Source: Candidatus Eiseniibacteriota bacterium (GTDB taxonomy: Bacteria > Eisenbacteria > RBG-16-71-46 > CAIMUX01). From it: DNA of 64,000 bases. Positions 1-64,000 of the stretch are shown here, piece by piece. Positions within the stretch are counted from its first letter, which is position 1; each line of letters opens with the position of its first letter. Position numbers and translations under genes: made by a program. Where the stretch lies: NCBI GenBank assembly GCA_903844735.1, contig CAIMUX010000131.1, positions 62,001 through 126,000 of the forward strand, given 5' to 3'. The notes under the pieces were generated by a model that was given only the letters and a program-made list of their open reading frames with translations, did no database searches and was not told where the DNA came from.

Positions 1-512
1 TGCCCTTCCTGCCGGTCGGTGATCGACTCAATGGAGCCCGAGAGCATGAAGTCCGCACCCAGCTCACGTCCCATTTTCTTGGCCGTCTCCTCGGTGGCGT
101 TCTGCCACTGGTCGGCGCGCTCGCTGCGAAGGTCCTGCCGCTCGGCGGCGGTGGCCACCACGCTCATCTGCCCGGAGTTTACGAAAGCGCGCTCGATGTC
201 GCCCACAAAGGTGCCGACCGGGATATGCTCGGCCGTCCTATTCCGGATCACCCCGACGATGACCGTCGGCTTGCGGCCCGTTTTCTGAATCCATTGCGTC
301 ACCCAAGGAGCGTTGAGCGCGTCCTGGATCATGGCCGAGGAAACCTCCCGGCTATCGGCATCGTTCCATCGTCCAGAGAGGTCCACGACCGTGTCGGGGG
401 TGATCCGCGTGACCGTCCGTTTGGCACAACCGAGGCCCCCCGCTCCTGCCGCGGCGGCCAGGACGAGGACAGATAGCGCGAGGCGGCGAACCGCGACCGG
501 CAAAGAGCGCAT
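1..512 (-). CDS. LpoB-like penicillin-binding-protein activator lipoprotein (C-terminus cut by window edge)
   Basis: The frame is open from an ATG at 512 to the window edge, giving 170 codons of an incomplete protein. A good ribosome site, GAGGAGATCAAG, abuts the start. Residues 1-27 form a basic start, a hydrophobic run and a Cys in the context GGLGC, so an exported lipoprotein is likely, although Gly at -3 is unusual for a lipobox. The following sequence (TPDTVVDLSGRWNDADSR, then KPTVIVGVIRN, and GADFMLSGSIESI near the edge) matches the LpoB/FlgO-like fold. In enterobacteria LpoB sits in the outer membrane and activates the bifunctional synthase PBP1b. No penicillin-binding protein is in this window, so its partner is unknown here. 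Its own promoter appears to lie at 561-590. Confidence 0.8.
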   Translation of the reverse strand, partial: MRSLPVAVRRLALSVLVLAAAAGAGGLGCAKRTVTRITPDTVVDLSGRWNDADSREVSSAMIQDALNAPWVTQWIQKTGRKPTVIVGVIRNRTAEHIPVGTFVGDIERAFVNSGQMSVVATAAERQDLRSERADQWQNATEETAKKMGRELGADFMLSGSIESITDRQEG

Positions 513-560
513 CTTGATCTCCTCTCTGGGTGCATCCCACCCGCGCGGGTGGATGTGTTG

Positions 561-590
561 AGGTTAGGATCGGCTCCGGTCGGGTGTCAA
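561..590 (-). promoter_or_regulatory. Sigma-70-type promoter for the lpoB-like gene
   Basis: On the minus strand a perfect -35 TTGACA (585-590) is followed after 18 bases by TAACCT (561-566). The expected start near 554 leaves a leader of about 40 bases before the ATG at 512. The -10 matches consensus at only three positions. Confidence 0.5.
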
Positions 591-611
591 TGTCCACGCT
601 CCGCTTCTGAG

Positions 612-656
612 ACAGTAAACAGAAGCCTGAAGCCCGAAGTCTGAAGCCCGAAGCCA
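612..656. repeat. Intergenic CTGAAGCCCGAAG-type short repeat
   Basis: The stretch carries near-identical tandem units of the form AGCCTGAAGCCCGAAGTCTG. Related words recur at about 56505-56540 and 60058-60075. The unit lies in the divergent gap between the lpoB-like gene and the glycosyltransferase. No gene is seen in it. Confidence 0.5.
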
Positions 657-700
657 TTGTATTCGTTCTCGGCTCCGAATCTCAGGTCCTTGCGTGGCCC

Positions 701-729
701 TTGACCTAATCATCGGCAAGAGCTAAACT
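701..729 (+). promoter_or_regulatory. Sigma-70-type promoter for the glycosyltransferase
   Basis: TTGACC (701-706), a 17-base spacer, then TAAACT (724-729). The predicted start near 736 gives a leader of about 190 bases before the ATG at 924. I see no ORF or riboswitch-like structure in that leader. Confidence 0.5.
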
Positions 730-923
730 TCGCCCGGTTGTCGAGAAGTCAGGGAAGGGGGGCGCGTGCGAGAGAATCAGGGTCTCCAGGTCTCCTCCAG
801 CTTCCGGTGCTTCACCGGCCTGTGGACGTTTCTCGGGATGCACCGGCCTTTCACCGGGCTGCCCTCGCTCATGGACGAACGTTGCGGCGCACATCATGCA
901 AGCAAACAGGGAGGGTGGGCGGA

Positions 924-1859
924 ATGGCGCGTGTCACGGTTGTAGCGGCTACGGTAAACGCTCGGGATGCTCTCTTGGCCACAGCCGAGACCATTCTGCG
1001 GCAAAGCTTCCGCGACTTCGATTTCTTCATCGCCGACGACGGGTCCACTGACGGAACCGGGCTCGCCGCCCTTTCTCGCTTCGGCCCCGACGCCACCCGG
1101 GCCGAGCGAGTCTGGGGGGAATGCCTTCGGGAGGACACGGGTACCCGTTGCGTCCGGATGATTCGCGACGGCATCGGCATCCACTACCTGCACCAGGTGA
1201 CCGCGCGGGGCCCCGGCGCGGCCCGCAATCGCGCCATGCTCATGGCCACCGGTGAGATGTTCGCCTTCGCGGAGCCGGGCGACCTCTGGCACCCGGACAA
1301 GCTGGCCCAGCAGGTGCGCCTTCTGGACGAACACGCCGACCTCGGGGCCGTCCTCTCCTGCCACCCCGGCCGCAAGCGCCGCACCGCCGCCTGCCGCGCG
1401 TCGAAACTGCAAGTCGTCAGCTTTGAATCGATCCTCGAAGCCGTCACCGAGCCCCTCGGGGGATCTCTCGTGCGTCGGGCCTGCCTGAACGGTGAAGTTC
1501 CGTTTGACGAGAACCTCCCGATCGGGGAGGAGTTCGATTTCTGGCTCCGACTTACGACCCGCCACCTCGTAGCCCGGTGGGAGGATCGGCTCCAAGTCGC
1601 CGCGCCCACGGCTTGCGTCGCCGACTGGGGCCTCGAGCGCTTCCGCGTCTACACCCTGGAGAAGGCCTACCAAGGCGGTCACCTTGGGGCACTGCTGCGC
1701 CACCGCGTGGCAGAGGAGCTGGTGCGCCAGTGCGAGCATCTCGTCGACGGCTACCGCCAGCGGGAGAACCACGAGCGAGCGAACTTCTACGACCGGAAAC
1801 GCAAACGCTTTACACAGGAGATCGTCAAGCTCGACGTGGGCGATCCTCTCTTCAGCTGA
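924..1859 (+). CDS. Family 2 glycosyltransferase (GT-A fold)
   Basis: A 311-residue protein that should transfer a nucleotide-activated sugar; donor and acceptor cannot be read from sequence. The start at 924 is chosen because GGGAGGGTGGGCGG lies just before it and the protein then opens directly with the beta-strand MARVTVVAATVNA typical of this fold. The frame is open further upstream, but that part does not look coding. The hallmark DDGSTDGT sits at about residues 38-45, followed by PGAARNRAM and the acidic GDLWHPDKL segment in the place of the metal-binding motif. No transmembrane segment is obvious, so it is probably cytosolic. It stands alone between divergent and convergent neighbours. 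Confidence 0.85.
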   Translation: MARVTVVAATVNARDALLATAETILRQSFRDFDFFIADDGSTDGTGLAALSRFGPDATRAERVWGECLREDTGTRCVRMIRDGIGIHYLHQVTARGPGAARNRAMLMATGEMFAFAEPGDLWHPDKLAQQVRLLDEHADLGAVLSCHPGRKRRTAACRASKLQVVSFESILEAVTEPLGGSLVRRACLNGEVPFDENLPIGEEFDFWLRLTTRHLVARWEDRLQVAAPTACVADWGLERFRVYTLEKAYQGGHLGALLRHRVAEELVRQCEHLVDGYRQRENHERANFYDRKRKRFTQEIVKLDVGDPLFS

Positions 1860-2048
1860 ATTCAGGTAGGTTGACCGATGTCAGCGTCGGGCTGACGCCG
1901 GAGGCACAGCAGCCGGAGAGGCCGGGCTGACGCCGGGGGCGCCACCTCTGGAGCATCGAGGCACTGGCCCCTGCCCACGCATCGAGCAAGGGCCGGGAGG
2001 CGACCAGCCACCCGACCCACGCGTTTCACACTCAGCGCTTCCGGGAGT

Positions 2049-3203
2049 TCAGCAGCTTCGGCCGCGGGAGAGCACCTCCATCGAAATGATGTGCCGCTGG
2101 ATCTGGCTCGTCCCCTCATAGATCTGAAAAACCTTGGCATCACGCATGAGCTTCTCGACCGGGTACTCGCGACTGTAGCCATACCCGCCAAAGATCTGCA
2201 CGGCATCGGTCGTCACGCGCATGGCGGTGTCGGCGGCGAAAAGCTTCGCGTAGGCCGCCTCGAGAATGCCCGGATACCCCCGATCGATGTGCCACGCCGC
2301 ACGCCAGGTGAGCAGCCGGGCCGCCTCCACATCGCGGGCCATATCGGCGATCATGAACGCCACCGCCTGCTGCCGGGCGATGGGATGGCCGAAGGCACGC
2401 CGTTCGTTGGCATAACGGATGGAGTGCTCCAGCGCCGCTCGGGCCAAACCCACCGCCGCGGCGGCCACGACCGGACGGGTATGCTCGAACGCCTTCATGG
2501 CCAGGAACCAACCACGCCCCTCCGCCCCGATGCGATTCTCTTCCGGGACCACGACATCGGTGAATGTGATGCCGCGGGTGTCGCTTGCCCGCTGTCCCAT
2601 CGTCTTTTCTTTTTTCCCGACCTCGACCCCGGGTGTCTCTCGAGGCACGATGAAAGCACTCATACCGCGCGCGCCCCGCGATGGGTTGGAGAGGGCGAGA
2701 ACAAAGTACCAATCGGCCACCCCTGCGCTTGTAATCCACATCTTGCTGCCGTTGATCACATACTCGGAGCCGACTTTGCGTGCGGTCGTGCGAATCCCCA
2801 TGACATCGCTTCCCGCGCCGGGTTCGGTCACGGCATACGCGGCGAGCCTGAATTGCTCGGCCATGGGCTGGAGCCACTTCTTCTTCTGTTCCTCGGAACC
2901 ACCGACGAGGACCGGAGCCTCGGCGAGCTGATTTGCCTCCATCGCCGTTCCGATTCCCGAACAGGCGGCGGCAATCTCCTCACCGATGAAACAACCCTCC
3001 AACACCCCGAGGCCAAGCCCGCCATACGCCTCGGGAAGGTGCGTGTTCATCAGCCCGAGCTCCCACGCTTTCTTTACGATGTCCATGGGGAAGTCCCCGG
3101 TCTCGTCGTGGTGGGCCGCGTGCGGGGCAACCTCGCGTTGCGCGAACTCACGCGCCAGATCTTGCAGTTGCTTCTGCTCGTCGCTCAGAGAGAAGTCGAT
3201 CAT
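2049..3203 (-). CDS. Acyl-CoA dehydrogenase
   Basis: A 384-residue flavoenzyme that introduces the trans-2 double bond into acyl-CoA thioesters, passing electrons to electron-transfer flavoprotein. The ATG at 3203 is preceded by AGGAGGGAC. N-terminal helical domain, middle beta domain with [11 protein letters not shown] and MWITSAG (FAD and substrate contacts), and C-terminal helical domain with [20 protein letters not shown] and YEGTSQIQ are all present. The Glu of YEGTSQ is the expected catalytic base. Length and motifs fit the short/medium-chain group; chain-length preference is not readable. It is monocistronic with a strong own promoter at 3255-3283. Confidence 0.93.
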
Positions 3204-3254
3204 CGTCCCTCCTGGTCCGCCTCTTGGTCCCGGCGTGCGCCGGGAAGCGCCTGT

Positions 3255-3283
3255 ATTATAGGGATGTCCACCGCCCACCTCAA
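3255..3283 (-). promoter_or_regulatory. Strong sigma-70-type promoter for the acyl-CoA dehydrogenase
   Basis: On the minus strand TTGAGG (3278-3283), a spacer of exactly 17 bases and a perfect TATAAT (3255-3260). The predicted start near 3248 gives a leader of about 45 bases to the ATG at 3203. Confidence 0.65.
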
Positions 3284-3344
3284 GGAGAGGGAATGGGGGA
3301 TGGTATGCTCATTCCGCGGATGAGCGCACCGCAGGGGAGGGGAC

Positions 3345-4085
3345 ATGTCTGAGAGAGACCCACTCGCACTGGTGACCGGCGCCGGGATTCGCCTCGGGCG
3401 CGCGGTGTCCGAACTGCTGGCCCACCATGGCTTTCGGGTGGCACTGCACTACCACCGCCACCGTGATCAAGCAGAAGCGTTGGCGGCTCTGCTCAATCGC
3501 CACGGAGCCGGCGCCAAACGAGCCGCCTGCTTCGCCGCCGACCTGTCCGACCCCCACGCCATGGAGCCGCTGGTAGACACGGTGGAACAGGAGATGGGGC
3601 CACTCGAAGTCCTGGTTCTTTCTGCGGCCATCTACCCACGGGATCCGCTCTCAGGTGTGGAGGCGGACAGGTTCGAGGAGACCCTCCGCGTCAACCTCAT
3701 CTCGCCGTTTCTCCTTGCGCGCACGGCCGGGCTGCGCATGAAGGAACGCGGCCGGGGTTCGATCACGGCACTGCTCGATTGGTCGGTGGACCGCCCCTAC
3801 GCCGACCGCATCCCGTACTCCATCGCCAAAGCCGGCCTCAGGTCGGGCGTGCTGGGCTTGGCGCGGGCACTCGCACCCGAGGTGCGGGTCAACGGCATCG
3901 CCCTCGGCGCGGTGCTTCTGCCCGAAGGGATTAGTTCGGAGCTACACGAGCGTATCCGGACCGCGGCCCCGCTGCAGCGCATCGGCACCCCGATGGACGC
4001 CGCGGACGCCGTGCGGTATCTCGTGCAGGCTGAATTCGTAACCGGCACCATTCTCACCGTGGACGGCGGCCGTTCTGTGGCTTGA
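3345..4085 (+). CDS. Short-chain dehydrogenase/reductase, pteridine-reductase-like
   Basis: A 246-residue NAD(P)-dependent Rossmann oxidoreductase. The dinucleotide loop reads LVTGAGIRLGRAV near residues 9-21. The catalytic Y158-x3-K162 is in YSIAKAG. The usual SDR catalytic Ser is absent; instead an Asp (D145, in ALLDWSVDRP) lies exactly 13 residues before the Tyr. That spacing and the DxSVxRP context resemble PTR1/FolM-type pteridine reductases, where Asp serves with Tyr and Lys. N-terminal text (RVALHYHRHRDQAEAL) also fits that group. A role in reducing dihydropterins is therefore the best guess; a generic FabG-like reductase is the alternative. The start at 3345 has GAGGGGAC ahead of it. 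Confidence 0.8.
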   Translation: MSERDPLALVTGAGIRLGRAVSELLAHHGFRVALHYHRHRDQAEALAALLNRHGAGAKRAACFAADLSDPHAMEPLVDTVEQEMGPLEVLVLSAAIYPRDPLSGVEADRFEETLRVNLISPFLLARTAGLRMKERGRGSITALLDWSVDRPYADRIPYSIAKAGLRSGVLGLARALAPEVRVNGIALGAVLLPEGISSELHERIRTAAPLQRIGTPMDAADAVRYLVQAEFVTGTILTVDGGRSVA

Positions 4086-4180
4086 TTCGCGGTGCGAGCC
4101 GGCCCTGTTGTTCGACCCAGTCCGGCGGCACGGCCCAGCTCGGTCGCATGGCCCGGTACTGGCGCGGATCGGCAACGCCG

Positions 4181-6601
4181 TTACCGGCGCGGGTCGGCGA
4201 TCTCGGATGGCAGCGCACCACTGAGCCGATCCAACTCTCGTAGATATCCGGAGCGAGAGAGGACCTGGATGCTCGGCCGCTCCGACGGGCCGGAAAGGAC
4301 GGCATAGAGCGCCGCATTCTCGCCCCCCACCAACGAGGAGAGGAGCTTCCCCAGCCCGTCTCCGGTCTCGCCGATCGAACGGATACTGAGCACGCAGCGC
4401 AGAGAATCGCTCGCGTCAAGCTGCCCCGCCCCCTCGATCCGCAGCGGAGGCGCCTCGATACGGAGCCGGTTCCAGCGGAGCGTGCCGGCATCGCGACGGA
4501 CGTCCGCCTCCAGGAGATCGAAGGTGAGAACCGAGAGCCTGTCCAGGTGCGTGCGGCGGCGCAGCTCCTCCTGAATCGGCAGGCCGCGCAGGCTACCGTC
4601 GGACGCGTGCAACGATCCTTCGAGCTGAACGCCCGCAGCAAAGGCATCCGCCGAACTCGGCCAGCGCAATCGCATCGTTCCGGAGAGCGTCCCCTCGACA
4701 CCCCGAGCCATTCCAGGGTTCATCCGTGCCAGCAGGGGCCGCAACAGCTTGAGATCGACCCCGCTGATCTCCAAGCGTGTGTCCTGGGCCGCCAGTTCGG
4801 AGCGCCCGCCCTTGGCTGACGAGAAACCTCCGCTAAGGCGGCCGCCTCCCAGGCGGACATCGAGATGCTTGAGGCCGAACCGACGTCCGCTGCGATCCAA
4901 CTCTACCGAGAGGCTGTCGAACGCCACTCCCGCCACACTGCCCTGGTCGATCCGCGCCGCGCCGCGGCCGGGACGCGCGAACCAGAACGGGATCTCGTAG
5001 GCCGTGGGAAATCGGTTCCGGTCCAGGCTGAAATCCTCGATCCGGCAGAAGGGAGACGTGAACTCCCAGCGAGTCTCGGCACGGGCGTAGTCAGGCCTTC
5101 TCGGATCAGCCAGGGGCAGATCCCGTGCATCGAGACGAAACGGACTGCTCCCCCAGATCCCAGCCAGGACGAACCCAACTCTTTCCCCCGCGCCCCAGGC
5201 GTCCAGGCTGCCCTGCGTGAGACTGTCCGCAAACCAAGGGCCACGCAGACGAGTGAACGACCCGTCCATGCGACCTCGTGGCATCAGGGTCCACCCTCCG
5301 CCCAGTGCCTCACGCCTCCCCTCGAACGACACGGTCCCGTTCATCCGCCCGGCCGCGCTCCATCCCTGGCCGAGAATTCCGATCCATCCCGGGTCGAACG
5401 TCCCGGCAAGATTCCCGGTGAGGTGAAGCCCGTTCGTGGTGGAGAGCCATTGCAGTTGGACTTCCGCGCTGTCCCGACCGGCGCCGTCGCGGTCACGCAA
5501 TACGAGGCGGGAGACGTCGATGCGACCCGGCAGGATGCGCACTGTTCCCGACACCCCGGTACGTGGTGATTCCGCCCCGGTCAGAGAGAGAAAGCCTCCC
5601 CGCAGCTGTACCGCCGCCTCCCCCACTCCGGACAGCCGCCACCCCTCACCGCTCGCGTGCAGACTCCACGGCCCCTCCCATCGCAGCCGGCCCAGCGGAC
5701 CGTCGCGACCATCGAGAAAGGCCTGCGCCACCGTGCCCATGGGATCCCGAAGGTCCCCCGACCAAGACGCCACGCCCCCCTGACCCGCTTCGGCCACACG
5801 AATGCGCACGCCGGAGGAATCGGACCCGAGAGCAAGGTCCCAGACAGGCCCGTCACCGAACTTGCCCGCGTCGCGCAGAAGTCGCACAGGTACCGACCAA
5901 GCGCGCTGTTTCACCCGCACGCGCAGTTCTCCCGCCAGCTCGAGGCGGTCCCCTCCCGTGAAGAGGCGCACCTCCCCCACGCGCACGGCTTCACCCTCCG
6001 GAAACAACTCGGTGGGAAGCCGGATGTCGAGGTCGCGCGCCAGCACCGCGGGTTCCCGACCAACTCGCTCCGCACGCGATGGATCGCCGGATTGCGAAGC
6101 GTCGGCCGGGCCCGCCCCGCTTTCCTGGATCACGCGCAGGAGAGCACTCCAGGGGATGGGCCGTGGAGCGCCGGAAATCGGGTCGACGTAGCTGCGTGGC
6201 GCTTGAGGCAGCAGGTCGCGACCGATGTCGACGACGCCGCCGCGGATCTCGACGCGATCAAGGCCGGGGCGCAATGGGAAGCCCCAGCGCGGGACCAGAT
6301 CAACGGCTTCCAGACGAATGCGGCCTGATACCGCGCCCGGCCCGGGACGACCGGAGAGAACCGATGCCTGAACGCCGCGCAGGCGCAAGGCTGGGCGCGG
6401 CAGCCAGCGAAGGCGTGAATCCTCCCAGCTTGGAGTAGAGACGCGTCCATCGAGACCGATCCCTCGAACTGCGGCTACTAGATCGACCTCGCGCGCGCGT
6501 CGTTCAAGCGAGGTGCGGACCGCCCGATCGGCCACAAGACCGGCGGAGACGATGAGAACGCCCGCCCCGAGCCAGGCCCAGCGGCGTCCCTTGCTGTCCA
6601 T
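4181..6601 (-). CDS. AsmA-like envelope protein
   Basis: An 806-residue protein with one N-terminal membrane anchor (about residues 8-27, WAWLGAGVLIVSAGLVA) and a long, beta-rich periplasmic part with repeated LRL/VDIG-type strands. Near the C-terminus the pattern SGTMRL, GSLHASDGSLRGLPI, and then FDLLEADVRRDAGTLRWNR resembles the C-terminal domain of AsmA/TamB-related proteins, which are thought to carry phospholipids across the envelope or affect outer-membrane assembly. The ATG at 6601 follows GAGGGGACGGC. The gene starts 54 bases after the L,D-transpeptidase stop on the same strand, so the two are probably co-transcribed. AsmA membership is by overall pattern; the family is very divergent. 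Confidence 0.7.
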   Translation of the reverse strand: MDSKGRRWAWLGAGVLIVSAGLVADRAVRTSLERRAREVDLVAAVRGIGLDGRVSTPSWEDSRLRWLPRPALRLRGVQASVLSGRPGPGAVSGRIRLEAVDLVPRWGFPLRPGLDRVEIRGGVVDIGRDLLPQAPRSYVDPISGAPRPIPWSALLRVIQESGAGPADASQSGDPSRAERVGREPAVLARDLDIRLPTELFPEGEAVRVGEVRLFTGGDRLELAGELRVRVKQRAWSVPVRLLRDAGKFGDGPVWDLALGSDSSGVRIRVAEAGQGGVASWSGDLRDPMGTVAQAFLDGRDGPLGRLRWEGPWSLHASGEGWRLSGVGEAAVQLRGGFLSLTGAESPRTGVSGTVRILPGRIDVSRLVLRDRDGAGRDSAEVQLQWLSTTNGLHLTGNLAGTFDPGWIGILGQGWSAAGRMNGTVSFEGRREALGGGWTLMPRGRMDGSFTRLRGPWFADSLTQGSLDAWGAGERVGFVLAGIWGSSPFRLDARDLPLADPRRPDYARAETRWEFTSPFCRIEDFSLDRNRFPTAYEIPFWFARPGRGAARIDQGSVAGVAFDSLSVELDRSGRRFGLKHLDVRLGGGRLSGGFSSAKGGRSELAAQDTRLEISGVDLKLLRPLLARMNPGMARGVEGTLSGTMRLRWPSSADAFAAGVQLEGSLHASDGSLRGLPIQEELRRRTHLDRLSVLTFDLLEADVRRDAGTLRWNRLRIEAPPLRIEGAGQLDASDSLRCVLSIRSIGETGDGLGKLLSSLVGGENAALYAVLSGPSERPSIQVLSRSGYLRELDRLSGALPSEIADPRR

Positions 6602-6655
6602 GCCGTCCCCTCTCGCGGCCGCGTCGACCCACCTCGGGCCGCGCGATGACGCCGT

Positions 6656-7822
6656 CTAGTCGGCCCGGCCCGGAAGGGCCGCGGTGCCCGTTGTCAGGCC
6701 ACCGGAAGAAAGCCACGTGGGCTCCTGCCAGACCCCCACGATCGTCACCGGTGTACCAGTGCGAAGGAAAGACATGAGCCGGTCCATGTCAGCGTTGGCC
6801 AGGCTCACGCATCCGGCGGTCCAGTTATTTCCGCGGCCGCCTTCCCCGTGGATCTCGATCAGACTGCCGATGCGGGCCCCGCGTGAAATCTGCCCGGTCC
6901 GCTTGGCCTTCACGAAGCGGCTCCGATCGGTCTGGTTGGGGTAGTTCAGGAGGGCGGCCTTGTAGTAACGACTGTTGCCGTGCCCCTTCAGAGCCGAGAT
7001 CTGGTAGCGCCCCTCCGGCGTGGCTCGGTCTCCCTCCGTGAGTTTCCGCTCCATCCAGGAGTTGCCCATCTCCACCGGGAACGTCTCGACCACGCGCCCG
7101 TGCCGAAGGATATGGCATTCCTGGTTGAGCTTGTCGATGAGCACCATCGGCTCATTGGTCTGAGTCGAGGCAGCTAGAGTCTCCCGCACCAAGACGTTCC
7201 ATTCGTGGCGCCGTTCGAGGAAACGGGTGAGCCGCGCCTGCAATCGCAGGGAGGCCTCGTCGATCTCAGCTTCCGCGCGATCGAGCAGCTCCCGCGCGTC
7301 GATCGCCTCCTGGTCCATGAGGCGCGCGTCGGCGGCCTTGATGAAGGCATCGGCCGAACTGAGGCGAACCAGGGCGTCGCCGCGCAGGTTGAGTCGCTCA
7401 ACGAGGCTACGGGTCGTGGCCAACGAGTGCCGCAACGATGTGACGCGCCGCCCTCCATCGAGGGCGGCGGTTTGGCGCGCCTCTTGGGCCACGGAATCAG
7501 CCTCTCCGCAGAGCTTCCGCGCCCGGTCCACGTGGTAGCGCGCAAGATCGTAGCGGCGAAAGAGGTCGAGCTTGCGATACTCCTGCTCAACGGCCCGCTG
7601 CGCGTCGCCGAGATTCTGCTCGGCGGAGTCCAAAAGCGGCCGGGCGGGTACTTCGTCCGACGTGCTCCGCGCCTGGTTCAGAGCCATCCGGGCGTCGAGC
7701 AGCGACTGGACGGGCGGAAGATCCCTCTTGATCCATAGCCACGTAGTGCCGCCACACAAAATCGCCGTACAACCGAAAACCACCGGCGCCAGCCAGCGCC
7801 GGTTTCGCTTTCCCCGTGTCAT
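6656..7822 (-). CDS. L,D-transpeptidase (YkuD domain) with N-terminal anchor and helical region
   Basis: A 388-residue enzyme expected to act in the periplasm on peptidoglycan, forming 3-3 cross-links or attaching proteins to meso-diaminopimelate. An anchor lies at about residues 10-32, then a long helical stretch rich in Ala, Arg and Glu that looks coiled-coil, then a YkuD domain from about residue 240. The catalytic motif is visible as IEIHGEGG followed by NNWTAGCVSLANADMDRL, with the His and the nucleophilic Cys. The ATG at 7822 was chosen over an upstream in-frame start because AGGAGG lies four bases before it. It heads a unit with the AsmA-like gene; its promoter is probably 7873-7902. 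Confidence 0.88.
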   Translation of the reverse strand: MTRGKRNRRWLAPVVFGCTAILCGGTTWLWIKRDLPPVQSLLDARMALNQARSTSDEVPARPLLDSAEQNLGDAQRAVEQEYRKLDLFRRYDLARYHVDRARKLCGEADSVAQEARQTAALDGGRRVTSLRHSLATTRSLVERLNLRGDALVRLSSADAFIKAADARLMDQEAIDARELLDRAEAEIDEASLRLQARLTRFLERRHEWNVLVRETLAASTQTNEPMVLIDKLNQECHILRHGRVVETFPVEMGNSWMERKLTEGDRATPEGRYQISALKGHGNSRYYKAALLNYPNQTDRSRFVKAKRTGQISRGARIGSLIEIHGEGGRGNNWTAGCVSLANADMDRLMSFLRTGTPVTIVGVWQEPTWLSSGGLTTGTAALPGRAD

Positions 7823-7872
7823 CCAACCTCCTACAAAGACCAAAGTCCCTTCCCATCGTCCTCGGGTTTATG

Positions 7873-7902
7873 ACGTTACACGCCAATGGACACCGGGGTC
7901 AA
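7873..7902 (-). promoter_or_regulatory. Sigma-70-type promoter for the L,D-transpeptidase unit
   Basis: On the minus strand TTGACC (7897-7902), an 18-base spacer, then TAACGT (7873-7878). The leader to the ATG at 7822 would be about 45 bases. Confidence 0.45.
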
Positions 7903-8218
7903 CGCCCAACTCAAAAAAAACATCGACAGAACCTTGCCGGCAGGGAACCTGGCGACCTCGGCGGTGTTTATGCGGCCGTTGTTTTGTGCTTCGGCACATT
8001 CTCTTGGGCACTGCTGTCTTGCTGAACGATCCTGCACGCCTCGGATGCCTTGCGCGTCCGGGGTGGCGCTACAGGTCGTCAGGGGATTGCGGTCCCAGAC
8101 CTTGCGGCGGCGACCCGGAAACTGCGATCCTCCAGCCCCCCCACGTTTGAGGATCGACCGGGTTGCTGCCGCTTTTTCATTCGGTCCTGCGTCGACGTAC
8201 TCGCGGCGGCTGATCTGG

Positions 8219-8255
8219 AACTGCCTCCTTGGCCGCACTGGGCTAGGAGGCAGTT
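8219..8255. other. Perfect 11-bp inverted repeat (hairpin)
   Basis: AACTGCCTCCT (8219-8229) is matched exactly by AGGAGGCAGTT (8245-8255) around a 15-base loop. ATTTCG follows on the plus strand, so it could stop a plus-strand transcript. No plus-strand gene is evident just before it, so its role is open. It lies 26 bases before the intergenic repeat copy at 8281. Confidence 0.55.
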
Positions 8256-8280
8256 ATTTCGTGACTGCCTAGGTTGCCAG

Positions 8281-8417
8281 GAGTCGGGATTCAGAATTCA
8301 GAATGAGGACGCTGCTCGACGAGACGTGAGGGCCGAGACGTGAGGGCTTGGTGGGATGGCAGCATGACCATCAGGCTGTGCTTGAGCCTACCGCTTGTCT
8401 CGGACATTCCCCCGATC
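8281..8417 (+). repeat. Intergenic repeat, copy A (GAATTCAGAATGAGGACGCT type)
   Basis: This block shares long matched segments with 29976-30116: CAGAATGAGGACGCT-CTCGACGAGAC, then TGAGG, CTTGGTGG, and a conserved end TTGTCTCGG-CATTCCCCCGATC. The two copies are about 21 kb apart, differ by small insertions and point the same way. No ORF is shared between the copies, so this looks like a dispersed non-coding repeat rather than a gene. Confidence 0.7.
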
Positions 8418-8444
8418 AGGACGGCACGCGGCCATCCGCACCTC

Positions 8445-8790
8445 TTCAAGGCTGGGACCTCCCCGGCTGGGATCACTGCCGCAACCAGACCATCCACGAC
8501 ATTGACTGGGACCACTCCGAGAACGACACCTTCCGAGTAATCATCCGATTCCGTGTGGACGAGCCCTGCGTGCAGGGGCCGATCGAGGAGGCGATCGACC
8601 AACTCCGCCGATACGCAAACCAGCGGTCGTGGGCGGTGGACAACGAGGGCAACGTTCGCCTGTTCCGCACCTACCAGTTTCGTGATCGCCACGTGCTGAG
8701 GCGAGGCCCGCGTGGGCGATCTCGGGGCACAGGCGGGCCACCATCTGGAATGGAAGGATACGGCGATGGCGGCATGAACACGCTCGGCCC
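8445..8790 (+). pseudogene. Decayed gene, possibly a pterin-4a-carbinolamine dehydratase remnant
   Basis: From about 8445 one plus-strand frame has strongly GC-rich third codon positions, as in the real genes of this window, and reads IEEAIDQLRRYANQRSWAVD and then GNVRLFRTYQFRDRHVL. At about 8695-8705 the sense continues in another frame as EARVGDLGAQAGHHLEW. Joined together, these resemble the family pattern W...L.R.F.F.d...rV..LA...GHHP. The shift of frame, the missing Pro after GHH and the lack of a recognisable C-terminus say that the gene is broken. Assignment to the pterin dehydratase family is tentative. The coding signal is clearer than the identity. Confidence 0.35.
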
Positions 8791-8980
8791 GTCGTCGATC
8801 CCGACGTAGGAGAGCTCCGGACAGGTCGTCCACCCTGATGTGGTGATCATTCCCAGCGGCCGGAACGGCGTCGTGCGGACGTTGACGCACGGGCAGCAGG
8901 AGACCCGCCGGCACAGGGTGATCCGAGACGGCCGAGTCAGGGCTTCCCGGGGGCGATCTTGCAGGTGGCCAGTCGCGGCT

Positions 8981-11488
8981 TCAGGCCTCGCCCAGCGTCT
9001 CGTCGAGGCCGGCCGCCGGACGCGTCCCCATCAACCCCCGCTCCTCGAGCAGCCGATAGAAACTGCTTCGCGCGATGCCGAGGGTCCGAGCCGCGTGCGT
9101 ACGATTGCCCCGGCACTCTCGGAGAACCCGGCGAATCTGCTCCGTGCTAATCGGTTCCGCGGCGCCAGCCCGCGCCCGGTCCGCCGTGCCCCCATGGAAG
9201 ATCCCGCGGCCACCGCCGCCACCGGCGCCGCCAATGAGCGTCCAGATCCGGTGAGGCGACACCCGCAGATGACCCTTCGCATGCAGCGACATCCGCAAAC
9301 GGCGGAGAAACTGATCCAACTCGCGGACGTTCCCCGGCCACAGATGCGCGCGCAGCGGCACGAGGCAGTCGTTGTCGAGCAGTCCCGGCGGCAGCGCCGA
9401 GGGCTGCCCTTGCCTGGTCCACAGAATTTGGATGAGATCAGGCAGATCCTCGAGCCGCTCCCGCAGCGGTGGCAAAGTCACTACGCCCTGCGCGAGGCGG
9501 TAGTACAGATCGTGGCGGAACGCGTCGTGCAGGATCCTCTCCTTGAGCAGTCGGTTCGTGGCGGTCACGACACCCAGCTTCACACGGGAGATCCGGTGGG
9601 ACCCGACGGGACGCACCTCGCCCGAGTCCAGGAAACGCAGCAATGCCACTTGGCCGCGCGGGCCGATGTCGCCGATCTCGTCGAGAAAGAGCGTGCCTCC
9701 TTCGGCCTCGACGACCAGCCCGTGGCGGGTGTGGTCGGCACCGGTGTACGCGCCCTTCTCCGAACCGAACAATTCGCTCTCGAAGAGATCGGGCGTGATG
9801 GCGCCGACGTTCACCGGCACCAGCCGCCCCTGACGACCGCTCAGCTCATGGATCCCGCGCGCGAGCAGCTCCTTGCCGGTGCCTGTCTCGCCTTGTACAA
9901 GCACCGCGCAATCGGCGATCGCCAGCATCTCCGCCTCGTGGAGCATCGAGAGCAGGCGGGGCGACTTCGTGGCCAGGCCGAGACGGCACCAGATTTCCTG
10001 GATCTCTTCGGTGCGGCCGTTGCTTCTGTGGCTTCTGTCCCGGCGGCCGGCGACGCTCGCCGCGGGTGGGAGTGTGGACTCCGGGACCATGGCTTCAGAA
10101 GTCGCGGTGGCAAGTGTCACCGCTGCGAGCGCCATCTGTGCCGGGTGCAGCGGTGGCATGGCACCCGCGATCTCGCCGTCCAGGCAAGCCAGCCAGCGGC
10201 GGACGAGCTGGACCTCCAGCTCCTCGCCCATGGTCTGCAGCTTGTCGTGTGCAGTGCGCAGGTCCGACCGCGCCTCGTCGCGCCGGCCGAGCAGGAACCG
10301 CGCGACACCACGGAGGCGAAGCGCCTGGCACTCCTCCCACGCGAAGCCGGCCTTGGACGCACAGGCGAGCGCCGGGGTGGCCACGGCTTCGGCTTCAGCG
10401 GGATCGCCCTGCGTGAGGGCCAGGAGAGCCTCGCGGATCCCGCACTCGGCTACCAAGTCTCCCTCGGGAGCGATCCGCGTCGCGATCCGGCGACAAAGTG
10501 CCAGGGCGCGGCGAGCGGTTTGGGGGCGACCCATCAGGGTCAGTGCCTCGCCGAGGAATTCCAGAGCGAGGGCCTGTTCGCGGGGAGTCTTCAGACGGCG
10601 CGCTTCGAGCCAGCCGTGTAGGAGGTGGCGTCGGGCCGCGTCGAGGTTCCCTTGGCGAATCGAGACCATGCCCAGGCCGAGGCGGGAGCGCATGACATTG
10701 GTGGCGTGGGAGATTTCGCGGCTTCGGCGGTGGGCCTCCTCGTACGCTGCATGGGCCTCTGGTAGGTGGCCGATGCGGTTGAGGAGGGCGGCGCGGTTCA
10801 AGTGGACGCGAGCCGTCCAGACAGAGTCACCCGCGACGGCAAATCGGGCGGCGGCCTGGGCGTAGAGTTTCAGGGCGTCCGCCATTTGACCTCTGGCTTT
10901 CAGTGCTACTGCAAGGAGGTTTCTGGCGATGCCGGCGGGAAGTGGCGCGTTCTCTCGATCCGCCTTCTCGACGCAGATGCTCGCAATGTCCTCGGCCTCG
11001 TCGATCCTACCTTCGCGAATTAGACTGACGAAGCGGAAGGATAGAAGGGACACGAAAGCAGAGGCGGATAGCTCGCGGCCGACGAGCTGCTCCAGAAACT
11101 CGTCCACAAGCGCGGTGGTCTGGGCATAGTCGCCGCGCGAGTTATGCCAACCGGCGAGCACGGCTATCGCTTCCGCCCGCAGCTCTGCGCCGACCGGTGG
11201 CGCGTCCTTGATGAGGGCCTCAAGCATGGGAGCGAGGGTGGCCACATGTTCGGCATGTCCAAGTTCCCGACAACTCCTAAGCTGGAGTGTCGATGCCTCG
11301 AATCTGCTCTCGATCGGTATCCCCCCGAGCGCGGACAGGCTCAGCCCCATCGGGGACAGCAGCTCGTGCGAACTCCCGGGAGATCCGGCGTCCAGGTAGA
11401 TCCGGGCCCGGCGCAGGACCGAACGCAGGCTTGCGTCGTCCTGTGGCGTTCTCGCCCTCGATGTCTCTCGATCGCCTTTCCCCGTCAT
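8981..11488 (-). CDS. Sigma-54-dependent transcriptional activator with N-terminal TPR-like repeats
   Basis: An 835-residue regulator. About residues 1-480 are helical repeats of TPR type (AEAIAVLAGWHNSRGDYAQT, AHAAYEEAHRRSREI, LEFLGEALTLMGRP). The AAA+ domain follows, with Walker A GETGTGKELLAR, the sigma-54 contact loop as GAYTGA instead of the usual GAFTGA, Walker B GGTLFLDEIGDIG and the LWPGNVREL motif. A Fis-type helix-turn-helix ends the protein (CRGNRTHAARTLGIARSSFYRLLEERG). No receiver domain is present, so it is probably controlled by protein or ligand binding to the repeats. The ATG at 11488, one codon inside an alternative TTG, has GGAGGGG before it. It reads away from a small exported protein, and a sigma-54-type promoter lies about 0.8 kb upstream at 12308. 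Confidence 0.9.
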   Translation of the reverse strand: MTGKGDRETSRARTPQDDASLRSVLRRARIYLDAGSPGSSHELLSPMGLSLSALGGIPIESRFEASTLQLRSCRELGHAEHVATLAPMLEALIKDAPPVGAELRAEAIAVLAGWHNSRGDYAQTTALVDEFLEQLVGRELSASAFVSLLSFRFVSLIREGRIDEAEDIASICVEKADRENAPLPAGIARNLLAVALKARGQMADALKLYAQAAARFAVAGDSVWTARVHLNRAALLNRIGHLPEAHAAYEEAHRRSREISHATNVMRSRLGLGMVSIRQGNLDAARRHLLHGWLEARRLKTPREQALALEFLGEALTLMGRPQTARRALALCRRIATRIAPEGDLVAECGIREALLALTQGDPAEAEAVATPALACASKAGFAWEECQALRLRGVARFLLGRRDEARSDLRTAHDKLQTMGEELEVQLVRRWLACLDGEIAGAMPPLHPAQMALAAVTLATATSEAMVPESTLPPAASVAGRRDRSHRSNGRTEEIQEIWCRLGLATKSPRLLSMLHEAEMLAIADCAVLVQGETGTGKELLARGIHELSGRQGRLVPVNVGAITPDLFESELFGSEKGAYTGADHTRHGLVVEAEGGTLFLDEIGDIGPRGQVALLRFLDSGEVRPVGSHRISRVKLGVVTATNRLLKERILHDAFRHDLYYRLAQGVVTLPPLRERLEDLPDLIQILWTRQGQPSALPPGLLDNDCLVPLRAHLWPGNVRELDQFLRRLRMSLHAKGHLRVSPHRIWTLIGGAGGGGGRGIFHGGTADRARAGAAEPISTEQIRRVLRECRGNRTHAARTLGIARSSFYRLLEERGLMGTRPAAGLDETLGEA

Positions 11489-11530
11489 CAACCCCTCCGG
11501 TGCTTCCTTGTCTTGTTGCTGCCGTTCGAA

Positions 11531-11875
11531 TCAACGCAGGACTGGTGACTGGAACAGGAGGTAGAGCAGGATGTCCCTGAGTTGCCACTTGTCCATGTGC
11601 AGAGTCGCCAAAGCCGTGGTACCGGCATCCGGCACGGAGGCGCGTGGTGCGCAGGTCTGGGAAGTACAATCCACCGGCCGGGTCGGCTCACCTGAAGGCG
11701 GCAGGATGGCAGACTTGTAGTCACCAGCCGGGTCATCCGGATCCCCAGGATCAACAATCACCACCTGCGTTGGCGGAGCCATACGTGCCTTCGCGATAGG
11801 CACTGTGATGAACGCCGGCGTGGAGATCGCCAGGATAAGCAGAAGCACCGGCAGCAATCGGTTTCGGGTACGCAT
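11531..11875 (-). CDS. Small exported protein of unknown function
   Basis: A 114-residue protein that I do not recognise. Residues 1-31 form a classical signal sequence (MRTRNRLLPVLLLILAI, then an AKA-type cleavage area). The mature part is acidic and Pro-rich early (VVIVDPGDPDDPAGDYKS), holds a Cys pair in DCTSQTCAP, and ends in an amphipathic segment MDKWQLRDILLYLLFQS. The start at 11875 has GAGGAG nine bases upstream. It ends only 42 bases before the sigma-54 activator starts on the same strand, so the two are probably one transcription unit. The small protein would then be expressed together with the regulator, perhaps as part of its signal. Confidence 0.7.
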   Translation of the reverse strand: MRTRNRLLPVLLLILAISTPAFITVPIAKARMAPPTQVVIVDPGDPDDPAGDYKSAILPPSGEPTRPVDCTSQTCAPRASVPDAGTTALATLHMDKWQLRDILLYLLFQSPVLR

Positions 11876-12307
11876 CGAGAGAATCTCCTCTCAACCCCGG
11901 AGCACAGAAAGAACGCCCAAATGGCACGGGTGAAGTATAGCGCATGGCTCCGAGATCGGCAAGTGCAAACGGCCCCAATCGACAATCCATGGACCCGGTT
12001 GCGTTTTCGGCCGGGAACGAGCAGGGCTTGAACGCGGTGAGACGGAGCGACGAAAGGAGCCCGCTAAAAACGCCGGGCTCCACCGTAAAGTGTAAACCAC
12101 AATGTCGCCCGCCGACGACACGACTGCTCCCCGTTCCCGCAGAATCGATTAGACCATCTGCTCCGCATGACTGGAATCAACAGACGACAGGGCGCAAATC
12201 GAGAAGCGCCCGCCCGTGATCGCCGTGTCGACGTACCGACACGCCAAAGCGAGGCCCACACGTGCGTTGGAAGTCAGGGGTCGTCGCGTCGAAATCGCCT
12301 CCCCGTT

Positions 12308-12322
12308 TGGCACGACCCATGC
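12308..12322 (+). promoter_or_regulatory. Sigma-54-type promoter
   Basis: TGGCACG, four bases, then ATGC (12308-12322). This fits the -24/-12 consensus TGGCACG-N4-TTGC at all but one position, with correct spacing. Transcription would start near 12334, about 60 bases before the short ORF at 12396. A sigma-54 activator gene lies about 0.8 kb away. Confidence 0.5.
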
Positions 12323-12395
12323 GTACCTCTCACCGACTCAGTCGCGTCCCGCAGGAGCGGGGCGGATCGCCGGGACCGAAACGAGGAGGTGTAGG

Positions 12396-12461
12396 ATGAT
12401 TTACGCGATTGGCCTGATCCCGATCCTTATCATGGTTCTCAAGGGCCGCGCCGGCTGGTAA
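12396..12461 (+). CDS. Candidate 21-residue hydrophobic peptide
   Basis: A short ORF of 21 codons plus stop. It opens with MIYAIGLIPILIMVL, which is long enough to enter a membrane, and ends in the basic tail KGRAGW. The reason to call it is the strong ribosome site: AGGAGG lies eight bases before the ATG, with nothing else downstream for it to serve. A sigma-54-like promoter (12308-12322) and a strong hairpin (12578-12601) bracket it. No family is recognised. It could also be a leader peptide, or the end of a decayed longer frame that is open from 12216. Confidence 0.45.
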   Translation: MIYAIGLIPILIMVLKGRAGW

Positions 12462-12577
12462 GCCGAGCGACCGCCGGAGCCGGACCGCCAGGTTCGGCTC
12501 GGGAGATCCGACAGAGCGCCTCGTTCGATCCGGTTTTCCTGACCTGTGGAGGCCCGGCTTCGCGACGGCGCGAGAAT

Positions 12578-12601
12578 AGCCCCCGGACTCTTCCGGGGGC
12601 T
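12578..12601. terminator. Hairpin terminator candidate, possibly bidirectional
   Basis: AGCCCCCGG (12578-12586) and CCGGGGGCT (12593-12601) form a perfect 9-bp stem around ACTCTT. It lies between the short plus-strand ORF and the end of the convergent metalloprotease gene. The T-tract is poor (TCTC), so termination is inferred from stem strength and position. Confidence 0.5.
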
Positions 12602-12664
12602 TCTCTGCGGGCTGTCGGCGAATAGGCCTCCAACAGCTTGCTGACGATCTCGTCGCCGGTCTCC

Positions 12665-12704
12665 TCCTTCTGACTCCTGAATTCTGACGTCCGGCTACCT
12701 GAGT
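12665..12704. repeat. Partial copy of the dispersed intergenic repeat
   Basis: CTTCTGACTCCTGAATTCTGAC followed by CCGGCTACCTGAGTTGG resembles the right end of copy B (about 30090-30126), which reads TCTGAATTCTGACTCCTGAA and then CTACCCGGTTGG. It lies in the gap beyond the metalloprotease stop. Confidence 0.45.
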
Positions 12705-12788
12705 TGGTACGTTCCCTCCATCGTTTCTGTTCTTGCGCGACGGACTTCCGGTGACCGCCCCACGCGGCGGCAGGGGCCGGGCCCTACC

Positions 12789-15731
12789 CTACCGGCCGAC
12801 CACCACACTCCGAGAAGCCCGAAACCCATTCGCCCGCATCCGCACGAAATACACTCCGGCTGGAAGATAGCGCCCCGACCCATCTCGCCCGTCCCACTCC
12901 ACGCTGTGCCCACCGCCCGCGTACGTTCCGTCGAATGAACGCACAAGGCGGCCGGCAACATCGTGGATCCCAAGCCGAACCCGCGTGGCCGCGGGCACCT
13001 GGAAGGCAATCCGCGTCGCGCCCGGGGAAGGATTCGGCCGCGTGCCGAACAGAGCAAAGCGCGCGGGCCCGTCTCCCGCCGGGGTCACATCCACGGTCGA
13101 GGCCTGGGCCAAGATCTCGAAGTCATCCACGGCTGCTTCGACTAGGCTGGGGTCGCTCAGATCGCTGCCGACGAACTTAAACTGCACCAGGCCGAGTTGT
13201 GATCCGAAGAGGGCCACCACGTCGACGGTCTGTGCCACCCACGCGTTCGAGGAAAGCATGGTGCTCTCCACGGTCACCCAGGCGCCGCCGTTGTTGCGGG
13301 CCCAAACCCCCCAGGTGTCGGCCCCCGGGACCGCACCTTGGTCGTTGGAGTACCAGCGCCAGTACTTCACCAGGCCGGAGTCGAAACCGATGAGGTCATA
13401 CACCGGCGAGTACAGCGTGGTCGTTCCGGCGTCGATGTCGGCGGTGCCGTCGGTGGAACCCGCGGGGGCGTTGCCGGTCACCCAGCAAGTGGTGCCAGGA
13501 TCGGCAGTGTGGTCACTCTCGGGCTGAGCGATGGTCCCGTTTGGGTCGAGCCGCACCCACTGCCCGGTGGTGGCGTTGTCCGTGCCTTCGAGGTTGACGG
13601 TCCAGCCGCTCGCCACCTCAAGGTTGTCGTACTCCGTCGCCACATCGAAAGCATGGAGTAGGTCCGGCGCCAGAGCCGGATTGTTCCGCGTGTTCCCCGC
13701 GACATCGCGCGCCCGCAGGTAGTACTCCACCTGGGCCGGCGGGTTCAGGTCCGGGATCGTCCCGGCATACTCATTGGTGCCGCCCGTGGGTTGCAACAGG
13801 ACCGATTGGTACGGACCGCCGTTCACGCGATAGAGCACAACCAGAGAGTCGGCCACCAGCGCCCCCTCGGTGGAGGAGATCACGCCCGTGATCGTCGCGG
13901 GCCCGCTCCCCTCGCGGCTGGCCAACGGCGTGTGCAGGATCATGACGCCGGTGAGGATTTCGGGACAGGAGAAACCGTGATTGGTGGCGCCCAGGCAGAG
14001 GGCGTCGTAGTTCGGCGTGCCATTGGCTAAGTTGCCGTCGTCGTCGTCCGCCACGAACGTGGCCAACACCTGATCGGGCTGGGTCGTCGGAAGCTGGAGC
14101 ACCCGGCCATAGTGCCAGTCCCGGGCCGCCGCGAGCCGACCCTCCTCGGGCCCGAGGACGACCATCATGGCTTGCATGGCATCCCATTGGAAGCCGGCGA
14201 TGACCTGCCCGGCGTAGTGGATCGTCTGGCCGACCACGTCTTCCGGGTAGCGCAACGAATTCTGAGAGTTGCGGATCCCTGTGGTGCAGGTATTCAGATA
14301 GAACCCGCGGCCCACGATCGGTGACATCTGCATCACGTTGCCCAGGATGTCGCCGTTCCCTTCACCCAGACCTTCATCGCCCTGCTGGCCGAGGATGGCA
14401 TCCTGGACGCCGTGCCCGAACTCATGCTGCACGACATCCATGATCTGGCCGGTGTTAGCGCAGCCGTCGCCTGCCACGTAGAAATTGATAGTGCCATCCC
14501 AGTAGGCATTGCAGGTGGAACTCCGGCTGACGTTGGCCGTCATCCGCTGGTTGGGATAGGCGAACTCGGGGGCTACGGCCTGAAAAAAGCGGTGAATGTC
14601 GTTGACCGCGCGGTAGACGTCCTTCTCGTCTTTCTGCGAGTTGGCGTCGGTGAAACTGATCGCCAGGGGCACGCCCGGCGTGGCAATGCCGGTGAAGGTG
14701 CCCTCGGCTCCGGCGACGTTGTTCAGGTCGACGTACGGGCTGTAGAGATCAGCCGTGACAGAACGCGGATCGGTGCCGGCGTACGTGAGGCTCCAGTTGC
14801 CGGACGTGTCGGCCGTGACGCTGGAAAGACCCGAGACCTGGACCCTAAGGTACGGCATCGCCTCGGTGGCCTGCCCCTCACAGTAGGTCGATCGCTCCAC
14901 CTGGCCCGTCGCCGTCCCGGTGTAGTCCAGGAAATGGACGTCGTTGTACCGCCAGAGAATCTCGCCGTCGTTCGCATCCACGTACGTCACCCAGATGGCG
15001 CGGGGCGCTCGGATGTCGACACGGACGCGCCACGCCAGGTGATGCTCGACGGTGCCGGCACCGCTCGGGACGGGCAGGATCAGGAGCCTCGGCAGTTCTT
15101 CCACCGTGTCGGTCGCAGGATCGAGGGTGAGGTCGGCGCGCGCCCGCTCCCGGGCCTCGGCCACCGTCAGCCGCGGCGTGGGATCGACATCGATCCCGGG
15201 GTAGCAGGTCGACCCCACCAGAAAGAGACGCCCGCCCTCGGTGAAGGTCACGTTCGCACCCGCGCCGACCACGTCCAACATGCGGTAGACCTGCTGGAAG
15301 TGGACGGTCTGCTTCCCCGCGCCCCGGGGCGCGGCCACGAATCGCAGGCCGGCGACGTTGACGTTGAACACCTCCGGGTTGTCACGAATGACGCCCCGCG
15401 CGGCGTCGACCGCGTCCTGCGCCCTGGCGAAAGCCGGCGCCACCTGAGCGCCGCTGCCGTAGACCCAGCGCGGCGTGTTGTTGAGCGGGTTCGTGGCGTA
15501 GACCCGCCAATCGCCGTCGTAGTTGCGAAGCATCCGCTCTACCGCCACTCGGCCCGCCGCGTCCGCCGCCGCCGCCGAGCGACTCCCGGGCTGGTCGTAC
15601 GACGGGAGCGGCACCGCGAAGTCCGCGTCGTGTTCCGGGGCAACGAACGACAGAGCGGTGCCGGTCACCCCAAGAAGGCCAAGGACCGCAGCAACGACAC
15701 CGTGAGACCGAAAGCGAAATTTGTTCGTCAT
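12789..15731 (-). CDS. Secreted zinc metalloprotease (M36/M4-like) with FTP domain and FlgD-like C-terminal domain
   Basis: A 980-residue exported protease. A signal peptide covers about residues 1-30. A fungalysin/thermolysin-propeptide-like region follows (about 60-270, with TVHFQQVYRMLDVVGAGANV). The catalytic zinc motif HEFGH lies in VVQHEFGHGVQDA, and the third ligand is probably the Glu in GLGEGNGD about 20 residues on. A beta-rich region follows. The last about 85 residues (RPNPSPGATRIAFQVP, DVAGRLVRSF, GVYFVRMRANGF) form the FlgD-Ig/T9SS-like sorting module common in FCB-group secreted proteins. The ATG at 15731 has GAGAGGAG upstream. It has its own promoter at 15830-15858. The substrate is unknown. 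Confidence 0.88.
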   Translation of the reverse strand: MTNKFRFRSHGVVAAVLGLLGVTGTALSFVAPEHDADFAVPLPSYDQPGSRSAAAADAAGRVAVERMLRNYDGDWRVYATNPLNNTPRWVYGSGAQVAPAFARAQDAVDAARGVIRDNPEVFNVNVAGLRFVAAPRGAGKQTVHFQQVYRMLDVVGAGANVTFTEGGRLFLVGSTCYPGIDVDPTPRLTVAEARERARADLTLDPATDTVEELPRLLILPVPSGAGTVEHHLAWRVRVDIRAPRAIWVTYVDANDGEILWRYNDVHFLDYTGTATGQVERSTYCEGQATEAMPYLRVQVSGLSSVTADTSGNWSLTYAGTDPRSVTADLYSPYVDLNNVAGAEGTFTGIATPGVPLAISFTDANSQKDEKDVYRAVNDIHRFFQAVAPEFAYPNQRMTANVSRSSTCNAYWDGTINFYVAGDGCANTGQIMDVVQHEFGHGVQDAILGQQGDEGLGEGNGDILGNVMQMSPIVGRGFYLNTCTTGIRNSQNSLRYPEDVVGQTIHYAGQVIAGFQWDAMQAMMVVLGPEEGRLAAARDWHYGRVLQLPTTQPDQVLATFVADDDDGNLANGTPNYDALCLGATNHGFSCPEILTGVMILHTPLASREGSGPATITGVISSTEGALVADSLVVLYRVNGGPYQSVLLQPTGGTNEYAGTIPDLNPPAQVEYYLRARDVAGNTRNNPALAPDLLHAFDVATEYDNLEVASGWTVNLEGTDNATTGQWVRLDPNGTIAQPESDHTADPGTTCWVTGNAPAGSTDGTADIDAGTTTLYSPVYDLIGFDSGLVKYWRWYSNDQGAVPGADTWGVWARNNGGAWVTVESTMLSSNAWVAQTVDVVALFGSQLGLVQFKFVGSDLSDPSLVEAAVDDFEILAQASTVDVTPAGDGPARFALFGTRPNPSPGATRIAFQVPAATRVRLGIHDVAGRLVRSFDGTYAGGGHSVEWDGRDGSGRYLPAGVYFVRMRANGFRASRSVVVGR

Positions 15732-15829
15732 GGGCTCGAATCTCCTCTCAAGAATGTCGACGATGCGGACGGCAGACGCCTAGCCTGCATCGCAAAACCA
15801 GGCCAGGGCCGTGCTCTCCCTGTCGTTGC

Positions 15830-15858
15830 AGCATATAGGAAACGGGTTGCGCTGTCAA
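15830..15858 (-). promoter_or_regulatory. Strong sigma-70-type promoter for the metalloprotease
   Basis: On the minus strand a perfect TTGACA (15853-15858), a 17-base spacer and TATGCT (15830-15835). The leader to the ATG at 15731 would be about 90 bases. Confidence 0.6.
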
Positions 15859-15980
15859 GGAACTCTTTGTCATGTCGACAGATAGGCAGTACGCCGGGCA
15901 CGGACGGGTCGGTCAAAGATGGGCCGGGCGCAAGTGGATCGGCCGCCGGTAGGAACGGGGAAGGGACTAAAGAAAAACCG

Positions 15981-16054
15981 TGTCCCCAACGGGATTCGAA
16001 CCCGTGTTGCCGCCTTGAAAGGGCGGAGTCCTAGGCCGACTAGACGATAGGGAC
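15981..16054 (-). tRNA. tRNA-Glu (anticodon TTC)
   Basis: Read on the minus strand, the 7-bp acceptor stem GTCCCTA/TGGGGAC, the D-arm TCGTCTAGTCGG, the anticodon arm CCGCC-CTTTCAA-GGCGG with anticodon TTC, and the T-arm ACGGG-TTCGAAT-CCCGT all fold. The sequence closely matches bacterial tRNA-Glu. The 3' CCA is not encoded. A promoter lies at 16072-16100, inside the end of rarA. Confidence 0.95.
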
Positions 16055-16071
16055 AAAAGGCGAACCCGTTG

Positions 16072-16100
16072 ACAGTAGCCGATGGATCCGACGTCGTCAA
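16072..16100 (-). promoter_or_regulatory. Promoter for tRNA-Glu
   Basis: On the minus strand TTGACG (16095-16100), a 17-base spacer and TACTGT (16072-16077). Transcription would start about 11 bases before the mature tRNA. The -35 overlaps the last codons of rarA. Confidence 0.5.
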
Positions 16101-17458
16101 GAACGCTGCGTCTCGGGCGGGTCGACGTCGTTCGAATGGAGGTCGTAGAAGTCCCTGGTCCGCCTCCGGTGATCCTCCACCATCCTCGCCTCCCGTCCCT
16201 GGCGCGAGGGACGAAAGAAACGCTCGGCGCGGATCTCATCCGGTAGATAGGACTCGGGCACCCAGCGCCCTGGAGCGTCGTGCGGATAAACGTAGCCATG
16301 ACCGTAGCCCAGATCACCCATCATCCGGGTGGGAGCGTTGCGGATCCGCAGCGGTACCGGCAACGCCCCGCGCCCGCGGACCTGTTCCTGCGCCCGACCG
16401 TACGCCGCGTATGCGGAATTGCTCTTCGGTGCCAGCGCCAGGTACAGAACGAGTTCGGAGAGGGCCAGGCGACACTCCGGCATCCCCACGAAACCAACCG
16501 CCTGCATCGCCGCGGTGGCGTAGACGAGCGCCCCGGGATCGGCGAGGCCGACATCCTCGGAGGCAAACACGATGAGCCGGCGCACGATGAACTTCGGATC
16601 CTCGCCGGCTTCGAGCATCCGCGCCAGCCAATAGACGCCGGCGTGGGGATCGCTTCCGCGAAGACTCTTGTGGAGCGCGGAAATCCAGTCGAAGTGATCC
16701 TCGGCACCGTGGCGCACCGCCGCGCCGGATTGGATGACCCGCTCGACCTCGGCGGCGCTGATCTCTTCCCGGTCGCTCGCCGCGGGAAGCACTGCCTCGA
16801 TCAGGTTCAAGAGCTTCCTCGCATCCCCGTCGGCGAAAGCGAGGAGCATGGACCAAGCAGCCTCATCCAGGCGCGGTGGATCTGCGGACTCCTGCTCCGC
16901 GACTCGGCCGGCGAGGGCATCCTCGGCGATCGCTCGGAGCGACATGGCATCCAGCGGCCGTAGGGTGTAGACCCGGCAGCGGGACAGCAGCGCCTCGTTC
17001 ACTTCGAAGGAAGGGTTCTCCGTCGTCGCTCCGACGAGCACGATGAGACCGGTTTCCACGTGAGGAAGGAAGGCGTCCTGTTGGGCACGGTTGAATCGGT
17101 GGATCTCGTCCACGAAGAGGATCGTTCGTCTTTCTTCGGCCTCGCGCCGTACACGGGCACGCTCCACGACGGCCCGAACATCTCGGACGCCCGCCAACAC
17201 CGCCGAGAATTGCTCGAGGTGATACGCCGGATGCCCGCCCAGAATGCGGGCCAAGGTGGTCTTCCCGCAGCCGGGAGGCCCCCAGAAGATCATGGAAGGG
17301 ATCTCGCCCCGCTCGTGGAAGAGCCGCAGCGGCCCCCCGGGACCGACGAGGTGAGCCTGCCCGCGCACCTCGTCGAGCACTCGGGGACGGCGCCGGTCCG
17401 CCAGGGGGCGCGATGTGGCGTCGTCAGGAACGGGTGGCATGGCCGTGAGGAAGGACAT
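16097..17458 (-). CDS. rarA: Replication-associated recombination protein RarA (MgsA-type AAA+ ATPase)
   Basis: About 453 residues. A clamp-loader-like AAA+ ATPase that acts at stalled replication forks. Walker A is [12 protein letters not shown] (about residue 60), Walker B is [16 protein letters not shown], sensor 1 is [12 protein letters not shown], and the C-terminal tetramerisation region has [20 protein letters not shown] and [16 protein letters not shown], both diagnostic of the family. The start is uncertain: ATGs at 17482, 17458 and 17440 are all in frame and all overlap the end of galE, and none has a clear ribosome site. 17458 gives the family's usual length. Overlap with galE (stop at 17424) implies translational coupling. 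Confidence 0.9.
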
Positions 17459-18446
17459 CGCCACGAGGGGGGGCGTAGCCATGAGGATGGGCCAGAGCCC
17501 AGCGCCAAGCGGACTCCACAATGACGTCGAGCCGATCCCGGCGCGGCGTCCATCCCAGTTCGCGGCGGGCTTTGTGGCTACTCGCCACCAACCGCGCAGG
17601 ATCTCCCGAACGGCGCGGAGCGGCTTCCCAGGGAACCGGCCGCCCGGTCGCGCGATGCACGGCATCGAGAACTTCCAGCACGCTGAACCCTTCCCCGTTG
17701 CCGAGGTTATAAATTTCAGCGGAGTGCTCAGACATACGTTCCAAGGCCAACAGGTGCGCCTCCGCCAGATCCTCGACATGGACATAGTCGCGGACGCAGG
17801 AGCCATCGGGGGTCGGGTAGTCGAGACCGAACACCGGCAGCGGGCCGCGGCGCCCCGCGGCCGCCGCGATGGCCAACGGCACCAAGTGCGTCTCGGGGGT
17901 GTGGTCTTCCCCGCAGCGATCGCTCGCACCGGCGGCATTGAAATAGCGCAGGGCGGCCCAGCGCAACCCATGCACGACACCCATCCAGTGCAGCATCCGC
18001 TCGCAGGTCAGCTTCGACTCGCCGTAGGGGTTCGTGGGCTCCGTGGGTGCGGTCTCGGGAATCGGCACCTCTGTGGGCTCGCCATAGGTCGCAGCGGTCG
18101 AACTCAGAACGAAACGGCCGATGCCGGCCTCCAACATCACTTCGAGGAGCCGCAGCAAGCCGCCGACGTTGTTGCGGAAATACGCTCCGGCGTCATGCAT
18201 GGACTCGCCGACCAGGCTCGATGCGGCAAAGTGGAAGACCCCGTCGATCGAGTGCTCGCGGAACACACCCCGCAAGAACGGACCGTCCCCGACATCGCCG
18301 ACATAGAACGGCACATCCTCGGCAACCGCTCTCCGGTGGCCCCGGGAAAGATTGTCCACGACGACTACCGCGATCCCGCGTTCGCGCAGGACCTCGACCA
18401 AAACGCTTCCGATGTAGCCGCCCCCTCCGGTCACGAGGATCGCCAT
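17424..18446 (-). CDS. galE: UDP-glucose 4-epimerase
   Basis: A 340-residue extended SDR that interconverts UDP-glucose and UDP-galactose, feeding surface-sugar synthesis. The NAD site TGGGGYIGS opens the protein, the partner DNLSRGH follows, and the catalytic pair is in NPYGESK. The sugar-binding end contains GDGSCVRDYVHVEDLA. The ATG at 18446 has GGAGGGG before it. The final 35 bases overlap the rarA start. On the minus strand a TATGAT near 18510-18520 could be its -10 box, but no good -35 was found. Confidence 0.93.
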   Translation of the reverse strand: MAILVTGGGGYIGSVLVEVLRERGIAVVVVDNLSRGHRRAVAEDVPFYVGDVGDGPFLRGVFREHSIDGVFHFAASSLVGESMHDAGAYFRNNVGGLLRLLEVMLEAGIGRFVLSSTAATYGEPTEVPIPETAPTEPTNPYGESKLTCERMLHWMGVVHGLRWAALRYFNAAGASDRCGEDHTPETHLVPLAIAAAAGRRGPLPVFGLDYPTPDGSCVRDYVHVEDLAEAHLLALERMSEHSAEIYNLGNGEGFSVLEVLDAVHRATGRPVPWEAAPRRSGDPARLVASSHKARRELGWTPRRDRLDVIVESAWRWALAHPHGYAPPRGDVLPHGHATRS

Positions 18447-18859
18447 TTCCCCTCCTGGCTCAGCGAAACAGAAAGCACGGCCCCCACGGCGAGAGACCGC
18501 AGGCGTCGTGCATCATAGACTACATACGTGCATGGCTGAGAAAAAACCAGTTGACGACGGAATGCAGGGAGATCTAACGTCAATCTTGGTTGAGGAACCG
18601 GTTCCCTGCCCTGTTTGAGTCTTCACAGCGCCTCAAGCCCAATTTCCTTGCGGGCTTCCTGAATTTGGGGCTCTGAGCGCTGAAGACCCGGTGGCGGCGG
18701 GGAACTTTTTTGCCTGGGACTCCCCCAGTCCCTGAAACCGAAGGAGCCGAACCGTGCCCGGGCGACGACTGCCAAGTCAATGCCCGAGCGACAGCTACCC
18801 GAGCGACAGCTACCAGACGACGACCACCGGCACACGGCGGCAAAACGACGATCGGACAA
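18447..18859. other. Non-coding stretch with a 15-bp tandem duplication
   Basis: No ORF with coding character was seen here. The unit CCGAGCGACAGCTAC occurs twice in tandem at about 18783-18812, followed by ACGACGACCACCGG. Scattered CTGAATTTGGGGCTCTGAGCG-like text is present. I see no promoter or known RNA. Confidence 0.4.
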
Positions 18860-18893
18860 GGGGGCTGCCGGGGATTCAACCTGAGCAGCCCCC
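18860..18893 (-). terminator. Hairpin after the AKKA-repeat gene
   Basis: GGGGGCTGC (18860-18868) and GCAGCCCCC (18885-18893) form a perfect 9-bp stem with a 16-base loop, 20 bases beyond the stop of the AKKA-repeat gene. The trailing T-run is weak. Confidence 0.5.
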
Positions 18894-18913
18894 GGATCAA
18901 CGGTCCGAGGTAA

Positions 18914-19045
18914 TCAGGCCTTCTTCGCGACCTTCTTCACGGCCTTCTTCGCGACCTTCTTCACGACCTTCTTCACGGCCTTCTTCGCGACCTTCTTGAC
19001 CGCCTTCTTCGCGACCTTCTTAGCGGCCTTCTTCGCCATCGGCAT
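18914..19045 (-). CDS. Lysine-rich AKKA-repeat protein, histone-H1-like
   Basis: A 43-residue protein. After MPM it is made only of Ala, Lys and Val in ten tetrapeptides of the form A/V-K-K-A/V. This is the composition of the C-terminal tails of eukaryotic histone H1 and of bacterial nucleoid proteins with AKKA repeats, so DNA or RNA compaction by charge is a reasonable inference; no globular domain is present. A strong GGAGGGAGGTG precedes the ATG at 19045; an alternative ATG at 19039 is in frame. It starts 29 bases after the stop of a receiver protein on the same strand and should share its sigma-54 promoter. The DNA itself is a 12-bp-type tandem repeat, so copy number may vary between strains. 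Confidence 0.75.
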   Translation of the reverse strand: MPMAKKAAKKVAKKAVKKVAKKAVKKVVKKVAKKAVKKVAKKA

Positions 19046-19074
19046 CTTGCATTCACCTCCCTCCATGGCCTGCT

Positions 19075-19482
19075 TTAGTTATTGCCTCGTGCGCCAGCGG
19101 CGGCGCTCGATCCGCTTCCCCCCAGGAGACCTCGGATCAGCCCGAGCATGGCGTCCAGATCGAACGGCTTGCGAAGATAGTGGTCGACAGACAATTGGCG
19201 GCACCGACGTTCCGACTCCGGACTGTCAAATGCCGTCATGACGATGACGCGGCCGGCATAGCCCCGCTCACGCTGGCCCTGCAACAGATCCAGCCCGGAG
19301 CGATCCGGCAGCTTCACGTCGAGCACCATCAGATCCACGTCTCCGCCCTGGCCCTTGAGCAGCGCTTCCCCATCGCCCGCCGTCCCTGCGGGAAGAACCT
19401 CGTACCCGGCATCCCGCAGCGCGTTGGAAAGCGTCCGCAGAAGCAGAGTTTCGTCATCCACGATGAGAACCTTGTGCGCCAC
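19075..19482 (-). CDS. Stand-alone response-regulator receiver protein
   Basis: A 135-residue CheY-like protein. A GTG start at 19482 is chosen because GGAGG lies eight bases before it and the receiver then begins at once with VAHKVLIVDDE. The acidic pocket DDE, the phosphorylated Asp in MVLDVKLPDRSG (about residue 53), the Thr/Ala of IVMTAFDS and the Lys of LRKPFD are all present. No output domain follows; only a short Gly/Ala tail. Partners cannot be read, but the NtrB-like kinase at 21283-22374 is close. It is preceded by a near-consensus sigma-54 promoter (19509-19525) and followed by the AKKA-repeat gene. Confidence 0.9.
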   Translation of the reverse strand: MAHKVLIVDDETLLLRTLSNALRDAGYEVLPAGTAGDGEALLKGQGGDVDLMVLDVKLPDRSGLDLLQGQRERGYAGRVIVMTAFDSPESERRCRQLSVDHYLRKPFDLDAMLGLIRGLLGGSGSSAAAGARGNN

Positions 19483-19508
19483 CTTACAAGCCTCCAGTGG
19501 CTCTGAAG

Positions 19509-19525
19509 TTGCAATGATTGTGCCA
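19509..19525 (-). promoter_or_regulatory. Near-consensus sigma-54 promoter for the receiver/AKKA operon
   Basis: On the minus strand TGGCACA-ATCA-TTGCAA (19525 to 19509) differs from TGGCACG-N4-TTGCW at one weakly conserved base. The start would fall near 19499, leaving a leader of about 17 bases with the ribosome site at 19491-19495 and the GTG at 19482. An NtrC-type activator is encoded beginning about 230 bases upstream. Confidence 0.75.
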
Positions 19526-19750
19526 ATGCCGACCACTCCACGACATGCAAGGCATAACCCATTGTGAGGCCATGTGATATATCAGGTCAGGGGTCTTTGC
19601 GGAACGAGGACAAACCGAGCGGCAGGATCGCGGGAAGTGCAAGAAAGTCTTACAGTTGTGGCGACAAAACACAAAACATGTTGCGACACAATGGGTTGGC
19701 GAAGCAGAAACACCTGTCAGAACATCTTACATGTCAAAAGAATGGACACA

Positions 19751-21286
19751 TTATGGTTCGACGGGCTCCGCAGTCCGCCCGCCCCTTCGCAGCCGGTCGA
19801 TCAGCCCTTGGCGTGAAAGTCCGAGAACGCGCGCGGCCCGGCTTTTGTTGCCGTCACATCGAGCCAGGACCAGTCGGATGTACTCCTCTTCCACATCATG
19901 GAGGGTGGGCAACGGCTCCTCCGCGGAGAGAGGAAGCAGGAGAGGCAACGCGACGGCCGCGCCAGAGCCGCGCGCTTCGCCGACTCCTCCAGGTGGAGCG
20001 GTTCCTCCCCGCTCTCCCCCCGTTGGAGGCACGCCCCGCGGTGCGGGGGGCCCAAGGAAGAGAAGCTCGGCCCGCTGCGGGGCGCCAGACAAACCGGCCT
20101 TCCTCGCCACTCGCTCCCGGATCTCGGGTGGCAGGTGCTCGGCCGTAAGGACCTCGCCATCCTCAACGATGACGATCCGTTCGATGAGGTTGCGCAGTTC
20201 GCGCACATTCCCAGGCCAGTCGTAGTTCCGAAAGAGAGAGCGCACATCCTCGTCGATGGCCCGGAAGCTTCTCTTCAGCTCGGCCGAGAAGCGCTTGAGG
20301 AAGTGCTCGGCGAGGAGGTTCACGTCGTCGCCCCGTTCCCGCAGAGGAGGCAGATGGATCGATACGACCTGGAGCCGGTAGAAAAGGTCGGTGCGGAACC
20401 GCCCCTCCTCGATGCGTCGGGCCAGGTCGACATTGGTTGCAGCTACGATACGAACATCGATGCTGATGTCGACATTGCCGCCGACCCGCCGGAAAGATCG
20501 ATCCTCGAGAAAGCGAAGCAACTTGGCCTGCGTCTGGGCGGGCATCTCCCCCACCTCATCTAAGAAGAGCGTGCCGCCATCGGAGAGCTCGGCCAAGCCT
20601 CGCTTGAGGTAGGAGGCACCGGTGAAGGCCCCTCGCTCGTGCCCGAAGAGCTCGTTCTCCAGCAGGGTCTCCTGGAAGGCGGAGCAATTGAGCTCCATGA
20701 ACGGAGCGCGGCGGCGGGCGCCCTCGAAGTGGACCCCGCGCGCCACCAGCTCCTTCCCGGTCCCGCTCTCGCCGGTAATGAGGACGCTCGCCGCGTCGGA
20801 TCGAGCCACTTTGCGCACCAGATCCCAGACACGTGCCATCGCCTCGGATCGGTACAGGATCTGATCAGGATTGTAGAGACTCCGGTCCTTGCGCCGGTAG
20901 ACGCGAAGTTGAGCGTCGCGCGCAAAGGTTTTTGCGGCCGTCTCCACGGCGAGGATGAGCTCGTCGAGGTCGTAGGGTTTGCGCAGAAAATCGGTGGCCC
21001 CGGCCTTCATGGCTTGCACCGCCGCCTGGGTGTCACCATAGGCGGTGATGACGATGATTTGTGTCGAGTTCTCCACCCGGTGGATCCGGGGGATCAGATC
21101 GAAGCCATTGGCATCGGGCAGCCGCAGGTCGAGCAGGACGATGTGGGGGCGCTCCGCCTCCATCCGTTCGAGCCCCGCCTGCCCATTGGCCGCCACCGAG
21201 ACAAGGAAGCCGCGATCGGTGAGGACCCGCCCCAAGGAGCGGGTGATGGACGGCTCATCGTCGATGACCAGGACTCGGTACTTCAA
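19751..21286 (-). CDS. NtrC-family response regulator (receiver, AAA+, Fis-type HTH)
   Basis: A 511-residue sigma-54 activator. Receiver at about residues 5-120 with DDE, LLDLRLPDANG (phosphoacceptor Asp) and FLRKPYD. AAA+ at about 145-385 with GESGTGKELVAR, GAFTGA, GGTLFLDEVGEMP and YDWPGNVREL. A long Gly/Pro-rich linker follows, then a Fis-type HTH (CDGNKSRAARVLGLSRQGLIDRL). The start is TTG at 21286, whose bases overlap the kinase stop as TTGA, so the two genes are translationally coupled. The open frame upstream is only the shadow of the kinase. It is the last gene of the exbB-exbD-kinase-regulator operon and is a good candidate to activate the sigma-54 promoter at 19509. Confidence 0.93.
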   Translation of the reverse strand: MKYRVLVIDDEPSITRSLGRVLTDRGFLVSVAANGQAGLERMEAERPHIVLLDLRLPDANGFDLIPRIHRVENSTQIIVITAYGDTQAAVQAMKAGATDFLRKPYDLDELILAVETAAKTFARDAQLRVYRRKDRSLYNPDQILYRSEAMARVWDLVRKVARSDAASVLITGESGTGKELVARGVHFEGARRRAPFMELNCSAFQETLLENELFGHERGAFTGASYLKRGLAELSDGGTLFLDEVGEMPAQTQAKLLRFLEDRSFRRVGGNVDISIDVRIVAATNVDLARRIEEGRFRTDLFYRLQVVSIHLPPLRERGDDVNLLAEHFLKRFSAELKRSFRAIDEDVRSLFRNYDWPGNVRELRNLIERIVIVEDGEVLTAEHLPPEIRERVARKAGLSGAPQRAELLFLGPPAPRGVPPTGGERGGTAPPGGVGEARGSGAAVALPLLLPLSAEEPLPTLHDVEEEYIRLVLARCDGNKSRAARVLGLSRQGLIDRLRRGGRTAEPVEP

Positions 21287-22374
21287 CCGGACGGTCCCGC
21301 CCCGGAGCGGACCGGGAATGAGAGACGGAAGGTGACCCCTCCCTGGGAGCGGTTCCGCACCGTGATCCGCCCTCCGTGCTCGCGTAGGATCTGGAGGCTG
21401 ATGCTCAAGCCCAGGCCGGTCCCGGCGGGCTTGCTGGTGAAGAAGGGGTCGAAGATCTTGTCGATCACCTCCTCGGAGATCCCGCATCCGGTGTCGCTGA
21501 AGGCGACCTCCACCGCTAGACGCGAGCGGTAGCGGCGAACCGAGCTGGAGATGCGGAACTGCCCGCCCCCTGGCATCGCTTCGATGGCGTTCAAGACAAT
21601 GTTGAGGAAGACCTGCTGGATGGCGTCTCGGTCGAACGGAAGCCCGGGTAGATTCGGGGCCAGGTCGCGTCGCACGGTGATGCCGGCCTCCGCGAACGGG
21701 ATCTCAAGATTATCCATCACGGTTTCGAGGATGGGGTTGATGTCCTGCTCTACCAACTGGAACGACTTGGGGCGCGCGAACTGGAGTAGGTCGGTAGTGA
21801 ATTGTTCGATTCGGTCGAGCTCCTTGATGACCTCCTCTAAGTCCGCACGCAGAGTCGAGTCCCGGGGCATCTTGCCCCCGACATACTGGATGGTGGTACG
21901 GATCCCGGTGAGAGGGTTCCTGATTTCGTGCGCGATGACTGCGGAGAGATCGCCGACCGATGCGAAGCGGTCGACGCGGCGCTGGAACTCCACTTCGCCC
22001 ACGGTCTCGGTCACGTCATCAAAGGCCAGGATGGCCGCGATCGGCCCCTCCGTCTCGGCCGGAGTGAGCCAGCGCGCCTCGAGAAGAAACTCCTTCGAGC
22101 CATACTCGAGCATGATCTCGCGCGTGCCCGCCTCTTCGGGGTCGATCTGGTCCAAAGACCAGAATGAAAAGCCCGGGGTGCGCGAGTTCAGGAACTCGCC
22201 GGCCGGGCGGCCGAGGAACTCCTCGGCGGGAGTGCCCAGGATCTCCGACGCCTTCCGGTTGATGTAGAGGACGTGACTCTCCCCGTCCATAGCCAGAAGG
22301 CCGAAGTCGAGGCTGTCGAGCAGCTGCGGCACGAGTCCGCCGGCCGCCTCGGTGCCTGTCGTGCGGGGCGTCAT
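21283..22374 (-). CDS. PAS-containing sensor histidine kinase, NtrB-like
   Basis: A 363-residue kinase without transmembrane segments, so cytosolic. PAS domain at about residues 15-125 (LLAMDGESHVLYINRKASEI). HisKA contains the phosphorylated His in VIAHEIRNPLTGIR. HATPase motifs are N box FLNIVLNAIEAM, G1 DTGCGISEE, F box FDPFFTSKP and G2 GTGLGLSI. The ATG at 22374 overlaps the exbD stop as ATGA, and its own stop overlaps the start of the regulator gene. The pair forms an NtrB/NtrC-type two-component system, unusually cotranscribed with an ExbB/ExbD motor pair. Confidence 0.93.
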   Translation of the reverse strand: MTPRTTGTEAAGGLVPQLLDSLDFGLLAMDGESHVLYINRKASEILGTPAEEFLGRPAGEFLNSRTPGFSFWSLDQIDPEEAGTREIMLEYGSKEFLLEARWLTPAETEGPIAAILAFDDVTETVGEVEFQRRVDRFASVGDLSAVIAHEIRNPLTGIRTTIQYVGGKMPRDSTLRADLEEVIKELDRIEQFTTDLLQFARPKSFQLVEQDINPILETVMDNLEIPFAEAGITVRRDLAPNLPGLPFDRDAIQQVFLNIVLNAIEAMPGGGQFRISSSVRRYRSRLAVEVAFSDTGCGISEEVIDKIFDPFFTSKPAGTGLGLSISLQILREHGGRITVRNRSQGGVTFRLSFPVRSGAGPSG

Positions 22375-22805
22375 GGCGTCATCCTCTCCTCCGCGGGAAC
22401 CGGATCCTCGGCCTGGGCCGCGATGGCAAGACCGCGCGCGCCCAGTCGCCGCGCCGCGTCCATCACCTCCACCACCCGCCGTAACGGGACACCCCCGTCA
22501 CCGCGCACGACCACGGTTCGATCGGAGGCGCGTGCGAGGGCCAGGGAAAGCTCCGTCTCCAGTGCAGGCCAACCCACCGGTTTCTCGTTGACGAAAAGCG
22601 CCTCGCCACGCGTGAGAGTGACCACAACCTCCCGCGCGATGATCGACGAGGGTTGCACCGCCTTGGGCAGATCAAGGGGGATGCCCTGCTCGGCCGCGAA
22701 GGTAGAGGTCAGGAGGAAGAAGATCAGCAGGTTGAATATGATGTCCGACATCGGCGTTCCATCGAAACGGATGCGGGCCTGGTCTTCCGCACGGCTAAAC
22801 CTCAT
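22371..22805 (-). CDS. ExbD/TolR-family biopolymer transport protein
   Basis: A 144-residue inner-membrane protein with one N-terminal transmembrane helix carrying the conserved ion-channel Asp (FDGTPMSDIIFNLLIFFLL), followed by a small periplasmic domain (PLDLPKAVQPSS, VVVRGDGGVPLRRVVEVMDA). With ExbB it converts proton flow into force on the cell envelope. The ATG at 22805 is preferred because GGAG lies six bases ahead; an ATG at 22817 is in frame but its ribosome site touches the codon. The exbB stop is at 22831. The end overlaps the kinase start as ATGA. Confidence 0.9.
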   Translation of the reverse strand: MRFSRAEDQARIRFDGTPMSDIIFNLLIFFLLTSTFAAEQGIPLDLPKAVQPSSIIAREVVVTLTRGEALFVNEKPVGWPALETELSLALARASDRTVVVRGDGGVPLRRVVEVMDAARRLGARGLAIAAQAEDPVPAEERMTP

Positions 22806-22830
22806 AGCGAGCTCCATCCTTCCGCGGCGC

Positions 22831-23460
22831 TCACGCCCCGTCCTCTCGCCCCGTGACGAGAAGAACCATCAACTTTCTGGAACGCTCCTCCATCTGTCGA
22901 ACCTCTCCTTGGATGCGGCTCATGATGAGACCGTGCGCGAACGAGGCCGGAATGGCAACGATGAGACCAAAAGCGGTGGTGAGGAGCGCTTCCCAGATCC
23001 CGCTAGCGAGAACGCTCGGGTTGACCGCCCCCTGGAGCCGCTCCACCTGTTGGAACGCCTTGATCAATCCGGTCACCGTGCCTAAGAAACCGAGCAGCGT
23101 GGCCCCGCCGATGATGCTCGAAAGGCCACCCATGAACCGCTGAAACTCGGCGACCTCCATTTGGCCGACCTCCTCGATCGCTTGGCGCGTCCGATCCTCG
23201 CCGTCGGCTACGCGCATCAGGCCGGCAAAGAAAACCTGGGCCAGGGGCGCCTGGCTCGCGCGGCAGACCCGGATGGCGTCATCGAGGCTGCCGGGATGCA
23301 GGTGGGTTCGCACCTCAAGGTGAAAGCGCTCGTTCGCCCCGCGTACGCGGCGTAGGAAGATCCAGCGCTCAATGATGATCGCCAGCGCCACCACCGAGCA
23401 CAGGAGGATCGGGTACATCAGAGGACCGCCCGCCGTGAAGTAGTGGATCGGGGATGACAA
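22831..23460 (-). CDS. ExbB/TolQ/MotA-family proton channel protein
   Basis: A 209-residue inner-membrane protein. A TTG start at 23460 is chosen because GGAGGAG lies five bases before it and the protein then begins SSPIHYFTAGGPLMYPILL, as in the family. Transmembrane segments lie at about residues 12-30, 108-128 and 150-172. The family signature IIGGATLLGFLGTVTGLIKAF is intact. It should form the pentameric stator channel around ExbD. It is the first gene of the operon with exbD, kinase and regulator. No TonB or receptor gene is nearby. Confidence 0.9.
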   Translation of the reverse strand: MSSPIHYFTAGGPLMYPILLCSVVALAIIIERWIFLRRVRGANERFHLEVRTHLHPGSLDDAIRVCRASQAPLAQVFFAGLMRVADGEDRTRQAIEEVGQMEVAEFQRFMGGLSSIIGGATLLGFLGTVTGLIKAFQQVERLQGAVNPSVLASGIWEALLTTAFGLIVAIPASFAHGLIMSRIQGEVRQMEERSRKLMVLLVTGREDGA

Positions 23461-23610
23461 GGTAGCTCCTCCGTGGCGTCGGCCGCGGTGCCGCCCAGAA
23501 CCGCGCCGGGTGCTAGGAATACCCGCCGTGGTGAGCGGGTGCAAGCAAATCCTGCATCACCCGATCACCGCACGATGCTACGATCCCCGAGCGAGGAGGA
23601 GCAAGGTGTG

Positions 23611-24174
23611 ATGGACGAGATCCGGACCCCATGGAGGATGCGCTACATCGCCTCGACGGCGCGAAAGGCTGCGTGCATCTTCTGCCCGCCATTCGCGCAG
23701 CTCTCTCGGGGAGCGGTGCTCTCGCAGAGGGCCATGCCCTCGCAGGAAGCCGTGCCACCGGTAGGGGAAGAGACAGACCGCGAGCACCTCGTGCTCCATC
23801 ACGGCATCACCACGTTCGTCATCCTGAACCTCTACCCCTACACCACGGGCCACCTCATGGTTGTTCCCTACCGACACCTCCCGCGGTTTCACGATCTCAC
23901 CGGTGAGGAACGCGCGGAGATCGCCCGCTTGCTGCGCGAGAGCGAGCGGATCCTGCGGGCGGCCACCGGCGCACGGCGCTTCCACGCGGGAATCAACCTG
24001 GGCCGCGCAGCGGGCGCGGGAGTGGAAGGCCACCTCCACGCCCACCTTGTGCCGCGGGACGCGCGTGAGGAGTGGGCGGACACTCCAGGCGCCGAGGAGC
24101 CGGCGCTTCCGGTGGGAGAGGCCTTCCGGAGACTGGCGCCTCATTTCAAAGCAGGAGTTGACTCCACGCTCTGA
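23611..24174 (+). CDS. HIT-family nucleotide hydrolase/transferase
   Basis: A 187-residue histidine-triad protein. The triad is clear in GHLHAHLVPRD near residue 150. The zinc-type CIFC motif is at about residues 23-26, and NLYPYTTGHLMVVPYRH is the usual core. Members hydrolyse dinucleoside polyphosphates or aminoacyl/sulfo-AMP. Between CIFC and the core lies an insertion of about 30 residues rich in Ala, Ser and Pro that is not usual for the family. The ATG at 23611 follows GAGGAGGAG. The tail overlaps the end of the convergent YfhO-like gene by 34 bases. The gene is divergent from exbB. Confidence 0.87.
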   Translation: MDEIRTPWRMRYIASTARKAACIFCPPFAQLSRGAVLSQRAMPSQEAVPPVGEETDREHLVLHHGITTFVILNLYPYTTGHLMVVPYRHLPRFHDLTGEERAEIARLLRESERILRAATGARRFHAGINLGRAAGAGVEGHLHAHLVPRDAREEWADTPGAEEPALPVGEAFRRLAPHFKAGVDSTL

Positions 24175-26609
24175 CCAGCGAGGGGCCGACGTCGGGAGAT
24201 CCGGGGGAGGGCGATCGCCGCGGCAGCCAGGACGAGCGTGACCGCGACAGCGAAACGACTGACCCGCGTGCCCCACAGTCGTGCTGGATCCTTCATGGCG
24301 AAGGCAACATCATGACCTCCCACCGGCACTTCGACGCCCATCAGGACATGATCCACACGATGGATCGGCGTCGGCCGGCCGTCCACCGTGGCCATCCATC
24401 CCGGCGGGAAGGCCGTCTCGCTCACCACCACGAAGGCGTCTCCTTCCGCGTCCACACGCAGCCGGAGTGAACCCGGCCCGCGCCCGGTCAGAGTCACGCG
24501 CCCGGATGCGTAGTCGACGCGCGACGGTCCCTGGCCGGGGTAGGCCAGCGCCGTCTCGCCCGGACGAAAACTGTCACTTTCGAAGCGGCGCGTGAGCGCG
24601 CTGAAGTCAGCGACCGGCTCCACCCTCCGGACGGCCCACGCGCGCGGGAGCGAGTCAGGATAGGAGTAGACAAAGCCATCGGACTGGTACAGCGGGGCGC
24701 CGAGAGCGTCGATCCGGCTCGGGCTAAGGAGGAAGCGGACGTTCAGCATCGAGAGAACGGCCGGCTGCGAGATGAGGTTGGCGTCGATGAGGTCCGCGTA
24801 GGCACGCAGCCTCGCCGTGTGGTAGCCGCCGACCGACTCAAGTCGCACGAGACCGAACGCGTTCGACCGGAAGAGCGCGGAGTTTGCAGGCAGAATCCGG
24901 AAGGTTCCCGGTTGCCGGGCGAGAAAGTCACAAGCCCCCGGCAGGGGAAGCGAGTCACGGGCGGCCACTCGGGGCTCGACCTGGTAGAAGGAACGCCCGA
25001 CGAGGACGACATCTCCCACAATCACGATGCCGGCGAGGAGACCGATCCAAGGGGCCGCGACCCGGAAGCGGCGCAGTGTCAGAACGCCGAGGCCGAGGAG
25101 CAGCACGATCATGCCGTGGGCAACGCTCTGCTGCAGCAAAGAGAGGCGTTCGCCCTGAAGTGCCTGCATTTGGCCCGGACTTAGACGACCCACATCTTCG
25201 GGGCGAAGGAGCGCGTTCGACCCCGAGAGCGCACCGCGCGCAACAAGAGCCAGGACCACCCAAAGGACGAGCAGCACAGCTCCGATCGTGAGCAGACGCC
25301 GCGACGTGGCGGCCGGGGCGAGAGCGGAAGCCGTCCCTTTGCGCTTCGCTCCACCCGCGGTACGCCCCCCTCCGTTCGCAGCGGCCCAGGGCGCGGCCAG
25401 CAGAGCGTCGAACCCAGCGGCCACCGGGAAGGCCAGGCAGAGCGGCAGAATGCTGTACATCATCGACGGCACCCTGAAGCGGTTGAAGAGCGGGACAAGG
25501 TGGTACATCGGGCCATAGACGAGCGGCAGGAACCGTCCGAAGCCGACGAAGAGCACGAAGAGCGAGATGCCACCCCAGATCCAGGGGCGCGGGCCGCGTG
25601 CCCGTGCGAGACCGAGCACCGCCAACACCACCGCGGCCACGCCGAAGTAGTGGGTGGATTGCGTGAATGGCATGGGGCCCCAGTAGGTCTGTCCCCGCAG
25701 CCCGAACCATCCCGGAAAGAGAAAGGCCACCAGCTCTCGAGGATGGAACGACCAAGCTGTAGCGTAGTCCCACCCGACGCCGCTGCCGCCCTCCCCGCCC
25801 GCAGCAGCCCCACGGATCGACCACGGCGCATATTCACGCACGGCTAGGAGCGGCTCCATAGCCAGGCCGGTGGCAAGGGCGACAGCCGCAAGCCCGAAAC
25901 CCACGAGGCCAAGCCAGTAGCCGCGCCCGGCGGCCCGCTTCTCGACGACGAGCACGGAAACGGCGTAGAGGAACCCGATCACGAGCCCGTAGAAGACCAC
26001 TTGCGGGTGGTTCGCCCAGGCGAGGAGCGCCCCCGTTCCCGCCAGGAAGGCGGCTCGCGCCGCTCCGGGTCGTTCGAGGATCATGTCGAGCGAAAGAAGG
26101 AACGCCGGGAGAAGGCAGAGCGCTTCCAGCTTGGTGGAATGCCCAGCAGCGACGATCCCCGGGAAGTACGGCGTCATGGAAAACAGGAGCGCCGCGATGG
26201 CCGAGGCGGGGCGGGAGAAGCCTTGCCGCCGCAGGAAGGCGAAGAGGGCGAGGCCGGCCACGGAGAATAGGATCCAATAATAGGCTCCGCGGTTTCCATG
26301 ACAGAGCCGCTGCATCAACGCTACCGGGTTGAACGGACTGCGCGGCGTATAGGTGTAGCTGCCGTACGAAGGCATCCCCGAGAAGATGTAGGGGTACCAC
26401 TCGGGTACCTTCCCCGTTTCCTGCTGCACCTGGGTTCCCCAAATGGAGAACGGCTGGCAGGCCGCTGTGTCGGGCGCCGGCGGCTCGTTCCCACCTATGA
26501 TCATGGCCGCATAGAAGAAAAACGGGACCGCGACGAGAGTCAGCACAGAGAGCCAAGTGCCGCGGCTGGCGGCCAATGCGAAGGCTCGGGGGCTGGCGGG
26601 GTCGGGCAT
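24141..26609 (-). CDS. YfhO-family multispanning membrane protein
   Basis: An 822-residue protein with about a dozen membrane helices across residues 20-620, many with Pro and Arg at loop boundaries (YYWILFSVAGLALFAFLRRQ, LLTIGAVLLVLWVVLALVA), and a C-terminal extracytoplasmic beta domain (SETAFPPGWMATVDGRPTPI, VPVGGHDVAFAM) before one last helix. This architecture is the YfhO/GT-C-like family, which is linked to glycosylation of teichoic acids or other surface glycans in other bacteria. The ATG at 26609 has GGGAGG upstream. The gene is divergent from a family 4 glycosyltransferase, which supports a role in surface sugar assembly. Confidence 0.82.
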   Translation of the reverse strand: MPDPASPRAFALAASRGTWLSVLTLVAVPFFFYAAMIIGGNEPPAPDTAACQPFSIWGTQVQQETGKVPEWYPYIFSGMPSYGSYTYTPRSPFNPVALMQRLCHGNRGAYYWILFSVAGLALFAFLRRQGFSRPASAIAALLFSMTPYFPGIVAAGHSTKLEALCLLPAFLLSLDMILERPGAARAAFLAGTGALLAWANHPQVVFYGLVIGFLYAVSVLVVEKRAAGRGYWLGLVGFGLAAVALATGLAMEPLLAVREYAPWSIRGAAAGGEGGSGVGWDYATAWSFHPRELVAFLFPGWFGLRGQTYWGPMPFTQSTHYFGVAAVVLAVLGLARARGPRPWIWGGISLFVLFVGFGRFLPLVYGPMYHLVPLFNRFRVPSMMYSILPLCLAFPVAAGFDALLAAPWAAANGGGRTAGGAKRKGTASALAPAATSRRLLTIGAVLLVLWVVLALVARGALSGSNALLRPEDVGRLSPGQMQALQGERLSLLQQSVAHGMIVLLLGLGVLTLRRFRVAAPWIGLLAGIVIVGDVVLVGRSFYQVEPRVAARDSLPLPGACDFLARQPGTFRILPANSALFRSNAFGLVRLESVGGYHTARLRAYADLIDANLISQPAVLSMLNVRFLLSPSRIDALGAPLYQSDGFVYSYPDSLPRAWAVRRVEPVADFSALTRRFESDSFRPGETALAYPGQGPSRVDYASGRVTLTGRGPGSLRLRVDAEGDAFVVVSETAFPPGWMATVDGRPTPIHRVDHVLMGVEVPVGGHDVAFAMKDPARLWGTRVSRFAVAVTLVLAAAAIALPRISRRRPLAGQSVESTPALK

Positions 26610-26670
26610 GGATCCTCCCGGATTCTGTTCTGCTGGACCAGGAGCGAGGTCGCGCGCCGACCCGACTCGA

Positions 26671-26699
26671 TTGACCCACCCGGTGTCGGTTGCTAGGTT
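26671..26699 (+). promoter_or_regulatory. Sigma-70-type promoter for the family 4 glycosyltransferase
   Basis: TTGACC (26671-26676), 17 bases, then TAGGTT (26694-26699). The leader to the GTG at 26768 would be about 60 bases. Confidence 0.45.
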
Positions 26700-26767
26700 G
26701 GCCGGGCGAACTCTCCCGGGCGCCACCAGGGCGGAAACGGGGCGAAGTATAGGAAAGGAGTCCACGG

Positions 26768-28183
26768 GTGTCAAACCGTGAGGCAAAGAGCCGTGAGACA
26801 GAAAGCCATGAGGCCGAGAAGGCCGTCACCCCTCGCGGCACGGCGGCCGCGCCGCGACACCTGCGCACGGTCCTCGTGGTCTCCTACTACTTCCCCCCCT
26901 CGGGCGGCCCCGGGGTGCAACGGGTGCTGAAATTCGTCCGCTACCTTCCCGCGTTCGGGTACCGTCCCGTGGTGCTCACCGTGCCGGAAACAGCGGCCTT
27001 CCCGCTTCTCGACCCATCCTTGGCCACGGAGATCCCCCCCGAGGCGAAGGTCGTGCGCAGCCCGATCCGCGAATTCTACGGCCTGTACCGCGCGGCGGCG
27101 GGCACTGCTTCTGCCGGGGGAACGGAGAACCTCGTCACCACCGCTCGTGCGGGAGAGGGAGTGCGCGGGCGGATTTTGCACGGCCTGCGCGCCGCGTTGT
27201 TCATTCCGGATGGCCGCGTGGGCTGGTTGCGAGGAGGAACGCGCGCGGGACTTCGCACCATCCGGTCGGAAGGGGCCGAGGTGATCTTCGCCTCAGGGCC
27301 TCCGTTCACCGCGCACTGGATCGCGCGGCGTCTGGCCGATCGCACCGGTCTCCCCCTGGTTCTCGACTTCCGCGACCCCTGGACGCGCGCCCCGTTCTAC
27401 CCCCGCCGTCCCGGCCCCAGCCGCATTCTCGACGAGCGGCTCGAACTGTCGTGCCTGCGCCGGGCCGACGCGGTACTAACGGTGAATCGCGACATCCGCG
27501 ACGATCTCCTCGCGAGGCACCCGGACCTCGACGCGGCGCGCTTTCACCTTCTGCCGAATGGCTACGATCCTGCCGATTTCAGAGGGCGCTCCTGGGACCC
27601 CCAGCCAGACTGGACGCTCACGCACACCGGGACGCTTCCGGGCAACTCTTTCCCCGCAGGGCTCACCGGGGCTCTGCGGCGCCTGGTGACCGAAGACCCG
27701 GAGGCGGCCGCCCGGTTACGCATCAGGATGATCGGGAGACGCAGCCCTGAGTTGGAGCGCCGCCTTTCCGAGCCGCCGCTCGACAGCCTGGTCCGCCTGG
27801 AGGGATACCTCCCGCACGCGGAATCAGTGCAGGCACTCCTCGAAAGCCGGCTGCTCCTGCTCTTCATCGAGGAGGGACCGCGCGCCGCCGGGATCCTCAC
27901 AGGAAAGCTCTTCGAGTACCTGGGATCGGGGGCACCGGTGTTGGCGCTGGCCCCCGAGGGGGAGGCAGCAGAGCTGGTGCGTAGCACCCGGATCGGTCGC
28001 GTCGTGCGCGGCGACGACGAAGATGCGGTGCTGGCGGCCCTGCGCGAGGCAATGGCGGCATTCCGCGCCGGGCAGCGCGCCTTCGGGGAACCTCGACGGG
28101 AGCTGGTGGAGGAGTACACCCGCCCGGTACTCACCGCACGGCTCGCGGCCATCCTCGACACGCTGCCCCGCCACCATTTCTGA
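26768..28183 (+). CDS. Family 4 glycosyltransferase (GT-B fold)
   Basis: A 471-residue enzyme. After a charged, low-complexity N-terminus of about 30 residues, the first Rossmann half begins VLVVSYYFPPSGGPGVQRVLKF, typical of WcaI/Exo-type transferases. The second half has LTHTGTLPGNSFPAGL and the donor-binding run LLFIEEGPRAAGILTGKLFEYLG and GAPVLALAPEGEAAELV; the Glu of that region contacts the nucleotide sugar in the family. The GTG start at 26768 has GGAG seven bases ahead. Donor and acceptor are unknown. The next genes on the strand encode an aminotransferase of the sugar type and an RNA methyltransferase. Confidence 0.88.
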   Translation: MSNREAKSRETESHEAEKAVTPRGTAAAPRHLRTVLVVSYYFPPSGGPGVQRVLKFVRYLPAFGYRPVVLTVPETAAFPLLDPSLATEIPPEAKVVRSPIREFYGLYRAAAGTASAGGTENLVTTARAGEGVRGRILHGLRAALFIPDGRVGWLRGGTRAGLRTIRSEGAEVIFASGPPFTAHWIARRLADRTGLPLVLDFRDPWTRAPFYPRRPGPSRILDERLELSCLRRADAVLTVNRDIRDDLLARHPDLDAARFHLLPNGYDPADFRGRSWDPQPDWTLTHTGTLPGNSFPAGLTGALRRLVTEDPEAAARLRIRMIGRRSPELERRLSEPPLDSLVRLEGYLPHAESVQALLESRLLLLFIEEGPRAAGILTGKLFEYLGSGAPVLALAPEGEAAELVRSTRIGRVVRGDDEDAVLAALREAMAAFRAGQRAFGEPRRELVEEYTRPVLTARLAAILDTLPRHHF

Positions 28184-28304
28184 GCCGGACCCCTTATCTG
28201 CGTCATGGCACGAAGCGGGCCAAGTCTCTAGACTCGGGGTTGTCCGGGCTTCATCGCCAGGGGCGGTGGAAGCGAGGCAGGGAGGCGGGGCAGGGAGGTT
28301 GAGC

Positions 28305-29411
28305 ATGCAGATTCCCCTGATTGACCTGAAGGCGCAGTACGCGAGCATCCATGACGAGGTTGACGCGGCGATGCGCGAGACAATGGAGACGACCTCATTT
28401 ATAGGCGGCCCGCAGGTGGACGCCTTCGAGGCGGAATTCGCGCGCTACCTCGGCGTCCCGTTCGCCCTTGGCGTGTCCTCTGGCACGTCCGGCCTTCACC
28501 TGGCGCTGCTCGCCGCCGGGATCACCGAAGGCGATGAAGTCGTCCTCCCTGCGCACACCTTCATCGCCACCTCGGAAGTGGTGGGACGCCTCGGGGCCAC
28601 GGTTCGCTTCTGCGAGATCGACGAGGCAACCTTCACGCTCGATCCAGCGGCCTTGGAAAAGGCGATCACCCCGCGGACCCGCGCGGTGATTCCGGTGCAT
28701 CTCTATGGGCATCCTGCCGACTTCGACCCGATCGCAGAAGTCGCCGCACGACGAGGACTGCGTGTCGTCGAAGACGCGGCCCAGGCCCACGGGGCGCGCT
28801 ACAGGGGGAATCGCTGCGGCGCTCTGGCATCTCTGGCCGCCTTCAGCTTCTACCCGGGCAAGAATCTCGGCGCCTACGGCGATGCCGGCGGCGTCACAGC
28901 CTTCGACGCGATCGAGATGGAACGGATGCGAAGCCTCTCCAATCACGGGCGGCTCGACAAGCATCGTCACCGCGAAGAGGGATTCAACTACCGCCTCGAC
29001 GCCCTGCAGGCCGCGGTTCTGAGGATCAAACTACGCCACCTCGACGAGTGGAACACCCAACGCCGGCAGGCCGCGCGGTGGTATGCCGAGCGGCTGGCCG
29101 CCGTCCCGGGCGTGGTGCTCCCGGCCACCGCGCCGTGGGCCGAACATGTCTATCACCTCTTCGTCGTGCGGGTGTCCGACCGTGACCGGGTGTTCGCACA
29201 GCTCCACGAAGGCGGTATCGGCGCCGGCATTCACTACCCGGTGCCACTGCACCTCCAACCGGCTTACGCGCATCTCGGCCACCGACAGGGTGATTTCCCC
29301 GTTACCGAGCGCGTGGCGAGCGAAGTCCTCTCCCTCCCGATCTATCCCGAGATCACGGAGGAGCAGGTCGACCGGGTGTGCGCGACCCTGCGGGAATCCC
29401 TGGCGGGGTGA
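28305..29411 (+). CDS. DegT/DnrJ/EryC1/StrS-family PLP aminotransferase
   Basis: A 368-residue enzyme that usually aminates nucleotide-activated keto-sugars. IPLIDLKAQY opens the protein as in the family. The cofactor Lys is in SFYPGKNLGAYGDAGG; VEDAAQAHGARY gives the Asp that holds the pyridine nitrogen; and NYRLDALQAAVL and HYPVPLHLQPAY are typical of the C-terminal half. The ATG at 28305 is preceded by GGGAGG. It lies 121 bases after the glycosyltransferase and its stop is shared with the start of the next gene (GTGA). The sugar intermediate cannot be named. Confidence 0.92.
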   Translation: MQIPLIDLKAQYASIHDEVDAAMRETMETTSFIGGPQVDAFEAEFARYLGVPFALGVSSGTSGLHLALLAAGITEGDEVVLPAHTFIATSEVVGRLGATVRFCEIDEATFTLDPAALEKAITPRTRAVIPVHLYGHPADFDPIAEVAARRGLRVVEDAAQAHGARYRGNRCGALASLAAFSFYPGKNLGAYGDAGGVTAFDAIEMERMRSLSNHGRLDKHRHREEGFNYRLDALQAAVLRIKLRHLDEWNTQRRQAARWYAERLAAVPGVVLPATAPWAEHVYHLFVVRVSDRDRVFAQLHEGGIGAGIHYPVPLHLQPAYAHLGHRQGDFPVTERVASEVLSLPIYPEITEEQVDRVCATLRESLAG

Positions 29412-29929
29412 GCGCGCTGGGAGGCCGCGGCGACCGCACGCCGGAGCAGGGGCCGGTTCTGGCCGAACCGCTCCCTCTCGTGGTGGTGCTCGACAACCTG
29501 CGCAGCGCTTTCAACGTCGGCTCGATCTTCCGGACCTCGGAGGCCGCGCGGGTGGGTGACCTGCTGCTTTGCGGCATCACCCCCTATCCCCCACATCCAC
29601 AACTTGACCGCACCGGCCTGGGCACCGTGGACCGGGTTCGGTGGCGGCACATCGTGAGCACGCTCGAGGCGGTGCGAGAGCTGCGGGAGGCGGGCGTCCC
29701 GGTTTGGGCGGTCGAAGTGGCCGAGGGCGCCCGTTCGCTGCGCGAGGTTGTCTTTCCGCAGCCAGTGGCCGTGATCTTCGGTCACGAGACCGCTGGAATC
29801 GGTCCGGAGGTCATGGGCGAGGTGAACGGCGTGGTGGAGATCCCGCTCTATGGCCGTAAGAATTCGCTGAACGTGGCCAGCGCCTACGCCGTGGTCATAT
29901 TCGAAATCCTGCGGCAGTGGGGATACTGA
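29408..29929 (+). CDS. SpoU/TrmH-family RNA 2'-O-methyltransferase
   Basis: A 173-residue SPOUT enzyme that methylates ribose in tRNA or rRNA using S-adenosylmethionine. Motif 1 is NVGSIFRTSEA, motif 2 is VIFGHETAGI, and motif 3 (knot) is IPLYGRKNSLNVASAYAVVI. The GTG at 29408 overlaps the previous stop as GTGA, so it is coupled to the aminotransferase. It lacks an N-terminal RNA-binding extension. The target nucleotide is not readable. Confidence 0.92.
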   Translation: MSALGGRGDRTPEQGPVLAEPLPLVVVLDNLRSAFNVGSIFRTSEAARVGDLLLCGITPYPPHPQLDRTGLGTVDRVRWRHIVSTLEAVRELREAGVPVWAVEVAEGARSLREVVFPQPVAVIFGHETAGIGPEVMGEVNGVVEIPLYGRKNSLNVASAYAVVIFEILRQWGY

Positions 29930-29975
29930 ACCGGCCGGGGCAACCGAGATCGGTCATAACTAGGAACGTAACAGG

Positions 29976-30116
29976 AAGCCAGAATTCAGGAGGCAGAATG
30001 AGGACGCTCCTCGACGAGACCTGAGGACTTGACTTGGTGGCGTGGCAAGAGGCCCACCGTTTGTCTCGGGCATTCCCCCGATCTGAAACTTCTGAATTCT
30101 GACTCCTGAATCCTGT
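29976..30116 (+). repeat. Intergenic repeat, copy B
   Basis: This block matches copy A (8281-8417) over CAGAATGAGGACGCT-CTCGACGAGAC, TGAGG, CTTGGTGG and TTGTCTCGG-CATTCCCCCGATC. Its right flank adds GAATTCTGACTCCTGAATCCTG, which recurs at 12665-12704. It fills most of the gap between the methyltransferase and the PP2C gene. No ORF is conserved between copies. Confidence 0.7.
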
Positions 30117-30177
30117 CTACCCGGTTGGCAACGCCCAGTCGAGGTAACCAAGCCGGCAGTGGTCAAAGCAGGGCTGA

Positions 30178-30984
30178 CTACTTTCGATCCCACCCCGGCA
30201 CTTCCTCGAAATCCAAGCCGCCGGCATCTCGGTCGGTGGGTTCCCCCAGCCAGCGCACGACGATGACCGTGACGTTGTCCGGCGCGCCGCCGGCCAGCGC
30301 GGCATCCACGAGCGCGTCCGCCGCCGCCGCGGCGATCTTTCCCGCCACCAGGGACGGAATGCGCTCCACCTCCACAACCCGGCCGAGGCCATCGCTGGTG
30401 AGCAGGAAGAGATCGCCCGGGATCGGGCGCAGCGGTCGCGACGGCAGATCCGGTCTCGCGTCGGGGCAGGTTCCCAGACAGCGGGTGAGCAAGTGCGAGG
30501 AGGGATGCCGATCCGCGTCGGCCGCGTCTAGGAGCCCACGGCGGACGAGATCGTCGGCCATCGTGTGATCGCGGGTGACGAGGACAAGCCGCTCGCCGCG
30601 GATCCAGTAGAGGCGGCTGTCTCCCACCGAGGAAACCCACGCACCGCCCGGCAGAAACAACGCCGCGACCAGCGTCGTGCCCATGCCGGTGAGAGACGGA
30701 TCGCTTTGCACTTCCCGGGCGATCCGCTCGCCCGCGTTCCGGAAGGCCGCTTCCAGCAGGCTTCGCGGGCCGGTCGACGAGGACCATGCCTCGTCGGCAA
30801 GGGAGCCGACCGCCAAAGCGCTGGCCCGGTCCCCGCCGGGGTGGCCGCCCATGCCGTCGGCGACCGCAGCCACGAGCGCGTCGCGCGCGACGATTCCCTC
30901 GGCCGGGGGCCACAGGCAAACCGCGTCCTCATTCCGCGAGCGGACCAGCCCCCGATGCGTGCGTGCGGCGGCGTCGAGTTCCAT
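30178..30984 (-). CDS. PP2C-family protein serine/threonine phosphatase
   Basis: A 268-residue soluble metal-dependent phosphatase. Motifs appear in order: RSRNEDAV (Asp/Glu metal ligands), VADGMGGHPGGDRASALAV, MGTTLVAALF, VGDSRLYWIRGE, TRDHTMADDLV, TSDGLGRVVE and GAPDNVTVIVVRW. In bacteria these usually reverse Hanks-type kinase signalling; no such kinase is in the window. The ATG at 30984 (MELDAAARTHRG) is chosen because the phosphatase fold begins there; its ribosome site (AAAGGGA) is modest. The gene is divergent from the MFS transporter. Confidence 0.92.
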   Translation of the reverse strand: MELDAAARTHRGLVRSRNEDAVCLWPPAEGIVARDALVAAVADGMGGHPGGDRASALAVGSLADEAWSSSTGPRSLLEAAFRNAGERIAREVQSDPSLTGMGTTLVAALFLPGGAWVSSVGDSRLYWIRGERLVLVTRDHTMADDLVRRGLLDAADADRHPSSHLLTRCLGTCPDARPDLPSRPLRPIPGDLFLLTSDGLGRVVEVERIPSLVAGKIAAAAADALVDAALAGGAPDNVTVIVVRWLGEPTDRDAGGLDFEEVPGWDRK

Positions 30985-31157
30985 GCGATCCCTTTCCCCC
31001 CTCCGGTCCGGTTCCGTTCCCAGCTCCGACCCCGGTTCCGTTAGAATCTCCCGACCGCGCGCGCTGCTGTCAAGCATTCCCGCTGCGCCCGGAAATTCGG
31101 AGTATTCGTTGCCCACTCCGAGTCTCGGGCTGCGCCCAGCGCCGCGGAGGAGATGAG

Positions 31158-32432
31158 ATGCCTTCTGACCGCCACCGCGCCCGTCTGTGGATCGTGGCCA
31201 TGACCATGTTCCTGGACCTGCTTGGATTCGGGATCATCATCCCGCTGATGCCCCACTTCGCCCGCACGTTCGGGGCCACCCCTCTGGCCTACGGGCTGCT
31301 GGCCGCATCCTACAGCCTGATGCAGTTCCTCTTCGTACCGGTCTGGGGCCGCCTGAGCGACCGGGTGGGTCGCCGGCCGGTGCTACTCATTTCCATCGCA
31401 GGCTCGGTGTTGTCGTTCCTGCTGCTCGGGGCGGCCGGATCGCTGCGCATGCTTTTCGCGGCGCGAGTCCTCTCCGGAGTCTCCGCCAGCAACCTCTCGG
31501 TCGCCCAGGCCTATGTGGCCGATGTCACGACGCCGGAGGAGCGGGCCCGCGGCATGGGGTTGATCGGGGCGGCCTTCGGCCTCGGTTTCGTGGTCGGTCC
31601 CTTCGTAGGTGGAGAGCTGAGCCAAGTCGACCTCGCTCTGCCCCTCGGCCTGCACCTCCACGCGGGAACCGTGCCGTTTTTCTTTTCCGCCATGCTCAGC
31701 ACCGTCAACTGGGGTCTCGCCTACGCGCTTCTCCCGGAATCGCTGCCACCGGCCGATCGCACCGCAGCGGCCATCCGCTTTCTCGACCTGAAACGGCTGG
31801 AAGGGGTCTTCGCCCACCGCGAAATCTCGGGGCTCTTCGCGGTTTCCTTTCTCTTCACGATGGCGTTCTCCATGATGGAGCAGACGCTCATCCTCTTCGG
31901 CGAGGATCGGCTGGGAATGCGTGGGCTGGATGCTGGAAAGCTCCTCGGTTTTGTGGGGGTACTCATCGTCGTGGTCCAGGGTGGCCTAGTGGGGCGGCTG
32001 GCGCGCCGCTTCGGCGAGGGCCGACTCACGGTGATCGGCGCGGTCTTCATGGTGCCGGGGCTCTTGCTGATCCCGCTGGCGCCGGCCAGTCGCGTGGCGG
32101 GATACGCGGTGCTCTACGCGGCGATGGTGCCGCTCGCCCTCGGCAACGGACTTCTTCACCCGAGCCTGCACGCCCTCCTCTCTCGTCGCTGCAAGGGGGA
32201 CGAGCAGGGTGGGGTCCTTGGCCTGAACCAGTCACTCTCCTCACTAGCGCGCGTGGCCGGACCGACCACGGGCGGACTGCTCTTCCAGACCCTGGGGATC
32301 GGCACGCCTTTCCTCGCGGCAGGCGCCATCATGTTGACAGCGGCCATGGTCGCCATTCCCGCCGTGCGACCTCCGGCACGCCGGACAGACGGGACAGATC
32401 AGGGCGCGAAGGCCCGACAAAGGCGGAGCTAG
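31158..32432 (+). CDS. Major facilitator transporter, tetracycline/drug-resistance type
   Basis: A 424-residue inner-membrane transporter with 12 predicted helices. The first helix reads MTMFLDLLGFGIIIPLMP, the pattern of the DHA1/TetA-like group. The cytoplasmic loop motif A is GRLSDRVGRRPVL between helices 2 and 3, and motif C-like GLGFVVGPFVGGEL is in helix 5. A proton-coupled efflux role is likely; the substrate is unknown. The ATG at 31158 follows GGAGGAGATGAG. Its stop codon TAG is shared head-on with the stop of the convergent acidic gene (CTAG). Confidence 0.9.
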   Translation: MPSDRHRARLWIVAMTMFLDLLGFGIIIPLMPHFARTFGATPLAYGLLAASYSLMQFLFVPVWGRLSDRVGRRPVLLISIAGSVLSFLLLGAAGSLRMLFAARVLSGVSASNLSVAQAYVADVTTPEERARGMGLIGAAFGLGFVVGPFVGGELSQVDLALPLGLHLHAGTVPFFFSAMLSTVNWGLAYALLPESLPPADRTAAAIRFLDLKRLEGVFAHREISGLFAVSFLFTMAFSMMEQTLILFGEDRLGMRGLDAGKLLGFVGVLIVVVQGGLVGRLARRFGEGRLTVIGAVFMVPGLLLIPLAPASRVAGYAVLYAAMVPLALGNGLLHPSLHALLSRRCKGDEQGGVLGLNQSLSSLARVAGPTTGGLLFQTLGIGTPFLAAGAIMLTAAMVAIPAVRPPARRTDGTDQGAKARQRRS

Positions 32433-32632
32433 TCCTCCTCCTCCTCGTCCTGAAGTTCCTCGTCGTCTTCGTCATCGTCGAGATCGTCGTCTTCGTCCTC
32501 GTCCAGGTCCTCGTCCTCGTCCTCGTCTTCGTCTTCGTCCTCGTCTTCCCACTTCTCGTCTTCGTCGCCTTCATCCTCTGCCCGGGGGCCACCCAGGATG
32601 ATCATGTCCCGCAGAAGAAGTTCGTCCAGCAT
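32429..32632 (-). CDS. Highly acidic 67-residue protein
   Basis: After the N-terminal segment MLDELLLRDMIILGGPRA, about 50 of the remaining residues are nearly all Asp and Glu. The ATG at 32632 is chosen because AAGGAGG lies six bases before it; a longer frame upstream has no such site and looks non-coding. The function is unknown. Acidic tails of this kind can mimic nucleic acid, buffer cations or bind basic proteins, and the window also codes for a very basic AKKA protein. The stop overlaps that of the MFS gene in the palindrome CTAG at 32429-32432. The GAA/GAC-rich DNA is repetitive and may vary in length. Confidence 0.7.
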   Translation of the reverse strand: MLDELLLRDMIILGGPRAEDEGDEDEKWEDEDEDEDEDEDEDLDEDEDDDLDDDEDDEELQDEEEED

Positions 32633-32933
32633 CGGGGGCCTCCTTGCCTTTCTCAGCGAACCGGATCGGCGGCCTATCCGCGCGCCCGGCAGCCTGCCGT
32701 TCTCCATCATCGGCCCGATCGCCGATGGCGGTGTTTGCAGACGCGGAGTAAATCGGCGACTTCGGAAACTGTCAAGCGAAAGTTCCCCGCCTCCACCGCG
32801 ACGCGCCCTTATAATCGGACCCAGCCCCGCGCTCCTTAACCTCGACCACGCACTCTCCGTGCGATTCGCGGTGCCGGAGTCCAGCACCGTCGGCCGCCGC
32901 GCGGGAGGGCGCAGCCGGAAGGAGACGAAGAGC

Positions 32934-34280
32934 ATGACCGCTCAAATCACCGGCCGCGCCTTGAGGATCGTAGGCCTTGCCTGCCTGCTGCTGCCGGCGG
33001 TTGCGGCCGTCGTCCTCGCCTTTGACGAGGCGGATGTCCGCGCCATCGTCGGAAACACACGGGCCGTGGAGGCCAACCCCACAGCGCGCGGCCTTTGGAT
33101 GGGGCGGCAGCGCTCGGTGGAGATCGATGGCACGGGCAATGCCGTCATCACCGAACACATCCTCGCGCGTGTCATCGAACCGGTTTGGGGCGCAGAGCGA
33201 TTCTCACCCTATCGTCGGATTTTCTGGGGGGAGTTCACCGATCTCGCGGTGCGGGCGCGTACCTGGCGCTCGCGCACGGAGCCGATCGATCTCCCCGCCG
33301 ACTCGATCCGCATCGGAGACGCCCCGGAAGGCGGCGCCGTCGGCTCCTACCGCAACCTTCGGGAGTGCCGCGTGTCCCTGCCGCCACTGGACCAGGGCGA
33401 GGTCGTGGAGTTGGTCCTCACCTGGACTTGCCCGACCCCTCCCTACGACCGGAACGTCCGCTGGCTGGAGGAGACCTTCGGCGCGGAGGACCCCGTGATC
33501 GAGCAGCAACTCGTCCTGATCACCCCCTCCGCGATGAAGATCGGCACGGCAACGTTGGGACCTCCGCTGCCCGCGCACACCAGATCGGCGAACGGGAAGC
33601 GGACGCAGACATGGATCACTGGCAACATTCGGCCCGTGGCGGCGCGTTTCATCGAAACCCCTTGGTCGCGTGTGCCGGTGCCCGAGGACACCGTGGGCTC
33701 GGGGGTGACCCGGATTCTCGTCAGCACTCTCGACTCGTGGAGCTTCCCCGGGACCTACTTCGGCGCGCGGTGGGAGGACTCTTGGAATCGCAGCAGCGCC
33801 GAAATTGATCGGTTTGTGAGCGCCGCCATCAGGAAGTTGGAGGACCCGCGCGCGCGCGCATTGGCTCTGGAAGCGGGAGTGCGCCATGAGTACCGAACTC
33901 TGCCAGTGCCCGACCTGGTTCTCGGGACGTGGCCGCCGCCGGCCTCGCTGGTAGCTCTCGAACATGCGGGAAGTACCCGGGACACATCGCTGCTGCTGGT
34001 GGCTGCACTGCGGGCTGCCGGCATCGAGGCCTCGCCGGTCCTCATCCGCGAGCGACGCGACCTCTGGGATGACAGCTTCCCCGCGCTGGCGCAGTTCGAT
34101 CGGTGGGTGGTTCGCGCACGGACCGGAGGATCGGAATTCGTGTGGCTCGACCCTGCCGGATCGCGACAGGCCATCCATCCCGGGCGCGGACTGCTCCTCG
34201 CCGGCGATCACGACCGCATCGAGCTGCAGCGCGAGGCGGGGCTGGTGGAGTTCCCTGGGCTGCCGGCCACCGCCAGGTAG
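32934..34280 (+). CDS. DUF3857-type exported protein with a degenerate transglutaminase domain
   Basis: A 448-residue protein. A signal or anchor covers about residues 10-30 (IVGLACLLLPAVAAVVL). The beta-rich N-terminal part fits the DUF3857 group. About residues 345-440 align with the transglutaminase-like domain that normally follows it, but the catalytic residues are lost. The usual GxCxDKA turn reads GSTRDTS, with Thr for Cys, and the usual NHxW-type His position reads FDRWVVR. The Asp of VWLDPAG remains. A binding or structural role is more likely than catalysis. The ATG at 32934 has AAGGAG nine bases upstream, and a perfect TATAAT lies at 32810-32815. Confidence 0.75.
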   Translation: MTAQITGRALRIVGLACLLLPAVAAVVLAFDEADVRAIVGNTRAVEANPTARGLWMGRQRSVEIDGTGNAVITEHILARVIEPVWGAERFSPYRRIFWGEFTDLAVRARTWRSRTEPIDLPADSIRIGDAPEGGAVGSYRNLRECRVSLPPLDQGEVVELVLTWTCPTPPYDRNVRWLEETFGAEDPVIEQQLVLITPSAMKIGTATLGPPLPAHTRSANGKRTQTWITGNIRPVAARFIETPWSRVPVPEDTVGSGVTRILVSTLDSWSFPGTYFGARWEDSWNRSSAEIDRFVSAAIRKLEDPRARALALEAGVRHEYRTLPVPDLVLGTWPPPASLVALEHAGSTRDTSLLLVAALRAAGIEASPVLIRERRDLWDDSFPALAQFDRWVVRARTGGSEFVWLDPAGSRQAIHPGRGLLLAGDHDRIELQREAGLVEFPGLPATAR

Positions 34281-34299
34281 GCTCGGACGACGCGGGCCG

Positions 34300-35112
34300 T
34301 CAGTCGATCTTCGCGCCGGAGTAGGTGACGGTGATGGAGATACGGCGGTTCTGGTCGCTGAACGGCTCCTCAGGCTTCAAGAGCTGGCGGTCGGCGTAGC
34401 CCACGACGCGTGCGATGCGCGTGGGATCCAACCCGGTTGCCTCCAGCGCCCGCCGGGCGGAGTTGGCTCGTTCGCCGGAGAGCTCCCAGTTGGAGCGACT
34501 CCCTTTGCCACTGTAGGGCCGACTGTCGGTGTGCCCTTCGATCAAGAGGGTGTTGGGCAGGGGAGTGAGCACGCGGGCCACCGCCCCCAACAGCTCGCGC
34601 CCGGTGGCCGTCGGCTCCGCCGAGCCGAGCGCGAAGATCGGCCGATCCTGCAGATCCTCCATCTGGATCCGCATCCCCTGGCTGGTGAACTCGATCGTTA
34701 CCTGCCCGCGGATGTCGCGGAGGAGCTCCGACTCGTTGAGCGCGTTCTCAAGCTGCTGTGCGGACGCGGTCAGCGCGCCTTTTTCCGCCTCGGTGTCAGG
34801 GCCACCGCCTTCCAGGCCCAGCTTGAGCAACGCCGCTTCCACGGACGCGGCGGAATCGGCTGCCTCCTCTTGGCGAATCCGCTCCATCGACTGCTTGAGC
34901 TCGATCAACCCTTCCTTGCTGAGAAAGCCGCTCCCCTCTCCCTTGAGGATGCTCGGGTGGTTGAAGTAGGCCGCCACCGCCACCTGGGTGGCCTTGCTGC
35001 TCCCGAGAATCCAAAGGACGATGAAGAGCGCCATCATAGAACAGAAGAAGTCGGCCGCGGCTACCTTCCAGCCACCGCCGTGGCCTCCGCCATGGTCTCC
35101 CTTCCGCCCCAT
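34300..35112 (-). CDS. motB: Flagellar stator protein MotB
   Basis: A 270-residue inner-membrane protein. A single helix WKVAAADFFCSMMALFIVLWIL contains the proton-carrying Asp at residue 21. After a helical linker, the OmpA-like peptidoglycan-binding domain has LIEGHTDSRPY, NWELSGERANSARRAL and SDQNRRISITV. It anchors the MotA channel to the cell wall. The ATG at 35112 follows GGAG. It lies 38 bases behind motA and the two form an operon. No other flagellar gene is in the window, so a flagellar role is by family. Confidence 0.93.
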   Translation of the reverse strand: MGRKGDHGGGHGGGWKVAAADFFCSMMALFIVLWILGSSKATQVAVAAYFNHPSILKGEGSGFLSKEGLIELKQSMERIRQEEAADSAASVEAALLKLGLEGGGPDTEAEKGALTASAQQLENALNESELLRDIRGQVTIEFTSQGMRIQMEDLQDRPIFALGSAEPTATGRELLGAVARVLTPLPNTLLIEGHTDSRPYSGKGSRSNWELSGERANSARRALEATGLDPTRIARVVGYADRQLLKPEEPFSDQNRRISITVTYSGAKID

Positions 35113-35150
35113 GATGCTTCTCCGTGCCTCCTAGGACCGGCCGGCCGGCC

Positions 35151-36011
35151 TCACGCCGCACGCAGCGACTTGCACTTCTCCTCGATCTCCTCGCGTCCCG
35201 GCCGGTTGTAGGTGAACAGGACGCGCCGGGCGACCTCCGCCACCACCACCGGCGCCTTGCCCTGGGCAAACGCGGTCATCCCGACCGAAATCGCCTCGAA
35301 GAAATTCGTTTCGTCCTTCAGCTCCTGCTCCATCGCTGCTGCCATCGGCCCCAAGAAACCGTAGGCGATAAGAACACCGAGGAAGGTTCCCACCAGCGCG
35401 GCGGCCACGTGCTTGCCGACCGCCGCGGCGCCGTGGGACATGTACTTCATCGTGACGATGATTCCCAGCACGGCGGCCACAATACCGAGTCCGGGAAACG
35501 AATCGCCGACCTTGGCGATGGCGCCCGCCGGCACACTCTCTTCCGCATGGTGCGTGTCGAGCTCGCGTTCGAGGATCCCCTTCAGGTCCTCCGGGCTGAC
35601 GGCTCCGTCCACCTGGAGGGTCAGTGCCTCGACCACGAAGTGCATGATCTCGTGGTTCTTTCCAACCAGCGGGTAGTTCGAGAAGATCGTGCTCGTCTTG
35701 GGGTCGCGCAGGTGGCCTTCGAGGGCGATCACTCCCTCTCGCTTGACCACGATCGTCAGGTGGTAGAGGAGCTGGAGGAGCTGCTCTGCCATCGCCTTGG
35801 TAAACGGACTGGCGCCGAAGATCCCCGCGAGACGTTTTTTCGTCTTGGCCAGCATGGCCGGCGAAAGCGAAATCAGAACGGAACCGAGAGCCGCCCCGAG
35901 AAGCACGATGAATTCGGCTGGTTGAATCAGGGTGATCACGCTGCCGCCGGCGACCGTGAAGCCTCCGAGAACCGATCCGAGCACCACGACAAATCCGATG
36001 TAGCGGATCAC
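35151..36011 (-). CDS. motA: Flagellar stator protein MotA
   Basis: A 286-residue inner-membrane protein with four helices (about residues 2-22, 30-50, 170-190 and 203-225). The segment VGDSFPGLGIVAAVLGIIVTM and then HVAAALVGTFLGVLIAYGF are the conserved channel helices, and the cytoplasmic loop KREGVIALEGHLRDP carries the charged residues that meet the rotor. The start is GTG at 36011 with GGGGGTG ahead. It precedes motB in the same operon. Confidence 0.94.
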   Translation of the reverse strand: MIRYIGFVVVLGSVLGGFTVAGGSVITLIQPAEFIVLLGAALGSVLISLSPAMLAKTKKRLAGIFGASPFTKAMAEQLLQLLYHLTIVVKREGVIALEGHLRDPKTSTIFSNYPLVGKNHEIMHFVVEALTLQVDGAVSPEDLKGILERELDTHHAEESVPAGAIAKVGDSFPGLGIVAAVLGIIVTMKYMSHGAAAVGKHVAAALVGTFLGVLIAYGFLGPMAAAMEQELKDETNFFEAISVGMTAFAQGKAPVVVAEVARRVLFTYNRPGREEIEEKCKSLRAA

Positions 36012-36096
36012 GCGTTCACCCCCGCGCCTGTGCGCACAACCGACGCCCCCGCGGTGTGGCCCCGCCGGAGCGTCCGTGCCTTCTTACTGGTTGTGC

Positions 36097-39000
36097 TTAT
36101 CGACGACGCGCGCGCCCTTCTTGAGCGGGGGAACCGGAGGAGGGCGGGGGTGACAAGGTGGAGGGCGGAGACAATGGCACAAGCCCAAGCTGCGTATGAA
36201 ATACCGCTTCAAACGACTGGACGTTCGACATGCAGGGATCCTGGTCGAAGTCCCGGTTGTCGGCGCTTCGAATGCCCGGGAGGGCTTGGACGGTGTAGGT
36301 CATGCCAGGCTGGAGAAGCGAAAGTGGGGTAAGGATCACCACGTGGAAGCTGTCGGGATCGGAGGCCAAGGCCGCCGTCAGGTTCACCGGCAGCCCCGAC
36401 CCGTCGACCAGGGTGAAATGCGCAGCCACCACGGAGTCGGCAAGGAGAGGACGCGTGAAGCGGAGGCGAAGTTCCGTGAGGAGCGTGTCGACGCCGGCGG
36501 CGCCGGCGGCCGGAGTCGAAGAGAGGACCTGCAGGTTGCAGAAAGAAACCCCGGTCGGATCCCAGGCAGACCAGAGCCCGCCTTTGTCCAGCACGCGTAG
36601 CCTGATCTGGTACGACTCATCACACCCCGCAGATCCGGTCTCGTCCGCGGTCCCATCCTGGTCGTCGTCCTCCCGGTTGCAGCCCCGGATATCCGGACAC
36701 GTATAGGGGTGGCTCGGGGACGGCCACTGCGGGCCGGGTATCGTGATGGTCTCAACTGCCGTGCCGTCACCCCAGGTGATTTCGGCGAGAGAGAGGTTGT
36801 CGTCGGGCTTGCTGGCCGAGGCTGCGAGAGTGACGACGCTCGTGGTCGGGTCACAGATCCCGTCCCCGGCCTGGGCTACGGGAGGCGTGCCGGTGCGGAA
36901 TCCGGACTCGAACGAGTCGGGGGCCGGAGTGTCGGGATCATCGTCGTACGGGTTCCCGGCGTGATCGGCCACCTGTGTGCTGATGCGGATCCAGTACTGG
37001 GAGTCCGGCGCCAGGGGTGCGTCCGGCTGGAAGCTGAAGACGATGTCGCTCCCGCTCAAGATGGTCCCGGACACGTGCGCTGTGCCGCCGTCCGGGTACA
37101 CGGCGAAGGCGGGGACCACCACCGTGGCCGGATCGACCGGGGCGGCGAAACGCACCTCGACCACTACGCCGGGATCTACGCCGGAGGAGTCTCTCGCGGG
37201 AAAGACCGCGGCGACGCGGGGGGGGAAATCCTCGGTGCGGAAGGAAACCCTGGACGGCTGGGGGCCGGGCATGACGCGATCCTGGTCGAGACGGTTGCCG
37301 GAGGAATCGAGGGCCGCCTCGTTCGCTTCCAAGGTGTAGAGCTCGGCAAAGCGCAGCCTGTCGGCCGGGATGAGAAAGGCGTGCCGGTCGTCTGGGATCT
37401 CGGGAGGAAGTAGCGCCACGGGCTCCCCCCCCGAGTCAAGCAAGCGCAGCCCGCCGGGAAGCGTACTCACCGCCATCGCCTCATCGAAGGTGACCTCCGG
37501 GTGGACGGTCACCTTGACCGTGGTGGCGCCGTCCGGCGGCACCCAGGCAAGCACGCGGGGCGGCACGTCATCGCGCGCCGTCGTGAACCAGCTCTCGAAC
37601 GGATCGCGCTCACCGTCGAGCTGCTGGTCAAGTCGGTTTCCCGCCAAGTCGGCGGCGGTGGTGTCCACCCGGACATCGAAGCGGACGGCGTAGCGCAGCG
37701 GCGCGTCGGGTGTGAAGACGAGACGAAGGCCGTCGGGAGAAGGGATGGGGGAACCGGCCACGACTCCGCCTGGACCGGTCAACGTGAACGCACCGGTCAG
37801 CGTCTCATCAGCCCTCATCGGCTCGCTGAAGATCACCTCGACCGCCGCATTCACCTGAACCCCCGACTCGCCCAGGTAAGGGGAGAGGCCAGCGACGCGC
37901 GGCGGCACCCGTTCGATATCCGTGCGGAACCTGCCGGTAAAGTCCTGGTTGAATGGCGCCGCCGGATCCTGGTCGAGCTGCTGTCCAAAGCGGTCCTCGA
38001 CAAACTTCGTGACCGTCACCTGATACTCGACGTCGTTTTCCAGCGGCGTCGTGGGCCAGAGTGTCGCCACGAGGCTATCGGAGGTGATCGCGCGCGTCGC
38101 ATCCAGGCGCGGGTTCGGGGGCAGCTTCCTTTGCAGGAAGAAGTTGCCTTCGCTCAGCACGGAACTCTGGATGATCGGCTTGGTGAAGTGCACGGTGACC
38201 GGCGTCGCCGTCGACACGCCGATAGCGTCATCTCCCGGGGTCCAGGAAGCGACACGCGGCGGGATCCCGTCCGCGGAGGTGAGAAACTCGGAGCGGAAGG
38301 GTTGGTAGCCGGGTTGGGTCGGGTACTGGTCGAAGCGACTGCCGCGAGTGGATCGGAGCGACGTGTCGGCCAGCACCGCGTAGGAACGATAGAACGAGAA
38401 CGAGCCCTCCGGCTGCAACCGCACGAGCGTGCTGTCGGCACTCCACATCAGGGGTCGCAGCGACACCGGGGAGGCGCCGGCAAGCAGGCCGAGGTTTTCC
38501 GAAGTGACCGAGCTCCGCGCCACGGGAAGCGAGAACCGCAGCGTGACCAGGGTGTCGACCGGGACATGATCCCGACCATCCGCGGGCGTCACGGAACTAA
38601 CCTGCGGGCAGTTTTCCACCCGGAACAGCGAATTGAATTCCTGGTACGCGGCGATGGTGCTGTCCTGGTCGAAGGGGATGCCGAGATCGTCGCGGATCCC
38701 CACCGGGTCTCCTTCCGGGTCGAGCCCGCCGGCCGCAACCACCACGCGGTACGAAATGCCGCGGTCCAATTGCGTCGGCGTGAAGGTGAACTCAGTGCGA
38801 TCGGCCGACGAGACGGCCAGGACTCCTGAGATTTGCGCCCCCACCGGAAGCTTGCGGACCGTGAAGTTTCCGGTGACCGTGGCCGCCTGCACCGGCCGGG
38901 AGAATGTGACTCGCACCACCTGCCCGACGGGCACGCTACCCTCGCCGTCGACGGGTGTCACCGCCACGACGCGCGGCCCGCTCGGCTGGGGAACCGTGCG

Positions 39001-40575
39001 GAAAGAGGTGATGAACGGTTGGACGCCCACCAGCCCGGGATCCTGATCCAGCGACTCACCTCCGCGCCCGCGCAGGTCGCGGACCTCCGTGGTCACGGTG
39101 AGCTGGTAGCGAGTGCCGAAGCGGAGGGGCGGCCCCGGCGCCACCCGGATGACCGAAGCCTGCGGCAGCGTCACCGCGCATGCCACCGCATTGCCCGCGG
39201 AGTCGGCAAGGAGCACCGTCTGCGCGTTCACCGTGGCAGGACGAGCCTGACGGTTCAGTTGAATCTCGATCAACGGGCGCGTAAGGACACCGGTGGCTCC
39301 GCCAACCGGCACCGCGGCGGTCACGCGCAACGGGTCGTAGTCCTCGGTGTCAAAACGACTCGCGAACACCTGCAGGCCCGCTTCGGTACGGGACTGGTCG
39401 AGCGGCCTCCCGTCGAGGTCGCGGAGATCGGTGGTCACTTGCAGCAGATAGACGGCGTCGCGACGCAGCGGGGCGACCGGCCGCAGACGGAGCCGACGAC
39501 CGTCGTCCGACCAGGAGGAAGAATCGATGGCGAGTCCCACGAGGTCGGTCGTCCCGTCGACTCCCAGCGTCACGGCGTTGCTGAGGGAGGGGACACTCAC
39601 GTCTCCGAGTGACAACGGGTCCATCGGACGGTCGAATTCGATCTCCACCGCCACGCTGTCGGGCACGTCCGTCGCGCCCGCCGCGGGCACGACCCCACCG
39701 GGAAGCACGTGCGGGGTGTCCTCGATCCACCCGAAGGAGACAGCCACCGCATCACTCGCCACGGAAACCGCGTCGTCATGCAAAATCGCGCTAACCCGAA
39801 ACCATGTGGTGTCAAGCACGGCCGGGTTGCGCGGGACTTCCGTCGTCTCGACCGGCCGGCTCATGCCGGCATCCAAGCGCGGCCATCCGCGCGTCTTGGT
39901 CGCACCTCCGGCTCCTGCTCCTGTACCGCCGGTCTTCTCGGACCACCGGACCCGATCCGACAGCTCGAAGACGCGGACGGTGTCACCCACCTCCTCGATC
40001 TGCTCCGGACCGGCCGACGGGCGGCGATACAGGCGGTAGCTCGAAGCGCCCGCCACGGCAGACCACCGCAGCGTGATCTGTAGATCGCCGGGCTGCCCGG
40101 TGAACGACTTCATCCGGGGCACGGCATTCCGCAGCCGCAGGTGCGCCTCGGCCGTCGTCGCCGCCGCCACCGCGATCCCGCGCGTCTCCCCTTCAGCCAT
40201 CACGCCGCGACCGCGCGCGCCCGATCCTTCTAGCTGCATCCGGACCGCACGATCGTCCCCGGCAGGCACGCGCAGGGAGATGTCGAACGACCCGGTCGCC
40301 ACATCGAAGGGTGCCACTACCGGGCCTACGAGAATGCGATCCTGGCCGTCGAGCACCCACGTGCGTGCCGAGTCAGCCGTGGCAACCGGGACACCCGGCT
40401 CGGCCTTCCAGATGAGCGCCAAACCGCCATCGCTCCGAGCCGGATCGAGTTCCCTCGTGCAGCGAACCGTCAGCATCACCGCTGCGACCAGAACCAGAAG
40501 CACCGCGACCCGGGCGACGAGCGGCCTGAGCCACCGCAGCCGCGCGCCACGGCGGAAGGAACGACGCCGGCTCAT
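36097..40575 (-). CDS. Giant surface protein of repeated Ig-like (Big_5/SbsA-type) domains
   Basis: 1492 residues. An N-terminal hydrophobic segment (about 18-38, LVARVAVLLVLVAAVMLTV) ends in RCT; Arg before the Cys is unlike a normal lipobox, so anchoring by helix or processing is uncertain. A fibronectin-like segment (about 165-260) is followed by about nine Ig-like repeats. Each begins with a pattern such as PPRVAGLSPYLGESGVQV, has an IxVxFSxPM strand, and ends in the same signature: L-D-Q-D-P, about eight residues, F-x-S-x-F-R-T. SbsA-type repeats of this kind build cell-surface fibres and adhesins. The ATG at 40575 overlaps the previous stop (ATGA) and has GGAGG eight bases ahead. It is last in a four-gene operon with a probable beta-barrel. 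Confidence 0.8.
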   Translation of the reverse strand: MSRRRSFRRGARLRWLRPLVARVAVLLVLVAAVMLTVRCTRELDPARSDGGLALIWKAEPGVPVATADSARTWVLDGQDRILVGPVVAPFDVATGSFDISLRVPAGDDRAVRMQLEGSGARGRGVMAEGETRGIAVAAATTAEAHLRLRNAVPRMKSFTGQPGDLQITLRWSAVAGASSYRLYRRPSAGPEQIEEVGDTVRVFELSDRVRWSEKTGGTGAGAGGATKTRGWPRLDAGMSRPVETTEVPRNPAVLDTTWFRVSAILHDDAVSVASDAVAVSFGWIEDTPHVLPGGVVPAAGATDVPDSVAVEIEFDRPMDPLSLGDVSVPSLSNAVTLGVDGTTDLVGLAIDSSSWSDDGRRLRLRPVAPLRRDAVYLLQVTTDLRDLDGRPLDQSRTEAGLQVFASRFDTEDYDPLRVTAAVPVGGATGVLTRPLIEIQLNRQARPATVNAQTVLLADSAGNAVACAVTLPQASVIRVAPGPPLRFGTRYQLTVTTEVRDLRGRGGESLDQDPGLVGVQPFITSFRTVPQPSGPRVVAVTPVDGEGSVPVGQVVRVTFSRPVQAATVTGNFTVRKLPVGAQISGVLAVSSADRTEFTFTPTQLDRGISYRVVVAAGGLDPEGDPVGIRDDLGIPFDQDSTIAAYQEFNSLFRVENCPQVSSVTPADGRDHVPVDTLVTLRFSLPVARSSVTSENLGLLAGASPVSLRPLMWSADSTLVRLQPEGSFSFYRSYAVLADTSLRSTRGSRFDQYPTQPGYQPFRSEFLTSADGIPPRVASWTPGDDAIGVSTATPVTVHFTKPIIQSSVLSEGNFFLQRKLPPNPRLDATRAITSDSLVATLWPTTPLENDVEYQVTVTKFVEDRFGQQLDQDPAAPFNQDFTGRFRTDIERVPPRVAGLSPYLGESGVQVNAAVEVIFSEPMRADETLTGAFTLTGPGGVVAGSPIPSPDGLRLVFTPDAPLRYAVRFDVRVDTTAADLAGNRLDQQLDGERDPFESWFTTARDDVPPRVLAWVPPDGATTVKVTVHPEVTFDEAMAVSTLPGGLRLLDSGGEPVALLPPEIPDDRHAFLIPADRLRFAELYTLEANEAALDSSGNRLDQDRVMPGPQPSRVSFRTEDFPPRVAAVFPARDSSGVDPGVVVEVRFAAPVDPATVVVPAFAVYPDGGTAHVSGTILSGSDIVFSFQPDAPLAPDSQYWIRISTQVADHAGNPYDDDPDTPAPDSFESGFRTGTPPVAQAGDGICDPTTSVVTLAASASKPDDNLSLAEITWGDGTAVETITIPGPQWPSPSHPYTCPDIRGCNREDDDQDGTADETGSAGCDESYQIRLRVLDKGGLWSAWDPTGVSFCNLQVLSSTPAAGAAGVDTLLTELRLRFTRPLLADSVVAAHFTLVDGSGLPVNLTAALASDPDSFHVVILTPLSLLQPGMTYTVQALPGIRSADNRDFDQDPCMSNVQSFEAVFHTQLGLVPLSPPSTLSPPPSSGSPAQEGRARRR

Positions 40576-41747
40576 GGCCGCCACCTCCGCTGCCAGGAGA
40601 GGGATGCGTCCGAGCCGCGTAGTGCGCGGCCTTCACGGCAGCGCCCGTAGACCCCGCGCACCGCGAGCCCCAGTCGCCCTTCGCCCAGGCCGCGGGTCCA
40701 CGACAGGCCCGGCTCCAGAGCCCAGGCAGACCCGAGATCTCCGGGATAGCCGCGCACGCCTAGCAAGCCCAGCGAGAGACCGAGTTCCCCCGCGCTCGTG
40801 AACCGGACCCCGGAGAAGACGAGGCGGCTTGCTGTTCCGCCACCGAGCGACGGGGCGTTCATCGGCGCGCTTGGATCCATCGAGCCGTCGGCGCGTGTGG
40901 CTACGGTGCCCGCGACATCGAGTCGACCCCGTTCGTACTGCCGCCGCAGACCGGCCCGCATCGCGAAGGCATTCCCGTCCCGATAGGAATAACCGCCGTC
41001 GAGGGTGCTGCGGCCCATCGCCTCCCAACGCAAGCCGAGATCACCGAGGATCGCCCCGCGCCCGGCGGTGAGGCCGCCGGCGAGCTTCCAAACATCGCCG
41101 GGATCGAGCCGCCGGCCGTCGGCGAGGATCTCGTACGATCCGCGTCGCTCCCAAGCCGTGCCCACCTGCAGGGCAAGTCCGGTCCGACGCACCGGCTGTC
41201 CCCCGGCTTCCAGCACCAAGCATGGCCCTCCGGGATGCAGCGCCCTCGGAAGGCCAAGGGCGACCTCGTCGAGCAGTTCCGCCGCGCGCGCCGATGTAGG
41301 CCCGAGGCCCGCGGCGGAGGATGGGACGCGGACCCCGGCGGCCATGCGCACGCGATCGCGCCGGAAACTGAACTCGGAGGCGCCGCGAAACTCGCCGAGA
41401 GACAAAGGCGCTCTCGGCCCGCCTGGCAGGTCAACATCAGCGCGCGTGAAATCGGCGCCCGCCGAGAGCCGGAACGATGGCATTCGCCAGGCGAGGTCGA
41501 CGGGTAGCATGTACTGGATGGCCGAAAAGCCTCCGCGGAGCCCTTCCCACTCACGAGAGTGGTACGCCGCACCCGTATGAAGCTCGAGGTACGAGGTGTC
41601 GGTCGAGCGGACCGCGGCGGAGGCGCCGGTCGCGAACAGGAGGCCGAACGCCGGGTTTCCCGCGAGGGACAGAACGACGCCATACCGCCCAAGCGAACCG
41701 CGCGACCATCGGCGGAGACGAGAGGCAGGGGCCGGACGAGCCTTCAT
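40572..41747 (-). CDS. Probable outer-membrane beta-barrel protein
   Basis: A 391-residue protein with a long basic signal region (to about residue 45, ending FATGASA) and then alternating polar/hydrophobic strands with Gly and aromatic residues (LELHTGAAYHS, FRLSAGADFTRADVDL, LAGGLTAGRGAILGDLGLRW, GELGLSLGLLGVRGY) up to a final strand ending in Trp-Arg-Pro. That pattern is a beta-barrel of about 14-16 strands. No named family is recognised. The ATG at 41747 overlaps the upstream stop as ATGA, and the gene's own stop overlaps the next start, so it is strictly coupled to the genes on both sides. It may export or anchor the Ig-repeat protein. Confidence 0.65.
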   Translation of the reverse strand: MKARPAPASRLRRWSRGSLGRYGVVLSLAGNPAFGLLFATGASAAVRSTDTSYLELHTGAAYHSREWEGLRGGFSAIQYMLPVDLAWRMPSFRLSAGADFTRADVDLPGGPRAPLSLGEFRGASEFSFRRDRVRMAAGVRVPSSAAGLGPTSARAAELLDEVALGLPRALHPGGPCLVLEAGGQPVRRTGLALQVGTAWERRGSYEILADGRRLDPGDVWKLAGGLTAGRGAILGDLGLRWEAMGRSTLDGGYSYRDGNAFAMRAGLRRQYERGRLDVAGTVATRADGSMDPSAPMNAPSLGGGTASRLVFSGVRFTSAGELGLSLGLLGVRGYPGDLGSAWALEPGLSWTRGLGEGRLGLAVRGVYGRCREGRALRGSDASLSWQRRWRP

Positions 41748-43171
41748 TCCCGCTCCCCATGGATGTGAAGAATCCCCTCGCCGCCGATAACCCGCCACGG
41801 TGCCGGCGCCCCGTGAGCACCCTCACCGGGACCGACCGGGAGGCCCAGCCCATCCATCAACTCGTTGAGAGCCGCCCAACCATCGAGCCCCGGTGCCTGG
41901 AGCCAGGCTTCCCGCAAAGCCTGTTCCGCAGCGGCGGCCTGCTCCGGCCCGAGCCCTGCGGCGGCGCGAGCTGATGCCAGCGCGGGCCAAGCAAACCAGC
42001 TCAGCGGCACTCGCATCCACCGCTCCAGTACCGGGCGCGGGAATCCTCGGTCGAGCAAAAGCAATGTGGCAGTCGCCTGCTCGAGCTCCGGCGGTGTGAG
42101 CGACCACCCGGCAGCGGGCTCCAACGTGCCTCCACCCAACCGAAGCGCAAGCCGGGAGGCGGCCTCGCGGGCCGCGGCCGGTGCATCTCCCGGCGTGAAC
42201 GACGCGATCACCGGCTCCCCGAAACGCGAACCGCCCAGGGCGTCGAGGGGCGATAGCTCCACCGTGATCCGCCCCTCTTCGCGGCGCCACGTGCCCCGTA
42301 CTACGGCCGTGGCACTACACAGCTCGGCCACCCGCGACACCTGCTTCGGATCGACCGGCGGAGGGATCTGCTGCAGCCAGGCCAGAAGCGTCTCCTCGAT
42401 GCGCCCCTGGGTGCCAAGATCAGCTTCGCCGGTCGGCGGCAGGCCATGATCCCGCTGAAACCGGACCAGCGCGTTATCGAGATCATCCCCCCAGGTGCCC
42501 GCTGGGCTCTCCAGGTAGAGAACGCCATCCGTGCCGGGCAGAATCGAGAGTCGTGCGCGCAGCCCTTCCACCGTGTTTACCGGCGCCGTGGAGACCGCCA
42601 GGGGTGCCCGAATCGGTTTGCCGTAGCGCAGAAGATCGGCGGCGGCCAAGGCCACCGGCACCGGCACCGGGCAGATCCCGCTCCCTCGGAGCGCCTCGTG
42701 CAGAAGATAGATCCAAGCGAGACCGAACAGCGGCGCATCCTCCGGTGCACCCGCGTTCTCCGGCGGGAGCAGAAGCACGGCCCCACTCGCGCCCCGGCCG
42801 GCGCCCCCATCCACGCGATCGGGCCCTCGCGCGGCCAAGGCATCGGCGGCCCGGCGCTCCAGAGCGCGGCGACGCCACTCGGAGAGGACCGCCTCTCGCG
42901 TTCCCGGCGCGAACCCCTCGAGAGCGAGGTAACGACAGTCCGCCACCGCCTCGCGGCCCGCCTCCTCATCGGCCCGCGCGGCCCAGTATGCCGCGGCCGC
43001 ATCGGTAGGGTCCTCGGTGAGCAGGCTGTCGAGCAGCACGGTCGCACCCACGACGTCTCCTGCCTCGATCAGCCGCGCCGCACGCACACGTGGAGTAGCG
43101 GCGGTGGCGAACCCCGGCAGGCCGAGCATCGTCATGGCAGACAGGGCGAGGGCAAACCACGCACGAGACAT
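41744..43171 (-). CDS. Exported protein with a peptidoglycan-binding-like segment
   Basis: 475 residues, with a signal peptide (about 1-24, ending ATAA). Residues 30-130 are Ala-rich helices resembling TPR repeats. Residues 135-170 (GAVLLLPPENAGAPEDAPLF, WIYLLHEALRG) resemble the start of CsgG/LpoB-type domains. About residues 228-250 (LDNALVRFQRDHGLPPTGEA) match a PG_binding_1 helix repeat, which attaches proteins to the cell wall. A second Ala-rich helical region closes the protein. It probably works in the periplasm. The ATG at 43171 abuts the upstream stop with no gap, and its end overlaps the beta-barrel gene as ATGA. Confidence 0.65.
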   Translation of the reverse strand: MSRAWFALALSAMTMLGLPGFATAATPRVRAARLIEAGDVVGATVLLDSLLTEDPTDAAAAYWAARADEEAGREAVADCRYLALEGFAPGTREAVLSEWRRRALERRAADALAARGPDRVDGGAGRGASGAVLLLPPENAGAPEDAPLFGLAWIYLLHEALRGSGICPVPVPVALAAADLLRYGKPIRAPLAVSTAPVNTVEGLRARLSILPGTDGVLYLESPAGTWGDDLDNALVRFQRDHGLPPTGEADLGTQGRIEETLLAWLQQIPPPVDPKQVSRVAELCSATAVVRGTWRREEGRITVELSPLDALGGSRFGEPVIASFTPGDAPAAAREAASRLALRLGGGTLEPAAGWSLTPPELEQATATLLLLDRGFPRPVLERWMRVPLSWFAWPALASARAAAGLGPEQAAAAEQALREAWLQAPGLDGWAALNELMDGLGLPVGPGEGAHGAPAPWRVIGGEGILHIHGERE

Positions 43172-44059
43172 TCAGCGACTCTCCCTCTTCTCCTGCGGCG
43201 GTCCCTCCGCGTCCACTGCGGGGATTCCACCGGACAACTGTCGCCCGACCCAGTCGGCGAGGTCAACCGCGAGCTTCGGGCGCGCACCGAGGGTGCGGGG
43301 GCTGCAGGCATAGCCATCGATCGTCCAAAGGCGACAGGCAGGGCGAGCGGCGAGATGGATTTCCCTGGCGGCGTTGGCCTTATCCCGGTCATCGGTGGGA
43401 GCCAGCACCAACGCCGGCATGGCGAGACCGGCGAGCAGCGGTCCTACCGGCAGCCGGACAAGTTCCCGCACGGGAGCAATGAGGAGCAGAGCGACAGCGG
43501 GCCGCGACAAGCGGGAAGCAGCCACCGCCGCGGCGGCCGCGCCGCGTCCCGTCCCGCCAAGCACCACAGGTCCACCCTGCCCGATTGCCGCCCCCGCTTG
43601 CGCCAGGACCGCCACGACTTCCTCCCAGGCGGACGCCCAAGGCGCCCCCGGATCCTCAGGCCGGCCCCACACCGGCAAAGAGGCCGTGGGGTGCCGAACC
43701 ACGATCTGTGGCACGAAGACGAGGTGACCCCGCCCGGCAAAAAGCCGCGCCAATCTCTCCCAGGTCGCCAGACTGTCGACCGGATCGGGCAGAAGGACGA
43801 CCGCACCTCCAGAGATCATCCGGGATGGCCGATAGCAATCAACAGGGAAGGGAACGCCGCCCTCGGTCCGCAGGACGACGCGCTCCAACCCGACGGGAGT
43901 CGCGGCCACCGTGTCGGCGGGGCTTGGCCGTGCCGCCCACAGAGGCGCCGGGGCAAGGAGCGGCGCGAAGAAAACAGCAACCAGAAGCACGCGTGCGCGG
44001 TGGGCCGCGCGCGTGAGCGCAATGCTCGCACGTTGCGGGCTCAGGGAGTCCAGGGACAT
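43172..44059 (-). CDS. Exported alpha/beta-hydrolase-fold protein lacking a normal nucleophile elbow
   Basis: 295 residues, with a signal sequence (about 18-43, RVLLVAVFFAPLLAPAPLWA). The core resembles dienelactone-hydrolase-like proteins: VVLLPDPVDSLATWERLA, GHLVFVPQIV, a putative nucleophile turn, and APTDDRDKANAAREIH. The expected GxSxG reads GGTGRG, so the Ser is replaced, and a catalytic role is doubtful. The start at 44059 has no clear ribosome site and shares its ATG with a divergent gene (CATG at 44057-44060), so the true start may differ. The stop abuts the next gene's ATG. It is first in the four-gene operon. Confidence 0.6.
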   Translation of the reverse strand: MSLDSLSPQRASIALTRAAHRARVLLVAVFFAPLLAPAPLWAARPSPADTVAATPVGLERVVLRTEGGVPFPVDCYRPSRMISGGAVVLLPDPVDSLATWERLARLFAGRGHLVFVPQIVVRHPTASLPVWGRPEDPGAPWASAWEEVVAVLAQAGAAIGQGGPVVLGGTGRGAAAAAVAASRLSRPAVALLLIAPVRELVRLPVGPLLAGLAMPALVLAPTDDRDKANAAREIHLAARPACRLWTIDGYACSPRTLGARPKLAVDLADWVGRQLSGGIPAVDAEGPPQEKRESR

Positions 44060-44405
44060 GGAACATGAGGATGGTGGTCGCCCCGGTCTCATCGGGTACG
44101 ACGAGAGAACGGAGACCTGGTTCGTACGTTCCGCCGATTCCCAGAAGCTCATGCTCACCCGCCAGTCCTTGGCCCGCCTCGTTGAAATGTACAACTCCGT
44201 ACACACCGGCCGGCCGATCGTCCTTGTGGAGGAGCGGGAGCTCCGCCGCCTTCTGGCAGTCGGGCGCCACGCCGAGGAGGCCCGCGCCGCCGCTGCCGCC
44301 ACGGAGCACCGACGTCCGGTCGACCTTCTAACGCGGCTCGTCGCACAACTCCTCACCGGCCTGGCGGGAGCCGTTGCCTCGCCCCGAGGCCCACGGCCTC
44401 GATAG
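44058..44405 (+). CDS. Small conserved-looking protein of unknown function
   Basis: A 115-residue protein. It begins MEHEDGGRPGLIGYDERTET, then a helix LTRQSLARLVEMYNSV, then LVEERELRRLLAVGRHAEEARAA and an amphipathic end LLTRLVAQLLTGLAGAV. The regular hydrophobic pattern argues that it is real. No family is recognised. Its ATG (44058) interlocks with the ATG of the divergent hydrolase-fold gene. Ribosome sites GGGAG and AGGG lie upstream. It converges on ccmD, with 28 bases between the stops. Confidence 0.55.
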   Translation: MEHEDGGRPGLIGYDERTETWFVRSADSQKLMLTRQSLARLVEMYNSVHTGRPIVLVEERELRRLLAVGRHAEEARAAAAATEHRRPVDLLTRLVAQLLTGLAGAVASPRGPRPR

Positions 44406-44433
44406 CCCCCCCCCGCGTCCGCGCGGTCCCTCG

Positions 44434-44598
44434 TCACGGCCTCGCCGAGTGCGGCCCCGGAGCCTCCTCGGCGCGCCGCCGCAGTTCCTCGACCTCCCGG
44501 CCGATCCGTCCGATGCGCCGGCCCAGCAGCAGAAGGTAGACGGCAAGCGCCACCCAGATGAAGCCGTAGGCCAGCACCAGGTATCCCAGTCCGTTCAT
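44434..44598 (-). CDS. ccmD: Cytochrome c maturation protein CcmD
   Basis: A 54-residue inner-membrane protein with one helix (LGYLVLAYGFIWVALAVYLLLL) followed by a basic, helical cytoplasmic tail (GRRIGRIGREVEELRRRAEE). This is the size and layout of CcmD, which stabilises holo-CcmE in the CcmABCD complex. The start at 44598 lies four bases after the ccmC stop. It is the last gene of ccmEABCD. Confidence 0.85.
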   Translation of the reverse strand: MNGLGYLVLAYGFIWVALAVYLLLLGRRIGRIGREVEELRRRAEEAPGPHSARP

Positions 44599-44602
44599 CG
44601 GC

Positions 44603-45418
44603 TCACTCCCGCGCATCGAGGCCGGCGCGCAATGCCGCCACCCGCGTCTCGAGCCGCCCCAACAAGAGGCGCTTGACGAGAAGGGCAGCGAAGACGGTGA
44701 AGACGGCCAGCATCCCCATGCGCAGGGCGACCGCCATGGACGGATCGAGGCCGCCTCGTTTCGAGATGAGAGTCTCCGGATGCTGGGTACGAAACCAGCG
44801 CACAGAGAGGTAGACGATCGGCACATTGAGCGCGCCGATGATGCCGAGGACCGCGGCGTAACGCCGCACCCTCGCGTCGTCCGCCATGTAGGCACGGAGC
44901 ACCAGGTAGCCGGCGTAGATCAGCCAAAGCACCAGCGTGCTCGTGAGCCGCGCGTCCCAGGTCCACCAGGCCCCCCAGGCGAACCGAGCCCAGACCGGGC
45001 CGGTGAGGAGCACAATCGTGCAGCAGAGCAGCCCGGTCTCGGCCGCCGCCTCTGCCGTGGCATCCCACGAGCGGCGCCCGTGGGCGAGGAAACCGATGGA
45101 GGCCACCAGGACGATGCCGAAGCCGAGGAAAGCCGCCATGGCGAACGGAACATGGAAGTAGAACACCCGCTGGACGATGCCGCCGGTGTCGCCGGCGGCT
45201 TCGGGTGCGCGCACCATCGCGAAATAAAGGGCCGTGATCACCAGCGGCACGGTGAGCAGGTCAAACGCGCGGCCCACCGCGAGCCAGGCGGCCAAGTGAT
45301 CATGCGGCCTCTCGCGGTCGTGCTTCGCGGCCACGCCACCGTCCTTCATGGTCACCCCACCATTCTCTATGGCCAACCCACCATCCCCCGCGGCCATGCC
45401 GCGATTCTTCGCCGCCAT
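44603..45418 (-). CDS. ccmC: Haem-handling protein CcmC
   Basis: Up to 271 residues with six membrane helices. The haem-binding Trp-rich loop is WGAWWTWDARLTST, and the axial His is in VFYFHVPFAMAA. It presents haem to CcmE. The N-terminus before about residue 40 is odd: it is a degenerate tandem repeat (MAAKNRGMAAGDGG, ENGGVTMKDGGVAAKH) encoded by repeats of a GGTGGCATGGCCGCGAAG-like unit that continues into the gap behind ccmB. An ATG at 45349 with GGTGGGGTG ahead would remove most of it and may be the true start. Confidence 0.9.
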   Translation of the reverse strand: MAAKNRGMAAGDGGLAIENGGVTMKDGGVAAKHDRERPHDHLAAWLAVGRAFDLLTVPLVITALYFAMVRAPEAAGDTGGIVQRVFYFHVPFAMAAFLGFGIVLVASIGFLAHGRRSWDATAEAAAETGLLCCTIVLLTGPVWARFAWGAWWTWDARLTSTLVLWLIYAGYLVLRAYMADDARVRRYAAVLGIIGALNVPIVYLSVRWFRTQHPETLISKRGGLDPSMAVALRMGMLAVFTVFAALLVKRLLLGRLETRVAALRAGLDARE

Positions 45419-45485
45419 GCCACCGTTCCGCGCCGGGTTCTGCCGTTTTCCGCGCCTGTGCCGGCTTCTTCGCGGCCGTGTCGCC

Positions 45486-46178
45486 TCACTCCTCCAGCAA
45501 ATGGTCGAAGAGAAGCAGTCCCGCGGTGATGAAGACGATGTCGTAGGCCGCGATCAGGGCCAGCCACCGCTCCCCCTCCGCCGCCGGCCGCCCCCCCAGC
45601 GCCTGTCCGGTCAGTTGCGTAGCTGCAATCAGCACCGGCACCCAGACCGGGTAGAGAAGCAATGGCAGCAGCACCTCTCGCAGCCGCGATCCGCTCGCGA
45701 GGGCGGAGAGAAGCGTACCGACCGCCGAGAACCCGAGCGTGCCGAGGAATGCTACCAACGCGAGCCGCGGTAGGCAAGACAGCACGGACACCCGCATGAG
45801 GATGGAGAAAATCGGAATGGTCAGGACCTCGACAAGCCCTATGAGAAGCAGATTGCCGAGCATCTTTCCTGCGAATACCGCGCTGCGGTTGACCGGCGCC
45901 AGCATGAGCGCCTGCAGACAGCCGCCTTCCCGCTCGATGGCGAAGGAACGATTCAGCCCCAAGACACCGGAAAAGGAGAAGGCGATCCAGAGAAGCCCCG
46001 GCCCCAGCGTCTCAGCCATGATGTCGCGGTCGATGCGCCCGGCATCGAAGGAAAACCCGAAAAGCACAGTGACCAGAAGCGCGAAAAACGCCATGGACGT
46101 AAGCGCCTCGCGCGAGCGCCACTCGAGCAGCAGGTCCTTCCGCAGGATCGCCCCAACAGCGCGCAGCCACGGGCTCAA
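45486..46178 (-). CDS. ccmB: Haem exporter subunit CcmB
   Basis: A 230-residue integral membrane protein with six helices (for example MAFFALLVTVLFGFSF, LLWIAFSFSGVLGLNRSF, IFSILMRVSVLSCLPRLALV, and VLLPLLLYPVWVPVLIAA). The sequence LNRSFAIEREGGCLQALMLAP is a family signature. The start is TTG at 46178 with GGAGG seven bases ahead. It follows ccmA by 19 bases. With CcmA it forms the ABC module that releases holo-CcmE from CcmCD. Confidence 0.92.
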   Translation of the reverse strand: MSPWLRAVGAILRKDLLLEWRSREALTSMAFFALLVTVLFGFSFDAGRIDRDIMAETLGPGLLWIAFSFSGVLGLNRSFAIEREGGCLQALMLAPVNRSAVFAGKMLGNLLLIGLVEVLTIPIFSILMRVSVLSCLPRLALVAFLGTLGFSAVGTLLSALASGSRLREVLLPLLLYPVWVPVLIAATQLTGQALGGRPAAEGERWLALIAAYDIVFITAGLLLFDHLLEE

Positions 46179-46197
46179 CCGTCACCCTCCCCAGGCG

Positions 46198-46947
46198 TCA
46201 CGGCGCACCCCCGCGCGCCACGGGACTGCCCGCGAACAGCGCGAGCCAGCGCGATTCGAGAGCGGCCGCGCCCAGTTCCGGGCCCCTGACCTCATCCTCG
46301 ACGCGGCCGCGACGGAGAAAGGCGGCCCGCGTGCCGGTCCCCGCGACGTGCGCCAGGTCGTGGGTAGTCATGAGCACCGCGCCACCGGCGGTGCGGAAGC
46401 GGGCGAGGATCTCTTCCAGTCCGCGGATCCCCGCCGGATCGAGGCCGGTCATCGGCTCGTCGAGAAGGAGCAGAGCCGGCCGGTGCAGGAGTGCCCGCGC
46501 CGTCGTCAGCCGCTGCGCCATGCCGCGACTGTAGGCGCGCAGCGGACGATCCCCCACCCAGTCCAGCCCCACCGCGGCCAACACCGCGTCGATGCGCGAT
46601 TCCGGAGCACGCAGACTGAACAGCGAGGCGGTGAAGCGGAGGTTCTCGCGCGCACTCAGGCCCGCGTAGAGAAGCAGGTCGTGGGAGACGAAGCCGAGTC
46701 GCCGCCGCTGGTCCGGATCGTCGGAATGAAACGGCACGCCATCGAGGAGCACCTCCCCCTGCTGCGGCTTGTGGAGACCGGCGAGAAGCCGCAACAACGT
46801 GGACTTGCCGGCGCCGTTGGGGCCGAGCAGGACGAGCGACTCGCCGGCGGCGAGATCGAGGTCGATGCCTCGCAGGACCGGCGGACCGCCGTACCCCTTG
46901 ACCAGACCGCGTACGCGCAGGAGCGGAACCCCGGTGAGGGCGCTCAC
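46198..46947 (-). CDS. ccmA: Haem exporter ATP-binding subunit CcmA
   Basis: A 249-residue ABC ATPase. Walker A is GPNGAGKST, the signature is YSRGMAQRL (in place of LSGGQ, as in many CcmA proteins), Walker B is LLLLDEPMTGLD, and the switch His is in MTTHD. A GTG start at 46947 overlaps the ccmE stop as GTGA; the open frame upstream is only ccmE's shadow. It powers the release of haem-loaded CcmE. It lies between ccmE and ccmB in the operon. Confidence 0.92.
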   Translation of the reverse strand: MSALTGVPLLRVRGLVKGYGGPPVLRGIDLDLAAGESLVLLGPNGAGKSTLLRLLAGLHKPQQGEVLLDGVPFHSDDPDQRRRLGFVSHDLLLYAGLSARENLRFTASLFSLRAPESRIDAVLAAVGLDWVGDRPLRAYSRGMAQRLTTARALLHRPALLLLDEPMTGLDPAGIRGLEEILARFRTAGGAVLMTTHDLAHVAGTGTRAAFLRRGRVEDEVRGPELGAAALESRWLALFAGSPVARGGAP

Positions 46948-47417
46948 GAACCGCCCTGCGGGACAGCGTCCGGGTGCTCTTTCCCGGCCGCCTCTTGGGC
47001 CTTGTACTTCGAGGGGCACTTGGTGAGCAAAGAGCTCGCCCGAAACACGGTGAGCGAGTCCAGTCGCCCCTCCAGCACCACCTCACTAGAATCGGTGAAC
47101 GTGCCGGGGGAGGTGCCGTTGAAGCAGACCGGCAGTGAGTTCTTGCCATCGCTCACGCGAAACGACAGAGCACGCCCCTCCTGCAAGACGGTGCCGGGGA
47201 CGACCTTGCCGGTGACGCGCAATCCGCGCGGGCGCGCGGAGGCACTGGGGGCCAACAGTTCGCTCACCGTGTAGTAGTAGACCACACCGCTGCGGTTCGC
47301 ACGCAACACGAGGACGACGACGGCGCCGAGAACAGCGAGCACCACGATAGCCGTGCGCACGCGGGTGTCACCGCGGCGGCGCGCGGGAACAGCCACGTCG
47401 GGAGTGAAGTCAGTCAT
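46944..47417 (-). CDS. ccmE: Cytochrome c maturation haem chaperone CcmE, CxxxY variant
   Basis: A 157-residue protein with one N-terminal helix (TAIVVLAVLGAVVVLVL) and a periplasmic OB fold (YYYTVSELLAP, RGLRVTGKVVPGTVL, LPVCFNGTSPGTFTDSSEVV). In most bacteria haem is bound covalently by a His in an HxxxY motif at the end of this fold. Here the aligned text is LLTKCPSKYKAQE, that is Cys-x-x-x-Tyr. Such CxxxY CcmE proteins are known from Desulfovibrio and archaea and define System I*, which lacks CcmH. No ccmF or ccmH is in the window. The ATG at 47417 has GGAG nearby. It is the first gene of ccmEABCD. Confidence 0.9.
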   Translation of the reverse strand: MTDFTPDVAVPARRRGDTRVRTAIVVLAVLGAVVVLVLRANRSGVVYYYTVSELLAPSASARPRGLRVTGKVVPGTVLQEGRALSFRVSDGKNSLPVCFNGTSPGTFTDSSEVVLEGRLDSLTVFRASSLLTKCPSKYKAQEAAGKEHPDAVPQGGS

Positions 47418-47676
47418 GTCATGTCTCCAGGGTTCGCGGGACCTCGCGCCTCGCCGCCTCAAAACAAGCGACGGCGCGGGCCGGCGCCCGGACCGATCCC
47501 GGGGGCAGATCCCGCCCACGCCCATGATAGCCGGACCCGCCGGTCTCCAAAAGCCCGCTTTGGGCCGAGAGGGCGAGTAACCGGGCGGTCGTCGCCGGGT
47601 CCTGCCGACGGGTGGCGCACCTCGGAACCCACACCGGCGGAACGCCGTAGTCGACATTCGTTATCCAGCCGCGGCC

Positions 47677-50600
47677 TCACGCGCCCAGGGCGATCGGGGC
47701 CGCATCGGGTGGTGACTTCGCGGAGCGAAAACGTCTCGGCGCCGGAGCCGAGACCGCGGGAACTCCAAAGATATCCTGGCTGCGGAAGGAGACCCGACCG
47801 CTCGTCTCGATCCGCATCCGCTCGGGTCCCACAGCCTCGGCGAGAGCCCGCAGAACCTCTGCGGTGGGGCTGACCCGGACCTCGCGCGGCCGGACGATGA
47901 CCCCGCCCAGCAGACGAGCATCCACGTGGAGATAGACAAGACAAGTTCCGGATCCGATGGCCAGAGCCGAACGGATCCGCTCTAGCCGCTCCGCCTCCCA
48001 GGAAGTCGAGATTTGCAGGTGGATAGCCACCCGACCCATGGTGAGGAGGTCCGCGATTGCCACGGCGTCCTCGAGAATGATCTTCGGCTTCTGCTGTTCA
48101 CGGGTGGAGAGCCGTCCCTTGACCAGGAGCGGCCGATCCGCCTCAAGGCCGACGCGACAGCGTTCGAACGCCTCGGAGAAGGCGATGCACTCCACGGTGC
48201 CGGTGAAGTCTTCGATCTGAACAAACGCCATACGGTTTCCTTTCCGGTCGGGGGAAACCTTGATGGAGACCGGAACCCCTCCGAGCGTCACTGAGCTGTC
48301 GTCGCTCAGCTCATCCAGGCGCTGCACCGAGGTAGCACCTGCCCGTTCCAGGAAGTGACGGTACGCATCCAGAGGGTGACCCGAAACGAAAAAGCCGAGC
48401 GCCTCCTTCTCGCGCCGCAGCAGTTCCTCTCCGCTCCACTCGGAAATCGACGGCAGCGGCGGATCGGCCGGGCGGGCACCCGCGTCGTTCCCCCCGAAGA
48501 GAGAGAACTGCCCCGCCTCACGTTCCCGGCGCCGGCGAGCTGCGCACTCCATGGCGGTGCTGAGCCCTTCCAGCAGCGCCGAGCGAGCCGCGCCGAAGCC
48601 GTCGCACGCCCCGGCGTGGATGAGCGCCTCGAGACACTTGCGATTCACCGTGCCGGGATCGATCCGCTCACAGAGGTCGTACAGGCTGCAAAACGGGTGT
48701 TCCCGGCGCGCGCCCGCCATCGACTCGACGGCGTTATGCCCCACGCCCTTGACCGCGCCGAGCCCAAAACGGATCGCCCCCTCGTGCACGGTGAACCCAT
48801 CCGCGGAGAGGTTGACATCCGGCGGGCGAACGCTGATCCCCAGGCGCCGGCACTCGGAGAGAAGCGTCATGACCCGATCGGAGTTGGACATTTCCGAGGT
48901 GAGCGAGGCGGCCATGAACTCCACCGGATGGTTCACCTTGAGGAAAGCGGTCTGGTAGGCAACCACGGCGTAGCCTGCGGAGTGCGACTTGTTGAAGCCA
49001 TAGCCGGCGAAGTGAGCGATCAGGTCGAAGACCTTCGCCGCCGTCGTCTTCGGAATGTCGCGGGACAGCGCGCGCTCCACAAAGCCGGCGCGCTGCTTGT
49101 CCATGATCTCCTGTTTCTTCTTCCCCATGGCCCGCCGCAACAGGTCGGCATCGCCCAGCGAATAACCGGCCAGTGCGGAGGCGATCTGCATCACCTGCTC
49201 CTGGTAGACAATGACCCCGTAGGTCTCCTTGAGGATCGGTTCGAGGAGCGGGTGCTCATATTGGATGCGCCGGCGGCCGTGCTTCCGCTCGATGAAGTCA
49301 TCGACCATCCCCGACTGGAGCGGCCCGGGACGGTAGAGGGCGTTCATGGCAATGAGATCCTCGAGGACCTCCGGCTGAAGCTTCCGCAGGTACTCGGTCA
49401 TCCCCGACGACTCGAACTGGAAGATCCCCACCGTGTCGCCGCGGCAAAAGAGGGCATAGGTCTCGGGATCGTCCACGGAGAGCGTTTCTAAGTCCACGAC
49501 GACGCCACGTTGGCTCAGCATTTCCAGGCAGTCCTGCAGCACCGTGAGGGTGCGCAGGCCGAGAAAATCCATCTTGAGGATGCCGACCTTCTCACATGCC
49601 CCCATGTCGAACTGCGTCGTGACCTCGTTATCCTTGGTGCGGAAAAGCGGCACGTAGTCGGTGAGAGGGGTCGGAGTGATGACGACGCCGGCGGCATGGG
49701 TCGAGGCGTGGCGGGACAGCCCCTCGAGGACTCGGGCGATCTCGATCAACTCGTGGACCCGCGCATCACCGTCGTACTGCGCCTTCAGTTCGGGTGACTG
49801 CGTCAGCGCCTTTTCCAGCGTCATCTTGAGCTCAGGAGGAACCGACTTGGCGATCCGATCGACCTCGAGATAGGGCATCCCCATAACACGGCCGACATCG
49901 CGCACCACGGCGCGGGCCGCCATGGTGCCGAACGTGATGATCTGGCAGACGTTCTGCGCCCCATATTTCTCGACCACGTACTGGATGACCCGGGCGCGAC
50001 CCCGGTCGGAAAAGTCGATGTCGATATCGGGCATGGAGATCCGTTCGGGGTTGAGGAACCGCTCGAACAGGAGCTGATATCGGATCGGGTCGATGTTGGT
50101 GATACCGAGGGTGTACGAGACGAGACTGCCCGCGGCCGAGCCACGCCCCGGCCCCACCGGCACGCTCTGACTGCGGGCGTAATTGATGAAGTCCTGCACG
50201 ATGAGAAAGTACCCGGCATACTTCATCTGCCGGATCACCCTAAGCTCGTAGTCGAGCCGTTCGCTCAGCTCCGCCGTTCGTTCGCCGTACCGACGGCGCA
50301 GCCCCTCGTCACAAAGGTGGCGCAGGTATTCGTTCAGGTCGGTGAAGGGCGGCGGCGGCGGAAAGTGCGGCAGGAGAAGATTGCCGAACTCCAGCTCCAC
50401 CGAACACCGTTCGGCGATCTTCACCGTGTTGCCCAACGCCTCCTCCTGGCCGGGAAAGAGAGCGTACATCTCAGCGGGGCTCTTCAGGTACATCTGGTCC
50501 GTGGAGAATCGCAGCCGGTCCTTCTCGTCGCGGGTCTTCCCGGTCTGGATGCACAGAAGCACGTCGTGTGCCGCCGCGTGCTCGGGGCGCAAGTAGTGCG

Positions 50601-51219
50601 TGTCGTTGGAGGCGACGAGCGGCAGCCCGGTCTCGCGGGCGAGATCGATCAGTCGCCGGTTCACCGCCGCTTCGTCGGGAATGCCGTGGTCCTGCAGCTC
50701 AAGATAGAAGTCGCCCGCGAAGACGTCGCGATAGAAGTGGGCCGCGGCGCGCGCCTCATCGTAACGCTCGTAGCGCAGCAGCCGATTCACCTCACCGTTC
50801 AGGCAGGCCGACATGCCGATCAGACCCCCGGCGTGCGCGGCGAGTAGTTCCTTGTCGATGCGCGGTCTGTAGTAGAACCCTTCGAGAAACGCCTTGCTGG
50901 AAAGCTGCAGCAGGTTCAGCCAGCCGGAGCGATCCCGCGCAAGGAGAATCAGGTGGTGGTTCTTCTCCCCCTTCGCAGCCTGGCGATCGTGGCGAGAGCC
51001 AGGCGCAATATAGGCCTCCAGGCCGAGGACGGGCCGAATCCCGCGTTCGCGCGCGGCGGAGTAGAACTCGACAGCGGCGAACATGTTGCCGTGGTCGGTC
51101 ATGGCCACCGACTCCATCCCCATCTGCTGCACGGAGTTCATAAGCTCGTCGATCCGACACGCGCCGTCGAGAAGACTCAGGTGGGTGTGGACATGGAGGT
51201 GGGCGAACGGACTGGCCAC
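47677..51219 (-). CDS. dnaE: DNA polymerase III alpha subunit
   Basis: 1180 residues, the replicative polymerase of the DnaE1 type. The N-terminal PHP domain begins HLHVHTHLSLLDGACRIDEL and contains VAMTDHGNMF. The polymerase core has PVGPGRGSAAGSLVSYTLGI and the catalytic Asp residues in MPDIDIDFSDRGR. KSHSAGYAVVAYQTAFLK, a helix-hairpin-helix region and a C-terminal OB fold (GNRMAFVQIEDFTGTVECI) follow. The start is GTG at 51219 with GGAGGACCC before it. The gap of 259 bases to ccmE holds no gene that I can see. A weak promoter candidate lies at 51290-51319. Confidence 0.96.
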   Translation of the reverse strand: MASPFAHLHVHTHLSLLDGACRIDELMNSVQQMGMESVAMTDHGNMFAAVEFYSAARERGIRPVLGLEAYIAPGSRHDRQAAKGEKNHHLILLARDRSGWLNLLQLSSKAFLEGFYYRPRIDKELLAAHAGGLIGMSACLNGEVNRLLRYERYDEARAAAHFYRDVFAGDFYLELQDHGIPDEAAVNRRLIDLARETGLPLVASNDTHYLRPEHAAAHDVLLCIQTGKTRDEKDRLRFSTDQMYLKSPAEMYALFPGQEEALGNTVKIAERCSVELEFGNLLLPHFPPPPPFTDLNEYLRHLCDEGLRRRYGERTAELSERLDYELRVIRQMKYAGYFLIVQDFINYARSQSVPVGPGRGSAAGSLVSYTLGITNIDPIRYQLLFERFLNPERISMPDIDIDFSDRGRARVIQYVVEKYGAQNVCQIITFGTMAARAVVRDVGRVMGMPYLEVDRIAKSVPPELKMTLEKALTQSPELKAQYDGDARVHELIEIARVLEGLSRHASTHAAGVVITPTPLTDYVPLFRTKDNEVTTQFDMGACEKVGILKMDFLGLRTLTVLQDCLEMLSQRGVVVDLETLSVDDPETYALFCRGDTVGIFQFESSGMTEYLRKLQPEVLEDLIAMNALYRPGPLQSGMVDDFIERKHGRRRIQYEHPLLEPILKETYGVIVYQEQVMQIASALAGYSLGDADLLRRAMGKKKQEIMDKQRAGFVERALSRDIPKTTAAKVFDLIAHFAGYGFNKSHSAGYAVVAYQTAFLKVNHPVEFMAASLTSEMSNSDRVMTLLSECRRLGISVRPPDVNLSADGFTVHEGAIRFGLGAVKGVGHNAVESMAGARREHPFCSLYDLCERIDPGTVNRKCLEALIHAGACDGFGAARSALLEGLSTAMECAARRRREREAGQFSLFGGNDAGARPADPPLPSISEWSGEELLRREKEALGFFVSGHPLDAYRHFLERAGATSVQRLDELSDDSSVTLGGVPVSIKVSPDRKGNRMAFVQIEDFTGTVECIAFSEAFERCRVGLEADRPLLVKGRLSTREQQKPKIILEDAVAIADLLTMGRVAIHLQISTSWEAERLERIRSALAIGSGTCLVYLHVDARLLGGVIVRPREVRVSPTAEVLRALAEAVGPERMRIETSGRVSFRSQDIFGVPAVSAPAPRRFRSAKSPPDAAPIALGA

Positions 51220-51289
51220 GGGTCCTCCGACTTGCTAACTTCATCCAGAGAAACGAATTGTCTCAGCGAATCCGGCTTTGACGATCTGT

Positions 51290-51319
51290 ACCATAGCATG
51301 GGAGAACTGCCCGGGGCAA
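51290..51319 (-). promoter_or_regulatory. Weak sigma-70-type promoter candidate for dnaE
   Basis: On the minus strand TTGCCC (51314-51319), an 18-base spacer and TATGGT (51290-51295), about 70 bases before the GTG at 51219. Confidence 0.3.
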
Positions 51320-51433
51320 CGGCCATGCGATCAGGGTGACGTCCAGCCTAGGGCACGGAAGGCGGAAGTCTCCCCCGTAGGCGAGTCCGGATGAGCGCAA
51401 CCAAGCAGACGCGGCCGAAGGGGCGCGTAGCGT

Positions 51434-51462
51434 TTGACTTGCCCCCGCTCCGATCCTATAGT
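51434..51462 (+). promoter_or_regulatory. Strong sigma-70-type promoter for the two-gene zinc-ribbon operon
   Basis: TTGACT (51434-51439), exactly 17 bases, then TATAGT (51457-51462). Transcription would begin near 51469, with the first ATG at 51517. Confidence 0.65.
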
Positions 51463-51516
51463 GCCGCCCGGGACCGCAGAGCCTGGGTCGGACTCGGCCT
51501 GGAGAGGAGGCACGGA

Positions 51517-52029
51517 ATGACACGCGGAGACCGCCGGCGCAGGCGGTGGGCTCATCTCCTCTGGGTAGTGCCACTCATGGTGACGAGCGGGCCGTCCGTC
51601 TCATCGGCACAAGCGGGCGGCGAGCGAATCCTCATCGTGGCCAAGAATGCCGTCTACGGCGGGGCCACGGGTTTGCTCCTCGGCGGCGTCCTGACCCTGG
51701 TCGTCCCGTCGGAGAGCCGTGACGACATGGTTCGTTGGGGCGTGGTCCTCGGAACGTTTGCGGGGTTCGGCTACGGTCTGTACGAGGCCCGGGGACAGAA
51801 GGATGGGTTCAGTGAGCGCGTCCAGGCCCGCGCCGACGCCCGGTTCCAGACTCGTCTCGCCGCGCGGGACGAGGCCGGGATCGCTGCGACGCGAACGACC
51901 GCCAGGCAGGGAGGATCGATCCCGAGGGGCCGGACCCCAGTGATCCGTTTCCCAGAGAGTCCACGGTGTTGGAGAATCGAGGAACGGTCGGAGCCCGCCA
52001 CGGGCGGGACCACGGGGAGGACGTCATGA
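51517..52029 (+). CDS. Small exported or membrane protein of unknown function
   Basis: A 170-residue protein. An Arg-rich start and hydrophobic run (RRRRRWAHLLWVVPLMVTSGPSV; residue order approximate) look like a signal peptide ending near SSAQA. A Gly-rich hydrophobic pair (AVYGGATGLLLGGVLTLVV and WGVVLGTFAGFGYGLYEARG) resembles a glycine-zipper membrane hairpin. The rest is Arg/Thr-rich and disordered. No family is recognised. The ATG at 51517 has GGAGAGGAGG upstream. Its stop overlaps the next gene as ATGA, so both are translated together from the promoter at 51434. Confidence 0.65.
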   Translation: MTRGDRRRRRWAHLLWVVPLMVTSGPSVSSAQAGGERILIVAKNAVYGGATGLLLGGVLTLVVPSESRDDMVRWGVVLGTFAGFGYGLYEARGQKDGFSERVQARADARFQTRLAARDEAGIAATRTTARQGGSIPRGRTPVIRFPESPRCWRIEERSEPATGGTTGRTS

Positions 52030-52901
52030 TCAACCGCAAGACCGGCAGCAAGACCGTTCCATCCGCAAGAAAATCGCCCGGCCGCGGCGCGCCGGCCAAG
52101 ATCGCTCGGGGCCACGCTGCAACCCCGGCCGTGAAGAAGAAGGTAGTGGCACGCCCCGCGACGCTGAAGCCGGCTCTGCGGACCAAGGCCACCCCGACCA
52201 AGCCCGCGCCGACCAAGCCCACGCCGACCAAGCCCGCGCCGACCAAGCCCACGCCGACCAAGCCCACGCCGACCAAGCCCACGCCGAAGCCGTCGCCGGC
52301 GGCATCCCGTCGGCCGGCTCCCCCGACCCGGGTGGTGGTGACCTCTCGCGACGACGACTCCCGCCGGAGAATCCAGGTCCTTGAACAGGAAAGGGCGGAA
52401 CTACGGAACCTAGGCAATCAGATGAGGGCGGAACTTGACTCCGCGCTGGCCGAAGCGGACCGGTTGCGTGAGCACCTGCGAGAGCAGATGCGCGACCTGG
52501 AATCGACGCAGAGGCAGCAGGTGAAGGCGGAGCCGAGCCCGGCGAGCCCGGGCGGATTCGACCCGGCCGTCGATCTCGACGAGGAAATTCCCGCGGTGCC
52601 CGATGATGACCTCGATGAAACCGCTGGATTCTTCGACCGCATGGACGAAATCCGCGCCCGACGCAACGAACTCGATCGCGAACGGAACGATCGCGAGTTG
52701 GAACAGTCGGACCAACCGTTCTGGATGATCTGCCCGAAGTGCGGCGATCTGATGGAGGAGTCCGAGGGCGAAAACGTGAAGCTGGAGCGGTGCGAAAACT
52801 GCGGTGGGCTGTACCTGGACCGGGGCGAGGTAGACCTGATCCTCAGCCTCTGCGTCGGGCCCGACGCCTATCGGCGGCTCCACAACATCATGAAATTCTG
52901 A
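52026..52901 (+). CDS. Coiled-coil protein with C-terminal TFIIB-type zinc ribbon
   Basis: 291 residues in four parts: a Lys/Arg/Ala-rich basic region (about 1-60); seven PTKPx-type repeats (about 53-90, encoded by 15-bp tandem units); a coiled coil (about 110-165, IQVLEQERAELRNLGNQMRA, DRLREHLREQMRDL); and an acidic linker with a zf-TFIIB zinc ribbon (about 235-275) whose ligands are CPKCG and CENCGG before LYLDRGEVDLIL. The basic end could bind nucleic acid or membranes. The role is unknown. The ATG at 52026 overlaps the upstream stop and has GGGAGG before it. It ends in a 34-base overlap with the convergent DUF438 remnant. Confidence 0.75.
   Translation: MINRKTGSKTVPSARKSPGRGAPAKIARGHAATPAVKKKVVARPATLKPALRTKATPTKPAPTKPTPTKPAPTKPTPTKPTPTKPTPKPSPAASRRPAPPTRVVVTSRDDDSRRRIQVLEQERAELRNLGNQMRAELDSALAEADRLREHLREQMRDLESTQRQQVKAEPSPASPGGFDPAVDLDEEIPAVPDDDLDETAGFFDRMDEIRARRNELDRERNDRELEQSDQPFWMICPKCGDLMEESEGENVKLERCENCGGLYLDRGEVDLILSLCVGPDAYRRLHNIMKF
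52182..52286 (+). repeat. 15-bp tandem repeat inside the zinc-ribbon gene
   Basis: Seven units of ACCAAGCCCACGCCG, alternating at one base (ACG/GCG) and with the first unit slightly divergent, encode the peptide repeat T-K-P-T/A-P. The unit keeps the reading frame, so copy-number change would alter only the length of the linker. Confidence 0.85.
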
Positions 52902-53505
52902 CCCGTTGGTCCCGATAGACCCGAAGGAAACGGGACGAAGGTGAGGTCCATCGGAAGGGTGCCGAAGAGCCCGCGGAGCTGGGCGAAGGAAAGCGCTTCG
53001 AGCGACATCGGCAGGAGGATCGATTTCTCCTTGCGGATCATCTCCTCCAACGCCGCGGCCGCGGGCTCTCCTGCCGTCGTCCCGACGAGGCGCAGGTCAA
53101 GCGCAGTCAGAATCTCAGTCCGGAGGGCCTCGTCCAACGCGCGTCCGGCAGCCCCACAAGCGCGTTCGCGGCACTCGCGCATCCGCTGCGCCGCCGCCGC
53201 CTCGTTCTCGCGCCGGAAGGTGTCGACCGGGTGCCCGGGGAGCAGTTCGCGCTTCGGCGGCTCCTCCAGGGTCTCGCCCAGGACCGACGAGTGGAGGTCG
53301 CACATCTCCATCCCTTCCTCGGCCGGCATCCCCTCGGCCATCAGCTCCTGATCGAGGGCCGCGATCTCGTTGGCATCGACGGCACGCACCAGGGTCGTCA
53401 GTCGATCCCGAACGCCGGCGACCGGCGCCCCTCTGCGTGCAGATCCTTGATGATTCCCTTCTGGATGCCGAGCCGCCAAGCTCGGTTGTCGATCAGTTCG
53501 CTCAT
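52868..53505 (-). pseudogene. DUF438/hemerythrin-like gene, frameshifted and truncated
   Basis: From an ATG at 53505 one frame reads MSELIDNRAWRLGIQKGI and then IKDLHAEGR, the start of DUF438. At about 53422-53427 the sense moves to the neighbouring frame, continuing PVAGVRDRLTTLVRAVDANE, MPAEEGMEMCDLHSSVL and HPVDTFRRENEA. One extra C would restore the frame (CGC-CCG-GTC for R-P-V). The hemerythrin-like part runs to RKEKSILLPMSLE and MDLTFV, which is where a PAS domain normally begins (LTFVDxxD). Here the sequence turns to PFPSGLSGPTG and stops, so the PAS part is missing. A single-base deletion could be a sequencing error, but the lost 3' end argues for a dead gene. Confidence 0.75.
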
Positions 53506-53531
53506 GATTCCATTCCGTGCCTGGCCGGGAT

Positions 53532-54476
53532 CTAGCGGTGAAGGTCCTCACCACCGAGCCACCGGCGGATCATGGTCGTGATCTCGGCGACACCCTCTCC
53601 ACCGTCGACGCGGAAGGTGATTTCGCCGCCCGGCTCCAGGAGAAGCCAGCCGGGCACGCGGTCGAGCCCGAGAGCATCTGGGAGATCGGGGGACGAGGCA
53701 AGGTCGGAGCGACCGAGGAGAGAACGCAGGTCACGGTTCGGTGCGCCGCCGACGACGAACCGATCCGTCCCGATCGCGACGATGGGCCGCATCGCAGGCG
53801 CAGGATTCGGGGTTCCCGCCCCCCCGGCAGTCAACGTCGTCCAGACTTCTTCCATCAGGGCCACGCGCTGCATCGTGCACTCACAGCCGACCGACGTGGT
53901 GAGGAGGAGCGCCGCCCGCTTCCCTCCGCCCGCCGCGCGGATCGCCGGAAGGATGGCCGCCGCGTCGTCGCCGAGAGCGCGGGCGTCACTGGCCAAGATC
54001 GCGATCGTGTCGGCGGCAGCCGAGTTGCCGGCAACAGGCGCATTGTCGGCGCCTGCCAGCCTGTCGACACCGGCCGGCTGGTCGGCAGACAACGGCGAAT
54101 CGGTAAGCAGTGCGAGGCGCGACCAGGCCTCGGCTGCTCCGCTCACCAGAAGCTCCCACTGCTCTCGCAGGAGCTGCGCCGTCACGCGCGTGTTTGATGC
54201 CTCGAGAGCCGCTGCATTCCACCCGATCGCTAGGGCTTGCACTTCGGCCGCAGGCCAACGAGCCGGATCCTCGCCCGCGGAGACGACAAGCGCCGCCTGC
54301 TCCCGTGCAGCCACCTGGAAGGCCGGGAATGATCCAGCGTCGGAGGAGGCAGCCTGGACCGGTCGGACTATGTAGGAGAGGCCACCGAGCAGCGCGCCCA
54401 GAAGAATTCCGCACCGGACGCCGGGGGCGATCCACCGTGTCGGGACGGTATCGGCATACTGCGATCTCGTGATCAT
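53532..54476 (-). CDS. Exported thioredoxin-fold protein with a CxC motif
   Basis: 314 residues. A membrane-anchor or signal segment lies at about 20-42 (RCGILLGALLGGLSYIV). The middle is Ala-rich and helical. From about residue 195 a thioredoxin-like fold appears: AALLLTTSVGCECTMQRVAL carries Cys-Glu-Cys where CxxC normally sits, and later LDRVPGWLLLEPGGEITF gives the cis-Pro region. A periplasmic thiol role is likely, though CxC is unusual. The ATG at 54476 has GGAG upstream. It lies 32 bases behind ccdA and is the last gene of the redox operon. Confidence 0.65.
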   Translation of the reverse strand: MITRSQYADTVPTRWIAPGVRCGILLGALLGGLSYIVRPVQAASSDAGSFPAFQVAAREQAALVVSAGEDPARWPAAEVQALAIGWNAAALEASNTRVTAQLLREQWELLVSGAAEAWSRLALLTDSPLSADQPAGVDRLAGADNAPVAGNSAAADTIAILASDARALGDDAAAILPAIRAAGGGKRAALLLTTSVGCECTMQRVALMEEVWTTLTAGGAGTPNPAPAMRPIVAIGTDRFVVGGAPNRDLRSLLGRSDLASSPDLPDALGLDRVPGWLLLEPGGEITFRVDGGEGVAEITTMIRRWLGGEDLHR

Positions 54477-54508
54477 CGGCGCCCTCTCCTTCTCTCTTTG
54501 CCGGTTCT

Positions 54509-55210
54509 CTAGAACGAAGTCCACACCATCCACGCCCCACCCAGAAGAATCAGAACCCCGCAGCCCCGGCGCATCCACGCCGCCGCCCGCGAGTGGTTCC
54601 CCCAGTCAAGGATTCGCTGGACTCGCGCCCCCGCCGTCCCGGCCGCCACGATGACGGCACAATGCCCGACGCCGTAGGCGGTGAAGAGCAGTACCGCCAG
54701 CACCGGATTGCTCGAGCCGACACGAAACGTCACGCCAAGCACCGGCGCCAGAAAAGCGAAGGTGCAAGGGCCCAACGCCAGTCCGAAGACAAGGCCGAGA
54801 ACGAGCGCGCCGACGTAGCCGCGCCGCGCCCCCGCCGATGGCCCACGCGCGGCCAGCGGCAACGGGATGACTCCAAGCAAGTGCAGCCCGACCACCAGGA
54901 AGATCGCGGCCACGACCCAGTTCCCCACCGGCCCGATGTCGCCCAGCATCCGCCCGAAGGCCGCCGTCAGCACGCCGAGGAGCGCGATGGTAACCAGAAT
55001 CCCCGCGGCGAACAGGAGCGAAAGCCGGAAGGCGCGGCCTGTGCCGATGCCGGGCTGCACGCCAAGGAAGCCGACGATGAGTGGGATGCTGGCCAAGTGG
55101 CAGGGGCTGAGGAGCACGCTGACCACACCCCAGGCGAATGCGCCGGCCAGCGCCACCGGTGCGGAGGCCGAGACGGCCTTCGTCAGAGTTGCAAATAGCT
55201 CGCCGATCAT
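54509..55210 (-). CDS. ccdA: CcdA/DsbD-type transmembrane thiol transporter
   Basis: A 233-residue membrane protein with six helices that passes electrons from cytoplasmic thioredoxin to periplasmic thiol proteins. The two essential Cys are in the Pro-containing contexts LLSPCHLASIPLIVGF (helix 1) and LALGPCTFAFLAPVLG (helix 4). The ATG at 55210 overlaps the stop of the thioredoxin lipoprotein as ATGA. In the operon it would serve the periplasmic thioredoxin-like proteins, and could supply reductant for cytochrome c maturation. Confidence 0.9.
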   Translation of the reverse strand: MIGELFATLTKAVSASAPVALAGAFAWGVVSVLLSPCHLASIPLIVGFLGVQPGIGTGRAFRLSLLFAAGILVTIALLGVLTAAFGRMLGDIGPVGNWVVAAIFLVVGLHLLGVIPLPLAARGPSAGARRGYVGALVLGLVFGLALGPCTFAFLAPVLGVTFRVGSSNPVLAVLLFTAYGVGHCAVIVAAGTAGARVQRILDWGNHSRAAAWMRRGCGVLILLGGAWMVWTSF

Positions 55211-55761
55211 CGAGCCGCGCCGCCCGCCTTCACTCCCATGAGAGAGAGCTGGGCCGAGATCGCGTCGCGCTCGAGAAACCCCTCGTGGCGCGCGATCTCC
55301 TTTCCCTGGGCGTCGAGAAAGACCTGGGTGGGGATCACGCGGACCTTCCAACGGCGCCCAAGGGCGGGATCCTTCTGCACATCCAGCTTCTCGACGACGA
55401 GCCGCCCGGCGTAGGCCTTGCCCACCTCTTCCAGGATCGGAGCCATCTGCCGACAGGGAATGCACTTCTCGCCGCCCAGTTCAACGAGGCGCGGCAGTGG
55501 CGTGCCGTCGGAGGCTCTCACCGGTACCGACCCGGCATCCCCGGGCAGGGCCTCACCCGGCGGTACCGCTGCCTTTCCGGAGGCGGCGCCGCCGGCGGTG
55601 CTCTTCCGCTCGCCGGAGCAACCCGCAACGACGCCGAGGATCAGCAAAGACAAGAGCAAGCGCATGAGTCGGCGCCCAAGCAGGGGCGGCAAACGGGTTG
55701 CGCGATCGCCCTCGTTGCGGGACGCGCCCCGGCCGTGCCCGCATGGAGAAGAGGCTTTCAT
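55207..55761 (-). CDS. Periplasmic thioredoxin lipoprotein
   Basis: Up to 184 residues. A lipobox (ILGVVAGCSGE) precedes a disordered linker and a thioredoxin fold with the redox motif GGEKCIPCRQMAPIL and the cis-Pro region VRVIPTQVFLDAQG. The ATG at 55761 overlaps the upstream stop (ATGA) and has AAGGGGA, but it leaves a 32-residue charged segment before the hydrophobic run. An ATG at 55665 would give a standard lipoprotein signal of 152 residues. The protein is expected to be kept reduced by CcdA, whose gene follows with an overlap. Confidence 0.87.
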   Translation of the reverse strand: MKASSPCGHGRGASRNEGDRATRLPPLLGRRLMRLLLSLLILGVVAGCSGERKSTAGGAASGKAAVPPGEALPGDAGSVPVRASDGTPLPRLVELGGEKCIPCRQMAPILEEVGKAYAGRLVVEKLDVQKDPALGRRWKVRVIPTQVFLDAQGKEIARHEGFLERDAISAQLSLMGVKAGGAAR

Positions 55762-56057
55762 GCCCGATCCCCTTCCACTGTATCGCCCGCTGTGCCCACT
55801 GCGGGGGCCGTGCCACCCTGGGCAGCGGCGGCAATGATCTTCTTGATCTCCTCGACACTCGGAACGCGGCCGGCGATCCGGACCGCGCCGTCGATCACCA
55901 GCGCGGGCGTGATCATCACGCCGAACGCCATGATCCGCTCGATCTGCTCGATCTTCTCTACAAGCGCATCCGAGCCGCTCTCGGCGACCGCCTGCTGCAC
56001 ATGCTCGGCGGTCTTCTTGCACTTCATACATCCCGGGCCCAGCACCTGGATCAACAT
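55758..56057 (-). CDS. Small thioredoxin-like redox protein (CxxC)
   Basis: A 99-residue cytosolic protein of the small redox-active disulfide type. The motif GPGCMKCKKTAEHV lies at about residues 8-21, then MAFGVMITPALVIDGAVRIAG provides the cis-Pro, and PSVEEIKKII the last helix. The ATG at 56057 has GGGAGG upstream. Such proteins often stand beside ArsR regulators and CcdA-like permeases, as here. Its stop overlaps the lipoprotein start. Confidence 0.88.
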   Translation of the reverse strand: MLIQVLGPGCMKCKKTAEHVQQAVAESGSDALVEKIEQIERIMAFGVMITPALVIDGAVRIAGRVPSVEEIKKIIAAAAQGGTAPAVGTAGDTVEGDRA

Positions 56058-56091
56058 CGTAACCTCCCTGCCCACCGCGTCGCCGCGGCCT

Positions 56092-56460
56092 TCACCGCTT
56101 GTCCTCGGCAGTCCGTTCCCCTCTTTCCAATCGCCTTCCTCCGCGCCGTTCCTTCAGAACCGACGCCGCACACCCAAAGAAACTCATGATGCACGGCGTG
56201 AGCAGCCGGTAGATGACGCTGTTCCCATCCCGCCGGTCCTCTACGATCCCGTGGGCCCGCAGCAGAGCGAGATGCTTGGAGACGGTGGTCTGATCCGCCG
56301 CGATCATCTCGACCAGCTCTCCAGCCGTACACTCACCCCGACTCAGCCGGTCCACGATCATGAGGCGGGTCTCGTGGGCCAGCAACTTGAGGAGTCGGGC
56401 GTGCCGACGATAGACATCCTTGCTGGAGAGGGTCATGGCTTGCGATTTCGTCGGCGTCAT
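56092..56460 (-). CDS. ArsR/SmtB-family transcriptional repressor
   Basis: A 122-residue winged-helix regulator. HARLLKLLAHETRLMIVDRL is the first half, GELVEMIAADQTTVSKHLAL the recognition helix, and DGNSVIYRLLTP the wing. Possible metal or thiol ligands are the Cys of GECTAGEL and the late pair CIMSFFGC. The start at 56460 is chosen because a promoter at 56467-56495 would begin transcription on that codon, and no ribosome site exists; an ATG at 56436 is the alternative. It heads the redox operon and probably represses it, since the inverted repeat ATATG-N10-CATAT lies within the promoter. Confidence 0.9.
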   Translation of the reverse strand: MTPTKSQAMTLSSKDVYRRHARLLKLLAHETRLMIVDRLSRGECTAGELVEMIAADQTTVSKHLALLRAHGIVEDRRDGNSVIYRLLTPCIMSFFGCAASVLKERRGGRRLERGERTAEDKR

Positions 56461-56466
56461 GGGGAT

Positions 56467-56495
56467 AGCATATGGCGGATTGGGCATATAGTCAA
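56467..56495 (-). promoter_or_regulatory. Promoter and probable ArsR operator, leaderless start
   Basis: On the minus strand TTGACT (56490-56495), exactly 17 bases, then TATGCT (56467-56472). The expected start falls at about 56460, the first base of the arsR ATG, so the mRNA would be leaderless. The inverted repeat ATATG...CATAT spans the spacer and fits an ArsR-type operator. Confidence 0.6.
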
Positions 56496-56679
56496 GAGCG
56501 TGAGCAAGCCCGAAGCCAGAGGCCTGATGTCTGAAGCCACTCCGCAACCATGATCTCAGGCATGTGACGCCGGAGCTCTTGCCGCCGTTCATGCGGCCAT
56601 CACCGGAGGCCTCACACGACCGGCCACCTCCCCTCTCAGGTAGGTTGCCGCCGCGAACGCAGGACCAGAGCGTGGAGTC

Positions 56680-58842
56680 TTACCGCATCCGGACCAGCAG
56701 ACGCCGTGAGGTGAACGACCCCGAGGCGGCCTCCAGGTAGTACACCCCCGCCGGCACCACGCGCCCCGCAGCGTCCGTACCGTCCCAGGCATCTCCGTGA
56801 TCCAGCGGCAGCGCCTGACGCGCCATGGCCAGCCGCCGTCCCTGTGGATCGTAGATCGCCCAGGACCAGCTCGCCCCCGGGACGTCCGCAATGCCTGATC
56901 CCCTGCTCGCCAACACCGGCGCGAACCGAACCTCTCCCGCGAACGGGTTGGGTCCCACGCGCAGGTCGAGGCGTGTGGAGGAAGCGGCACCTGTCACCGG
57001 CTGGATCCCCGTGACTTCTTGCGTGAAGAAGGTGCGGGTTTCGCGCGAGAGGCGCCGGTGACCGGGGGCGTCCTCGGCGAAAACCTCCCACTTGTAGTAT
57101 GAGTCCTGATCCAGCGAAGCGAGCGTCAGCGTCGTGTCAGTCCCGGTGGGGTAGGTCCACTCCGCGCCGCTCGGAAACTTCCAGATGTGTAGCTGGTAAG
57201 TCACCGGCACCGGCGAGTCCCCGTCGACCGTCCGCCGCCAACGGAAGGAAATCGGCCACGGATACAGCAGTGCATTCCGGTCCGGGCTCACCAAGTCAAA
57301 AGGCAGCGGGTAGAGGACCGGAGAGGAGTTCATCGCCGCCACGGCGTTGATGCGACCCCATCCGTAGTCGTTGCCGGGTGTGAGGTGGCGATCGGCAGTG
57401 TTCATCATCGCCGAGCGGATCTGCATGTTGCTCCACTCAGGGTGCGCCTCAGCCAGAAGCACGGCGACACCACTTACCAGCGGACAGGACAGCGAGGTCC
57501 CGCTGGCCGACCCGTAGGTATCGACCGCGCTCGCGTCAGCCCACCAGGTCCGGACGCCCCGGGCCACAACCTCGGGCTTGGTCCGGCCATCGTCACTCGG
57601 TCCGCGTGAGGAGAAGGAGGCGATGACATTCAAGCTGTCCACGGCCCCCACCGAAAGCACGCTGTCGGCGTCAGCCGGTGTCCCGAGGCTCATCGGTCCT
57701 TGGTAGCCTTCGTTCCCCGCCGAGTTGACACAGAGGATCCCGCGGGCCGAGGCGATGTCGATGGCGCGGGAAATCACGGGCGTGTCGCCGTCCTTCAGCG
57801 GGTAGTTGTAGCAGAAACCGTCGTCAAAGCAGGTGTACGCGAGGCTGGCACTGGTCACCCGCACCCCGAGGGAGTCGGCCCACTCAAGAGCGGCGACATA
57901 GTTGTCCTCCTCGACCTGCGTCTCGGAACGAATGTCCTCCGTCTTGGCGAGAACAAACTCAGCGCCGTACGCCGGGCCGACGATGTGGCCGGGGTCATAG
58001 CCGCCATGCGCCGCCCAGGTGCCGGTCCCGTGGGTCTGCTGTCCGGAAACGTCGACCGCCTCGTTTTGGGTGTTCCCGTCGTGGAACACGAAGTCTCGCT
58101 CACCCAGAATCCTGGCACTCGAAAACGCATGATGATCTTTGCGAAACCCTGTATCTAACATCATCATACGGACTCGATTGCCGGTATAGCCGAGAGCATG
58201 AACAGCCGGGACTTGGATCTCCAGGAGCTGGCCGTACGAGGGCCCGTACGGGTCCGGCCCGCGGGTCGAGCTCTTGTCTGCGAGGGTCCGGCCGAGGGGC
58301 GTTCCGTCAGGAGCGAATGCCGGGCCGAGGCTCTGCCGCTCGCCCCGCGCCACCGGGCGCACTTCGCGGACGAACGGGAGGGCACGCACGGCCGCGACCG
58401 CCTCCGCAGACAGGTCAGCACTCACGCCGTTCAACCAGCGGGTCTGGTGGCGAATGCACCCCAGAGTTGCGATCCGGTCAACGTACGACTGACGGAGCGG
58501 CAGGTCGCGCTCGTCGGGAACTGCGCCCGAAGGCCCGGCCTCTCGTGAGGCCCAGGACTCGGCGGGAATCCGTTCGGCGACGGCGAGCCAGTCTTTGGGG
58601 GTGGGCGGGGTGGGTCCGCGGTCGGCGAAGAAGACCCAATAGGCACCGGTCTTGGCGGATGGCGCCGGAGCCGGAACTGGGGTAGGCGCTGGGGCTGAAG
58701 CCACAGCACCAGAACGGGTTGAGGCCGAAGAAACAGCCGGGGCGGGAGCCACCGCAGCCACCGCCGGGCCCGGGGCAGGCGCCAAGATACCGAGTAGAGT
58801 GGACAGGACCGCTGCCGCCGCCCCGCACCAGGATCGCAACAT
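56680..58842 (-). CDS. Secreted subtilisin-like serine protease (S8) with FlgD-like C-terminal domain
   Basis: 720 residues. A signal peptide (about 1-33) and an Ala/Pro-rich linker come first. A propeptide-like region has WVFFADRGPTPPT and LPFVREVRPVARG. The S8 domain has the catalytic Asp in MMLDTGFRKDHHAF, the His in QQTHGTGTWAAHGGY, the oxyanion Asn in VNSAGNEGY and the Ser in GSASGTSLSCPLVSG. A fibronectin-like domain and the FlgD-Ig/T9SS-like module (RVGPNPFAGEV, GVYYLEAASGSFTSRRLLV) end the protein, as in the metalloprotease at 12789. The ATG at 58842 has AAGGAG five bases ahead. Confidence 0.9.
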   Translation of the reverse strand: MLRSWCGAAAAVLSTLLGILAPAPGPAVAAVAPAPAVSSASTRSGAVASAPAPTPVPAPAPSAKTGAYWVFFADRGPTPPTPKDWLAVAERIPAESWASREAGPSGAVPDERDLPLRQSYVDRIATLGCIRHQTRWLNGVSADLSAEAVAAVRALPFVREVRPVARGERQSLGPAFAPDGTPLGRTLADKSSTRGPDPYGPSYGQLLEIQVPAVHALGYTGNRVRMMMLDTGFRKDHHAFSSARILGERDFVFHDGNTQNEAVDVSGQQTHGTGTWAAHGGYDPGHIVGPAYGAEFVLAKTEDIRSETQVEEDNYVAALEWADSLGVRVTSASLAYTCFDDGFCYNYPLKDGDTPVISRAIDIASARGILCVNSAGNEGYQGPMSLGTPADADSVLSVGAVDSLNVIASFSSRGPSDDGRTKPEVVARGVRTWWADASAVDTYGSASGTSLSCPLVSGVAVLLAEAHPEWSNMQIRSAMMNTADRHLTPGNDYGWGRINAVAAMNSSPVLYPLPFDLVSPDRNALLYPWPISFRWRRTVDGDSPVPVTYQLHIWKFPSGAEWTYPTGTDTTLTLASLDQDSYYKWEVFAEDAPGHRRLSRETRTFFTQEVTGIQPVTGAASSTRLDLRVGPNPFAGEVRFAPVLASRGSGIADVPGASWSWAIYDPQGRRLAMARQALPLDHGDAWDGTDAAGRVVPAGVYYLEAASGSFTSRRLLVRMR

Positions 58843-59201
58843 GGTAACTCCTTCTCTGGGGCACCAGACGGCAGGGCCGGGCGTTCGCATTTCCGCCCCC
58901 ACAGGACTAAGGATACCATAGTCGGTCCGGGATCGGCTCAGTGGATCGTGATGCTGCTCTCGGCAGGCAGTGCAGCGAGGCGGCGCCGTCCGCGTAGTCG
59001 CCGCCGAACCGCGCGGGCGACAATGGTGCCAGGTTGTCCACCGGCTCACGAACGGCGGAGCCCGGATGAGCACGCATCAGAGATAGCGCGCCGTAGCGGT
59101 AGCACAACCATTGCTTCAGCACGAGCAGGTGAGGCGAAACCGCCGCCATGCAAGTGGGGTTCGCATCGAAACCGGGTCGGATCGCGCTGGCGGCGAGATG
59201 C
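58843..59201. other. Intergenic gap without a recognised gene
   Basis: No convincing ORF. On the minus strand TATGGT at about 58915-58922 could be a -10 box for the protease, but no -35 was found. The rest is GC-rich text without repeats that I can see. Confidence 0.4.
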
Positions 59202-60029
59202 TCAGTCTACCGACAGCCGCGAGAGAATCGCCTCGTGGAGCGGCCCGTTGGTCGCGACGATCGACCCACCTTGGAGCCAATCATCACCCCCGCGGGCGTC
59301 GGTGACTCGCCCCCCAGCCTCGGACACGAGAAGCGCCCCCGCCGCGACATCCCACGGGCTCAGCGCGAGCTCCCAGTAGCCGTCGTAGCGACCGGCCGCG
59401 ACATAGGCGAGGTCGAGGGCCGCGGAACCGCAGCGGCGCAGGCCGCGGGTCTCGAGGCTCAACCTCGCCCAGTTGTCGAGGTTGGTGTTTCCGACCTCGC
59501 CCTGGCGATAGGCGAAGCCACTGGCGAGGAGGGCGTGCCCTAGATCGGCATCGTGGGACACCTGGAGCGGGTGAGCACCATCGGCGGACCCTCCGCGGCC
59601 GCGCACGGCCGCAAATGTCTCGCGCAGCCGCGGCGCGTGGACAACGCCGAGGAGAATTCCCTCTTCGTCTTCGAGGCCAATCGAGACACAGAAGAACGGG
59701 TGGCGATGGACGAAGTTTGTGGTCCCGTCCAGCGGGTCGATGATCCAGCGGTAGGGCGCGGTCCCCTCGCGGGCGCCCCCCTCCTCGGCGAGGATAGCGT
59801 GCCCGGGCCAGGTGGCGCGGATCCGGTCGATGACCAGCCGCTCCGACGCTAGGTCGTATTTGGTGACCAGGTTGCGCCAGCCTTTGTAGTCAACCTCGCC
59901 CCGCTCGACCTTCGCGTACCCATCGAGAAGGAGGTCCCCCGCCTCGCGCGCCACATGAAGGGCGAAAGCCAGCATCTCGTCGGCGTGCTCGTTTCCGCCC
60001 GTGCCCTTCGCCACCCCGCCTCCCGCCAT
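59202..60029 (-). CDS. Inositol-monophosphatase-family phosphatase
   Basis: 275 residues, Mg-dependent. Metal ligands are visible in AILAEEGG (Glu) and [14 protein letters not shown] (Asp, Asp), and in the last one, [18 protein letters not shown]. The Lys of VTKYDLASE also fits. Members hydrolyse inositol monophosphate, fructose-1,6-bisphosphate or PAP; the usual features do not separate these here. The ATG at 60029 follows GGGGGGACC. The gene is divergent from glycyl-tRNA synthetase. Confidence 0.92.
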
Positions 60030-60164
60030 CGGTCCCCCCTTCTCGCCTGTGCGCGCTGGCTTCGGGCTTCAGGCCGGAGGGCGTCGAGCAGTCCCTGAAG
60101 GCCACGAATTACGGCCCGATGCCCGATGCCCGACGCCTCCGAATCCCAGCGCCGACCTTCCCCG

Positions 60165-60194
60165 TTGAGATCCGCCCCGCCCAGCGGGTACAGT
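60165..60194 (+). promoter_or_regulatory. Sigma-70-type promoter for glycyl-tRNA synthetase
   Basis: TTGAGA (60165-60170), 18 bases, then TACAGT (60189-60194), about 95 bases before the ATG at 60290. No T-box-like structure was seen in the leader. Confidence 0.4.
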
Positions 60195-60289
60195 CTCCCA
60201 ACAATCTACCAGTTTGGACACGGGCCGTCCCGACTCCTTCACGCGACACCAAGGCAGCGGGCGACGGGTCGGCCGAACACGGGGGATGC

Positions 60290-61615
<1,326 letters not shown>

Positions 61616-62085
61616 GTCGCCGGGCCGACCGAGGCCCGCAGGGCTCGCGGAACCGGCGCGACCATGCACAACGGGGACGCCCCGGTTCCGCATCGATGTC
61701 CGCTGCCCGCCCTCTTCTTTCTTCAACGGGGTCGCCAGCCGGGTGCTTCCCTGCTTGTCCCTCTATCTTGTTGTGTGGACTGAACATGGCAACTGTCGGA
61801 CGAACCGACACCTGATCGTCGTGCTAATTCGTTGAGATTCAAGCTGTTTAACCCTGAGCCACCCCCGAGACCGGGACGATAGAAGCCCGGGGGTAACAAA
61901 GCTCGCCCCCTCAACAAGAGTCGAACGAGCGAGCCATCACGCAGTACTACGCCATACAACATGTTATGTGGAAGGACATGAAATCAACGATAGCGGCGCG
62001 AAGATTGCCGCTACCTGATGGGAGTCTGGCCTCCGAGAGCGGAATTGCCGTGTCACGGGGCGGCGGACGGAGAGAGAGAGACACC
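61616..62085. other. Intergenic region before the PEP-CTERM gene
   Basis: No gene was recognised in these 470 bases. The GC content falls toward 61800-62000. A short palindrome AACATGTT lies in ACAACATGTTATGT at about 61955-61970, and a weak stem GAAGCCCGGGGG is near 61886. A sigma-54-type promoter, often seen ahead of PEP-CTERM genes, was looked for and not found. Confidence 0.4.
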
Positions 62086-62808
62086 ATGAGAATTCGCATC
62101 TTAGGCACATTGGCGCTGCTGGCATTGGCCAGCGGCTTCGCTGGACCGGCCGGAGCGATTCCGGCGCTGCAGCTTTATATCGACGGGGCCTCCTGGGACA
62201 CTGTCACCGAGACTTGGCAGGTTACGGCCCCGACCTTCGATCTGTGGGTTATCGGGGACGTCGGCCACTATGGTACGATTTTCGACGTGAAGCTGGCTGT
62301 TGCCTACAACACGGGCGACACAGGCGCGCTCACCCTCACGGGTAAGCGGACGACCAGGATCCAAGACCTGTCGACCCCCGGGAACCCTGCCTACCAGAGC
62401 TTCGCTGACGGCATCGCACCCGTCACCGGCGATGGCAGCAGTCTGCCGGGGCACGGCGTTTATGGGGTTGGCCATAGTTTCCGGAAGTACTTCCTGGGTG
62501 ATTTCACGTCGACGGACTCCAAGATCGGCGATTTCAACGGAGATCTTCCGTTCCCGACCGCGTTTCCCGATTTGGGCCAAATCAACGTCTACGAGGTTGC
62601 TGTCACGGGGTTCACGGGCGGCCTCCATTTTGACACCTACAATCACGTCGCGGGCAGAAATGGGAGCGAGAAATACGTGACAGCCCCGTTCTCCCATGAT
62701 GCCGGCGCCAGCACCCCCGAGGACGTCCCGGAGCCCGGCGCCCTGGTTCTTTTCGGCACGGTCATGATCGGGGCGTTCGGGGTCGGCCTCCGGCGGCGCC
62801 GCCGCTAG
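62086..62808 (+). CDS. PEP-CTERM sorted exported protein
   Basis: 240 residues. A signal peptide covers about residues 1-24 (MRIRILGTLALLALASGFAG, then PAGA). The body is beta-rich with Gly/Asp/Thr loops and no known domain. The C-terminus has the full sorting signal: VPEPGALVLFGTVMIGAFGV followed by an Arg cluster. Such proteins are cut by an exosortase (EpsH/XrtA type) and placed at the surface, commonly in biofilm matrix; no exosortase gene is in the window. The start at 62086 has GGAGAGAGAGAG upstream, somewhat far for a ribosome site. Confidence 0.87.
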   Translation: MRIRILGTLALLALASGFAGPAGAIPALQLYIDGASWDTVTETWQVTAPTFDLWVIGDVGHYGTIFDVKLAVAYNTGDTGALTLTGKRTTRIQDLSTPGNPAYQSFADGIAPVTGDGSSLPGHGVYGVGHSFRKYFLGDFTSTDSKIGDFNGDLPFPTAFPDLGQINVYEVAVTGFTGGLHFDTYNHVAGRNGSEKYVTAPFSHDAGASTPEDVPEPGALVLFGTVMIGAFGVGLRRRRR

Positions 62809-62849
62809 GACGCTCACCCCGGCCTGCACGCGGCCGGTACGAAAATGTC

Positions 62850-62884
62850 GAGGCCGTCGCCCTTCGCGTCGGCCTCTTCGTTTC
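62850..62884 (+). terminator. Terminator candidate after the PEP-CTERM gene
   Basis: GAGGCCG (62850-62856) pairs with CGGCCTC (62870-62876), followed by TTCGTTT. A second weaker stem CCGGCC/GGCCGG lies just upstream at about 62819-62837. Confidence 0.55.
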
Positions 62885-62946
62885 CCCCCGAGTCTGCATC
62901 TCCGCTCGCGCGATGCTACGCTGCATCGACGAAAGGGGGCCTGACC

Positions 62947-64000
62947 ATGAGCACCCAACTCCGCAAACACGCCGGCCGCAAGTACCGCACAAAGAAACGC
63001 CCACCGCCCGGCTCCGCGCCCGGCACGCTCGTCGGCGCAACCGGGGCGCACCCGCCGACGATTCGTGTCATCGGCTACGGGCCTGAAAGGATTGAGGAGC
63101 ACACCCCCGCACGCGTCGAGGAACTGCCCGCGCTGCTCGAGCGGCAGCCGGTCACCTGGATCGACATCGACGCCCTCTCCGACGCCGAGACGGTGCGGAA
63201 GCTCGGCGAGATCTTCCACCTCCACCCGCTGGCCCAGGAGGACATCCTCAACACCTACCAGCGGGCGAAGGTCGAGCCGTACGGGGATCACATCTTCGTG
63301 GTCTCGCGCATGTTCAGCCTGCAGGGAGGCGTGCTGCAGGCCGAGCAGTTCAGCCTCTTCTTCGGCCCCGGCCTTCTTCTCAGCTTCCAGCAGGTGCCCG
63401 GCGACTGTCTCGATCCGGTGCGCGAACGTTTGCGCCGCGGCGGGTCGATCCGCGAACGCGGCGCCGACTTCCTCGCCTATGCGCTGCTCGACGCGGTCAT
63501 CGACGCCTACTTCCCGGTGATCGAGGAGTGCGGCACCCGGCTGGAGGAGGCGGAGATCGAGGTCTTCAGCCGGCCCGGGCCGCAGGCGGTGCGCCGCATC
63601 CACGACATCCGCAGCGATCTGTTGATGCTGCGCCGCGCGGTGTGGCCGCTGCGCGACGCGGTGAACGCCCTCGTGCGAGATCCGCACCCGGTGATCCGCG
63701 ACGAAACCCGGGTCTTCTTGCGCGATTGCTATGATCACACGGTGCAGATCATGGACCTGGTGGAGACCTTCCGCGAGCTGGCGGCCGGGCTCACTGACAT
63801 CTACCTCTCGAGCCTCGGGCAACGAACGAACGAAACGATGCGGCTGCTCACCGTGATCTCGACGATCTTCATACCGCTGACCTTCCTCGCCGGACTCTGG
63901 GGAATGAACTACGACCCGAGCTCGTCCCCGTTCAACATGCCGGAGCTGCGCTGGAAGTGGGGCTACCCGGCGGCGCTGCTCTTCATGTTCGCGCTGGGAG
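62947..64000 (+). CDS. corA: CorA-family magnesium/cobalt transporter (C-terminus cut by window edge)
   Basis: 351 codons up to the window edge. A basic, disordered N-terminus (about 1-40) precedes the large cytoplasmic domain (IDIDALSDAETVRKLGEIF, HPLAQEDILNTYQRAKVEPY, DHIFVVSRMF) and the stalk helix. The first pore helix is visible as LTVISTIFIPLTFLAGLWGM followed by the GMN signature in GMNYDPSSSPFNMPEL, and the second helix begins YPAALLFMFALG. Only a few residues should be missing. The ATG at 62947 has AAAGGGGG upstream. Confidence 0.93.
   Translation, partial: MSTQLRKHAGRKYRTKKRPPPGSAPGTLVGATGAHPPTIRVIGYGPERIEEHTPARVEELPALLERQPVTWIDIDALSDAETVRKLGEIFHLHPLAQEDILNTYQRAKVEPYGDHIFVVSRMFSLQGGVLQAEQFSLFFGPGLLLSFQQVPGDCLDPVRERLRRGGSIRERGADFLAYALLDAVIDAYFPVIEECGTRLEEAEIEVFSRPGPQAVRRIHDIRSDLLMLRRAVWPLRDAVNALVRDPHPVIRDETRVFLRDCYDHTVQIMDLVETFRELAAGLTDIYLSSLGQRTNETMRLLTVISTIFIPLTFLAGLWGMNYDPSSSPFNMPELRWKWGYPAALLFMFALG

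Follow-up and report, generated by a model that had tools for sequence, protein, structure and literature searches.

Histone H1-like proteins of bacteria are usually regarded as constitutive or developmental chromatin proteins, which possess a fold or a long tail. Of the described examples, the chlamydial histone H1-like protein Hc2 (HctB) carries Lys-rich repeats and varies strongly in length (PMC2848022), and hctB and tsp were the only promoters found by sigma-28 ChIP-seq (PMC12282069). AlgP associates with the nucleoid and with polyphosphate granules and has been linked to starvation, and DNA binding in vitro has been shown for KPAA-repeat peptides (PMC9239181). As to the regulatory part, the closest systems are AtoS-AtoC and NtrB-NtrC, which, like the locus considered here, combine a PAS-HisKA kinase and a REC-AAA+-Fis activator with upstream dyads and a -24/-12 promoter; the difference lies in the output, a metabolic operon in those systems and a Lys-rich peptide in ours.

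The locus comes from the little-known phylum Candidatus Eisenbacteria, 47 genomes of which made up our sample; no published description of such a module was found in the openly licensed literature. The window, i.e. the whole 64,000-nucleotide stretch of DNA that was analyzed, belongs to a genome of 5.4 Mb in 142 contigs, whose close relatives are the MAGs L013 (Co_bin.215) and L014 (Bin_251, Candidatus Eisenbacteria). Two-component/sigma-54 regulation of the Lys-rich gene is well supported by sequence comparison, and we lean, with some reserve, towards the view that the whole module is a switch for an encoded polycation that binds or condenses an intracellular polyanion.

Organization of the locus in the window

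On the minus strand, a kinase, an activator, tandem dyads, a sigma-54 site, a lone receiver, a 43-aa protein of mainly Ala, Lys and Val, and a hairpin follow one another. The first gene (21283..22374, minus strand) encodes an AtoS/NtrB-like sensor histidine kinase of 363 aa with PAS, HisKA and HATPase_c domains (Pfam) and the H-box HEIRNP; a hydropathy scan revealed no transmembrane stretch (maximum over 19 aa, 1.12), and the protein is a predicted cytoplasmic PAS histidine kinase. The second gene (about 19751..21286, minus strand) has an uncertain start, probably a CTG overlapping the kinase stop. The REC, AAA+ and Fis-type HTH domains of its product (Pfam), with both Walker A (GESGTGKE) and GAFTGA intact, assign it to the NtrC family of sigma-54 activators. 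The activators of families f6 and f8-f11 have GAFTDA or GAYTDA, not GAFTGA, in the loop that contacts sigma-54. The equivalog cut-offs of NCBIfam were not reached by either protein (AtoC, 452.7 vs 714; ntrC, 417 vs 558.6; AtoS, 260.4 vs 646, the kinase matching AtoS with 3.1e-77, under the cut-off). The gene for sigma-54, rpoN, was found in 45 of the 47 genomes of the phylum, with two copies in that of the window. Upstream of the kinase lie ExbB/ExbD, and downstream of the module lie GalE and an MgsA-type AAA+ protein. We rejected GalE, MgsA or UvrA as a conserved downstream partner, the neighbor being different between families (GalE or UvrA).

The sigma-54 promoter TGGCACAATCATTGCA (19510..19525, minus strand) is located 225 nt after the activator end, before the receiver gene, and has the TGGCAC-N5-TTGC form with GG-N10-GC spacing; it agrees with the consensus at 11 of 11 positions and predicts a transcription start near 19498. 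Exact TGGCACRNNNNTTGCW sites occur three times in the 5.4-Mb genome, and twice in a control with the reversed pattern; when the 150 nt ahead of the receiver were shuffled 1000 times under a first-order Markov model, no shuffled sequence scored as high as the window site. The earlier note had placed this element about 17 bases ahead of the GTG start. The element itself stands, but the distance is 26-27 nt; the value of 17 applies if one counts from the predicted start site. The search for binding sites upstream of 19525, which the same note proposed, yielded two putative enhancer sites on the minus strand, TGTCCATTCTTTTGACA (19732..19748), an exact TGTC-N9-GACA, and TGTAAGATGTTCTGACA (19715..19731), which has one mismatch and lies 17 bp from the first; the dyad is spacing-specific across orthologues.

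The stand-alone receiver (19075..19482, minus strand; 135 aa) starts with GTG at 19482, preceded by the Shine-Dalgarno sequence GGAGG, and consists of a receiver domain only (Pfam Response_reg, 2.3e-21) with the Asp pair, phospho-acceptor Asp, Thr/Ser and Lys of such domains; Asp10, Asp55, Thr83 and Lys105 are invariant in alignment A1. The Lys-rich polycation gene, MPMAKKAAKKVAKK...AKKA (18914..19045, minus strand), begins 29 nt further on, as had been noticed before, with ATG at 19045, about 7 nt after the Shine-Dalgarno sequence GGGAGGTGA (19053..19061, minus strand). Its 43-aa product MPMAKKAAKKVAKKAVKKVAKKAVKKVVKKVAKKAVKKVAKKA consists of Ala, Lys and Val alone after MPM, again as originally read. 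An alternative start at 19066 would give 50 aa; the position of the Shine-Dalgarno sequence favors 19045. No sequence coding for KKxxKKxxKK was found in the genome outside this gene. Behind it lies a terminator-like hairpin GGGGGCTGC...GCAGCCCCC with a weak T tail (18860..18893, minus strand; -26.7 kcal/mol for a 55-nt stretch), which the terminator consensus scan did not call. Since the gap between the genes is only 29 nt and a hairpin is found only after the second of them, the receiver and the Lys-rich gene are presumably co-transcribed.

Conservation of the module and the fate of the receiver

Orthologues of the receiver are present in 21 of the 47 genomes of the phylum and are well separated (E of 1e-48 or better inside the set, about 1e-30 or worse for everything else); among about 340 genomes outside the phylum there was none, the next best match being 1e-30. 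The survey of homologous receiver-AKKA pairs suggested in the earlier note gave a uniform picture, a strong Shine-Dalgarno sequence and a Lys-rich ORF being found 3' of the receiver stop in all 21 loci, mostly after 18-52 nt. These ORFs encode 13-138 aa: 13 aa (MAKKKAKAKKKKK) in G016, 16 aa (MPAKKKASKKKTAKKK and variants) in f11, about 20-25, 37 or, in the window, 43 aa in others, and 64-138 aa elsewhere in f1-f4/f7, where some of the long forms run to contig ends. The activator is directly upstream in 20 of the 21 loci and the kinase, in the same order, in 19; locus L069 is cut by the contig, with the activator still seen, and L080 (G039) lacks both genes.

In each of the 21 loci the best-scoring sigma-54-like site is 40-77 nt ahead of the receiver start; the match is significant in 18 upstream regions (p < 0.05, first-order Markov shuffling) and weak in G004, G005 and G038. 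Exact TGTC-N9-GACA was counted 19 times in the 21 upstream regions of 420 nt each, against 0.13 expected, and 36 times, against 2.9, with one mismatch. The motif came from inspection of palindromes in these same regions, which makes the count partly post hoc; the spacing control is strong, comparable enrichment appearing at spacing 9 only when spacings of 5 to 13 were scanned. Similar 17-bp tandem dyads are found in G005, G003, G017 and G039, and G012 and G006 show no enhancer match, some other genomes a weak one. Such an upstream dyad, kept across orthologues, is what distinguishes an NtrC-type enhancer, and binding to it is predicted. A genome-wide regulon derived from TGTC-N9-GACA was rejected; its 95 sites in the genome are too common for prediction. 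Taken with the phylum-wide synteny and the retained promoters, the spacing-specific dyad strongly supports the earlier proposal of sigma-54 control exerted by the neighboring NtrC-type activator, and of a receiver paired with the AKKA protein.

That the Lys-rich ORF is no gene but a low-complexity stretch with a chance sigma-54 match beside it seems to us extremely improbable. Repeat slippage can create such ORFs and the genome has three exact copies of the promoter consensus, but the position, Shine-Dalgarno sequence, lysine frame and promoter are conserved in about 40 genomes. Nor could the pairing with the receiver be accepted as chance, its position being conserved in 21/21 orthologous loci.

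A receiver orthologue is missing from all 20 genomes of family f10. The order there is kinase orthologue (43-50% identity), activator and TGGCACG-type site, with the peptide immediately behind; the latter is kept in 19 of the 20 genomes as 11-22 aa, mostly MAAKKKAAKKKATKKKAAKKKK, with the Shine-Dalgarno sequence GAGGAGGTGAT; the shortest is MAKKKAAKKKK (G033, 11 aa). Seventeen of these loci are intact on one contig; G023 keeps the activator end, promoter and peptide, and G035 stops at the contig edge. In G027 (L130, G027:C131) the activator is followed by an apparent insertion-sequence transposase, the promoter and peptide being on another contig. The sigma-54 regular expression matched 17 of the 19 peptide loci (not G032 and G037), and a related dyad, CGTCAAGTNTCTTGACA, lies mostly 224-227 nt upstream of the sigma-54 site, although these loci were outside the motif discovery set. 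Alignment of the f10 loci revealed no conserved leader besides the Shine-Dalgarno sequence. Of the remaining genomes, G002, G009 and G013 are cut, and G011, G014 and G045 have no kinase orthologue.

In the midpoint-rooted tree of the kinase and activator, f10 stands beside the receiver-bearing G012 (f6), nested among receiver-bearing families, so a single loss of the receiver in f10 is the simplest reading. We accordingly dismissed the idea that the module is built around the receiver, which f10 has lost without losing the other parts. The retention of kinase, activator, sigma-54 site and peptide without the receiver points to the Lys-rich product as the invariant target and core output, the receiver being, as judged from gene content, dispensable. 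The receiver probably serves to tune the pathway, perhaps by acting as a phosphate sink or through feedback. The same family weakens the supposition that the peptide binds signaling proteins (e.g. the acidic receiver or the kinase) for feedback rather than for bulk condensation. The Lys-rich product is co-encoded with the two-component system in almost every locus and shares an operon with the receiver in all families seen except f10; however, it is kept in f10 without the receiver, and with lengths of 11-138 aa and no motif conserved beyond lysine spacing it does not resemble a specific interface. We consider this explanation quite improbable.

Evidence for translation of the peptide, and the 3' element

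The frame that is preserved is the lysine reading frame, and its Shine-Dalgarno sequence is strong and nearly constant. For ten distinct 66-nt forms of the f10 peptide gene, pS was 0.24 and pN 0.083, a ratio of 0.35 that points to purifying selection but is only supportive, as the sample is small and every lysine codon is AAG. Within about 10-20 nt after the stop, f10, f11 and f8 carry the motif GGAYYnGGCACGTCCT (one base off in G016 and G033), followed by a hairpin whose sequence changes while its pairing is kept. The motif is near-invariant in 25 aligned loci; the exact 16-mer stands at the module locus in 26 genomes of f10/f11 and elsewhere three times in the 47 genomes (G001, G002, G039). 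At L113:7011-7070 and the equivalent positions in f10/f11, the 16-nt element forms a small hairpin before the terminator-like stem. A search of the loci against Rfam assigned the element to no known RNA family.

It may be that in f10/f11 the RNA itself matters. Taken further, this would mean that the main product is a sigma-54-dependent RNA, the 16-nt element (GGAYYnGGCACGUCCU) and the hairpin being regulatory and the peptide secondary, as in dual-function RNAs. Besides the conservation of the motif and its position next to the hairpin, the resemblance of its CACGUCCU to the anti-Shine-Dalgarno sequence CACCUCCU and its absence from Rfam are in line with this suggestion. However, families f1-f4, f6, f7 and f9 lack the motif and keep the Lys-rich ORF; this includes the window, which has only a short GGACCGTTGATCC before the hairpin. 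Moreover, the coding constraint and strong Shine-Dalgarno sequences favor translation. On the whole, a primary role of the RNA appears improbable.

Proposed function and comparison with known polycations

The operation of the module as a polycation switch may be pictured as follows. The PAS kinase, on sensing its condition, would phosphorylate the adjacent NtrC-type activator, which would bind the TGTC-N9-GACA dyads, located some 200-225 bp upstream, and so activate the sigma-54 promoter. The transcript, ending at the hairpin, would code for the stand-alone receiver in most families and for a Lys-rich protein (11-138 residues) wherever the copy is complete. This protein would bind and condense or charge-neutralize an intracellular polyanion, most probably the nucleoid. 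Phosphorylation driving the activator, its binding to the dyad, the trigger, the polycationic action of the product and its polyanionic target are all parts that we infer from sequence.

Length and sequence are free to vary, whereas the density and spacing of the lysines are conserved; a bulk polycation is therefore most likely. DNA is its most likely target, given that Lys-rich tails occur on DNA-related proteins and that KPAA peptides bind DNA; polyphosphate and RNA are also possible. By inspection, L118 (G011:C95, 2707-2968) encodes a lookalike of the topoisomerase I C-terminus that has a KKKTAKKK-type tail at its end, and L123 (G003:C42, about 4709-5147, minus strand) an HTH-like protein whose long tail is of the AKKATKKK type, which suggests that DNA-binding proteins of the phylum use Lys-rich tails. 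The compaction of the nucleoid that the earlier note had in mind is a plausible chromatin-like role. For the peptides of 11-16 aa, a generic polycation (for DNA, RNA or polyphosphate) is no worse a description than a histone-like protein; a stable nucleoid protein would be expected to be longer, and such peptides may be degraded.

The partner might also be polyphosphate or another storage polyanion and not the nucleoid, the peptide organizing granules or buffering polyphosphate in starvation as AlgP does. The Lys/Ala/Pro-rich, DNA-binding AlgP sits with polyphosphate granules, whose even spacing in nitrogen starvation requires it (PMC9239181), and our kinase is NtrB/AtoS-like. Yet no polyphosphate gene linked to the module was seen, its downstream neighbor varies, and AlgP carries a separate N-terminal domain that the Lys-rich peptides lack. 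We find this alternative rather doubtful. Returning to the polycation switch, we may extend it tentatively, and with less than even confidence, to the suggestion that throughout the phylum an encoded oligolysine, down to 11 residues, is the peptide counterpart of a polyamine with its own kinase-activator pair, whose single conserved target at the locus it would be, condensing the nucleoid or screening polyanions; in some families the 3' RNA element would contribute a further level of control.

Outside the phylum, a search for a Shine-Dalgarno sequence plus the K3 pattern gave six matches, and at all five examined the NtrC-sigma54 arrangement was absent directly upstream. Those at L169 (G115), L170 (G254), L171 (G384), L172 (G297) and L173 (G259) are free-standing Lys-rich micropeptides of 22-39 aa with strong Shine-Dalgarno sequences. 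Such microproteins may form a wider unannotated class.

If the invariant product of a phylum-wide two-component/sigma-54 circuit is a bare Lys-rich peptide, down to 11 residues, then the question of how much chromatin-like function needs charge density alone becomes testable with tiny synthetic peptides. It would also mean that a conserved signaling system can have as its main output genes so small that annotation usually overlooks them.

Membership in the known H1-like families was rejected, the scores being far under the cut-offs. Pfam HC2 (PF07382) gave no match above its cut-off (best 12.3 bits vs 40). The Burkholderia-type H1-like family NF038053 (NCBIfam), alike in composition, did not match the window protein and reached 19 bits (E 0.0014; cut-off 80 bits) with the 118-aa form of G003. 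Hc2 shares with the module Lys-rich repeats of variable length and expression by an alternative sigma factor, but it is 165-237 aa long and depends on sigma-28, not sigma-54. AlgP and PhaF of Pseudomonas are likewise Lys/Ala-rich, H1-tail-like and DNA-binding, whereas their KPAA repeats are borne on an N-terminal domain and neither is a micropeptide. By analogy, the module would act like a regulated H1-like polycation of the Hc2 or AlgP kind, while failing the H1-like profiles.
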